From positions 1 through 35,270 of IMG/VR virus record IMGVR_UViG_3300044632_001311: a stretch of 35,270 nt of DNA. One strand, 5' to 3'. The notes under the pieces were generated by a model. It had not been told where the DNA came from. It ran no database searches and was given only the letters and a program-made list of their open reading frames with translations. The DNA is from a virus. Below are positions 1-35,270 of the stretch, piece after piece. Within the stretch, counting starts at the first letter, position 1, and each line of letters opens with the position of its first letter. Position numbers and translations under genes: made by a program.

Positions 1-83
1 CGGTGAACAACCTGTCTGATTATCATAAAAGTTTGCTGTAATCATCCTTGTGTAGTCTAGCATAGTCTAGCCAATAGCATTCA

Positions 84-156
84 GGATCAGTTATGGTATC
101 GAAACCATATGCTTTCCAAAAGAAAGCTTTTATCCTAGTGTTGGCTGCACTGATCC
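84..156 (-). ncRNA. Cloverleaf-like three-way-junction RNA candidate
   Basis: Read on the minus strand, GGATCAGT (start at 156) pairs with ACTGATCC (ending at 84) to close an 8-bp stem. Inside are two hairpins: GCTTTC/GAAAGC around a TTTTG loop, and TATGGT/ACCATA around a TTCGAT loop. The 73-nt length and the arm order (acceptor, anticodon-like arm, T-like arm) resemble a tRNA. There is no D stem, the T-like loop has six bases, and no CCA is encoded. It may be a decayed tRNA (the loop would put UUU, Lys, at the anticodon) or a separate structured RNA. Function is unknown. Confidence 0.3.
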
Positions 157-203
157 TCTTCTAGTCTTGCGGGTTGACTTTGGTTTGCCATCAAAGCTTG
201 TAA

Positions 204-222
204 TTGCTGCATGCAACCCTTG
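204..222. repeat. Direct repeat, copy 1
   Basis: TTGCTGCATGCAACCCTTG here matches TTGCTGCATGTATCCCTTG at 397-415 in 17 of 19 positions. The two copies lie 193 bp apart, in the same orientation, on either side of the tRNA halves. Confidence 0.6.
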
Positions 223-291
223 TGAGTATTATAGCCTAGTCTTTTTGTTGTGTCTAGTATTTTCTAGACTTTCTGGCGGGATAACTTTGTG

Positions 292-325
292 CTTCGCTGG
301 GGTTAGTCACTTCCCTACCTCTGCC
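292..325 (-). other. Possible permuted 5' half of the tRNA-Tyr
   Basis: Eleven bases downstream of the encoded CCA of the tRNA 3' half, the minus strand reads GGCAGAGG, which pairs with the CCTCTCC acceptor strand apart from one bulged C. It is followed by T-A, a GGG/CCC stem around AAGTGACTAA (D-arm-like, with A14 and A21 but without the conserved G18G19), and then AGCGAAG, which could partly pair with the CTCGC anticodon-stem strand of the 3' half. This is the order expected for a circularly permuted tRNA. It could equally be a chance acceptor complement beside a broken tRNA. Confidence 0.25.
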
Positions 326-336
326 ATGATGAATAT

Positions 337-389
337 TGGTGGAGAGGACTGGATTCGAACCAGTGTAGTCTTTCGACGGCGAGTTTATA
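337..389 (-). tRNA. tRNA-Tyr-like 3' half (partial, broken or permuted)
   Basis: The minus strand has a complete tRNA 3' portion: a CTCGC anticodon-stem strand after ATAAA, a type II variable arm (GTC-GAAA-GAC), a perfect T arm (ACTGG, loop TTCGAAT, CCAGT), the acceptor strand CCTCTCC, discriminator A and an encoded CCA ending at 337. The long variable arm with A73 and a loop reading TATAAA point to tyrosine. No matching GGAGAGG acceptor strand or D arm exists in the normal upstream place; the sequence there is an ATGCA/TGCAT hairpin. The gene is therefore truncated, interrupted, or permuted with the element at 292-325. The 3' half itself is clear; functionality is not. Confidence 0.55.
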
Positions 390-396
390 TGCAATT

Positions 397-415
397 TTGC
401 TGCATGTATCCCTTG
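397..415. repeat. Direct repeat, copy 2
   Basis: TTGCTGCATGTATCCCTTG, the partner of the copy at 204-222. It sits just upstream (minus sense) of the tRNA 3' half, inside a larger stem closed by ACGGC/GCCGT. Confidence 0.6.
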
Positions 416-459
416 CCGTTAATATATATGAAACATATAGTAGTGTCAATTACAAAAAA

Positions 460-642
460 CTAAAATGACAATTTGAGTTGAACTAATAGATCATCCAACT
501 CTTGCCAGTCATGCAATTGCAGATCCATACGGAATTTCCATATAGTTCCCATTACAATTGCGTGAATGGTCCACCTCAAATCTTGCACATCCAGGGCAGC
601 ATGCACCCGAACATCCCCAATACCTGTGTGTTCTCTAATCAC
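460..642 (-). CDS. Small hypothetical protein, possibly the frameshifted C-terminus of its upstream neighbour
   Basis: Sixty codons from a GTG at 642. No recognisable domain; mixed charge, with an acidic LHDWQELDDLL segment near the end. The GAGAGG just before the GTG has almost no spacing, which makes it a poor ribosome-binding site. The frame is open upstream of the GTG back through a run of seven A residues at the end of the preceding gene (647-988), whose frame stops at TGA 647-649. The sequence would continue naturally from that gene after a +1 shift or a one-base indel. It may therefore be the C-terminal part of one 180-residue protein, or a short independent gene. Confidence 0.4.
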   Translation of the reverse strand: MIREHTGIGDVRVHAALDVQDLRWTIHAIVMGTIWKFRMDLQLHDWQELDDLLVQLKLSF

Positions 643-646
643 CCTC

Positions 647-988
647 TCAAGGCTTTTTTTGAATCACACGATAATCCAGTGTTGATGCCATTTTGAGTAG
701 ATATTCGGTGACAATGGATTCTGCCAACCATTCCTGATCTGGTTGATAATAATAATCCAGAGGCACATCTATGGCTACACTGTGAAACAGGAACTTATAG
801 CTTTGTGTGGTATAATCAATCCGCCAATAAAGCCAAGGTGAGTGATAACCATTTCTCTTGATGGGATCCAATTGCCATCTACTTACACGGATACCTTTGC
901 TCCTAAATGTATCAGCCAGCAATTGGATCATTTGTTTACGAATACTGGGCTTATGCAATTTCCACCTCAATGGGTTGCCAACTGCCAT
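647..988 (-). CDS. Hypothetical protein
   Basis: About 113 residues from the ATG at 988. An upstream in-frame ATG at 1012 would lengthen the overlap with the phosphoesterase gene from 38 to 62 bp, so I prefer the later start, although neither has a clear Shine-Dalgarno. The N-terminal half is basic with a predicted helix (KQMIQLLADTF), followed by aromatic-rich segments (SPWLYWRIDY, DYYYQPDQEW). No family recognised. It is the last clear gene of the run from 2414 downward. It ends at CAA AAA AAG CCT TGA, a homopolymer plus CCT-TGA context worth checking for a frameshift into the reading frame at 460-642. Confidence 0.55.
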   Translation of the reverse strand: MAVGNPLRWKLHKPSIRKQMIQLLADTFRSKGIRVSRWQLDPIKRNGYHSPWLYWRIDYTTQSYKFLFHSVAIDVPLDYYYQPDQEWLAESIVTEYLLKMASTLDYRVIQKKP

Positions 989-1778
989 TTTCGCCAGGGT
1001 AACCTCTGGCATTGTTGATGTATCTCACACCATTGAGAACCTGATCTTCTCGGAAATGTGTATGACCATAACACCAGGTTACCACACTGGGATCTGCAAC
1101 AGCCTCCATGTATGTGTTGACAAAACTGCCATTGAGTAGGTTCCACACAACATCATTGGTGAACCTGGTAAACTGCCTATGCGGAATGTGATGACTCACC
1201 ACCACCTTGGGTAAACTATTTGCTGTTACTGCTTGAGCAACATAGTCCGCGTCCAGCCTGGCAGCCTCCAAGACTGCCTGGTAGGCTGTATCACTGGCCC
1301 ACTCAATCCACCTGCTGTCGCTCATGTAGCGTTCCCAGGCGTCTATCTGTGAAATTTGTGTGAGGTGAACACTTCCATCAAAATTGTGCCAACCAGTTAC
1401 TCCCACAAATTCCACACCGTCCACAATCACACTGTTGCGATGAAGGAAATGAATATCATGCTCATGACTCCACCTAGCATAATGAGTATAAATTTCATTC
1501 ACATTAGTGGGATAAGGCCACTTGCGTTCCCATTCAAGCGAATCATACAGCCTGGTGCGCCTGAATCCCGTGTTGTACATGCAATGATTTCCTGCCACCC
1601 AAATCACATTAGGGAAATAAGATTTGAGTTTGATAATCTCAGTGGATGTTCTAAAGACATCATTACTTATATCTCCTGCCACAACGACAGTCTGACATTC
1701 AGGAGATAGATTATTGAACACAGAATAATCAACAGGAGAATGATCTACATGAAGGTCAGAAATCAAACAGAATTTCAT
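951..1778 (-). CDS. Calcineurin-like metallophosphoesterase
   Basis: 275 residues from the ATG at 1778 (MKFCLISDLHVDH), preceded by AAGGA; an in-frame ATG at 1805 lies upstream of that site and is less likely. All metallophosphoesterase signature blocks are present in order: DLHVDH near residue 8 (D-x-H), VVVAGDIS near residue 35 (GD), VAGNH near residue 65 (GNH), VVSHH near residue 200, and CYGHTH near residue 240 (GHxH). These bind a two-metal centre that hydrolyses phosphoesters; the substrate (nucleotide, nucleic acid or protein) cannot be told. Length is usual for small phage and bacterial members. A truncated copy of its N-terminus lies just upstream at 1833-1955, suggesting a past tandem duplication. 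Confidence 0.88.
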   Translation of the reverse strand: MKFCLISDLHVDHSPVDYSVFNNLSPECQTVVVAGDISNDVFRTSTEIIKLKSYFPNVIWVAGNHCMYNTGFRRTRLYDSLEWERKWPYPTNVNEIYTHYARWSHEHDIHFLHRNSVIVDGVEFVGVTGWHNFDGSVHLTQISQIDAWERYMSDSRWIEWASDTAYQAVLEAARLDADYVAQAVTANSLPKVVVSHHIPHRQFTRFTNDVVWNLLNGSFVNTYMEAVADPSVVTWCYGHTHFREDQVLNGVRYINNARGYPGENGSWQPIEVEIA

Positions 1779-1832
1779 AGATGAGTATCCTTGGCTATAT
1801 ATCATGAAATAATAACATGAGACTACAATGAG

Positions 1833-1955
1833 TCAACACAAAAAGTTAATTGTTCCAATGGCAGCCATTGGAACAATTATGTCCAAGTGGGATATACATA
1901 CCCAATCCCACTTGTGAATATCAGCATGGATGTCACTGATCAAAATGAACTTCAT
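1833..1955 (-). pseudogene. Truncated second metallophosphoesterase (N-terminal fragment)
   Basis: A 40-codon frame from ATG 1955 begins MKFILISDIHADIHKWDW, clearly homologous to the start of the intact phosphoesterase (MKFCLISDLHVDH). It then runs through the inverted repeats at 1884-1914 and 1847-1879 and stops. Only the first metal-binding D-x-H block survives. This looks like the remnant of a duplicated gene whose body was deleted and replaced by terminator-like hairpins. A functional 40-residue peptide is possible but less likely. Confidence 0.55.
1847..1879 (-). terminator. Rho-independent terminator-like hairpin
   Basis: A perfect 15-bp inverted repeat (TAATTGTTCCAATGG / CCATTGGAACAATTA, 3-nt loop) is followed on the minus strand by AACTTTTTGTG. 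It lies between the DUF3563-like gene group and the phosphoesterase, so it probably ends the upstream transcript. A second hairpin (CAAGTGGGAT / ATCCCACTTG) sits just upstream at 1884-1914. Confidence 0.6.
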
Positions 1956-2010
1956 TTGCTAGAGCCTTTGATATTACTATCAGCCTAGCAGGAAATTTCC
2001 ATATGTCAAA

Positions 2011-2196
2011 TCACAACCAATATTTGGTATCTGATCTGCCAGTGCGGTTCATCCAACGACCAGATTCTGAACGACCATATTCCATGCTGCGTAGACGATT
2101 TTCCAGATCAATAGTATCCGCAGATTCACTGAGATATTTTTCTTCACTGGTCATGAAGAGACCCTTCCACCACATTTTGAATTTATTCTTCATCAT
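2011..2196 (-). CDS. DUF3563-like small protein
   Basis: 61 residues from ATGATG at 2196, preceded by AAGGAAAA. The core FMTSEEKYLSESADTIDLEN, followed by RLRSMEYG, matches what I remember of small phage and proteobacterial DUF3563-type proteins (a motif like T-x-E-E-x-Y-L followed by D-L-E-x-R-x-R). Function is unknown. A perfect TATAAATA late-promoter box lies 32 bp upstream at 2228-2235. It is the third of three tightly packed small genes (2414 downward). Confidence 0.7.
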   Translation of the reverse strand: MMKNKFKMWWKGLFMTSEEKYLSESADTIDLENRLRSMEYGRSESGRWMNRTGRSDTKYWL

Positions 2197-2205
2197 TTTT
2201 CCTTG

Positions 2206-2310
2206 TTATCTGTTTTTGCGATGACGATATTTATATAGCATGATGTCACGCATGGCTCTGGCTTGCGCCCATGTTTGTAGGTAGGTCCAAATTTTGATCA
2301 TGACCCGCAT
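2206..2310 (-). CDS. 34-residue basic small protein
   Basis: Starts at ATG 2310, 13 bp before the end of the preceding small gene (2298-2414), and ends 9 bp before the DUF3563-like start, so it fits a coupled operon. The product is strongly basic and helical (IWTYLQTWAQARAMRD, ending in a YRHRKNR tail). No family recognised. The late-promoter box for the next gene lies inside its coding sequence. Confidence 0.45.
   Translation of the reverse strand: MRVMIKIWTYLQTWAQARAMRDIMLYKYRHRKNR
2228..2235 (-). promoter_or_regulatory. T4-type late promoter box
   Basis: TATAAATA on the minus strand, exactly the T4 late consensus, 32 bp upstream of the DUF3563-like start. Confidence 0.6.
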
Positions 2311-2414
2311 ATCCAACCTCTTTGTTTTTGTGAATTGAGCATTTGTCGTTTCATTTCACGGGCTTCAAATATGATTTCAATCATAGTTTTGAACGCATTT
2401 GAAATCTTTTTCAT
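2298..2414 (-). CDS. 38-residue small protein
   Basis: Starts at ATG 2414 behind a strong ribosome-binding site (GAGGAGG, 6-nt spacing), the best in this part of the window, and ends overlapping the next small gene. The product is amphipathic and basic (MKKISNAFKTMIEIIFEARE, then MKRQ). No family recognised. The good start signal and the coupled downstream genes support a real gene despite its size. Confidence 0.5.
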   Translation of the reverse strand: MKKISNAFKTMIEIIFEAREMKRQMLNSQKQRGWICGS

Positions 2415-2577
2415 AGCATCCTCCTCTTTCGTTTTATAGTATAACTGTATTTAGATAATTTGCAATGATTTTTTGTTGCAGCGCAACAAAAACACCACGG
2501 AGCTGGTATGCAACTACAACAGGTATTTGACGATTGCTGTAGGATGGTTAAATATACAAAATTTGTAGGAAAATCTT
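2415..2577. other. Divergent intergenic region with a hairpin
   Basis: This gap separates the leftward small genes from the rightward gene at 2578, so it should carry promoters for both. It contains a 10-bp inverted repeat (2470-2492, TTTTTGTTGC / GCAACAAAAA). A 33-codon plus-strand frame from 2508 overlaps the next gene's start and is not supported. No clear promoter hexamers were found. Confidence 0.4.
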
Positions 2578-3582
2578 GTGAAGATACGCGATCTATTACT
2601 GGAATATGACGCCAACAAAATTCGTCAATTGGCGCCGTTGTTGGCCAATAGAACACAAGACGACTCATTACCCAAACTTAAATCAGTTGAACAATTGGCT
2701 GATTATGTGGAAAAACAACTGGGAATAAAGTCAGGTGAATTGGTATTTTGGATCTTGCACAGATATCTCAACAAATCCACACAAGGGCAATATGGCATCA
2801 ACAGGTGGGAAGATATCAGTGCAAGATTGATTCCTGCACTGGACAAATTCACCAAGCTCAAGAACAAGAAAAAATTACCACCTGAACAACGAGATATCAA
2901 CAGATTTAAGTCGTTGGGTCAACTGGAAGACCTCATGGATCAATATCCTGATGAGGAGTTGGCAAGTCAAAAAGAGCAGGCCAGTGCTCAAGAAAAACAA
3001 TATTATGATTCAGGCCAAGCTGAGTTGGTTTACAACGATCCAACAATCAAAGTAGTGGTTCCCAAAACACAAGAGGCCAGTTGTTATTTTGGCACCAACA
3101 CAAGATGGTGTACTGCTGCCAAACAAAACAATATGTTTGGCAGCTACAACAACCAAGGACCTTTGTATATTGTTCTGATCAAACCAGAAAATGCCAGATA
3201 CCAATTTCATTGGGAATCCAATCAATTCATGGATGAAAAAGATCAAGACATCAATCCCAACCAATTGGCTGACAAATATCCTGTTTTGTGGAAAATATTT
3301 CAACCCATTGCGGAAAAAAATAAATCACTGGTATTAAACCAAAATCCCAGTCTAAAAGTTCAATTGGCAGCAGTCAAGCAAGATGGCCAGGCAATCCAAT
3401 TCATCCAAAATCCCAGTGAACAAGTGCAAATGGCAGCAGTCAGTGAATATGGCTGGGCAATTGTATATATCAAAAATCCCAGTGAACAAGTGCAAATGGC
3501 AGCAGTCAAGCAAGATGGCCAGGCAATTGAACATATCAAAAATCCCAGTCCACAAGTGCAAATGGCAGCAAAGGCAAAATGA
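2578..3582 (+). CDS. Repeat protein with WCTAA-type domain and DUF4116-like repeats
   Basis: 334 residues from a GTG at 2578 (TAGGAAAA upstream), giving MKIRDLLLEYDANKI. Residues 1-120 are helical and charged. About 140-240 form a domain with VPKTQEASCYFGTNTRWCTA, a motif I associate with uncharacterised proteins of large myoviruses. From about 256 to the end are 22-residue repeats of the form NPSxxVQxAAVxxxGxAIxxIx, three full and one partial, like DUF4116 repeats. Function unknown; such repeats suggest a binding scaffold. It is one of only two plus-strand genes in the window and faces the topoisomerase gene tail to tail. Confidence 0.75.
   Translation: MKIRDLLLEYDANKIRQLAPLLANRTQDDSLPKLKSVEQLADYVEKQLGIKSGELVFWILHRYLNKSTQGQYGINRWEDISARLIPALDKFTKLKNKKKLPPEQRDINRFKSLGQLEDLMDQYPDEELASQKEQASAQEKQYYDSGQAELVYNDPTIKVVVPKTQEASCYFGTNTRWCTAAKQNNMFGSYNNQGPLYIVLIKPENARYQFHWESNQFMDEKDQDINPNQLADKYPVLWKIFQPIAEKNKSLVLNQNPSLKVQLAAVKQDGQAIQFIQNPSEQVQMAAVSEYGWAIVYIKNPSEQVQMAAVKQDGQAIEHIKNPSPQVQMAAKAK
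3343..3579 (+). repeat. 66-bp tandem coding repeats
   Basis: Units begin at 3343, 3409, 3475 and 3541, each starting AATCCCAGT and 66 bp long (last one partial). Two units are almost identical at DNA level, which suggests recent expansion or gene conversion. Confidence 0.75.
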
Positions 3583-3587
3583 CAATT

Positions 3588-3617
3588 TATGAATGGGATT
3601 GCACAATCCCATTCATA
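3588..3617. terminator. Bidirectional terminator hairpin
   Basis: A perfect 13-bp inverted repeat (TATGAATGGGATT / AATCCCATTCATA) with a GCAC loop sits between two convergent genes and overlaps the stop of the topoisomerase subunit. Its position suits a shared terminator; no long T run follows. Confidence 0.6.
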
Positions 3618-5010
3618 ATTTCAAAAGAGCTTGAACTTCCTTTTTGTAGACAGATTTGATTTTTTTAGGATCATTCAAAATGTCTTCCAGGACAACAATT
3701 TGATCACCCAGATCAACAATCTCTTGGTCCACTTTGGCAACACTGTCTTGTGCCCAACGATAGCTGGGAAAGCTCACCAACCGTTCGATCTGGCTGTCAT
3801 CCAACGTGATCTTGGTGCAAATTTTACGCACTTGATCTTCCACACTTGATTTGTTGGGTGCAGTGGGCAGGAATTTGGGCAAGCCTTTGTCCACACATGC
3901 TTTTACAGCGCATGCAAAATTCAACTCCTTGGTGAGATCTGCAATCTGCTTTTGGAATCGTATGGTAAACCAACCCAGTCGCCATTCCACAAAGCTCTTG
4001 ACCAGATCTTGAGCATTCTCATATTGACGGATACTGGTGTTGTTGAAATCCAACACAACAAATCGTTCACTGCTTTTGCTCTTGAGCTTGAGGAAGTTGA
4101 TGGCATCCTGCTCACCCCAGCCATCAATTGTGCCTCTCTTGAATCTGATTTCTATGTTGATTGTTTTTGTGCTTCTGTCAGTGTAGGTGTTGATTAGTCC
4201 GTCATCTTCCATTTGGTTCAATCTGGCCTTGAATCTTTCCAAACTCAAGTCTGGAGGCAGTTCTGTGACTCGCACTGTAGTGACACTTTCCACCACAACT
4301 CGGCCCATGAACTCATAGCTGTTGTCGCCCAGATCCTTGGTTTGTACATTCATGCAATCGTATTTGGGGATTATCTTCTTGATGGGCTTGTTGTCTATGG
4401 CTGCTACTGTGGCCTCAACAATATCCTGCAAGCTGTGTGGCAAAATATCAGTGCTCCAACCCACAGCAATGCCACTGATGCCATTCAGCAACACCAGGGG
4501 AATCAAGGGTAGGAAATTACAGGGTTCATATGTGCTGCCATCATAATTGGGTTTGAGCGGCACAATATCAAGATCAGTGTATAGCAAAGCCTGAGTAGCC
4601 TTGCTCTTTTTCACATAAGTGTAACGAGGAGCGCCCCAACCATCAGGAGATACTCTGGTGCCAAATGCGCCAACACCATCCAGCAAGGGCACATTGTTGA
4701 GATAGGGTGCTGCAAGACGACTGATGGTATCACTGGCGCTGACATCTCCGTGGAGAAAAATTCCCTCCTGTATCGCCGAACCGGCAAGGCTGATAGTTTT
4801 GATTTTTTCACTTTTGTTACGAATCATCCATAACATTTTGCGCTGGCCATCCTTGAGTCCATCACACACACTGGGAATAGCCCTATTTTGTGCGGTGTAG
4901 ATAGCATATTCTTTTGAACTAGTATTGATAAAATCACTACTGGATAATCCAGTTATGTGCATTGTCTCTTGATTTACTTTTTGAGCGTTTTGCACTTGTT
5001 TCCGTGCCAT
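3613..5010 (-). CDS. Type II DNA topoisomerase, medium (GyrA/ParC-like, T4 gp52-type) subunit
   Basis: 465 residues, close to T4 gp52 (about 440). This subunit cuts and rejoins DNA. Visible landmarks: AIPSVCDGLKDGQRKMLW near residue 45 (the classic GyrA-family block), a helix-turn-helix-like DNA-binding stretch with HGD (about 88-110), VGAFGTR, and the active-site tyrosine in GAPRYTYV near residue 128. The C-terminus has the coiled-coil region (IVDLGDQIVVLEDIL) and lacks the long beta-pinwheel of gyrase, as in T4. The start has AAAGGAAA 10 nt upstream. The upstream GIY-YIG gene overlaps it by 37 bp. Together with the split large subunit it forms the phage topoisomerase used in DNA replication. 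Confidence 0.92.
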   Translation of the reverse strand: MARKQVQNAQKVNQETMHITGLSSSDFINTSSKEYAIYTAQNRAIPSVCDGLKDGQRKMLWMIRNKSEKIKTISLAGSAIQEGIFLHGDVSASDTISRLAAPYLNNVPLLDGVGAFGTRVSPDGWGAPRYTYVKKSKATQALLYTDLDIVPLKPNYDGSTYEPCNFLPLIPLVLLNGISGIAVGWSTDILPHSLQDIVEATVAAIDNKPIKKIIPKYDCMNVQTKDLGDNSYEFMGRVVVESVTTVRVTELPPDLSLERFKARLNQMEDDGLINTYTDRSTKTINIEIRFKRGTIDGWGEQDAINFLKLKSKSSERFVVLDFNNTSIRQYENAQDLVKSFVEWRLGWFTIRFQKQIADLTKELNFACAVKACVDKGLPKFLPTAPNKSSVEDQVRKICTKITLDDSQIERLVSFPSYRWAQDSVAKVDQEIVDLGDQIVVLEDILNDPKKIKSVYKKEVQALLKL

Positions 5011-5858
5011 CTGTTATAGTTTCCTTTGTTTGTTTCTATTCCGCAATGAGGACATGATATCCGTGAATTCATAACTTTGGTTCCAGCTGAAGTCCGTTCT
5101 AGTCTTTCTTCTCTAGATAGGGTTTTCCAAGACTCTTCAATTATAGTAGGTCTCCTATGATGATATAGGTCCAATTCAGCTTCTGTAAATTCTTTTTTTG
5201 CATGCCGCTCCCTTAATTTCGCTCTCCCTAGATACCAATTATCAGTTTGCAGCATACGTTGACCAAAAAGTTTGAGAGAAGGAATAAGTTTCACTTGTGC
5301 ATCAGTCAATCCGTTGTTTTTCAATCTTTGTTGAGCTTTTGCTAATGATTGTTTATGAACTTTGGAATCAGGATTGTAATTGATATGTTTAACTAATTGG
5401 TTGAGAACATCTGGATGATTGCAAGGTAATCGTTTGATTGTCCCATCCGGATATCTCCAAATAGAAAATCCTTTTTGATTTGTCGGAGTCTTATGCAACC
5501 CTGCTGCTCGATTCTTATTCCAAGTATCTCTAATTTTCTGTTTGATCTCATCTGTGATAATAATATAATTGCCTTTGTTACCGTTGTAACCTTTGGGATA
5601 TAATGTGTCAAACAGTTCGACATAATATATTTCCATGGCTCGATAATATTCATCAGGCTCATTGCCTTCTTCAATCAACTCAATGATGAAATCATCTCTT
5701 GTTGCCAAGCCATCATCCAGATCCTTTTTGATCCATACCCCGCCTAGCCCAGACATATGTTTTTCAAATCTGTCCATGTGCGTTTGTTCTTCACAAATAC
5801 TGATGCCAATATAACTGCGCATATTTTGGATATTGGTTATTTTGTAAACTTGTTTCAT
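4974..5858 (-). CDS. GIY-YIG homing endonuclease (free-standing)
   Basis: 294 residues from ATG 5858 (MKQVYKITN) behind GGAGGG; upstream in-frame ATGs at 5870-5873 lie in the regulatory stem. The N-terminal nuclease domain shows VYKIT and SYIGIS (the GIY-YIG elements), followed by RFEKHMSG and an EIYYVELF segment with the catalytic-type glutamate. The middle is basic and helical, likely DNA-binding. The C-terminus ends in a zinc finger (CPHCGIETNKGNYNRW, then H and C) common in phage GIY-YIG enzymes. It sits between the two topoisomerase subunit genes and overlaps the downstream one, the normal position of an intergenic homing gene that cuts topoisomerase-region DNA of element-free relatives. 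Confidence 0.88.
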   Translation of the reverse strand: MKQVYKITNIQNMRSYIGISICEEQTHMDRFEKHMSGLGGVWIKKDLDDGLATRDDFIIELIEEGNEPDEYYRAMEIYYVELFDTLYPKGYNGNKGNYIIITDEIKQKIRDTWNKNRAAGLHKTPTNQKGFSIWRYPDGTIKRLPCNHPDVLNQLVKHINYNPDSKVHKQSLAKAQQRLKNNGLTDAQVKLIPSLKLFGQRMLQTDNWYLGRAKLRERHAKKEFTEAELDLYHHRRPTIIEESWKTLSREERLERTSAGTKVMNSRISCPHCGIETNKGNYNRWHGNKCKTLKK

Positions 5859-5867
5859 TGGGCCCTC

Positions 5868-5909
5868 CATCACCGTGTAAGTATATTTATTTATACCTGC
5901 ACGGTGATG
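5868..5909 (-). promoter_or_regulatory. Hairpin with internal late promoter in front of the GIY-YIG gene
   Basis: CATCACCGTG / CACGGTGATG (10 bp) encloses an inner GTATA/TATAC stem. The minus-strand TATAAATA box (5888-5895) lies in the loop and inner stem. The 3' arm abuts the GGAGGG ribosome-binding site. Transcripts arriving from upstream would fold this hairpin; transcripts starting from the internal late promoter would lose the 5' arm. Confidence 0.7.
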
Positions 5910-5919
5910 AACGGTGGAT

Positions 5920-6645
5920 TTATATGCTCATCCATTCCTTTCTCGCGTCAGCTCTGGTTTTGTTGAAAAGTAGATCCAGTGTGTCACTGAGTTTACCGTC
6001 ATCCAAGAGTGGAATCAACCTGGGACTTACCAGACTGTTTTTCCAGTCAATTTCTTCCAGACTGGCCAGTCCTTTGGCTCTGGTAGGTTTGGGACAGCCA
6101 TGCCAATCCTCGCCCTTGTAGTTTTGCCAATCATCGCTATACCAATAGTGACGATGTTTTTTCTTGTCTTCCTGGATGATAAATGGTGTGCTGAACACAA
6201 GGAAAAAGGGTGGTTGCTGAGGATCAAACAGGTCAGGCCAATACAGGTAAAAGAAGTTGGTGAGCAGGGCCATGATGTTGGCACCATCAGTATCAGCGTC
6301 ACAAGTGATCCACACTTGTCCATAACGTAAACTGGTTCGGTCTACTTTTTGGCCCATGATCAGTCCAATGGAGCTCATGATATCCTGACAGATCTGATTG
6401 TCCAACACAGTTTTGTTGGTTTCTCCACGAACATTGAGGATCTTACCACGCAAGGGCAAACCTCCATGAATTTCTGGATCTCTCACAGCACTGGCCATGC
6501 TGATGGCGCTGTTGTGCACAAGTAAACCGTTACCCAACACAAAAGTTTCATCATCCATGACCTGGATGTCATAGGCATTAAAATTATCCGTAGGAGATAT
6601 TTCTGTGATGTCTTCCATGAGGAAGAGAGATTGATTGATATCCAT
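5920..6645 (-). CDS. C-terminal split-intein half fused to the C-terminal part of topoisomerase large subunit
   Basis: 241 residues. Residues 1-45 are an intein C-terminal half: YDIQVMDDETFVLGNGLLVHN shortened here to its key parts, block F (YDIQVMDDETFV) and block G (GLLVHN with the terminal Asn). Residue 46 is Ser, the +1 nucleophile. Residues 46-241 continue the TOPRIM region of the GyrB/gp39-type subunit: SAISMASAVRDP, LRGKILNV, then the metal-binding DADTDGANI near residue 128. Protein trans-splicing with the product at 8007-9815 would rebuild LTEGD-SA and yield a topoisomerase subunit of about 626 residues, close to the combined size of T4 gp39 and gp60. The gene starts 1 bp after the endonuclease stop (AGGA upstream), so translation is probably coupled. 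Confidence 0.9.
   Translation of the reverse strand: MDINQSLFLMEDITEISPTDNFNAYDIQVMDDETFVLGNGLLVHNSAISMASAVRDPEIHGGLPLRGKILNVRGETNKTVLDNQICQDIMSSIGLIMGQKVDRTSLRYGQVWITCDADTDGANIMALLTNFFYLYWPDLFDPQQPPFFLVFSTPFIIQEDKKKHRHYWYSDDWQNYKGEDWHGCPKPTRAKGLASLEEIDWKNSLVSPRLIPLLDDGKLSDTLDLLFNKTRADARKEWMSI
6511..6645 (-). mobile_element. C-terminal split intein half (45 residues)
   Basis: Blocks F and G ending in LLVHN followed by +1 Ser. The 45-residue length is slightly above the 35-40 usual for natural split C-inteins. The penultimate His and terminal Asn needed for cleavage are present. Confidence 0.9.
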
Positions 6646-6646
6646 G

Positions 6647-7954
6647 TTAAATTCCTAAGATTTGGTTTAGTTGTTGTTGATAACTATGAGGATATATAAT
6701 TATACTTGAAAATGTTTGTTCTTTAAATCTCATGTGGTTCGCATAATCAAGATTACCCATATTGCCTGCAATTTCTATATATAAATTTGGTTTGATCAAA
6801 TATAGATCATAAAATAAGGTAGTGTTGGGATATTTTTGGTTGATTTTGAAATCTTGATTCTCATGTAGCCCTTTTGTGAGAAGATAATCATACACCAAAA
6901 TTTCTAGTCTGCTTTTTAGTATAGTCCCACAATTACTGTAGCTATAGTAGCTATACTTGTTTTTGAAAATTTCCCTTTGATGGGTTTTGTAGGCAGGTAA
7001 TTTGGATCTCACCAACCAATCTATCTGTTGCGATGAGATTGAATAAAATTCTTTAGCCACGTTATACCAGGAATAATACTTGCATTCATTATCAATATTG
7101 AATGTGTTATAAACATGCAACGGATTTTTCTCCGCCAGTGAGGCTACACGGCCTATGAAACTATCAAAAGTATCTTCACTTGCACCCTGATCGGTTTTAA
7201 AAGTGATCCACTTTTCCAAATATTGTTGTGTCCCTTGTATTTTGCCATATTTGCGGAGATAAGTGGGTAAATCATGTGTGATAGACATTTTCCATAAGTT
7301 ATAGAGAGACTTGCCTTCCTCTTCTCCATGTTTATCTATTAATCTGTCAAGTGTCATAGATTTTAATTTTTGTACTTCTTTCCATAAACCAACCCCCTGA
7401 GTTCCATGTTTTGTAACATATCCTTCTAGACTTCTACTATAATTGGCTTTGGAGATCCAAGAATCTCTATCTTTGCCAGTGGATTCCCACCATTCCTTGG
7501 ATCTACTTTGAGATTTTTTATGAGATTCACTGTTGGTATGATTACAAGGATAAAAAGGAGTTTTATTCCTACTATGAAGATGTTCATGAGCTTTTTGGGG
7601 ATCCATACCATATGCTTTTTCTATAAATTCAATACTGTTTTTATTAAGTGTCTTACTGGCGCACGTATTTTTTGCAAAACATAAAAATTGAGCTTTGAAT
7701 CTCCTTTTGACTGATATAGGGTGTATTTCTCTGTTATGAACCTCATGCTCTATGTATTGAATATCATGATTATGATCATTACACCATGCACATCTTAGTT
7801 GATAATGAGAGATATTCCATTGCTTAAGGTATTCAAAGATAGAGATTTTGTTGCGAGTTAATGCACCTCGCAGCCTTCGTATGCGTTCCACAGGATCATC
7901 ATTACAGGTGAAAGATATTTTAAATTTAGGACATATAAAAGTTTTTTTGGTCAC
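6647..7954 (-). CDS. Vsr-like (EDxHD/PD-(D/E)XK-type) homing endonuclease between split intein halves
   Basis: 435 residues from GTG 7954 (AGGAGAAC just upstream). A longer frame to 8041 would run through the regulatory hairpin and overlap the preceding gene, so I reject it. The N-terminus has zinc-binding-like Cys/His pairs (CAWCNDHNHD). The middle carries three modules of the form KxGxxxGxxLW (KHGTQGVGLW, KHGEEEGKSLY, KYGKIQGTQQY), seen in DNA-binding parts of phage endonucleases. The C-terminal 100 residues look like a Vsr-type nuclease: SRLE, then FYDLYL and IEIAG, giving the E...D...E-x-A pattern. It occupies the exact gap between the two halves of a split intein, the 'fractured gene' arrangement reported for such endonucleases in environmental phage sequences. 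Confidence 0.82.
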   Translation of the reverse strand: MTKKTFICPKFKISFTCNDDPVERIRRLRGALTRNKISIFEYLKQWNISHYQLRCAWCNDHNHDIQYIEHEVHNREIHPISVKRRFKAQFLCFAKNTCASKTLNKNSIEFIEKAYGMDPQKAHEHLHSRNKTPFYPCNHTNSESHKKSQSRSKEWWESTGKDRDSWISKANYSRSLEGYVTKHGTQGVGLWKEVQKLKSMTLDRLIDKHGEEEGKSLYNLWKMSITHDLPTYLRKYGKIQGTQQYLEKWITFKTDQGASEDTFDSFIGRVASLAEKNPLHVYNTFNIDNECKYYSWYNVAKEFYSISSQQIDWLVRSKLPAYKTHQREIFKNKYSYYSYSNCGTILKSRLEILVYDYLLTKGLHENQDFKINQKYPNTTLFYDLYLIKPNLYIEIAGNMGNLDYANHMRFKEQTFSSIIIYPHSYQQQLNQILGI

Positions 7955-7957
7955 GAT

Positions 7958-8001
7958 GTTCTCCTTCTGTGACTTGTATTTATGGGTCACAGAAGGAGAA
8001 C
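7958..8001 (-). promoter_or_regulatory. RBS-hiding hairpin with late-promoter-like loop
   Basis: A perfect 16-bp stem (GTTCTCCTTCTGTGAC / GTCACAGAAGGAGAAC) has a 12-nt loop. The 3' arm in the minus-strand RNA contains AGAAGGAGAAC, the ribosome-binding site of the endonuclease starting at 7954. The loop carries CATAAATA (7977-7984), one base from the T4 late consensus. It begins 5 bp after the stop of the N-terminal topoisomerase fragment. Confidence 0.75.
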
Positions 8002-8006
8002 GCTGT

Positions 8007-9815
8007 TTAGATATTGGCAGCCAATAATAAATGGTTTTCAAGGTCCAAGCAGTTAGCTTTGACTTTGATTATGGATGCGGTTGTTATATCAAAAACTTGA
8101 AATAGATGGTCTGGAGAAGTGATAATTGAACTCTTGATGTGGTCATTACCATAAGTCACACACAAACTGAATTGTGCATGATTAAATTGATCAATATCGT
8201 AGATCTCCAAAAATTGGCAGCCCAAATCTAGAGTTGTTTTGAACATACGGTGTTGATTGAGATCCAGGTCCTCTGCCTTCAATAGCTCCACTTGAGATGT
8301 TGTTTTGTTGAATACTGGTATTTTATGGTTCCTACTAACTGTAATATGATTTCCAGATGCAGTTTTGATAATCATACCATCAATTATTTTGGCAGATTTG
8401 TTACAAATAGGTTTGAAGTTACCCTTATGAGTTAGAACTAGATCACCCACCTTTGTTTCTTTGATTGGTTTGTGAACAAGAACACCGTAATCTAAAACCA
8501 CTACATGTGTATCTTCATGAATACAATCACCTTCTGTGAGCATGAGAATACACTTGGTTCTGTCTTTGCCAGTGGCATCCATGAGCTTGGGCACTTTGTT
8601 GCGCAAAACTTTGCGTGCTAGTTTGTTGGTTTCTGCATCATCTTTTTTCTGTGTGCGTGCTGCACATCTAGCATAGATTTGTTCAATCCATGACTTGTGA
8701 TCACGAATGATTCTCTTGTAGAGCTTCTCATCATCCAAGGCAGTCTTAACATGAGTCTCAACTTCCTCGTTGATCAGCCTGGTTTTGCTCTGACTGTCAA
8801 AATTGGGAGCGTGCATGGTGGTGCTGTTGTACACCAGTATGCCTTCGCTGATGTCACTTCTGTTGGGGGAGAGTCCACGACGCTTGCTTTCACGTTCCAG
8901 TGCCTTGAGTAGACTGCTGAAGAATACTCGCTTGAATACATCAATGTGATTGCCACCATTGAATGCTGGGATGTCATTCACAGTGCTGTGAACATATTCG
9001 CCTTCTGATGCAAATTGGGGAACCAAATAAAATGTGCTGAGGAACTTGTCAACGTCAACTGCCACTTTCACATAATCCAGAGAGTCAAAAAAGGTTTTGT
9101 CCAAAGTGGCTTTGACCGATATTTTCTCGTCGTTGAAGTAAAACTTCACCTCTGGATGGTTGGCAGCAATTTCTGTAATTCTACTACGCACAAATTCCAT
9201 AGGGAGGATTCTGTGCTTGAACACTTCTTTGCTGGGCACAAACTCAATGAGTGTGCCAGTTTTGTCTCCAGACACTTTTGTGATCTTGGCCTTGTTTACT
9301 TGGAGCTCAGGCAATACAGCAGTGGGTTCCTCAAAGTGCTGTTGGAATTTTTCACCATTGCGCCAAACAGTCACACTGGCCCGTTCACTTGTATGCACAG
9401 TTGCACTGGCACCGATGCCATTTGTGCCTCTCACCACTTCACGTTCATCAAAATTTCTACCCGCCCGGGGACTGATCAAAACCATGGTGGCCTTGTGCAT
9501 TTTCTCCCCTTCATCCCAGTCTGTTGGGATGCCTCTGCCATTGTCTCTCACTGAGAACGTCATGGTTTCAGGATCATATGTGATGTCAATCCTGTTGCCA
9601 TGGCCATGGCCCAACAGTTCATCCAAACTATTGTCCAGTATTTCTCTAAATGCTGTGTAGATTGCTGGTACCCAAGTGGTTTCTTGAGCCACCAATTTCT
9701 CACCGTTCCAGTTCACCACTGTTTGAGTGTGTGGACTGCGACTGCCCAGATACATTTCTGTCCTGAGCCTAATATGTTGACTGTCTGTTAATTTTTTGAT
9801 TGTATCTTTTGCCAT
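8007..9815 (-). CDS. Topoisomerase large subunit N-terminal part (GyrB/gp39-like) fused to N-terminal split-intein half
   Basis: 602 residues. Residues 1-430 are the ATPase and first TOPRIM part of a type II topoisomerase: EILDNSLDEL (Mg/ATP-binding Glu and Asn), VRDNGRGIP, VRGTNGIGASA, a QSKTRL block near residue 350, and LTEGD at 426-430, the TOPRIM glutamate motif. Here the host protein is interrupted: residue 431 is Cys1 of an intein. The 172-residue intein half has block A (CIHEDTHVVV) and block B (TASGNHITVSRNH), and then an apparent second block-B-like copy before the stop. The rest of the subunit is encoded at 5920-6645. The junction falls inside EGD|SA, an essential site, so unspliced product should be inactive. 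Confidence 0.92.
   Translation of the reverse strand: MAKDTIKKLTDSQHIRLRTEMYLGSRSPHTQTVVNWNGEKLVAQETTWVPAIYTAFREILDNSLDELLGHGHGNRIDITYDPETMTFSVRDNGRGIPTDWDEGEKMHKATMVLISPRAGRNFDEREVVRGTNGIGASATVHTSERASVTVWRNGEKFQQHFEEPTAVLPELQVNKAKITKVSGDKTGTLIEFVPSKEVFKHRILPMEFVRSRITEIAANHPEVKFYFNDEKISVKATLDKTFFDSLDYVKVAVDVDKFLSTFYLVPQFASEGEYVHSTVNDIPAFNGGNHIDVFKRVFFSSLLKALERESKRRGLSPNRSDISEGILVYNSTTMHAPNFDSQSKTRLINEEVETHVKTALDDEKLYKRIIRDHKSWIEQIYARCAARTQKKDDAETNKLARKVLRNKVPKLMDATGKDRTKCILMLTEGDCIHEDTHVVVLDYGVLVHKPIKETKVGDLVLTHKGNFKPICNKSAKIIDGMIIKTASGNHITVSRNHKIPVFNKTTSQVELLKAEDLDLNQHRMFKTTLDLGCQFLEIYDIDQFNHAQFSLCVTYGNDHIKSSIITSPDHLFQVFDITTASIIKVKANCLDLENHLLLAANI
8010..8525 (-). mobile_element. N-terminal split intein half (172 residues)
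   Basis: Begins at Cys (TGT 8523-8525) directly after LTEGD and runs to the stop at 8007. Block B histidine is in TVSRNH. It is longer than typical natural split N-inteins (around 100 residues), apparently because the block-B region is duplicated. Its partner is encoded at 6511-6645. Confidence 0.88.
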
Positions 9816-9873
9816 TATATGTGCCTATGAATTCTCTGCTAGTTTATCGGATGATCCTGATAGGATCAACAAG

Positions 9874-9900
9874 AAAGGGCGGAGTAATTCCGCCCTTTTT
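9874..9900. terminator. Rho-independent terminator
   Basis: AAAGGGCGGA / TCCGCCCTTT with a 5-nt loop. On the plus strand it runs into TTTTTT; on the minus strand it is followed by CTTTCTTGTTG. It lies just downstream of the minus-strand Bax-inhibitor-like gene and probably ends that transcript before the topoisomerase gene. Confidence 0.75.
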
Positions 9901-9930
9901 TATTATACTGAAATAAGTCATATAAATCAA

Positions 9931-10644
9931 TTAGTCACGATCTCCTAGGAGATTGAGCAAAAACTGAAAGATGTTGATGAAGTTGAGATACAAGCTGAAA
10001 GCACCATACAATGCACTTTTTTCTGGGCTGTCAAATCCCAAAACTTCACCATAGTTGAGGTAATCATTCTTGAGATTTTGCACGTCATATGCTGTGAGTC
10101 CTGTGAAGATCAACACACCCAACACGCTCACCACAAACATCACCAAACTGCTGCCCAGGAAAATGTTCACCAACATGGCAATCATAATACCCACCATGCC
10201 CATGAACAAAAAATTGCCCATTTTGGTGAGATCCGTGCTGGTGGTATAGCCCCACAAGCTGGCAGCAGCAAAAGTTGCAGCACTGATAAAGAACACAGTG
10301 GCAATGCTCTGGGTGGTGAACACCACAAACAGGGTGCTCAAGCTCATGCCCATGGCCACTGCAAATGCCCAAAACAACGCATGCACAGTAGAGTAACTGA
10401 ATTTGTGCAAGCCATAACTGATCACAAATACAAAAGGCAGGGGCAACAGTGCAAACACAATGGCCAGCACGCCCTTGAGGGCCACTCCCAAAATTGCGGC
10501 TGTGATCATGGCTGTGACACCACTGACCACAAGGGCTGTTGACATTTTGTTGTACACACTGCGCATGTAGTCTCGCAACCCTGTGTGAATATCTCCATGT
10601 GAGTGTGTCACACTCACATGGTCGCTAATTTGATCATCCATCAT
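9931..10644 (-). CDS. Bax inhibitor-1 (BI-1/YccA/YbhL) family membrane protein
   Basis: 237 residues with a short hydrophilic N-terminus and seven hydrophobic helices from about residue 38 to the end. Family hallmarks are visible: a VFFISAATFAAASLWGYTT block, a DLTKMGNFLFMG block, NIFLGSS, and the GLTAYDVQNLK motif holding one of the paired acidic residues of the BI-1 fold. The C-terminus has ALYGAFSLYLNFINIFQ, also typical. BI-1 proteins are membrane proteins linked to calcium leak and, for YccA, to inhibition of FtsH. In a phage it could protect phage membrane proteins from host FtsH or affect lysis timing; both are inference. The gene has its own promoter and terminator. Confidence 0.92.
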   Translation of the reverse strand: MMDDQISDHVSVTHSHGDIHTGLRDYMRSVYNKMSTALVVSGVTAMITAAILGVALKGVLAIVFALLPLPFVFVISYGLHKFSYSTVHALFWAFAVAMGMSLSTLFVVFTTQSIATVFFISAATFAAASLWGYTTSTDLTKMGNFLFMGMVGIMIAMLVNIFLGSSLVMFVVSVLGVLIFTGLTAYDVQNLKNDYLNYGEVLGFDSPEKSALYGAFSLYLNFINIFQFLLNLLGDRD

Positions 10645-10706
10645 TTGTTGATATCCTCATTGAGAATTTATTTGATACTAATAGATATTCTGCCTTGAAT
10701 CAAGCA

Positions 10707-10736
10707 ATCATAGAGGTGGGGACCCTTGCAGGTCAA
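10707..10736 (-). promoter_or_regulatory. Sigma70-type promoter for the BI-1 gene
   Basis: TTGACC (10731-10736), 18-bp spacer, TATGAT (10707-10712) on the minus strand; each hexamer is one mismatch from consensus. The start codon lies about 62 bp downstream. Suggests expression by host RNA polymerase early in infection. Confidence 0.6.
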
Positions 10737-10739
10737 CTC

Positions 10740-10830
10740 TATAAATAAGAATGGTAATCAGGGTGTTGGAACCACCCTGAAACCCAGCTTGGAGATCCTG
10801 GGCTGTCCCAACACTTATTTATCTTGGAGA
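10740..10830 (+). promoter_or_regulatory. Late promoter within a long-range leader stem of the plus-strand endonuclease
   Basis: TATAAATA at 10740-10747 matches the T4 late consensus. ATAAATAA (10741-10748) pairs with TTATTTAT (10815-10822), and GTGTTGG (10763-10769) with CCAACAC (10808-10814); an inner CCCAG/CTGGG hairpin lies at 10783-10802. The 3' arm ends 3 nt before the GGAG ribosome-binding site (10826-10829). A transcript starting at this promoter would lose the 5' arm. Confidence 0.55.
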
Positions 10831-10835
10831 CTATA

Positions 10836-12014
10836 ATGTCATCTAATAACAATTATCTCGTAGATTATCACGGATTTGTATATCTCTGGAGAGATCATAT
10901 CCATAAGAAATATTACCTTGGAAGTCATTTGGGGTCTAAACATGATCATTATATTGGATCCAACACCTGGTTAAAAACCGCTTATCAAAAGAGACCACAT
11001 ACTTTCACTCGCCGTATAATTCAATGGTTACTGTTCCAAAATGAAACACAGGAAATTGCCCTATCACGTCTTCACAAATTAGAGCAACAATGGTTGGATA
11101 TGATTGACGATAATGAATTGTCAATTAGTAAAAATGTTCTAGCAGGCACAAATAGATATTACAATATGAAGAAAACTGCGGCCGGTGAAAGTCATAAAGG
11201 GCATAAAAAGAATAGGACCAAACCTGCGTGGAATATAGGTATATCTTCTGAAATGTTAAAATTGAGGAAAGAGGGATATTTTTGTTTGTTGTCAGATAAA
11301 CCTAAAGCTGCAAAAAACCGAATAAAACATAGTTCTATTCTGGTCCCCAGACCACGAAGAGTTAAGCGACCACCATCAATATGTCCTGTATGTGATAAAC
11401 AATTTCTTGGTAACATTGGTCAAAAGACCTGTAGCAGATCTTGTTCAGGTAAAAGATTATGGCAAGAAGGGAAAATATCACCACAATGGGGTACGGGAAA
11501 AGCTTGGAATAAGGGGTTACCAAATCCTTTGGCAGCAGCAAATGGAATAAAAGGTGCCCAAAAATTACGAGAGAAAATCAAAGGCCGTAAATTGATCAAA
11601 TTAGCGGACGGGAAAAAACACTGGGTATATCCTGGAGATGAAAATTATCCATTAGTAGATAGTAACATCAAAAAGAAGGAATCAGCAAAAATACCTAACA
11701 AAGTTAGCCTAGATGACCTTCCTCTTACACCATCTCCATTACAGAAAGGTTCACCAGAATGGAAAGAACTCTTCAGACAGAAGGTTATGCAAAATGCTAA
11801 AAGAGGACTTGAGCACTCATCAGCCTGGTTATGGGTTTTGAAAAATCCTGTTGGGAAGATAATTGAGGTAATAGGATTAGCTGACTTTTGCAGAGAAAAT
11901 AATTTATCTATGACGGCTCTTCAATACAACTATAATGCGCTAAATTCTGGCCCTATTAGCCGAGGTAAATCAAAGGGTTGGCAAGTAGTAGATAAGAGGA
12001 AAGGCAACATATAG
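10836..12014 (+). CDS. GIY-YIG-like homing endonuclease
   Basis: 392 residues from ATG 10836 (GGAG 6 nt upstream; an in-frame TTG at 10824 overlaps that site and is rejected). The N-terminus reads GFVYLWRDHIHKKYYLGSH, a divergent GIY-YIG motif (VYL...YYLGS) seen in phage endonucleases. Residues about 185-205 form a zinc finger (CPVCDKQFLGNIGQKTCSRS, then C). The C-terminus (ADFCRENNLSMTALQYNYNA) resembles the DNA-binding tail of this enzyme class. It is one of only two plus-strand genes, sits against the tmRNA gene, and its stop codon lies inside the shared terminator. Probably an intergenic homing gene. Confidence 0.8.
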   Translation: MSSNNNYLVDYHGFVYLWRDHIHKKYYLGSHLGSKHDHYIGSNTWLKTAYQKRPHTFTRRIIQWLLFQNETQEIALSRLHKLEQQWLDMIDDNELSISKNVLAGTNRYYNMKKTAAGESHKGHKKNRTKPAWNIGISSEMLKLRKEGYFCLLSDKPKAAKNRIKHSSILVPRPRRVKRPPSICPVCDKQFLGNIGQKTCSRSCSGKRLWQEGKISPQWGTGKAWNKGLPNPLAAANGIKGAQKLREKIKGRKLIKLADGKKHWVYPGDENYPLVDSNIKKKESAKIPNKVSLDDLPLTPSPLQKGSPEWKELFRQKVMQNAKRGLEHSSAWLWVLKNPVGKIIEVIGLADFCRENNLSMTALQYNYNALNSGPISRGKSKGWQVVDKRKGNI

Positions 12015-12022
12015 TTGCCTTT
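12000..12022. terminator. Bidirectional terminator shared by endonuclease and tmRNA
   Basis: AAAGGCAAC / GTTGCCTTT with a 5-nt loop. On the minus strand, T-rich TCCTCTT follows. It ends the rightward endonuclease gene (stop TAG 12012-12014) and the leftward tmRNA. Confidence 0.7.
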
Positions 12023-12024
12023 CC

Positions 12025-12237
12025 CTATCCGTTATGTTACCACGTGGATAAAGCGTTGCGAACTAGCTGTTTAGGCAGCTAACGCGAGATTGCCGTTATC
12101 GTTGGCCTTTCTCAATTTGCACTAATTTGCAGTCGTAGCTTACTGGTGCCTAGATACTACTTTCACCTCCGGTCGAAACCCTTTCACCCCCATAAATGGT
12201 GGAGGTGGCGGTAATTGAAACCGCGTCCCAAGTGGCT
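12025..12237 (-). ncRNA. ssrA: Circularly permuted two-piece tmRNA
   Basis: tmRNA rescues stalled ribosomes with SmpB and adds a degradation tag. Minus-strand order: acceptor piece with T arm GCGGT-TTCAATT-ACCGC (12208-12224), acceptor strand CACCTCC (12201-12207), A, CCA (12197-12199); a 5-nt spacer TTTAT; then the tmRNA 5' end GGGGGTG (12185-12191), which pairs with CACCTCC over 7 bp; GGGTTTCGACCGG follows, the conserved D-like region. The tag frame GCC...TAA (12071-12106) encodes ANDNGNLALAA. The 3' CCA therefore precedes the 5' end, the permuted layout of alphaproteobacteria. A possible P2 helix pairs CACGTGGT near 12042 with GCCACTTG near 12232. The outer ends are approximate. The 5-nt intervening segment is strikingly short. 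Confidence 0.9.
12071..12106 (-). other. tmRNA proteolysis-tag reading frame
   Basis: Eleven codons and TAA: ANDNGNLALAA. The hydrophobic ALAA end is the usual signal for ClpXP and related proteases; the ANDN start is common in alphaproteobacterial tags. With the alanine charged on tmRNA the full tag would be AANDNGNLALAA. Confidence 0.88.
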
Positions 12238-12243
12238 ATTATA
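12238..12243 (-). promoter_or_regulatory. Extended -10 promoter for tmRNA
   Basis: TGCTATAAT on the minus strand is a perfect -10 hexamer with an extended TG. The -35 region is weak (CTGATC). It lies 20 bp after the stop of the neighbouring GIY-YIG gene, and transcription would start near 12231. If so, part of the proposed P2 strand would be missing, so an upstream start or processing is also possible. Confidence 0.65.
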
Positions 12244-12262
12244 GCACCCTATAACTATCAGA

Positions 12263-13042
12263 TCAGCACGTCTTCTGACAGTATTTCATCCTTCTTCCTT
12301 TATACCATCCTTCAGGGATAATGTCAAGTTTATCAATATATTTATTTTGTTCTATTACTGGATTATAGATCCACATTTTTCCATTGCCAGTATCAGATTG
12401 CTTTTTTAAAAGTTCTTTGTATTCTGTTACAGATAGGTATCCTTCAGGGATATTAGATGGAGTAACCATTATTCTCTTTGATTTATCATCAGGAGAGTCT
12501 AGGCAAATACACCATATTTTACCATAATTGGGATTACCTTTTCCTGTATGCAGAGCTGATAATTTTGCTGCTTGTGAAGCCTGGCCTATCAAGAAATAAT
12601 CTGGATTTTCTTTTCTCAATTGCTGCAACTTTTTGTTGCCGAGCAAGGATGCTTCCTTGGCTGTAACTGAATTCCATGGTGTGCATTTTTTCAATAGATT
12701 TTTGATGGCAATCTTTCCAGCTTTACTTGCTCGTAGTCTATGAGCTTCATCACCATTATTGATATGGCTGAATCCTCCATCACCTTCTTCTATCTTCAAA
12801 TTCGCCCATTCCTGACTATCCACAATATTCCATAACTGTGAATTATATATACCTTGTTGACGTATATAACTTGCATCAAGTGATTCACACAAGATTTCTG
12901 TAGATATATCTATTCCATGTTTTTTAAGGTGGTTCCGCCATCTAATGCCAGATCCCACATATTTGTAAGGATCCTGTTTTGTAGTTCCAAGATATTTCAG
13001 ACCTGTTTTGTTATGAGTTTTGACGTAGAGATAAATAGGCAT
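12263..13042 (-). CDS. GIY-YIG homing endonuclease
   Basis: 259 residues. The N-terminus shows IYLYVKTHNKTGLKYLGTT (the GIY-YIG pair in the YLYV...KYLG form), then YKYVGSGIRWRNHLKKHG, typical of phage and bacterial GIY-YIG proteins. EEGDGGFSH and repeated SxAGKxA-like segments follow; the C-terminal part (WIYNPVIEQNKYI) is basic and probably binds DNA. A GGAGG site precedes the start by 11 nt, and a TATAAATA box lies 62 bp upstream. The gene is directly upstream of the tmRNA, which it may have travelled with. Confidence 0.82.
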   Translation of the reverse strand: MPIYLYVKTHNKTGLKYLGTTKQDPYKYVGSGIRWRNHLKKHGIDISTEILCESLDASYIRQQGIYNSQLWNIVDSQEWANLKIEEGDGGFSHINNGDEAHRLRASKAGKIAIKNLLKKCTPWNSVTAKEASLLGNKKLQQLRKENPDYFLIGQASQAAKLSALHTGKGNPNYGKIWCICLDSPDDKSKRIMVTPSNIPEGYLSVTEYKELLKKQSDTGNGKMWIYNPVIEQNKYIDKLDIIPEGWYKGRRMKYCQKTC

Positions 13043-13103
13043 TGCTGAAGCCTCCGTATGGGTTTTAGAGCTAGTGGGTGTTGCTGCACCGTGACTAGCA
13101 CTG

Positions 13104-13111
13104 TATTTATA
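13104..13111 (-). promoter_or_regulatory. T4-type late promoter box in a palindrome
   Basis: TATAAATA on the minus strand inside the palindrome CTGTATAAATACAG. A GCTAGT/ACTAGC hairpin follows, ahead of the GIY-YIG start at 13042; the ribosome-binding site itself is not in that stem. Confidence 0.55.
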
Positions 13112-13159
13112 CAGAAGTTCAAATAATAGGTCTTGCTCAACCCATATGTCTAATTTTCA

Positions 13160-13175
13160 TGGGCCCTAGGGCCCA
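13160..13175. repeat. 16-bp perfect palindrome
   Basis: TGGGCCCTAGGGCCCA, a GC-rich perfect palindrome in an otherwise AT-rich gap between the terminator at 13218-13250 and the late promoter at 13104. Purpose unknown; it could be a protein-binding or cleavage site. Confidence 0.6.
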
Positions 13176-13217
13176 AACAGTAGCATCATCAATATAGTCT
13201 ATATTGAGCATAATGTC

Positions 13218-13250
13218 AATACCAGGGTGGTGGGTGTCCACCCTGGTATT
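13218..13250. terminator. Strong terminator-like hairpin
   Basis: AATACCAGGGTGG / CCACCCTGGTATT, 13 bp with a 7-nt loop, just after the stop of the small secreted protein gene. The T run (TATTTTT) follows on the plus strand; the minus-strand flank is only weakly T-rich. Confidence 0.6.
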
Positions 13251-13259
13251 TTTGGGTGT

Positions 13260-13487
13260 TCAGTTCTTTTTGACTGCGTCTGTGCTCTTGGCAGCCGGTG
13301 CAGTGGTTGTCACAGGAGCCTTCTTGTCAGTGGTTTCTTTCTTGGTGGCATCCACAGCAGGTTTGCTGACTGGTACAGCTGGTGTAGAGACAGCACTGGG
13401 GCTGGTGCTTGCAGGAGCATTAGCTTGGGCTAGAGCAAGTGTGGGGGCAACAACAACAGCGGCGGCGATAAATGCAGATTTGAACAT
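13260..13487 (-). CDS. Small secreted Ala/Pro/Thr-rich protein
   Basis: 75 residues from ATG 13487 (GGACTC upstream). A clear Sec signal peptide: MFK, a hydrophobic core SAFIAAAVVVAPTLAL, and a signal peptidase site after ALA-QA near residue 22. The mature part is about 53 residues, rich in Ala, Pro, Thr, Ser and Lys, with no cysteine, so it is probably disordered and periplasmic. An upstream in-frame start at 13565 would bury the signal peptide and is rejected. It is flanked by its own terminator. Role unknown; lysis, superinfection exclusion and envelope modification are all only guesses. Confidence 0.72.
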   Translation of the reverse strand: MFKSAFIAAAVVVAPTLALAQANAPASTSPSAVSTPAVPVSKPAVDATKKETTDKKAPVTTTAPAAKSTDAVKKN

Positions 13488-13612
13488 TTGAGAGTCCTTG
13501 GTTTGTGATAGGAACTTTTCCTTCACAATAGTATTTGGCTGATAAATGCAGCTGAAAGTCAGCAAACCTGTGTTGGAACTGTGTTATTTTGCCATAAACC
13601 AATATTTTTTGG

Positions 13613-14848
13613 TCATGAGAGTGAATTAAAATTTTGTATGCTGGCTGTGACTTCCGCAGCAGTCTTGCGCAACTGAACTTGCATTTGAGTTAGGTTTCCA
13701 AATGCTTGTGTATCTGTGGGAATGGCCAATCCCTGGCCGGTGGGAGTCAAGTATAGCCAATTGTTGGCTGCTGGATTGCTGCTTTTGAAAATTGTCTCCA
13801 CACATGGATTCACACTGGGAACCACAAGACGAAAGGGATTGTTCAACAGACTATTGATGGCTTGACTGACATTATCAATCTCAGATTTAATGGCTGCACC
13901 CACTGCAGAGACTGCTTGTCCCACTGATCCAACAATGCCCTGTACACCTTCACCTAGACTGCCCAATAAACTGTTGGATACACTTGTGACAGCACTGATG
14001 GCAGTATTGATGGCTTGCTGAACTCCACTGGTAATTGCTCCCAACAACGCAGTGGTGGCAGCACTAAATCCTGCTATCACAGCCTGTGGAACAGCAACCA
14101 GAGCACTGGTTATTTGATTGAGTCCTGATGTGACTGCATTGAGAATGCCATTGAAGTTGCCCTGAATACTGCCAATAAATCCGCTCAAGCTGTTGCATCT
14201 ACCAATTGTGCCAACTTCCTCTGGCCTGAATGTGAGATTGATAGCATCAAATACTCGGGTTGGTTGATCCAACACATTTTTGGCATGGGCAGCCATGTTG
14301 CTGAGCATGATGGGTGTTTGTCCTACCTGATCCAATCCTCCCAGGGCTGAAGTCAACTGGGTCAGTTGTGCGGCAGAAATATTGCCACTGGCTTGTGCAG
14401 CAGATACAACTTGTGCAGCAGGTGTGGCTACTGCACTAACACTGGGGGCTGTGGTTTGAGATCCTGTGGCAGATGAAGGTGGTGTGTTATACGATGTGTT
14501 GACTTCCTGCTGTAAGGCTGCGTTGGGATCCCCATAATTGGGAGGGGTAGTGGTTTGTAAAACCTGGTTGGTGACATAATTTGTCACTGTATATTGTGGG
14601 CCTTCCTCAGGAGGATATGTGGCTTGAGCCAACAGTGCATTTATCTCTTTCAATCTAGCTGTAATGATGCGAACTCTAGCTATAAGACTGTCTTGTCTAG
14701 CAGCGACAGCATCCATTTGGGATGCTGTCGTAGCGGATGCCCCTTGGGCTTTTAAAGTGGCTCTCTCAGATTTGATTGCAGTTATTTCTGATAACAGAGC
14801 ATCTTTTTCCTGTTGTAATCTTTTTCTTTCGTCTGCTGTGATGGTCAT
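13613..14848 (-). CDS. Probable virion structural protein with N-terminal coiled coil
   Basis: 411 residues. Residues 1-75 form a strong heptad coiled coil (ERKRLQQEKDALLSEITAIK and RVRIITARLKEINALLAQ). Residues 75-165 are low-complexity Pro/Thr/Ala/Gln. Residues 190-345 are long amphipathic Ala/Ser/Ile/Val-rich helices (ITSGVQQAINTAISAVTSVS), and the C-terminus is a globular segment with LYLTPTGQGLAIPTDTQAFG. I recognise no family. Composition suggests a fibrous virion component. It lies downstream of the amidoligase gene with 18 bp between them and shares its direction. Confidence 0.65.
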   Translation of the reverse strand: MTITADERKRLQQEKDALLSEITAIKSERATLKAQGASATTASQMDAVAARQDSLIARVRIITARLKEINALLAQATYPPEEGPQYTVTNYVTNQVLQTTTPPNYGDPNAALQQEVNTSYNTPPSSATGSQTTAPSVSAVATPAAQVVSAAQASGNISAAQLTQLTSALGGLDQVGQTPIMLSNMAAHAKNVLDQPTRVFDAINLTFRPEEVGTIGRCNSLSGFIGSIQGNFNGILNAVTSGLNQITSALVAVPQAVIAGFSAATTALLGAITSGVQQAINTAISAVTSVSNSLLGSLGEGVQGIVGSVGQAVSAVGAAIKSEIDNVSQAINSLLNNPFRLVVPSVNPCVETIFKSSNPAANNWLYLTPTGQGLAIPTDTQAFGNLTQMQVQLRKTAAEVTASIQNFNSLS

Positions 14849-14866
14849 GTTTTCTCTCTAATATGA

Positions 14867-15727
14867 TCAGATTTGCAAGATCAGCTGGGCCAATTCCTCA
14901 GCATATTCTCGTTCAAAGCTGTGAGGATCCAAGCTGGCTTTGACCACAAAGGCATATCTGAGTATGAGATTTTCAATTTGCTGCCAACGCTGATGATAAC
15001 CCTGTCCTCCTGCTATGCGAAACTCCAGGTATCCTTTTTTGGCCTGCTTGCCCAGATTGACTGTGTAATTTTTTTCCTTGCTGAGCATCTTGCGCAACTG
15101 ATTTTTCAGTTGACCAACGTCTGTGTCAGAAGTGAGTACAATTTGTGGTTTTTTGCGTATTTTTGCTTGCATGTCCTGGATGTGACTGGATGTAAATTCA
15201 TTGGTTGCTCTATCAAAAAGATCAGCAAGATATTTTTCTCCCAACAACAGGATCAGTTTGAGTGGATCAGCTGATTGTGTGCGATTTCCATAACTGACAT
15301 TCACATGAAAACCACATGTGTTGTTGGTGTAATATCTATTCTCCTGCATCCAGGCAAATATTTTTTGTAAATGACTCAATGCTTGGGCAATGGGTAGTGG
15401 TGGGCTGATCAATTCCCAACCCAGCTCTTGTTCTGGTTGATTGGGTTCAATGGTGCCATCTTGTACCAAACTCCACCTACCAGCCACCACCTCTTTGCTG
15501 GGCACATCAAATTTCACTTGTATATTGAGATCCTGTTGGATCTTGGTTAGCAAAAGGGGAGTTTGTTGTTTGACAATCTGTTTTTGTGCTTGGTTGGGAT
15601 TGATGCTGGGATCCACAGGGGCTATGAATTCAATTTCATAGCCCACCAAGAGGTGTGGATCAGCTATCACACTGGGATAATCTTTTTTGCTGAAGCGTAT
15701 GGCTTCCAATAATTGCGTGGCCCTCAT
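14867..15727 (-). CDS. Putative amidoligase (Amidoligase_2-like)
   Basis: 286 residues. The pattern matches the glutamine-synthetase-fold amidoligase group: GYEIEFI near residue 29 (metal-binding glutamates), a DGTIEP...ELISPPL block near residues 88-112, NTCGFHVNVSYG near residue 136 (conserved His), and YLEFRIAGG near residue 238 with a catalytic-type Arg. Such enzymes join amines to carboxylates using ATP and are linked to peptide tagging or cell-wall changes in phages and bacteria; the substrate here is unknown. No ribosome-binding site is seen: a CATAAATA late-like box (15734-15741) ends 6 bp before the ATG, hinting at a leaderless late message. Confidence 0.72.
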   Translation of the reverse strand: MRATQLLEAIRFSKKDYPSVIADPHLLVGYEIEFIAPVDPSINPNQAQKQIVKQQTPLLLTKIQQDLNIQVKFDVPSKEVVAGRWSLVQDGTIEPNQPEQELGWELISPPLPIAQALSHLQKIFAWMQENRYYTNNTCGFHVNVSYGNRTQSADPLKLILLLGEKYLADLFDRATNEFTSSHIQDMQAKIRKKPQIVLTSDTDVGQLKNQLRKMLSKEKNYTVNLGKQAKKGYLEFRIAGGQGYHQRWQQIENLILRYAFVVKASLDPHSFEREYAEELAQLILQI

Positions 15728-15733
15728 AACAAT

Positions 15734-15741
15734 TATTTATG
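15734..15741 (-). promoter_or_regulatory. Late-promoter-like box adjacent to the amidoligase start
   Basis: CATAAATA on the minus strand, one mismatch from TATAAATA, with only 6 bp to the ATG. Confidence 0.45.
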
Positions 15742-15759
15742 GGGCTGATCAGCTTATGA

Positions 15760-16035
15760 TCAGATCTCCCCTCTCACATGAGCGGCATATAAATCATCAT
15801 ACCCTCCCACATGGCGGCCATCAATCCATATCTGAGGAACAGTTTTGGCAGAGGGCAATTTATCCAACAACTGCTGTTTGGTCACGTAAAACTGGTTTGC
15901 TGTTGGTTGGGCTTCTCCAAAACCTGAACTGATCTTGTATTCAACAAATTCAATATTCAATTGGTTCAACAGCTCTTTGGCTTTCACACAATAGGAACAC
16001 ATGTTCTTGGTATAAATTTCAGCTTTCACAATCAT
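15760..16035 (-). CDS. nrdC: Glutaredoxin (NrdC-type)
   Basis: 91 residues with the active site CSYC at residues 13-16 (MCSYCVKAKELL), the cis-proline segment TVPQIWIDG and the GGYDDL glutathione-binding turn near the C-terminus. It would reduce the phage ribonucleotide reductase, encoded close by, using glutathione or thioredoxin reductase. Its start overlaps the stop of the 41-residue gene (ATGA), with AAGGAG in that gene's last codons serving as ribosome-binding site, so the two are translationally coupled. A symbol by analogy with T4. Confidence 0.9.
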   Translation of the reverse strand: MIVKAEIYTKNMCSYCVKAKELLNQLNIEFVEYKISSGFGEAQPTANQFYVTKQQLLDKLPSAKTVPQIWIDGRHVGGYDDLYAAHVRGEI

Positions 16036-16157
16036 CTCCTTGAAAAATCAATTAAAAATTTCCAGTTACTCAATCTAGTGCATCCTTGGGTAAAAATCAA
16101 CATCCCTAGTATGAGATACACTGCTTGATGCAGAGGATCAAAGTCACAAGACTTCAT
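16032..16157 (-). CDS. 41-residue small protein coupled to glutaredoxin
   Basis: Starts at ATG 16157, sharing ATGA with the stop of the zinc-ribbon gene, and ends sharing ATGA with the glutaredoxin start, filling the gap exactly. The product has a hydrophobic stretch (AVYLILGMLIFTQGC) that could be a short membrane segment and a basic tail. No family recognised. The double overlap is good evidence that it is translated; it may also serve to couple translation of the next gene. Confidence 0.6.
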   Translation of the reverse strand: MKSCDFDPLHQAVYLILGMLIFTQGCTRLSNWKFLIDFSRR

Positions 16158-16399
16158 GGTTGTTGTTTGATATCTTTGAGACTGTCCATGATCTGAATTA
16201 TCCATTCACTGTTGTTTTCAATCTCATGTCGATCCTGCTGGTTAAATTCCCACAGATGGTTATACACCTCTTCTCCACAAAATATACAGGTCCACACACC
16301 TTTGCCAAAAACTGCCAACATGCGACATTGGACACACACAGGAGGGCCAGGTGGGTACAACCCCATGCAGTTATGTTTGCAGATTGTGGTTGTGGTCAT
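16154..16399 (-). CDS. Small zinc-ribbon protein
   Basis: 81 residues with two Cys pairs (CVQC near residue 22 and CIFC near residue 38), plus further Cys/His at the N-terminus (CKHNC), giving a zinc-ribbon arrangement. The C-terminal half is acidic and helical (DRHEIENNSEWIIQIMDSL). Function unknown; DNA or protein binding is likely. It overlaps the preceding gene by 29 bp and the next by 4 bp, inside a compact operon. Confidence 0.65.
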   Translation of the reverse strand: MTTTTICKHNCMGLYPPGPPVCVQCRMLAVFGKGVWTCIFCGEEVYNHLWEFNQQDRHEIENNSEWIIQIMDSLKDIKQQP

Positions 16400-16814
16400 C
16401 TCTGGATAGATGACTAGACCAGATCTCTTGTCGGGTATAATCAGGTATTTGATTTTTCAAGATGGCAAACATGTTTATGGGACGATTATCATCAAAAGGA
16501 GTAATATCAATCAATTTACCATTTCTTGTCCTGACAACACTGTGTAATATAGCCCCCATGTTGTGAGTATCACAACACTCTAATAGATAGTATCCCAAAA
16601 CTCGTTCCCCTCCATACCAGGATGTGTAATTCAATGTATTGTTGTGACAGTCCCAATATCTACAGTGTGGTTTGGGAAAAACTGGCACAGCACCCACCCA
16701 GGAACATCCCAAAGCCCTACAAAAATCAATCAGGGAATGATCAAGATTGGGAATTATCAAGTCTTTTGAATGATTCAATTTTCCATCCTTTTGCAGGACC
16801 ACTTCTGGGTTCAT
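16371..16814 (-). CDS. Hypothetical protein, Trp/His-rich
   Basis: 147 residues if started at ATG 16814. That start overlaps the GIY-YIG gene by 74 bp and lacks a good ribosome-binding site, so the original start may have been changed when the endonuclease arrived. The core has CRALGCSWVGAVPVFPKPHC and DCHNNTLNYTSWYGGERVLGYYLLEC, with several His, Cys and Trp residues, reminiscent of uncharacterised phage proteins. The C-terminus includes a GKLIDITPFDDNR segment. No function can be assigned. Confidence 0.6.
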   Translation of the reverse strand: MNPEVVLQKDGKLNHSKDLIIPNLDHSLIDFCRALGCSWVGAVPVFPKPHCRYWDCHNNTLNYTSWYGGERVLGYYLLECCDTHNMGAILHSVVRTRNGKLIDITPFDDNRPINMFAILKNQIPDYTRQEIWSSHLSRDDHNHNLQT

Positions 16815-17496
16815 AATTATCTTTTGAATAGATCATCTTGTGGATAGTTGAGGCTGGAAGGCCGAGTGATTCACAAAGTTTATCAATATTGCCTATAGTA
16901 GTATATTCTTGACCATCTGGGCTTGTTAATTTCCAAACGAAACTCTTTTTGTGGGTTTCGCCAACGTATTTCTTGTTGGCTTCTCCTATCTTTTGTCTCC
17001 GAGATTCTGGACAGGGACCATATTTCCTACCAGTTCCCTTTTCACCAATCAGCTTTTTAGTAGCTTCAGAATGCTGTTTGGGACCATAGCCTCCCCTTTC
17101 ACGTTGCAATCTGGCTCGTTTTTCCTTTTGTTCTTTAGCTCTCTCTACGCCATAAATCTCTTCATAAGTTTTGCCCTTGTGATTGGGTGGACGCGAGTCA
17201 GTACATATGTTGGTTAATATTCCACCAGGATCATAACCTTTCCTTCCATAGTGTTTGATATACAAGGATTCAATGTCATATGCCAATGATTCATCTTCAA
17301 TATTCTCCACCAAATATATGATACCTGGCTCCAGACCCTCACTGCGAATTGCGTTAATTTTATTCTCCTTATGGATATTCCTTACTCCAGACATGTTATA
17401 CAAGTGGGTTTGGGCCCTTGTTCCATTACCTTTTCCGATATAAAATGGTTGAGTATTCCTTGGATCTATAAGAGCATATACGTAATAAGTTATCAT
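16741..17496 (-). CDS. GIY-YIG homing endonuclease next to nrdB
   Basis: 251 residues from ATG 17496 (MITYYVYALID). GIY-YIG signature: YYVYALIDPRNTQPFYIGKG at residues 4-23, with RAQTHLYN and a catalytic-type Glu in YDIESLYIKHYG. After a basic linker with NUMOD3-like HSEATKKLIGEK and PESRRQKIGEANKKY segments, the C-terminus (TSPDGQEYTTIGNIDKLCES, LGLPASTIHKMI, GWKIESF) matches the helix-turn-helix tail typical of these enzymes. It lies between nrdB and a hypothetical gene whose 5' end it overlaps. Its ribosome-binding site and AUG are buried in a 16-bp hairpin. Confidence 0.9.
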   Translation of the reverse strand: MITYYVYALIDPRNTQPFYIGKGNGTRAQTHLYNMSGVRNIHKENKINAIRSEGLEPGIIYLVENIEDESLAYDIESLYIKHYGRKGYDPGGILTNICTDSRPPNHKGKTYEEIYGVERAKEQKEKRARLQRERGGYGPKQHSEATKKLIGEKGTGRKYGPCPESRRQKIGEANKKYVGETHKKSFVWKLTSPDGQEYTTIGNIDKLCESLGLPASTIHKMIYSKDNYEPRSGPAKGWKIESFKRLDNSQS

Positions 17497-17534
17497 TTGA
17501 GCCTCTTGCATAAATATGTGCAAGAGGCTCAAAT
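17495..17534 (-). promoter_or_regulatory. RBS- and start-codon-hiding hairpin of the nrdB-linked endonuclease
   Basis: Perfect 16-bp inverted repeat (ATTTGAGCCTCTTGCA / TGCAAGAGGCTCAAAT) with an 8-nt loop, 13 bp after the nrdB stop. The 3' arm contains AAGAGG and the first two bases of the AUG at 17496. No late promoter is read in the loop on the minus strand. Confidence 0.75.
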
Positions 17535-17546
17535 TTGTTCCTATAT

Positions 17547-18680
17547 TTACAAAGATAAGCCGGTGAATGAATGTTCATTCACATCCATTTTGGCATCGCC
17601 GATTCGGTACGAACTTATTTGCGTTTGCTGAGGAGCCACTTGCACTTCTTTGCCACTGATCCATTTCTGTGTCCAGGGAAGAGGATTGGATCTACGTCCA
17701 TACACGTTCTTAAGTCCTGCGCTTTCCATGCGAACACCTGCAATGTATTCCACGTATTCCTTCAAAAGATGTGCATTAAGTCCAATCATGCTGCCATCCT
17801 TGAACAAATAGTCAGCCCAGGTTTTTTCCTGAGTTACTGCCATTTCAAACAGTTGTTGACATTCAGGCGCCAGTTCATCACGGATCTGGGCAAATTCCGG
17901 ATCATCTTTGGGCAACAATTTGATCAGTGTCTGTGTGCTACCCAGATGTAGGTTCTCGTCCCTGCAGATGAGCTTGATGATCTTGGCGTTGCCTTCCATC
18001 TTCTTGAGTTCTGCAAAAGCGAATGAACAGGCAAAACTCACATAGAATCGCACACCTTCCAGTGCGTTTATACTGTTGATGGCCATCCAAATACGCTTTT
18101 TGAGTTCGCGTTTGCTGATGGTAATAGGTTGGCCATTAACATCATGCACTCCTACTCCCAACACATGATATTGCATGGTATAATTGATCAATTCGTCATA
18201 ATATTTGGTGATATCCTTTGCACAGTCCACAATCTCACCAATATCCATGAGTTCATCCAAAACTTTGCTGGGGTCACTGTAGATATTTCTGATGATGTGA
18301 GTATAGCTTTTGGAATGTATGGTTTCACTAAATGCCCAAGTTTGGAGCCAGATTTCCAGTTCTGGTAAACTTGTGAGTGTGAGGAACGCTGTGTTGGGTG
18401 CTCTACCCTGTACACTGTCCAGTACAATCTGCCTTTTGAGATTGCTGGTAAAAATATGTTGCTCATGTACACTGAGAGAGCGGAAATCCTTGCTGTCTTT
18501 CCCTAAATCAATTTCATCAGGTCTCCAGAAAAAACTCAGTTGCTCCTCAGTGAGTCTATCAAATACTCGGTATTTCATGCGGTCATACCGCGCAATAGTG
18601 GTAGTACCACTATCATCCAAAAATGCTAGATTTTTCACGTGATCCTTGTGAACGTCAATTGCTAATGTCTGAAAAGTCAT
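17547..18680 (-). CDS. nrdB: Ribonucleotide reductase class Ia, beta subunit
   Basis: 377 residues, usual for NrdB. It houses the di-iron tyrosyl radical. Iron ligands are visible: Asp in QIVLDSVQG, Glu and His in FSETIHSKSYTHII, Glu in ALEGVRFYVSF, and Glu/His in CRDENLHLGS. The radical tyrosine is the Y of SKSYTH, four residues after the ligand His, as in E. coli Y122. The C-terminal tail (DAKMDVNEHSFTGLSL) would dock on NrdA. A sigma70-type promoter lies 24 bp upstream of the ATG; nrdA lies just upstream in the same direction. Confidence 0.95.
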   Translation of the reverse strand: MTFQTLAIDVHKDHVKNLAFLDDSGTTTIARYDRMKYRVFDRLTEEQLSFFWRPDEIDLGKDSKDFRSLSVHEQHIFTSNLKRQIVLDSVQGRAPNTAFLTLTSLPELEIWLQTWAFSETIHSKSYTHIIRNIYSDPSKVLDELMDIGEIVDCAKDITKYYDELINYTMQYHVLGVGVHDVNGQPITISKRELKKRIWMAINSINALEGVRFYVSFACSFAFAELKKMEGNAKIIKLICRDENLHLGSTQTLIKLLPKDDPEFAQIRDELAPECQQLFEMAVTQEKTWADYLFKDGSMIGLNAHLLKEYVEYIAGVRMESAGLKNVYGRRSNPLPWTQKWISGKEVQVAPQQTQISSYRIGDAKMDVNEHSFTGLSL

Positions 18681-18703
18681 CCTGTCGATTTTCCTATATC
18701 TTG

Positions 18704-18732
18704 CCTATAGTCTATCTGATATCCACTGTCAA
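18704..18732 (-). promoter_or_regulatory. Sigma70-type promoter for nrdB
   Basis: TTGACA (18727-18732, consensus), 17-bp spacer, TATAGG (18704-18709) on the minus strand in the nrdA-nrdB gap. Suggests early or middle expression by host polymerase. Confidence 0.65.
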
Positions 18733-18751
18733 CACAAGGGTTAGCATGTAA

Positions 18752-21508
18752 TCATATAGTGCAGCTATCACATGACTCTGCGTCTTGTGCTGCTGCGTCA
18801 GCAGTGTCTTGTGCGATTAGTTTATCCGCATCCACTTCTCCTTGCAAATCGTTTGAGTTGAAATAGTAGAGAGTTTTTATACCCCACTTGTAGGCCAACA
18901 GCATGTGGCGCAGCATTTCGCTCATGGGCAATTGATGATCGGGATAAAAGTCTGGATTGTAGCTGGTGTTGGCACTTATGGTTTGATCCATCCACCGTTG
19001 TATTACAGCCACTATCTTGAGATAACCTTCTGGGCTCTTTTGATCCCACAACAGCTCATAACGGTTCTTGAGGCGACGATATTCTGGCACCACCTGTTTC
19101 ATCACACCATCCTTGCTTTGTTTGATTGAAATCAAGCTGCGTGGTGGTTCAATGCCGTTGGTGCTGTTGCTGATCAAGCTGCTGGCCTCACTGGGCATGC
19201 AAGCCAACAGTGTTGTGTTGCGAATTCCGTGAATTTTCAAATCTGCTCTCAGCTTGTCCCAGGGCAGTCTCTCCTGGTAGCCCACCAGCTCATCTGTGTC
19301 AGTCTTGCGTGTGTCAATGGGCACAATGCCCAGGCTGTACTTGCTTTCTGCACTGCCTGTGGGAGCACCCTTTTCCATGGCCAAGTCTACACTGGCACGG
19401 ATCATGTAATAACTCCAGGCTTCAGCATACTCGTCCAGGGTAGCCAGGGCGCTGTCGTCACTGTAGCGGAAGCCCATTTTGGCTATCCAGTACGCCAAAT
19501 TAACTATTCCCACCCCCAGTGGGCGAAATTTTTCTGTGTGTGCGCGGGCAGCCTGCAGGGGGTAATCTTGATAATCCAACAGTGCATCCAATGCTCGCAC
19601 AGCCAACTTGCAGGGTTTTTCAAAGTCTTTGGGTTCGCGGATCTTGCCCCAGTTGATGGCTGCCAGGGTGCACAATGCCACTGCTGGATTGGGGTCATCA
19701 ATGCTTTGTAGGGGCAAGGTGGGCAGAGTTATCTCTGCACAGTTGTGAACAACTATATTGTTAGCCACAAATGCAGAAGTTTCAGGTACAGTTATGTCAT
19801 ACACATCTGTGGGCTCTACTTGAATTTTACGGAGTTTGATCATAGTGATCTGCCTTGTGTAATCAGTACATAACACGTCAGTTTCTGTCAAATCTTTGGC
19901 CATCACCCATCCTCTGTTCTGCGTCCAGATTTGATGATCAGGTGTGCAGCGTATTAAGTTGCCCTTCTCATCCTCAATTTCCATCAGCTCTGTTACTGTA
20001 GCTGTTTTGGCAGCAGCACTCACGTTTTCCCAAACAAATTCACCTGTTTCGGTATTGTAGCTTCTCACTTTGACGCCGTTCATACCACCATAAATCCATG
20101 CCTCAACAAAGCTGCTGAGACTCATAGCCTCTTCCTTGTCATCACTGCGCAATAGCTTGAGTTGAGTATCTCCAGTAAGGCACAAATTGGATTGTCTAAT
20201 GGGGGCTAGATGTTCAATATATGAGCCATGGGTATTGCAGTGATCCACATTCATGAGATAAATGCGACCAGTATTTTTTCTTTCATTCATAAATGTGGTA
20301 AAGAGATCTGTGGACTTGATTGTTTTTTTGCGGATATGGGGATCACGTTCATACTTCTCATAAAGCTCTCTAAACTTGTTTTGATCCTCAAAAAAAGCGT
20401 CATACAACCCTGGCACATCACTGGGAGAGAAGAGAGTTAGATTGGCGCCACTCAACAATCTTTCATAAGCCAGCTTGTTGAATTGCACACCATAATCCAT
20501 GTGGCGTGCACGATTGTCTTCTGTTCCCTTGTTGTTCTTGAGTACCACCAGATCTTCAAACTGCATGTGCCAGAAGGGGAAATAGCATGTGGCTGCGCCG
20601 CCACGTACACCACCTTGATTGCAGCTTTTGACACTAGCCTGGAACAGTTTGGTAAATGGCACCACGCCAGTGTGATAGGCATCACCTCCACGGATGGCAC
20701 TGTTGATTGCCCTGATGCGGCCTATGTTGAGGCCAATGCCAGCCTTGCGACTGACATACCGCACCACAGCATGACTTACAGCACTGATGCTGTCCAAGCT
20801 GTCATCACTTTCAATCAGCACACATGAGCTGAACTGTTTTTGTGGTGTTCTCACACCAGCCATAATGGGCGTGGGCAGGCTGATGTCATGAGTGCTGATG
20901 GCATCATAAAATTCTTTGACCCACTTGAGGCGTGTTTGTGTGGGATATGAATTGAACAACGTGGCTGAGATCAGCATGAGCGACATCTGCGGAGTTTCAA
21001 ACAGCTGACCGGTGACTCGGTTCTTGACCAGATACTTGCCTCTCCACTGTTCCATGGCAGCAAATGTGAGATCCATGTCACGATCATGATCCATGTAGGT
21101 GTCCAATATGGCAAATTCTTCAGGTGTATACCAAACCAGCAGTTCCTTAGTGTAAAATCCCACATCAACCACCTTACGCACGTGGTCCAAGAGAGTGGGT
21201 ATGATAAAATCACCATAGGCTTCTTTGCGGATGTGGTGGTTTACCAATCTGGCAGCTACATATTGATAGTTGGGCGACTCTAAACTGATCAAATCAGCCG
21301 CGGCCTTGATCAAGGTCTCCTGAATATCCACTGTTTGGATACCATTGTAAAATTGCAGCTGAGTTCGGATTTCCACTTCACTGGCACTTACACCACTCAG
21401 GCCCTCGGTGGCCCACATAACCTGTCTATGAATTTTGTCGATATCGAGTGGTTCTTTTTCGCCATTTCTTTTCTCTACAAAGATTGGCTCACCAGATCTA
21501 GCAGTCAT
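18752..21508 (-). CDS. nrdA: Ribonucleotide reductase class Ia, alpha subunit, with mini-intein
   Basis: 918 residues from ATG 21508 (AAGGA 7-8 nt upstream; the GTG at 21514 is too close to that site). Without the 147-residue intein the protein is about 771 residues, close to E. coli NrdA. An N-terminal ATP-cone region (VEKRNGEKEPLDIDKIHRQV) is followed by the catalytic barrel: FSSCVLIESDDS (first redox Cys), SNL|CAEI (active-site Asn, thiyl Cys and Glu, with the intein between L and C), TLYYFNS (radical-transfer tyrosines) and the C-terminal CDSC redox pair. The intein must be removed for the catalytic Cys to take its place. NrdA reduces ribonucleotides for phage DNA synthesis with NrdB and glutaredoxin. 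Confidence 0.95.
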   Translation of the reverse strand: MTARSGEPIFVEKRNGEKEPLDIDKIHRQVMWATEGLSGVSASEVEIRTQLQFYNGIQTVDIQETLIKAAADLISLESPNYQYVAARLVNHHIRKEAYGDFIIPTLLDHVRKVVDVGFYTKELLVWYTPEEFAILDTYMDHDRDMDLTFAAMEQWRGKYLVKNRVTGQLFETPQMSLMLISATLFNSYPTQTRLKWVKEFYDAISTHDISLPTPIMAGVRTPQKQFSSCVLIESDDSLDSISAVSHAVVRYVSRKAGIGLNIGRIRAINSAIRGGDAYHTGVVPFTKLFQASVKSCNQGGVRGGAATCYFPFWHMQFEDLVVLKNNKGTEDNRARHMDYGVQFNKLAYERLLSGANLTLFSPSDVPGLYDAFFEDQNKFRELYEKYERDPHIRKKTIKSTDLFTTFMNERKNTGRIYLMNVDHCNTHGSYIEHLAPIRQSNLCLTGDTQLKLLRSDDKEEAMSLSSFVEAWIYGGMNGVKVRSYNTETGEFVWENVSAAAKTATVTELMEIEDEKGNLIRCTPDHQIWTQNRGWVMAKDLTETDVLCTDYTRQITMIKLRKIQVEPTDVYDITVPETSAFVANNIVVHNCAEITLPTLPLQSIDDPNPAVALCTLAAINWGKIREPKDFEKPCKLAVRALDALLDYQDYPLQAARAHTEKFRPLGVGIVNLAYWIAKMGFRYSDDSALATLDEYAEAWSYYMIRASVDLAMEKGAPTGSAESKYSLGIVPIDTRKTDTDELVGYQERLPWDKLRADLKIHGIRNTTLLACMPSEASSLISNSTNGIEPPRSLISIKQSKDGVMKQVVPEYRRLKNRYELLWDQKSPEGYLKIVAVIQRWMDQTISANTSYNPDFYPDHQLPMSEMLRHMLLAYKWGIKTLYYFNSNDLQGEVDADKLIAQDTADAAAQDAESCDSCTI
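19742..20182 (-). mobile_element. Mini-intein in NrdA (147 residues)
   Basis: Begins CLTGDTQLKLL (Cys1, block A), has block B in NLIRCTPDHQIW, block F in VYDITVPETSAFVANN and block G in IVVHN, then +1 Cys, which is also the catalytic thiyl Cys of the reductase. There is no endonuclease domain. It is inserted directly before the active-site Cys, a highly conserved position. Confidence 0.93.
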
Positions 21509-21626
21509 CAGCACGTCCTTTTTCTTGCGTTGGTTTCATCGTATGTTCAGTAATGAGTTTACTGTGGGTGAAGGTATTTAAAAACAGATCAGCCCGATTA
21601 GTTACAAAGATTACCAATTATTTTGG

Positions 21627-22079
21627 TTATTCCGTATGCCATGCTTTGTCCCTATAAACCCATTTGTTAAGAGTAAGACTTGTTTTTAGCTTGTTCTTGT
21701 CTACTATGTCAAGGTAGTTCACGTTGATATACCATTGGTGCCAATCCACTACAATTTTTTGTATGCTGTGGGTCCTATCCAAGATCAAGCTCAAACGCAA
21801 ATTATCAAAATTTTCTGGAGAACTCATCATGAGTGTGTAGGCAATACCCAAACTCAAGCCACTGGGGCAAAAATGATTGTCCCAGAGTAGGTCCCAGGCT
21901 CCTGGCCAATTTTCACACTTGTCCCAGTCCAGGTAATAGTTTTCAAATCCTGCCTGTTTCCAAAATGCCACACATGCGTGGATCTGTTCCTGCGGGTCTT
22001 GCAATTGAGAGATATGCTGCCTCACAAGCTTCCAGTTTTGAAGTCTTGTTTTGCCATCACTGATAAAAGGATTGGTCAT
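21627..22079 (-). CDS. Hypothetical phage protein
   Basis: 150 residues, rich in Trp and aromatic residues. It shows a segment WPGAWDLLWDNHFCPSGLSL followed by GIAYTLMMS, which I associate with an uncharacterised protein of T4-like marine phages; I cannot name it. It follows the tail-spike-like gene by 12 bp in the same direction, so a tail-related or accessory role is possible but unproven. Confidence 0.6.
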   Translation of the reverse strand: MTNPFISDGKTRLQNWKLVRQHISQLQDPQEQIHACVAFWKQAGFENYYLDWDKCENWPGAWDLLWDNHFCPSGLSLGIAYTLMMSSPENFDNLRLSLILDRTHSIQKIVVDWHQWYINVNYLDIVDKNKLKTSLTLNKWVYRDKAWHTE

Positions 22080-22091
22080 AAATTATCCCGG

Positions 22092-23642
22092 TTAGATGAT
22101 CAGCCACTTGGCCAATGTTGCATTGTAGAGTAATGAGGTGCTTTGCCAATTGGTATTGATTACGTAGTCGACTCCCACCCCGCCTGATTCTATGCTGGCT
22201 GTTAATCCTGGATCAACCACGATGTTGTTGTTGGAGGCATCGCCTTCTCCATCCTTGATGGTGAGCAGTCTGCCATTTACAGCAGGACTGGGTAAATTCA
22301 ATGTGATGGCTCCTCCGGCCGTGGCTGGTTGAGCAACAATCACACTGTCAGTCAAACTCACATTGTAGGGAGTGGTAGTGTCCACATTCACCACACTCAC
22401 ATTGGTGATGATGTTATTGTATTGCGCATCAACAATCATGTTACCAGTGCCCTGATCAGCAATGGGAACACTGAACAGACTGAGATCAAAAACATCACCA
22501 ATGCTCGAGCACACATTACTATAGGGGCCCCACAAAATACAATTGTCTGGTGTCTTGTATCCCACATGCACAAATCTACAGGTTGTACTGGTGATTCCAG
22601 GGCCTGCACCACTGGTGTTGCTGAGCCAACTTATACCATAACTTTCTATGTCCCGAAACACACAGTTTACAGCAGTTGCATAACTGGGCCCAGGCTCCAG
22701 GGGAGGATTGTTGGTTCTTATACCCAGATGCAACAGGCTAAATTCACAACCGTCAAATGTCACGTAATTGACATTGTCTTCACAATTGAATGCCCATGGT
22801 ATTTGTGTAAATCTGCAATTTATGAAATCAAAATGGCTGGATTCAATTGCACTACCCAGGGTCTCAATCACCACTGCCTTGGGTGCAGGATTGGGAATAG
22901 CATCGTCAGGCAGCCAATTGCCTAGAAATACACAGTTGCGAAATTGCACATGATTGCTTCTTTGCAACAGCACAAGGTTTTCGTCGCCTGTGGATGAAAC
23001 TGTTAGGTTAGCCATTTGAATATATTGTGGAACAGTGGCCCCATTGTTGCCTATGCTGGCACCTGTTTGCCCCAGGCTGTCCACAACTGTGATCACTGCT
23101 GGCTGACTACCATCAGCTGTCAAGACAACCTTGGTGGTATCAGCATGTTCCCCCACCAAACACACATAGGGATACACCAACAATGCACTGGTGATCACAT
23201 AGGTGCCACTGGGAAACCAAATGGCTTTCTGAGATTGAAATTCACTTTCCTGGGAGGTGAGTGTTTTGGTATAAAGATCTCTTATGGCCCTGTTGATGGC
23301 GTCAGTGTCATCAGTATGTCCATCTCCCTGAGCTCCATATGCTTTGACATTCACCCACAAGTCATCAATCTCTTGTTGCAGTGTGCGAATAACTGGATTG
23401 TTGGGATCAGATCCAGTTTGGCTAGTCACACTGGTATCACTCAAAAACTGATAGGGTATGGAACTCACAACTGCACTTGTGTTGGTGAGTATCTGAGTGT
23501 TGCCTCCCGCAGCAACACTATTGCCTATGTAAAGCTCTCGAGTATCCAAACAAAACCCCAATTCAGCCTCGTAGAGAGCTGGTGGGAGATCGGATTTAAC
23601 TCCTCGTCTGTGCTGTATTCTTGCTACAGTAAGTACTGCCAT
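22092..23642 (-). CDS. Tail spike-like protein with pectate-lyase-type beta-helix
   Basis: 516 residues from ATG 23642 (TAGGA upstream). The N-terminus (IQHRRGVKSDLPPALYEAEL, then LYIGN) matches the short repeat domain at the start of many phage tail proteins. Near residue 95 is VNVKAYGAQGDGHTDDTDAI, the classic entry to a Pectate_lyase_3 right-handed beta-helix, followed by WFPSGTYVITSALLV and helix rungs with asparagine- and hydrophobic-rich repeats (FRNCVFLGN, FINCRFTQI, FDGCEFSLL). The C-terminus has a DGEGDASNNNIVVDPG segment found in phage tail proteins. It likely binds, and may degrade, a surface polysaccharide of the host. Confidence 0.85.
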   Translation of the reverse strand: MAVLTVARIQHRRGVKSDLPPALYEAELGFCLDTRELYIGNSVAAGGNTQILTNTSAVVSSIPYQFLSDTSVTSQTGSDPNNPVIRTLQQEIDDLWVNVKAYGAQGDGHTDDTDAINRAIRDLYTKTLTSQESEFQSQKAIWFPSGTYVITSALLVYPYVCLVGEHADTTKVVLTADGSQPAVITVVDSLGQTGASIGNNGATVPQYIQMANLTVSSTGDENLVLLQRSNHVQFRNCVFLGNWLPDDAIPNPAPKAVVIETLGSAIESSHFDFINCRFTQIPWAFNCEDNVNYVTFDGCEFSLLHLGIRTNNPPLEPGPSYATAVNCVFRDIESYGISWLSNTSGAGPGITSTTCRFVHVGYKTPDNCILWGPYSNVCSSIGDVFDLSLFSVPIADQGTGNMIVDAQYNNIITNVSVVNVDTTTPYNVSLTDSVIVAQPATAGGAITLNLPSPAVNGRLLTIKDGEGDASNNNIVVDPGLTASIESGGVGVDYVINTNWQSTSLLYNATLAKWLII

Positions 23643-23743
23643 CAATCATTCCTAGATTATACAGCCTATTTATTTGATTGTATCTATCAAATGATAAAAT
23701 CTCACACTGGGACATTTTTCTGATCTGAGGGTGAACCGGTAGG

Positions 23744-24412
23744 TCATGAGTAATATTTTTCTAATCGTAGGACCCAATCTTCCAAATTTTTGGTATAGTC
23801 ATCAACATTCCACACAAATTCCTGATATTCAAGGTCTCTGCTGCACATGAACACCACCAATTTTTTGATATCAGTACCAAATGTATAATTATGTGATTCT
23901 GCATAAGCCGTCAATTGCAATCGGTAATCATCCACTCGCTCAAGAGTTTTGGGCCTAATGGTGGTTTTGAAGTCCATGATAGCTGGTTCACCTTTGTGGA
24001 CACCAACTAAATCAGTTGTGCCAGCCCAGAGTGTGTCGTACACAAGTGGAACTTCAATACCCCACACCTCATCCAAATTGCATAGGCCATGCTCTATGAT
24101 TTTGTCAGCCATGTTGCGAGCCATCACTCTGCCCAGATTGTTGCCGCCAGGTCTCTCCATGCCTTTGATGTGATTTTCCAGGTGCGTGTGCATGGTGGTG
24201 CCCAGACTGGTGCTGTCTTTGGTGATTTGATCTGCTGCTGCATCACCTATTCTCTTGCGCCAGGCCAACAGATGTTTCATGTCCTTGGTTTTGCTCAGGA
24301 TTGTGGTGACGCTGGGGAGTTTTGATCCGTCAGGTGTGACATATTTTCTGCCAGTGCTTTCTTCCACACGTTGAACTTGAGTGTAATCAAATTTATCCAA
24401 ACATAATTTCAT
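23744..24412 (-). CDS. PD-(D/E)XK family exonuclease (RecB-like)
   Basis: 222 residues. LPSVTTILSKT (residues 33-43), SLGTTMHTHLENHI (conserved His), the core GTTDLVGVHKGEPAIMDFKT with the catalytic D...D-x-K residues, and LQLTAYAES (motif with Gln and Tyr) are the signature of the phage and Cas4/RecB-like exonuclease group. Likely role: processing DNA ends in phage recombination or replication. The gene ends well and sits 9 bp downstream of purK in the same direction. Confidence 0.85.
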   Translation of the reverse strand: MKLCLDKFDYTQVQRVEESTGRKYVTPDGSKLPSVTTILSKTKDMKHLLAWRKRIGDAAADQITKDSTSLGTTMHTHLENHIKGMERPGGNNLGRVMARNMADKIIEHGLCNLDEVWGIEVPLVYDTLWAGTTDLVGVHKGEPAIMDFKTTIRPKTLERVDDYRLQLTAYAESHNYTFGTDIKKLVVFMCSRDLEYQEFVWNVDDYTKNLEDWVLRLEKYYS

Positions 24413-24421
24413 GACTTTGCC

Positions 24422-25534
24422 TCAGATGCCCAGATTTACAGGGCCAGTTTGTGCGTATAAGGGTTTGTTCAGTGCAAACAATTGATTCACATGTGCCATT
24501 TTTCTGCCACTCACCCCTTGAGTTTTGCCATACCAGTGTGGTTTGACATTTTGCATGCCCAAGGCTTGCTGAAATTGATTGCGTGCTGATTCTCCCAAAA
24601 GGTTTTGCATCACCACATTATGGCTGCGTTCCAAAACTGGCAACACATTGCCCGAAATGGCTCTGGCATGCATGTTGAATTGGCTGTAATTGCAGGCATC
24701 CATGGTCCAGTGCCCACTGTTGTGAGGTCTGGGAGCCAATTCATTCACCAAAATTTCTTGGTTGTTGAGCACAAACATTTCCACTGCCAACAATCCCACC
24801 ACATCCAACGCATGTGCCAACTTCATGGCATAGGTGGTGGCATGACTCACCACCTGTTGTGGAATGCTGCCATCTACTATGGTTTGATAGAGGATATTGT
24901 TCTGGTGATGGTTGACCCCAGGTTCAAAAATTCTCACATCACCCAGTGTATTTCTCACCACTATCACACTGGTTTCATATGCAAAATCCACCAATTGTTC
25001 ACAAACAAGTGTGACTCCCTGAAGTTTATTATATGCTGCTGGGATCTCATGCTCATTTGTGATCACAACCTGACCATGGCCATCATAACCCTGTGTGGCA
25101 GTTTTAAGCACACACCTGTGGTTGCACATTACAGCAAATGCCTGCAAATGCTCTAAACTGGTGATGGTTTGCCAGCTAGCAATGGGAATACCCAACAACT
25201 GACATAGAGATTTTTCCATTTGTCTATCCTGGCAAATTTTCATCACACTTGGTTGCGGATAAACTGTGGCATTCAAGGACAACATGTCCAGGGTTGTGCT
25301 GGGTATGTTTTCAAATTCAAAAGTCACAACATCGCATGATGAGACAAACTTTAGAATCTGTTGTTGGTTATCCCAGGATCCTTGGATATATTCTCCACAC
25401 ACCTGCCTGGCACAGCCCTGTGGATCAGGGCTGTAAACTTTGGTGATCATGCCCATGTCATGGGCTTCCAGGACCAACATGCGGGCCAATTGCCCGCCAC
25501 CCAAAATACCCAGAGTAACTGGTGTAGTTTTCAT
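24422..25534 (-). CDS. purK: PurK, N5-carboxyaminoimidazole ribonucleotide synthase
   Basis: 370 residues, full length (E. coli PurK is 355). ATP-grasp enzyme that carboxylates AIR with bicarbonate and ATP in purine synthesis. Motifs in order: LGILGGGQLARML at the N-terminus, VVTFEFENIP near residue 72, CQDRQMEKSLCQLLGIP near residue 102, KTATQGYDGHGQ (ATP-binding), CEQLVDFAYETSVI, and LVNELAPRPHNSGHWTMDAC (metal and substrate site). AGGA precedes the ATG. No purE partner is in the window, so the product would rely on host PurE. An auxiliary metabolic gene that could raise purine supply during infection. Confidence 0.95.
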   Translation of the reverse strand: MKTTPVTLGILGGGQLARMLVLEAHDMGMITKVYSPDPQGCARQVCGEYIQGSWDNQQQILKFVSSCDVVTFEFENIPSTTLDMLSLNATVYPQPSVMKICQDRQMEKSLCQLLGIPIASWQTITSLEHLQAFAVMCNHRCVLKTATQGYDGHGQVVITNEHEIPAAYNKLQGVTLVCEQLVDFAYETSVIVVRNTLGDVRIFEPGVNHHQNNILYQTIVDGSIPQQVVSHATTYAMKLAHALDVVGLLAVEMFVLNNQEILVNELAPRPHNSGHWTMDACNYSQFNMHARAISGNVLPVLERSHNVVMQNLLGESARNQFQQALGMQNVKPHWYGKTQGVSGRKMAHVNQLFALNKPLYAQTGPVNLGI

Positions 25535-25585
25535 GATAATCTTCCTAGTATATTCTCACATTATACACAGGGTAGGATGCTTATT

Positions 25586-26068
25586 TCAACTTACATGAGC
25601 TGTGATATGTTTGCTGGCATTCAAATGGTTGATGGTGCTGCTGGCGCCCTGTGTGTGCCATTGACTGTCCTCCAATATCCAAGGATTATCCTGTGTTTTG
25701 ACAAAACAATGGTTGACAAACATAGTATCTTGAGTCAACCCCCAGTAGGTTAGAGGCTGGATTTCCACACTGCTTATAGCACTCACGCTAAACCAGCGAG
25801 TGTGCCCCTGATATTGGTAGATTTCAAACATTTGATGATGTGGTTGAAATCCCACATTCATCACATCAGCCAAATTCTCTGCCAGGCTAGCAGCTTGTTC
25901 AGCATGCGCTTTTTCACGGCCATACAACATGGCTTTTTTGAGATCAGGTTTGATTGCCAGAGCAGTTATTTCTTCCACTGTGAGTGTGGGGGATAGATCC
26001 AACCATTTTTGCACATCTGGCTTTTTGCTGGCCTTGAGGATGTAATAAGGGTTTCTGTCACTGCGCAT
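25586..26068 (-). CDS. Hypothetical protein
   Basis: 160 residues. Residues 1-70 are helical and charged (KKPDVQKWLDLSPTLTVEEI, EKAHAEQAASLAENLAD); 75-150 are beta-rich with aromatics (HHQMFEIYQYQGHTRWFSVS). No family recognised. It starts 1 bp after the stop of the large glycine-rich protein gene, so the two are probably translated together; a virion or assembly role would fit. Confidence 0.6.
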   Translation of the reverse strand: MRSDRNPYYILKASKKPDVQKWLDLSPTLTVEEITALAIKPDLKKAMLYGREKAHAEQAASLAENLADVMNVGFQPHHQMFEIYQYQGHTRWFSVSAISSVEIQPLTYWGLTQDTMFVNHCFVKTQDNPWILEDSQWHTQGASSTINHLNASKHITAHVS

Positions 26069-26069
26069 G

Positions 26070-28568
26070 TTACCACTTGATGATCCATTGGAATGTGTTG
26101 CCTGTGAGTGGATTCGCTGACCTTGTAATAGTATAACCCAGATCTGTGAAATATTTGATCACACTATTCATCTGATCTTCATAGGGTCTGATCAACAAAT
26201 TGTTGCTGGCCATGCAATTGGTCCATACTTGGTAATAATCCACACTGGCGTCAATTTTGCTTATGGTAAATGTTCCTGATCCATATCCCAAAACTGCTGT
26301 GGCAGCTGCTTGAGTGCCTCCCAGAGCTGGAGCACTTATGATGGTTGTGGGTGCGCTATCATAGCCACTGCCTGTGTTGGTGATTGCAATGCTGTTGATA
26401 CTGAAGCTTCTGTTTGCAATAGCAATGGGCATTACAGGAGCATCCACTTGGAGAGCACTGGGTGTAAACGTCACCGTGGGGTTGCTGGTATAGTTGCTGC
26501 CTTGTGTGAGCACTCTCACAGCAGCCACCCCAGTGGGTTCCAAAAGACTGCTGGCTTGTGCTCCACTGTAGCTGAAATTAACTGTGGGGGCAACCACATA
26601 ATTGCTGCCTGCATTGGTGACTGTGACTGTGCTTATGGGAGTGAGCATACCAGCAGTGGCAGTAGCTTGTGTGCCACTCACAGGCGGATCTATGGTTACA
26701 TCAGGCAGAGTAGTGTAGCCACTTCCTGCAAGATCCAAACTGATGCCTGTGACAACTCCACTACCATCCACAGTGACACTGGCAACTGCACCAGAGCCTC
26801 CTCCTCCACCAGTAAATGTAACATTGGGTGGATTCAAGGGATCATATCCACTGCCTCCATCCAAAAGGTACATGTTGTTGATGGGACTGGGCACCAAATT
26901 TGCTTGTGCAGTTGCACCTTGCCCCATGGTAAATGTAATAACAGGTATACCAGTGTATCCGCTGCCTGAACTTGTCACTGTGGCAAGAGTCACTGCACCA
27001 GCCAAAACCTCTGTTTGAGCATAGGCTCCTTGCCCATTGCCTCCTGAAATGATAACCACAGGTGGCATGCTGTATCCAGAACCACCATTGCTGACTTCTA
27101 TTGTATTAAGTCCCATGTCTAGATTGAAGCTTGCCCCAGATCCAGTGCCGCCATACACATTGTTGGCGCTCAGTTGAGGAATGGCAGTGTATGCGCCATT
27201 GGCAGTAATATTGAAATTCTGTATAGCACCAGCTGCATCAATTTGTATGACTTGAATAGTGCAATTGCTGAGTCCATTGCCGCCACTCACCAACAATAGA
27301 TCGCCCAGAGTGTAATTGATACCAGCATTGTTGAGTTGAGCACTCACAACTTTCATTGTCACAGTGCCCACGGTGGCTCCTGTGCCTGGGGTGGTGAGTG
27401 TTACTACCGGAGGAATACCCACTGAACTTCCTGGATCAATTAGACTGATGCTGCTGACACCTGTGGGTATCAATTGGGCAACAGCAGTGGCTCCACTACC
27501 ACTTGTAAATGATACACTGGGGGTTTGATAATATCCTGTGCCAGCATTGGTGATCACCAGGCTTGCCACAGTGCCACCAGCAAGAATAGCACTGGCTGTA
27601 GCACCTGCACCGCCTCCTCCAGAGATGGTGACCAGAGGTGGAACAACATAATTCAAGCCACCAGTTGCTATTGCTATACTTTGAATTCCCACAGTGAGAT
27701 TGAGGCTACATCCACTGCCTGTGCCTGTACTAAAAAACAATACACTTGTGAGAGGATTAGGCAACTGAGTTTGTGTGAAAACACCTGGATTGATTATTTG
27801 GGCATTGGTAACCTGTCCACCATTTACTTGCGTGACCAACAATGTGGCTTGCACATTACCAAATGTGCTGTATAATTCATCTCCCACATTGAAACCACTG
27901 CCGCCAAAACTAATAGTTGTACTAACCAATTTGAACAACACTGTGCCTGCTGTGGCACCACTACCTGCGGCATTTATGCTTACACTGGGTGCATCTACAA
28001 ATCCACTACCAGTTGTTTGTAAACTCACACTGTAAATATTGCCATAGGTTTCTAATATTGCTCTGGCTGTTGCTGTTTCTGCAGGTGTGCCGCCCGAAAA
28101 AGTCACACTGGGTGCTGACAGATAGCCATCTCCAGGTTGGTCAAGGGACACATTGGTTACACCAGCATCCAAATCAATGCTGATTGCCCTGCCAGCTTGA
28201 GCATTTTGTTTGCTGGTGGCCAATCGGATGCTGTTGATGTCCACATAAATCACATAGTAATTGGTAAAAGGCATGAGTGGCGGTGGCAACTCATTGGTAC
28301 TGCCCACCATTACTGCATCACCTGTGCTGTAGCCATGAAGAGGTATTGTGAGTATATTTGTAATTTGATCTACAGTAAATGTTCTGCTCACATTTTGACT
28401 GTTGTTGGTCATGGGAGTACCACCATTTACAGTGACCTCATAATCTCCTCTTTGTACAGCCAATAAAACTTGATTTTCAATGTCTGTGATTTCGCCATGC
28501 ACAGCGATACATTTGACTATGTTATTGCGTGCTTCTGTTGCTGATAAAAACCAACTAGCTGTAACCAT
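26070..28568 (-). CDS. Large virion or tail protein with Gly-rich beta repeats
   Basis: 832 residues. Residues 1-135 form a distinct N-terminal domain with IPLHGYSTGDAVMVGS, similar to segments in phage fibre proteins. From about 150 to 745 there are roughly sixteen degenerate repeats of the kind xxGSGYxxxPxVTFSGGxGxGAxAxA (examples GTGYYQTPSVSF, GSGYTGIPVITF, GSGYTTLPDVTI), which would build a long beta-structured shaft. The last 75 residues (DYYQVWTNCMASNNLLIRPY and on) are a separate domain resembling a phage-particle attachment end. Repeats of this type occur in structural proteins of T4-like marine phages. It starts one base into the stop of the upstream gene. Confidence 0.72.
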   Translation of the reverse strand: MVTASWFLSATEARNNIVKCIAVHGEITDIENQVLLAVQRGDYEVTVNGGTPMTNNSQNVSRTFTVDQITNILTIPLHGYSTGDAVMVGSTNELPPPLMPFTNYYVIYVDINSIRLATSKQNAQAGRAISIDLDAGVTNVSLDQPGDGYLSAPSVTFSGGTPAETATARAILETYGNIYSVSLQTTGSGFVDAPSVSINAAGSGATAGTVLFKLVSTTISFGGSGFNVGDELYSTFGNVQATLLVTQVNGGQVTNAQIINPGVFTQTQLPNPLTSVLFFSTGTGSGCSLNLTVGIQSIAIATGGLNYVVPPLVTISGGGGAGATASAILAGGTVASLVITNAGTGYYQTPSVSFTSGSGATAVAQLIPTGVSSISLIDPGSSVGIPPVVTLTTPGTGATVGTVTMKVVSAQLNNAGINYTLGDLLLVSGGNGLSNCTIQVIQIDAAGAIQNFNITANGAYTAIPQLSANNVYGGTGSGASFNLDMGLNTIEVSNGGSGYSMPPVVIISGGNGQGAYAQTEVLAGAVTLATVTSSGSGYTGIPVITFTMGQGATAQANLVPSPINNMYLLDGGSGYDPLNPPNVTFTGGGGGSGAVASVTVDGSGVVTGISLDLAGSGYTTLPDVTIDPPVSGTQATATAGMLTPISTVTVTNAGSNYVVAPTVNFSYSGAQASSLLEPTGVAAVRVLTQGSNYTSNPTVTFTPSALQVDAPVMPIAIANRSFSINSIAITNTGSGYDSAPTTIISAPALGGTQAAATAVLGYGSGTFTISKIDASVDYYQVWTNCMASNNLLIRPYEDQMNSVIKYFTDLGYTITRSANPLTGNTFQWIIKW

Positions 28569-28918
28569 TAGCTAATCCTTTTGTTGAGAGCGTGTTTGGC
28601 CATGCGATCCACTTGCTGCTCACTGTCTTGTTCTTGTTCTGGCTTGCCTGCTTGTGGTTCAGCACTCTTGCCACTGACATCGTTGAGTATGATGGTTTCT
28701 TCATCACTGCTTTCAGCATCAACAATGTCCATGTCCTGAATGTTTTCTCGTATCCAGGGTATATCCACGAAGAAATTCTGGTCTTCTAGACTTTTGATCA
28801 CCTGGCTGACTTTGACTTTGGCAATACCCATAGCATGCATGCTGGTGAGCAACGTAATCAATGCATCTTGTGCATCCTGTTCAACAGATTGTTCTTGTAA
28901 TATTTCAAATGCTCTCAT
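28568..28918 (-). CDS. Hypothetical acidic protein
   Basis: 116 residues from ATG 28918 (an in-frame TTG at 28924 is an alternative). The N-terminal half has LITLLTSMHAMGIAKVKVSQ and VIKSLEDQNFFVD, a winged-helix-like run; the C-terminal half is acidic and disordered (DAESSDEETIIL, EQEQDSEQQ). No function known. No ribosome-binding site is visible; a CCTAAATA box lies 7 bp before the ATG. Confidence 0.6.
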   Translation of the reverse strand: MRAFEILQEQSVEQDAQDALITLLTSMHAMGIAKVKVSQVIKSLEDQNFFVDIPWIRENIQDMDIVDAESSDEETIILNDVSGKSAEPQAGKPEQEQDSEQQVDRMAKHALNKRIS

Positions 28919-28925
28919 GATCAAC

Positions 28926-28933
28926 TATTTAGG
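28926..28933 (-). promoter_or_regulatory. Late-promoter-like box next to a start codon
   Basis: CCTAAATA on the minus strand, 7 bp before the ATG at 28918; two mismatches from TATAAATA. Confidence 0.3.
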
Positions 28934-28959
28934 TTGGATGTCTAGAGTGCAGAGACAGA

Positions 28960-28983
28960 ACAAGGGCTCGCAAGAGCCCTTGT
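28960..28983. terminator. Terminator-like hairpin
   Basis: ACAAGGGCTC / GAGCCCTTGT with a GCAA-type loop, 17 bp past the stop of the 681-residue gene. The T-rich flank is on the plus-strand side (TTGTTTT), so on the minus strand it may act as a stabiliser or a weak terminator. Confidence 0.55.
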
Positions 28984-29000
28984 TTGTTTTGGCATTGGGA

Positions 29001-31046
29001 TTAGATGTTGTTTTTAAGTCTGTTTCTAACTCTGTCTAGATCTTGAGGATCCACCAGTGTGCTTTCCTTGATGTATTCTTGATTGTATTCTATCCATGTG
29101 GTTCTTTGTGATTCATTGATAAAAAACTTGCGGAACTTTTGTTTGTTGCTGAGCACACCCACAATGCCATAAGGCAAAGTCTGTGCTTGTTCACTTAGTT
29201 TTTGCACTTTTGTAACAATAGTTTGGTCTAATGCAAATTGTTCTTGTATTTCTGTTCTCAGTTGTTTCAAAGTTGCGCGATGTGTATCCAGGTGTGTCTT
29301 GATTTGTTTCATTTGTTCCAGGATAGCTGCACCCTCCAAACCATACCCTTCATTCAAGATATCAAATGTTGCACCATGTCTTACTGATTCTTGAAAAATC
29401 TTTTTGTGTTGTTGAAATTTCATCTTCAGGTTGTTGAATTCAGTTGTGAGTGATTCAACAACCGCTTTCACATTATTGTAGCTTTCCTGTTTTTTGCTCT
29501 TTTCTGGGTGCATGCCATAGTATGCTCCCAATGCCATGCGGGTTCTTTCTGCTTTGCTCTTGCCCTTGAATTTGGGATCATCACTGTTGACAAAATCACT
29601 GATGATTTCGCCAGCAGCCATTTTCTTGGTGAGTTTCTCTTCTAGATTGGCCTTGACAAGTTCATCAGCTGCCTTTTTTGCGGCCATCTTTTGAGTGGGG
29701 CTCAAAGGTTTGCCTGTGGCATCTTTGCCCTTGGTGGCCATGTCTTGAATTGTTTGTGTTGCGTTGGGCTGTTGAGCTTCTTCAACACTGCTGCGATATT
29801 TGTCGAGAATATCGTTGGCTTGATCATTGTGTTGTTGAGCCATCTTTTTGTGATGAGCTTGTTTTGTGTCTTTGGGTTTTCCTGCTTGAGCCAAGTGATC
29901 TTCTTCTTGCTTTCGCAAGGCAATATATCTGCGACGATCATTGGCATCTGTGATTATGTCTTCAGGTTTGGCACTTTCTTCCATCTTTCTTTTGAAAGGA
30001 CCGCCCGCGCGCAATGTTTCACGCATGGGTTCTTTCATGCTTCTGCCCAAGGGCTCTTCTGCTGGTCCAGCAGTTGCAGGTCCTGCTTGAAATTCTTCTT
30101 CGCCACCCACTTGTGGTTCTGCAGCAGGGGCTTCAGCACCTGGCACGGGTTGACTTATGTCACTGCCCATGCTGGGAACACCACCGCCTTGTAGTGTGAG
30201 GATGGCGTTGTCTGTTTGATCCTTGGCGCTGATGATGGTGTCCAACACAGTTTGCAGTTGGGCCTTGACTATCTGGTTGAAAGCATCAGCTGGCTCTTGA
30301 CCAAACTGGCTCTTCATCACGTCCACCAAGGGCATGAGGCGGTCCACTGCCATCTTGGCAGCATCTTCTGCCATGTTCTGTAGACGATCGCTGAGATCCT
30401 TGGCTGCCAACAGTGTCTCAGCTTTGTCCAGATTCTCATCTTCCATGAGCATGCTTTCTTTGACCTTGCCCAAACTGTTTCCCTGCTTGGCACGGATAGC
30501 GAAATTGATCTGCCTAACTTCCTTGCTCTCAGCAGCAGTTCTTTCCTCTTTGTCCATGAGCTTCTTTTTGCGTGCTTTGAGCTCTGTGATAGTATAACCT
30601 TCCCACTTGTCCATATCCTTGGCAGCGGGTTTCATCTCCTTGCCCCACTTTTCATCCAGGTTGTCTGCCTTGGCTTTGTCAGCCACAGCTTTCTTGAATA
30701 GCTCTTTTTTGTTTCCATCCTTGTCCACATCCAAAAAATCAGGCTTGGGTTGTTTCTTTTTAGTTTCTTGCACGGCAGCTTTCTTCCTTCTCTTGGGAGC
30801 AATTTCCAACAGCATTTTTATAGCTTCTGTTATCAACGCTGCTTTGGCATATTCTGGATTGGTATGATAGGTGTTGAATGTGCTGGTCTCAACAATCTGT
30901 TGTTGCACATGCAAATAATGTTGTTGGGTTTCCTGCAACTGATCACCATCATGACTGTCAAACTCAAACTGATGCACATGCTTGAGTGTATGAAGTATTT
31001 GGTGTAAGCGGCTATAGCCAGGGATATCGAGGGTATTGATAAACAT
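29001..31046 (-). CDS. Large charged helical protein, probable virion or assembly component
   Basis: 681 residues. Lys/Glu-rich helices (residues 80-200), a disordered Pro/Glu/Ala stretch (290-340), a long helical C-terminus (FNNLKMKFQQHKKIFQES) and the motif DPKFKGKSKAERTRMALGAY near residue 510, which I recall from uncharacterised structural proteins of T4-like marine phages. The segment SDRLQNMAEDAAKMAVDRLM near residue 220 is another such block. I cannot assign a function. A perfect late promoter box lies 26 bp upstream; a 9-bp hairpin touches the start codon. Confidence 0.62.
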   Translation of the reverse strand: MFINTLDIPGYSRLHQILHTLKHVHQFEFDSHDGDQLQETQQHYLHVQQQIVETSTFNTYHTNPEYAKAALITEAIKMLLEIAPKRRKKAAVQETKKKQPKPDFLDVDKDGNKKELFKKAVADKAKADNLDEKWGKEMKPAAKDMDKWEGYTITELKARKKKLMDKEERTAAESKEVRQINFAIRAKQGNSLGKVKESMLMEDENLDKAETLLAAKDLSDRLQNMAEDAAKMAVDRLMPLVDVMKSQFGQEPADAFNQIVKAQLQTVLDTIISAKDQTDNAILTLQGGGVPSMGSDISQPVPGAEAPAAEPQVGGEEEFQAGPATAGPAEEPLGRSMKEPMRETLRAGGPFKRKMEESAKPEDIITDANDRRRYIALRKQEEDHLAQAGKPKDTKQAHHKKMAQQHNDQANDILDKYRSSVEEAQQPNATQTIQDMATKGKDATGKPLSPTQKMAAKKAADELVKANLEEKLTKKMAAGEIISDFVNSDDPKFKGKSKAERTRMALGAYYGMHPEKSKKQESYNNVKAVVESLTTEFNNLKMKFQQHKKIFQESVRHGATFDILNEGYGLEGAAILEQMKQIKTHLDTHRATLKQLRTEIQEQFALDQTIVTKVQKLSEQAQTLPYGIVGVLSNKQKFRKFFINESQRTTWIEYNQEYIKESTLVDPQDLDRVRNRLKNNI

Positions 31047-31071
31047 GATCTAAACTTCTGCTGTTTAGATC
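31047..31071 (-). promoter_or_regulatory. Hairpin touching a start codon
   Basis: GATCTAAAC / GTTTAGATC (9 bp, 7-nt loop) ends exactly at the ATG of the 681-residue gene and begins just downstream of the TATAAATA box. No Shine-Dalgarno is present between the hairpin and ATG. Confidence 0.5.
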
Positions 31072-31079
31072 TATTTATA
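31072..31079 (-). promoter_or_regulatory. T4-type late promoter box
   Basis: TATAAATA on the minus strand, 25 bp before the ATG of the 681-residue gene. Confidence 0.65.
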
Positions 31080-31090
31080 TGTTCACACAG

Positions 31091-31393
31091 TCAGATAGCA
31101 AAGCTTTTACCACAGCCACAATTGGTTGTGGCTTGTGGTATTTCCAATACAAATTGATTGCCACTGAGATCAGTCTTGTAAGACAGGTGTGCCGCCTCAA
31201 TGAGTTCATGGCTGATGGGATCCACCAGCACTATGCCCTCAAAAACCAGATCATCCACATCTGCTTGATCGGTTAGAGTGAAAACTTTTTCAAAACCAGT
31301 GCATCCCCCAGCCCTGATTTCCACACGCAAATAGGGATGTTGTGGGCTGACAATGTTGGCGATTTTGGCAATTGCGCTGGGATGTATTTTCAT
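31091..31393 (-). CDS. A-type iron-sulfur carrier (IscA/ErpA/HesB family)
   Basis: 100 residues. The three cluster-binding cysteines are in place: one in RAGGCTGFEKVF near residue 31 and the NCGCGKSFAI pair at the C-terminus, with the family's VDPISHELIEAAHLSYKTDL block between. Such proteins carry Fe-S clusters to target enzymes. Phages of this group sometimes encode one; it might help mature host or phage Fe-S proteins, or serve in the virion assembly path. Its ATG overlaps the upstream stop by 4 bp. Confidence 0.9.
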   Translation of the reverse strand: MKIHPSAIAKIANIVSPQHPYLRVEIRAGGCTGFEKVFTLTDQADVDDLVFEGIVLVDPISHELIEAAHLSYKTDLSGNQFVLEIPQATTNCGCGKSFAI

Positions 31394-32055
31394 TGATGAT
31401 TGTAGATGTATTTGACCTGGCGTTTGGCTTCCATGGCCCTGTCCAGGCTGGCCTGTTTTCTAGTTTCCATGAGCTGGCTTTTGGTACCGTCGCCTGATTT
31501 TTGGGCTTTGAGCATCATGCGATGGAATCGCACAGCATCAATTTTGTGACTGGTGTAGCTGGCTTCTGCTTCCAACAATTGACGCACTTCCACACTGTTG
31601 AAGTATTTGCCATTGTTGAGATACCTCACCAGTGCATGTGCTGCTTCATACAAACTGAGTTCGTGAGCCACCATGGTTCCAGTTGTACTGTTCACCACAT
31701 TGAAACTCTGTTTGCCTGCCACACGGTTTTCGTCAAGACTTTGATCAATTTTATAGATACCAATTTTTACACCAGATTGTGTGGGCTTGGTGATCAAAGC
31801 TTCCTGCAACTGGCTGTCAGTTACATTGCTGTTGATCATGTGACCACTAGCGTTGTTCACTGCATTTTCCAGCCTATGTATCACATCAGCCATTGCTGAG
31901 ATGTCCTGATTGGTGATCTGGCCAGCCCCTGGTAAGATCAAAGGGTCTTGCACAGTTTCCTGCAATCTCTGCGTGGGAACAGCAGGTGCTGCATCACCAT
32001 TCATGATTTGCATGAGCCTGGCCATGGAATCACGTTCTTTTGGGCTGACAGTCAT
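31390..32055 (-). CDS. Hypothetical protein
   Basis: 221 residues. Helical N-terminus (PKERDSMARLMQIMNG), a linker, and a segment with IGIYKIDQSLDENRVAGKQS leading to FNVVNSTTGTMVAHELSLYEAAHALVRYLN, which looks like a small globular alpha/beta domain. The C-terminus is basic and helical (RFHRMMLKAQKS). I associate this layout with uncharacterised T4-like phage proteins near the portal and capsid genes, but cannot name it. Sits 3 bp after the upstream stop. Confidence 0.6.
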   Translation of the reverse strand: MTVSPKERDSMARLMQIMNGDAAPAVPTQRLQETVQDPLILPGAGQITNQDISAMADVIHRLENAVNNASGHMINSNVTDSQLQEALITKPTQSGVKIGIYKIDQSLDENRVAGKQSFNVVNSTTGTMVAHELSLYEAAHALVRYLNNGKYFNSVEVRQLLEAEASYTSHKIDAVRFHRMMLKAQKSGDGTKSQLMETRKQASLDRAMEAKRQVKYIYNHQ

Positions 32056-32058
32056 GAT

Positions 32059-32289
32059 CTAAATCCTCCAAACATTTGATGGGTCGGGCAACACATAACA
32101 AATTTTGCCATCTTTGCGTGCTCTTGTCAACACATCCCGATTTACCAAATTTCCAGCCACCACTTGCTGCCTGAGGTCCAGATCCTTTTTGAACATCATG
32201 CCCTTGTGTTCCTGGATCTGATCCAACAGTTGGTGTTCCTCATTACTGACAATCACATTGATGCCTGATGCAAGTTCCACAATTTTCAT
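32059..32289 (-). CDS. Small hypothetical protein
   Basis: 76 residues. The N-terminal strand-helix (IVELASGINVIVSNEEHQLLD) and the basic middle (KKDLDLRQQVVAGNLVNRDVL) suggest a small winged-helix-like fold. No family recognised. Overlaps the upstream stop by 4 bp, in a compact operon. Confidence 0.6.
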   Translation of the reverse strand: MKIVELASGINVIVSNEEHQLLDQIQEHKGMMFKKDLDLRQQVVAGNLVNRDVLTRARKDGKICYVLPDPSNVWRI

Positions 32290-33140
32290 GTGTTGTTACT
32301 GTTGTTTTGATATTCTCTCAACAGTCTCTGAGCTCTACGCACCAATCTTTCAGCCAAGGCATGAGCCTTGCTGGCATCCTGTTGATCGCTTTGTTCCAGA
32401 TTGGCTATTTCCTGTAGATTTTTCTGTATTTGTTGGAGCAAAGTGTTGCGAATGGGTGCATCGTCTGGATTGAACACTTGTTTGGCTGAGGCAGTCACAG
32501 GGGCCGAGGGTTGCACACCAGCCAACTCCATGATTCTGCCCAGATGAGGCATCTGTGTCATGCCCAAAACATGTTCGTCAATTTTTGTAACATCAGTTCT
32601 GTTCACCATTTTGGTTTTCCCCAAATAGTTAATGCCCAGGGTTCCGGATGGTCCTCGGGCAATTGTAACCTCACACAATTGATTTTTGTAAATCACATGT
32701 GTTTCTGTAATGAAATCCTGGCTGTAGTCATAAATCTCTTGTGCTTGATCAGCACTGATGCTGTCAGTGTCCTCATCAGTGGCTTCCATATACAAGGCAA
32801 TCATGATATCTCTGTGAATGGCTGGCCACATCATACGCCATTCAGATTGCTGCGTGTTGCCAATCATTTCCCAAATTTTGTCCAGGGGCTGATTGGTTTC
32901 CAGGAGATTTTCACCCAAGCGATTGATCTCTCTGAGAGCATCTCTTGTATTGAGTATCTCCTGAGATTCTGGTTGTTCTTGATCCAGGATCTTTTCAGCA
33001 GTGGCTCTGTTTTCCTGATCCACTGCTGCTGTAAGGTTGATCAGACCCTCTGCTGCCAGAGCATCCATGCTTTTGATAACTTCACTCATGCTGCGATTCA
33101 CCAGATCACTGGTTTTCTTTGCTAGTTCATTCTCCGCCAT
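32286..33140 (-). CDS. Hypothetical protein, helical
   Basis: 284 residues from ATG 33140 (MAENELAKK; GGCCC-rich upstream, no ideal site). A longer frame to 33158 adds only six residues and overlaps the small gene further. Mostly helical, with an N-terminal coiled region, a middle domain (WPAIHRDIMIALYMEATDED) and a small beta part (CEVTIARGPSGTLGINYLGK), then a C-terminal coiled coil (LLQQIQKNLQEIANLEQSDQ). The role is unknown. Its start lies inside the end of the 52-residue gene. Confidence 0.6.
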   Translation of the reverse strand: MAENELAKKTSDLVNRSMSEVIKSMDALAAEGLINLTAAVDQENRATAEKILDQEQPESQEILNTRDALREINRLGENLLETNQPLDKIWEMIGNTQQSEWRMMWPAIHRDIMIALYMEATDEDTDSISADQAQEIYDYSQDFITETHVIYKNQLCEVTIARGPSGTLGINYLGKTKMVNRTDVTKIDEHVLGMTQMPHLGRIMELAGVQPSAPVTASAKQVFNPDDAPIRNTLLQQIQKNLQEIANLEQSDQQDASKAHALAERLVRRAQRLLREYQNNSNNT

Positions 33141-33285
33141 CTGCACTGGGCCTTTCAATTGGAAACATGGGATGTTGATTGATTGCGGGTGTGTTCTTGA
33201 CAGGAATTTTCACAGCCCGTATTGTGCCAGCCTGTCTTACAAAAACAGTTTTACACAATTTGTTGTCTAAATTATCTACTTTCAT
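33127..33285 (-). CDS. 52-residue small protein
   Basis: Starts at ATG 33285 and ends 14 bp inside the next gene. The product (MKVDNLDNKLCKTVFVRQAG, then TIRAVKIPVKNTPAI) is a plausible beta-rich small protein. There is no Shine-Dalgarno; a GATAAATA box lies 7 bp before the ATG. The overlap with the next start and the box support a real gene. Confidence 0.5.
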   Translation of the reverse strand: MKVDNLDNKLCKTVFVRQAGTIRAVKIPVKNTPAINQHPMFPIERPSADGGE

Positions 33286-33292
33286 GATTGAT

Positions 33293-33300
33293 TATTTATC
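33293..33300 (-). promoter_or_regulatory. Late-promoter-like box next to a start codon
   Basis: GATAAATA on the minus strand, one mismatch from consensus, 7 bp before the ATG at 33285. Confidence 0.45.
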
Positions 33301-33331
33301 ATGGCAATCATCAAAAGTGCATAGAGAAAAC

Positions 33332-33355
33332 AAAAGGCGCATCTCTGCGCCTTTT
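33332..33355 (-). terminator. Rho-independent terminator
   Basis: AAAAGGCGCA / TGCGCCTTTT with a 4-nt loop, followed on the minus strand by GTTTTC. Lies 25 bp after the stop of the 231-residue gene. Confidence 0.8.
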
Positions 33356-33379
33356 GCTTCAAAAACCCATCAAAACAGA

Positions 33380-34075
33380 TTAGGCAACACTGGGTAGTGT
33401 TTCGCTGGCAATAGCCACAATGTTGTTATTAACACTTGCGCCATCAACAACAAAGGCACCAGTGGCAACAGCGATAGCAATGGCTGTTGCATCCTGGGGA
33501 CCAGCAGGTGTGACTGCTGTTGTGTCGAGAACTGGCACGCCGTCCAGAGCAGCAAGCAATTGATAACCACTTGCATTGGATCCAGCACCAGTGCCAGATA
33601 CCAACCAGCTGCGAGCCTTTTCAGTAACAATGTTGACTGTGTAGATAGCAGTGTCAGGATCGTTGTATGTTGTACCAAATTCATTATCTGCCACGCCCAC
33701 AGCAGTAGAGGGGAATGCTGCATTGGCAGCACTGGGATCGGCACTGATAGCAGCAGAAATGTTTACCACAACTGGATTGGCTCCTGTGGCAAACACGGCC
33801 ATGAGAGTGTCCAGGTTTTGTTGCTTGTTGTAAGCACTGGTGTATTCAGCATCACTGTCATAAGTCACGCTGGCCCCGTTGCCATCCACAACTGTGATTG
33901 GTCTAGCAACAGCCAAGCTGGTCCAATTACGGGCTTTGAGTGCATCAGCAAGAGGAGCCTTGACATTGGTGGGATAGCAGGGAACAACAGTTTTGATTGT
34001 AAAGTAACTGAGGTCGCCAGTGAGGAATTCACCGCCACGAGCACCTTCATTTACATTGGTTTGACCATAGGCCAT
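33380..34075 (-). CDS. Probable abundant virion protein (unknown family)
   Basis: 231 residues, Ala/Val/Thr/Asn-rich and beta-strand-like, with no charge clusters and no signal peptide; starts MAYGQTNVNEGARGGEF. It stands alone between a late-promoter-like box (34114-34121), a strong ribosome-binding site (AAGGAGAAATAATT-ATG) and a clear terminator, the arrangement of a highly expressed late gene. I recognise no family, but a capsid-decoration or other virion surface role is the best guess. Confidence 0.6.
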   Translation of the reverse strand: MAYGQTNVNEGARGGEFLTGDLSYFTIKTVVPCYPTNVKAPLADALKARNWTSLAVARPITVVDGNGASVTYDSDAEYTSAYNKQQNLDTLMAVFATGANPVVVNISAAISADPSAANAAFPSTAVGVADNEFGTTYNDPDTAIYTVNIVTEKARSWLVSGTGAGSNASGYQLLAALDGVPVLDTTAVTPAGPQDATAIAIAVATGAFVVDGASVNNNIVAIASETLPSVA

Positions 34076-34113
34076 AATTATTTCTCCTTGTTAAGGTTGC
34101 ATTGTTGCATACG

Positions 34114-34121
34114 TATTTATG
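34114..34121 (-). promoter_or_regulatory. Late-promoter-like box
   Basis: CATAAATA on the minus strand, one mismatch from the T4 late consensus, 38 bp before the ATG at 34075. Confidence 0.5.
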
Positions 34122-34124
34122 TGC

Positions 34125-34538
34125 TCATTTGTTTTTGCTAGTCTTGTTGCGTTTTTTTGCGGGAACATAACCAAACAAACTGGGCCTACGCATGACTATA
34201 CCAAATGGATTCACAACACTGGCTACTGCCCCACTGCTGGTGCCTCCACCTGTGCTGGTTTCTGTCAAAATCTCTGGTGGTTTATTATCCACATACAGGT
34301 GATGGCGAATAGTCTTTCCTGGATTGAGACTTACTATTCTATCGTGATATTCTCTTGCCTGTGCTTCTGTATCAAAAGTTTTGGTAGCATCGTGCATCCG
34401 GCTTTCCGTGCCGTCTTTCTTGAGACTCACCAATTTGACATTTTGTCCAGCTGCTTTTGTTGCAGCTCTCATCTTGACCAAATCACTGCTAGCATGTTTC
34501 CAGCCTTTGATGGCTTCTTGTAATTCTTTTATTTTCAT
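34125..34538 (-). CDS. Hypothetical protein
   Basis: 137 residues. N-terminal helix-rich part (MKIKELQEAIKGWKHASSDL) followed by a small alpha/beta part (KTFDTEAQAREYHDRIVSLN, HHLYVDNKPPEIL), then a Gly/Ser/Thr linker and a basic C-terminal tail (PAKKRNKTSKNK). No family recognised. Overlaps the upstream gene by 4 bp (ATGA). Confidence 0.6.
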   Translation of the reverse strand: MKIKELQEAIKGWKHASSDLVKMRAATKAAGQNVKLVSLKKDGTESRMHDATKTFDTEAQAREYHDRIVSLNPGKTIRHHLYVDNKPPEILTETSTGGGTSSGAVASVVNPFGIVMRRPSLFGYVPAKKRNKTSKNK

Positions 34539-35270
34539 TTCTTATCCTTGGGTGCAAATAGGGCCTTTCCTAGCAGATAGGCACCTATACCCAACCCTGT
34601 TCCCACAGCCAATTGCTTGAGAAGACTGGGCTTTTTTTCTTTTTTTGTAGATGACATCTGTGCGGAAACACCACAGTTGGCACCGGTTTCTTGATTGCAG
34701 GCATCATTGTATTCTAAATTCTGCGACTGCGCTAGTTGTTCCAAAAGAACCCTCAGATCCCCTTGCAGTGCCTTGTGCCTCAAAGCTTGTAGTAACCTTG
34801 TTACAACCAGTGACTTGGCATGTTTGTCCACATGACCCTTGTTCCAATCACTGGCAATACGTCTCACACTTTTGTAATTGGTGGTGCTGACCTTCAACTG
34901 ATTTTCCATCTTGAGCAGCAATCTAGCACTCTGTGTGGGATTGAATCCACCCTGTTGGATGTTGCGCAAAAATTTCACCACATCATCATGGTTGAGATAT
35001 ATGTCTGTGAGAAAAGTGTGACTGGCTGAGGGATTTTGCAGTTGATCTGTCCACAAAATGTCTTGTGCCAACAAGATATTCAACAACTGATACAAATCAG
35101 TTTTGTTGAGACGAATATTCTGAAAGTCACCTGAGCCCAGAGTTTTACTGGCATATGATCTTGCTTGTGGTGCAAAATCAAATTCACTTCTCAAGATATG
35201 CAGTGCCACCATATACAAGAAACAAAGATCAGCTATGTCTTTGGCGTTGTAACGATTGAGACTGCTGAGG
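34535..35270 (-). CDS. Hypothetical protein, 5' end beyond the window
   Basis: The frame is open to the window edge at 35270: residues before the internal start near 35218 read LSSLNRYNAKDIADLCFLYM, continuous in style with the rest, so the true start is probably outside. At least 244 residues are seen. Mostly helical, with repeats of Leu-rich amphipathic helices; a C-terminal hydrophobic helix (LAVGTGLGIGAYLLGKALF) followed by a Lys tail could anchor it in a membrane. Two cysteines lie in DACNQETGANCGVS. Function unknown. Confidence 0.6.
   Translation of the reverse strand, partial: LSSLNRYNAKDIADLCFLYMVALHILRSEFDFAPQARSYASKTLGSGDFQNIRLNKTDLYQLLNILLAQDILWTDQLQNPSASHTFLTDIYLNHDDVVKFLRNIQQGGFNPTQSARLLLKMENQLKVSTTNYKSVRRIASDWNKGHVDKHAKSLVVTRLLQALRHKALQGDLRVLLEQLAQSQNLEYNDACNQETGANCGVSAQMSSTKKEKKPSLLKQLAVGTGLGIGAYLLGKALFAPKDKK

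Follow-up and report, generated by a model that had tools for sequence, protein, structure and literature searches.

The stretch of DNA analyzed here (the window, a virus contig of 35,270 bases from IMG/VR) carries on its minus strand a circularly permuted tmRNA gene, in which the acceptor end lies upstream of the 5′ end: the encoded CCA is followed by TTTAT and then by GGGGGTG. The covariance model for permuted tmRNA (RF04321, tmRNA_permuted) matched the gene at full length, with model positions 1–213 all covered, and scored 110.3 bits (E = 6.8e-21; cut-off 47 bits), far above chance. ARAGORN independently reported a permuted tmRNA* on the same strand with the tag ANDNGNLALAA, a proteolysis-type ending followed directly by a stop, and the alpha-specific model (alpha_tmRNA, RF01849) gave a weak match of 62 bits. 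These results bear out the first-pass annotation, made from the sequence alone, which had proposed a phage-encoded permuted tmRNA and a covariance-model scan as its check; the letters it had read for the CCA, the 5-nt spacer, the 5′ acceptor strand and the tag are exact on direct reading of the minus strand. The interval it had assigned, 12025–12243, holds most of the gene and cuts off part of P2, the acceptor-side strand of which runs to approximately 12249. The elements of the gene are listed in Table 1.

Table 1. Elements of the permuted tmRNA gene and its downstream repeat, in window coordinates.
Feature	Coordinates	Strand	Basis
Permuted tmRNA core: acceptor piece, spacer, coding piece to tag stop	12071..12259	-	RF04321 (match 12259-12071), ARAGORN
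Acceptor piece: P2 5′ strand, T-arm, 3′ acceptor strand, A73, CCA	12197..12259	-	Direct reading, RF04321, comparison
P2, acceptor-side strand	12228..12249	-	Duplex energy, swap test
T-arm within acceptor piece	12224-12208	-	
3′ acceptor strand CACCTCC	12207-12201	-	
Encoded CCA	12199-12197	-	Direct reading
Intervening spacer TTTAT, 5 nt	12192..12196	-	Direct reading and pattern extraction
5′ acceptor strand GGGGGTG (G1–G7) with G3.U70; G1 at 12191	12185..12191	-	Reading, RF04321, comparison
P2, coding-side strand	12152..12172	-	Pairing in relatives and swap test
Pseudoknot PK1 (CAGT/ACTG and GC[T]AC/GTGC)	12119..12145	-	Pairing in window, L309 and Phosso; arms hand-chosen
Tag frame ANDNGNLALAA and stop	12071..12106	-	ARAGORN, translation
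11-bp inverted repeat beyond coding piece, GGAAAGGCAAC-TATAT-GTTGCCTTTCC; likely terminator	11998..12024	-	Direct reading

The helices of the gene were compared with those of two other phage tmRNAs, from the contig L309 and the Sinorhizobium jumbo phage Phosso. The acceptor stem forms seven of seven pairs and the T-arm five of five in all three, with G3.U70 kept throughout; P2 pairs in each, as do both 4-bp stems of PK1, which includes a bulged U. Every one of these helices contains columns in which both sides have changed. As the helix arms in this three-phage comparison were picked by hand, a P2 swap test free of hand choice was added. The acceptor-side and coding-side regions of the window form a P2 duplex of −20.7 kcal/mol, and when foreign regions were paired with the window's partner, this value was reached by no acceptor region and by eight coding regions, of 229 tried in each case; over 230 genes, the mean was −15.4 for own partners and −12.2 for swapped ones. 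With P2 paired and PK1 present, the outcome that the first-pass annotation had named as fatal to its proposal, a gene with no complete P2 or pseudoknot, was not what we found, although the outer part of the P2 helix in RF04321 is unmatched in the window. When P2 was swapped among four phages, the duplex version did not favor L309's own pair, and the cofold version was uninformative because self-folding dominates. Folded by itself as a single strand, the precursor gives weak support (z = −1.78), and because CACCTCC can pair instead with GGAGGTG of the coding piece, the modeled probability of the acceptor stem falls to 0.44. Beyond the coding piece, the inverted repeat in Table 1 is likely a terminator shared with the convergent ORF; L309 has a hairpin of different sequence at the matching place. 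The repeat was absent from the output of a simple terminator scan, and promoter and terminator scans of the window gave results near chance.

The surrounding genes are those of a phage. The window encodes a T4-superfamily (phage-type) topoisomerase II, NrdA and NrdB (PHROG matches) and virion structural proteins, the matches of the last being less specific than those of the first three. The description "T4-like" probably holds in the broad sense of the superfamily; the best matches of the topoisomerase II are to jumbo phages of alphaproteobacteria, Phosso (55%) and the Agrobacterium phage Atu_ph07 (53%), and because of this proximity an alphaproteobacterial host is likely. Five other IMG/VR contigs belong to the same species (approximately 99.8% identity or more), and the tmRNA region is identical in all of them. 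DNA-level searches of annotated phages gave no match, whether the query was the tmRNA or 25 kb of the window, and a search with the amidoligase and its two-sequence profile matched only the same species and L309. Adjoining the tmRNA is a gene for a Bax inhibitor-1-like membrane protein (9931–10644, minus strand; Pfam Bax1-I, E = 1.3e-49) that is kept in L309 and in another contig, L440. Four ORFs resemble homing endonucleases of the GIY-YIG/NUMOD type (12263–13042, 4974–5873 and 16741–17532 on the minus strand; 10824–12014 on the plus strand), and two of these flank the tmRNA directly; the ORF at 12263–13042 has a sub-threshold NUMOD3 match and also matches a GIY-YIG Seg-like gene.

The position of the gene is shared with L309 and L440. 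L309, whose shared proteins are 52–88% identical to those of the window, carries its permuted tmRNA at the corresponding place, between a tape-measure-like ORF and the Bax1-I-like ORF, with a 76-nt spacer that has complementary ends and the tag ANDNVALAVAA. In L440 this interval likewise holds a permuted tmRNA, whose spacer is the 3-nt TAT, beside an ORF that is 48% identical to its counterpart; the locus is thus kept in both relatives although the neighboring proteins differ by approximately 40–50%. Neither of the endonuclease-like ORFs that flank the window tmRNA is found beside the gene in L309 or L440, and the placement of the tmRNA is therefore independent of them. Phosso carries a permuted tmRNA at PV764938.1 349596–350198 (minus strand; L312), with a 410-nt spacer, the tag ANDNVSTKVALAA and a score of 113 bits with RF04321; it lies at another genome position and is unannotated in the record. 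No tmRNA reached threshold in Atu_ph07, which agrees with a published listing of a single tmRNA for the Sinorhizobium jumbo phage AP-J-162 and of none for Atu_ph07 (PMC11242549). An origin from a named host could not be assigned by nearest neighbor, as the identities all fall between 0.55 and 0.61 and single out no host.

The prevalence of such genes was assessed with a search pattern comprising CTCCACCA, a spacer and GGGG..G.AA..G..TCGAC, which itself fixes the bases of G3.U70. This pattern is strict and passes over divergent genes and those with longer spacers, so that each count is a minimum and the fraction given below refers to matched genes only. Permuted tmRNAs with spacers of 0–30 nt were found in at least 119 viral contigs (at least 88 with 0–9 nt), and those with 31–61 nt in at least 120. 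Spacers of 0–9 nt occur in at least 115 bacterial genome stretches, mostly alphaproteobacterial by title; among the bacterial matches listed, TTTAT itself recurs in several, and in some the spacer is only 2 nt. An even sample of 385 genomes of alphaproteobacteria (the class of Devosia) gave 82 matches with 0–30 nt and 95 with 31–61 nt, so that the spacer is 9 nt or shorter in 17 of the 177 matched genes and exactly 5 nt in four. Cultured bacteria with short spacers include Devosia pacifica (4 nt) and Acidocella aromatica (5 nt). A phage specificity of the short spacer is ruled out by these bacterial genomes, and the spacer is not, as first supposed, far shorter than those of cellular permuted genes; a 2009 account does give 75–125 bp for the spacer (PMC2704228), a figure that persists in the literature, is contradicted by broad sampling and is corrected here. 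Nor is a permuted tmRNA rare or unusual in a phage, as the first-pass annotation had it: the viral counts speak against this, as does a study of phage Melnitz, which has a two-piece tmRNA, in which 53 of 133 unique phage tmRNA structures were two-piece, 50 of the 53 coming from marine or aquatic samples (PMC9004378). The window holds an intact gene and a sound further example of a known phenomenon, two-piece tmRNAs and short spacers being common in phages and bacteria alike.

The closest known system is the permuted two-piece tmRNA of alphaproteobacteria (RF04321/RF01849; PMC11915505), with which the window gene shares gene order, tRNA-like domain, G3.U70, encoded CCA, P2, PK1 and an ANDN-type tag, as well as a short spacer, 2–9 nt being found among the cellular genes too. 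It differs from these in being phage-borne, in its identity of approximately 56–58% to the nearest cellular genes sampled and in its score of 62 bits with the alpha-specific model. Marine T4-like phages, Melnitz and Mosig among them (PMC9004378), likewise carry tmRNAs of the alphaproteobacterial permuted type within the T4 superfamily; the window represents another phage group and, in contrast to them, has no glutamine riboswitch match at Rfam cut-offs. The Sinorhizobium jumbo phages (AP-J-162, PMC11242549; Phosso, PV764938) are related by their topoisomerase II, and the Phosso gene is also permuted and of alpha type, although its spacer length, genome position and lack of annotation set it apart. 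Circularly permuted tRNA genes provide a further parallel: their spacer also lies in the acceptor loop and can be as short as 1 nt, as in T. pendens, where the removal of so short a segment was raised as an open question (PMC3978253). In contrast to tmRNA halves, which stay separate, the tRNA halves are re-ligated.

Taken together, these features are very probably explained by an intact alphaproteobacterial-type permuted tmRNA, carried by a jumbo-phage-like virus of the T4 superfamily and working by ordinary trans-translation. By analogy with the known system, a single transcript would run from acceptor piece through spacer to coding piece. The models and the comparison support a fold in which the spacer would close the acceptor stem as a loop. 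In known two-piece tmRNAs, the transcript is cleaved by tRNA-processing enzymes into two base-paired pieces (PMC11915505), with RNase P and tRNase Z named as the probable enzymes (PMC3985003); here, a nuclease, most likely host RNase P, would cut before G1, and the few bases past CCA would be trimmed, leaving two pieces that the acceptor stem and P2 would keep together. With a spacer of 5 nt, one cut before G1 would make both ends and leave five bases past CCA for exonucleases. Host AlaRS would then charge the molecule through G3.U70, host SmpB would bind it, and ribosomes stalled on broken mRNA would be rescued, their products tagged with ANDNGNLALAA for host proteases. A phage SmpB, which the first-pass annotation had suggested seeking, was not found with PF01668 in Phosso, Atu_ph07 or six partial viral records, nor in the 35,270 bases of the window, which is part of an incomplete phage genome; dependence on host SmpB is therefore an assumption, and ordinary trans-translation using the host protein is the likely role. 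The uses proposed in the first-pass annotation, that the phage may keep ribosomes free late in infection or tag its own truncated proteins, are plausible. The spacer is a fast-changing segment found in many lengths, 5 nt being one of them, and whatever mechanism serves short-spacer genes in cells would suffice here.

The shortness of the spacer invites the opposite idea, that it is never excised and that the one-piece RNA, lacking a free CCA end, serves as an uncharged decoy, blocking or titrating trans-translation in the host. ACCA and TTTAT would make up an acceptor loop of only 9 nt, and the way in which loops so short are cut is unproved. Yet a decoy needs neither an encoded CCA nor G3.U70 nor an intact tag frame, all of which are kept in L309 and Phosso; spacers of 2–5 nt occur in the permuted tmRNA genes of many bacteria, and the relatives with the gene at the same locus have spacers as different as 3 nt (L440) and 76 nt (L309). 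We consider the decoy improbable. To much the same degree we doubt that the gene is a decaying passenger, a host tmRNA acquired once or moved by the neighboring homing-endonuclease-like genes and functionless in the phage. The presence of such ORFs on both sides and the lack of a tmRNA in Atu_ph07 would suit this origin, but the locus is kept in L309 and L440, both of which lack the two ORFs that flank the window gene, and changes on both sides of paired positions are expected under selection.

Misplacement of host DNA in a viral contig probably does occur in the viral collection: one match in the viral collection, L156 (IMGVR_UViG_2830687482_000006, 75,082 bases), shares its spacer context with the Thermosynechococcus contig L203 and, having the same size and tmRNA motif, may itself be host DNA. 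For the window, we give this explanation practically no weight. Its tmRNA has phage genes around it (topoisomerase II, NrdA/NrdB and virion genes), is shared by six contigs of a single species and keeps its gene neighborhood in two further phage contigs; host contamination is ruled out by gene content and synteny.

The intact tmRNA described here adds a further phage group with a two-piece tmRNA. In this group the gene stays at a constant position while the spacer measures 3, 5 or 76 nt, which makes it a natural experiment in how the pieces are separated. How a spacer of 2–5 nt is removed is a question common to cells and phages, and short-spacer genes in cultured bacteria make it testable without the phage. 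One lead comes from the bases just before G1. Among genes with spacers of 9 nt or shorter, UAY stands there in 36 of 46 unique viral cases and in 49 of 99 unique cellular ones, compared with 20 of 71 and 14 of 56, respectively, for spacers of 10–30 nt; AY is more general than UAY, and its bias is strong. The bias possibly marks a processing signal, a lead drawn from counts that ignore relatedness. A more specific proposal, which we put forward tentatively and think rather unlikely to be correct, is that short-spacer permuted tmRNAs of phages and cells follow a one-cut route distinct from the excision by which long spacers are removed: cleavage at UAY|G1 within an acceptor loop of 6–13 nt would make both ends, and exonucleases would trim the few bases beyond CCA.

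Several other features of the window were observed. The large subunit of topoisomerase II is split (5920–9815, minus strand) into pieces at 8007–9815 and 5920–6645 that are separated by a 464-aa ORF (6647–8041); the sequences at the broken ends, CIHEDTHVVV... and ...FVLGNGLLVHNS, resemble the N-terminal and the C-terminal portion of an intein, and the arrangement has the look of a split intein accompanied by a free-standing endonuclease gene. The L309 subunit is without this interruption. NrdA (18752–21514, minus strand) contains an insertion at approximately residues 450–590 (CLTGDTQ...VVHNC), with phage NrdA homologues matching on both sides, which looks like a small intein. Direct repeats of approximately 66 bp lie at 3339–3570 and were seen as self-overlapping matches against contig L186. 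Finally, a PD-(D/E)XK-like nuclease gene approximately 30% identical to window 23744–24412 is found no more than a few kb from the permuted tmRNA in the majority of the marine viral contigs fetched (among L002–L190); in the window, the corresponding gene is 11.5 kb from the tmRNA.
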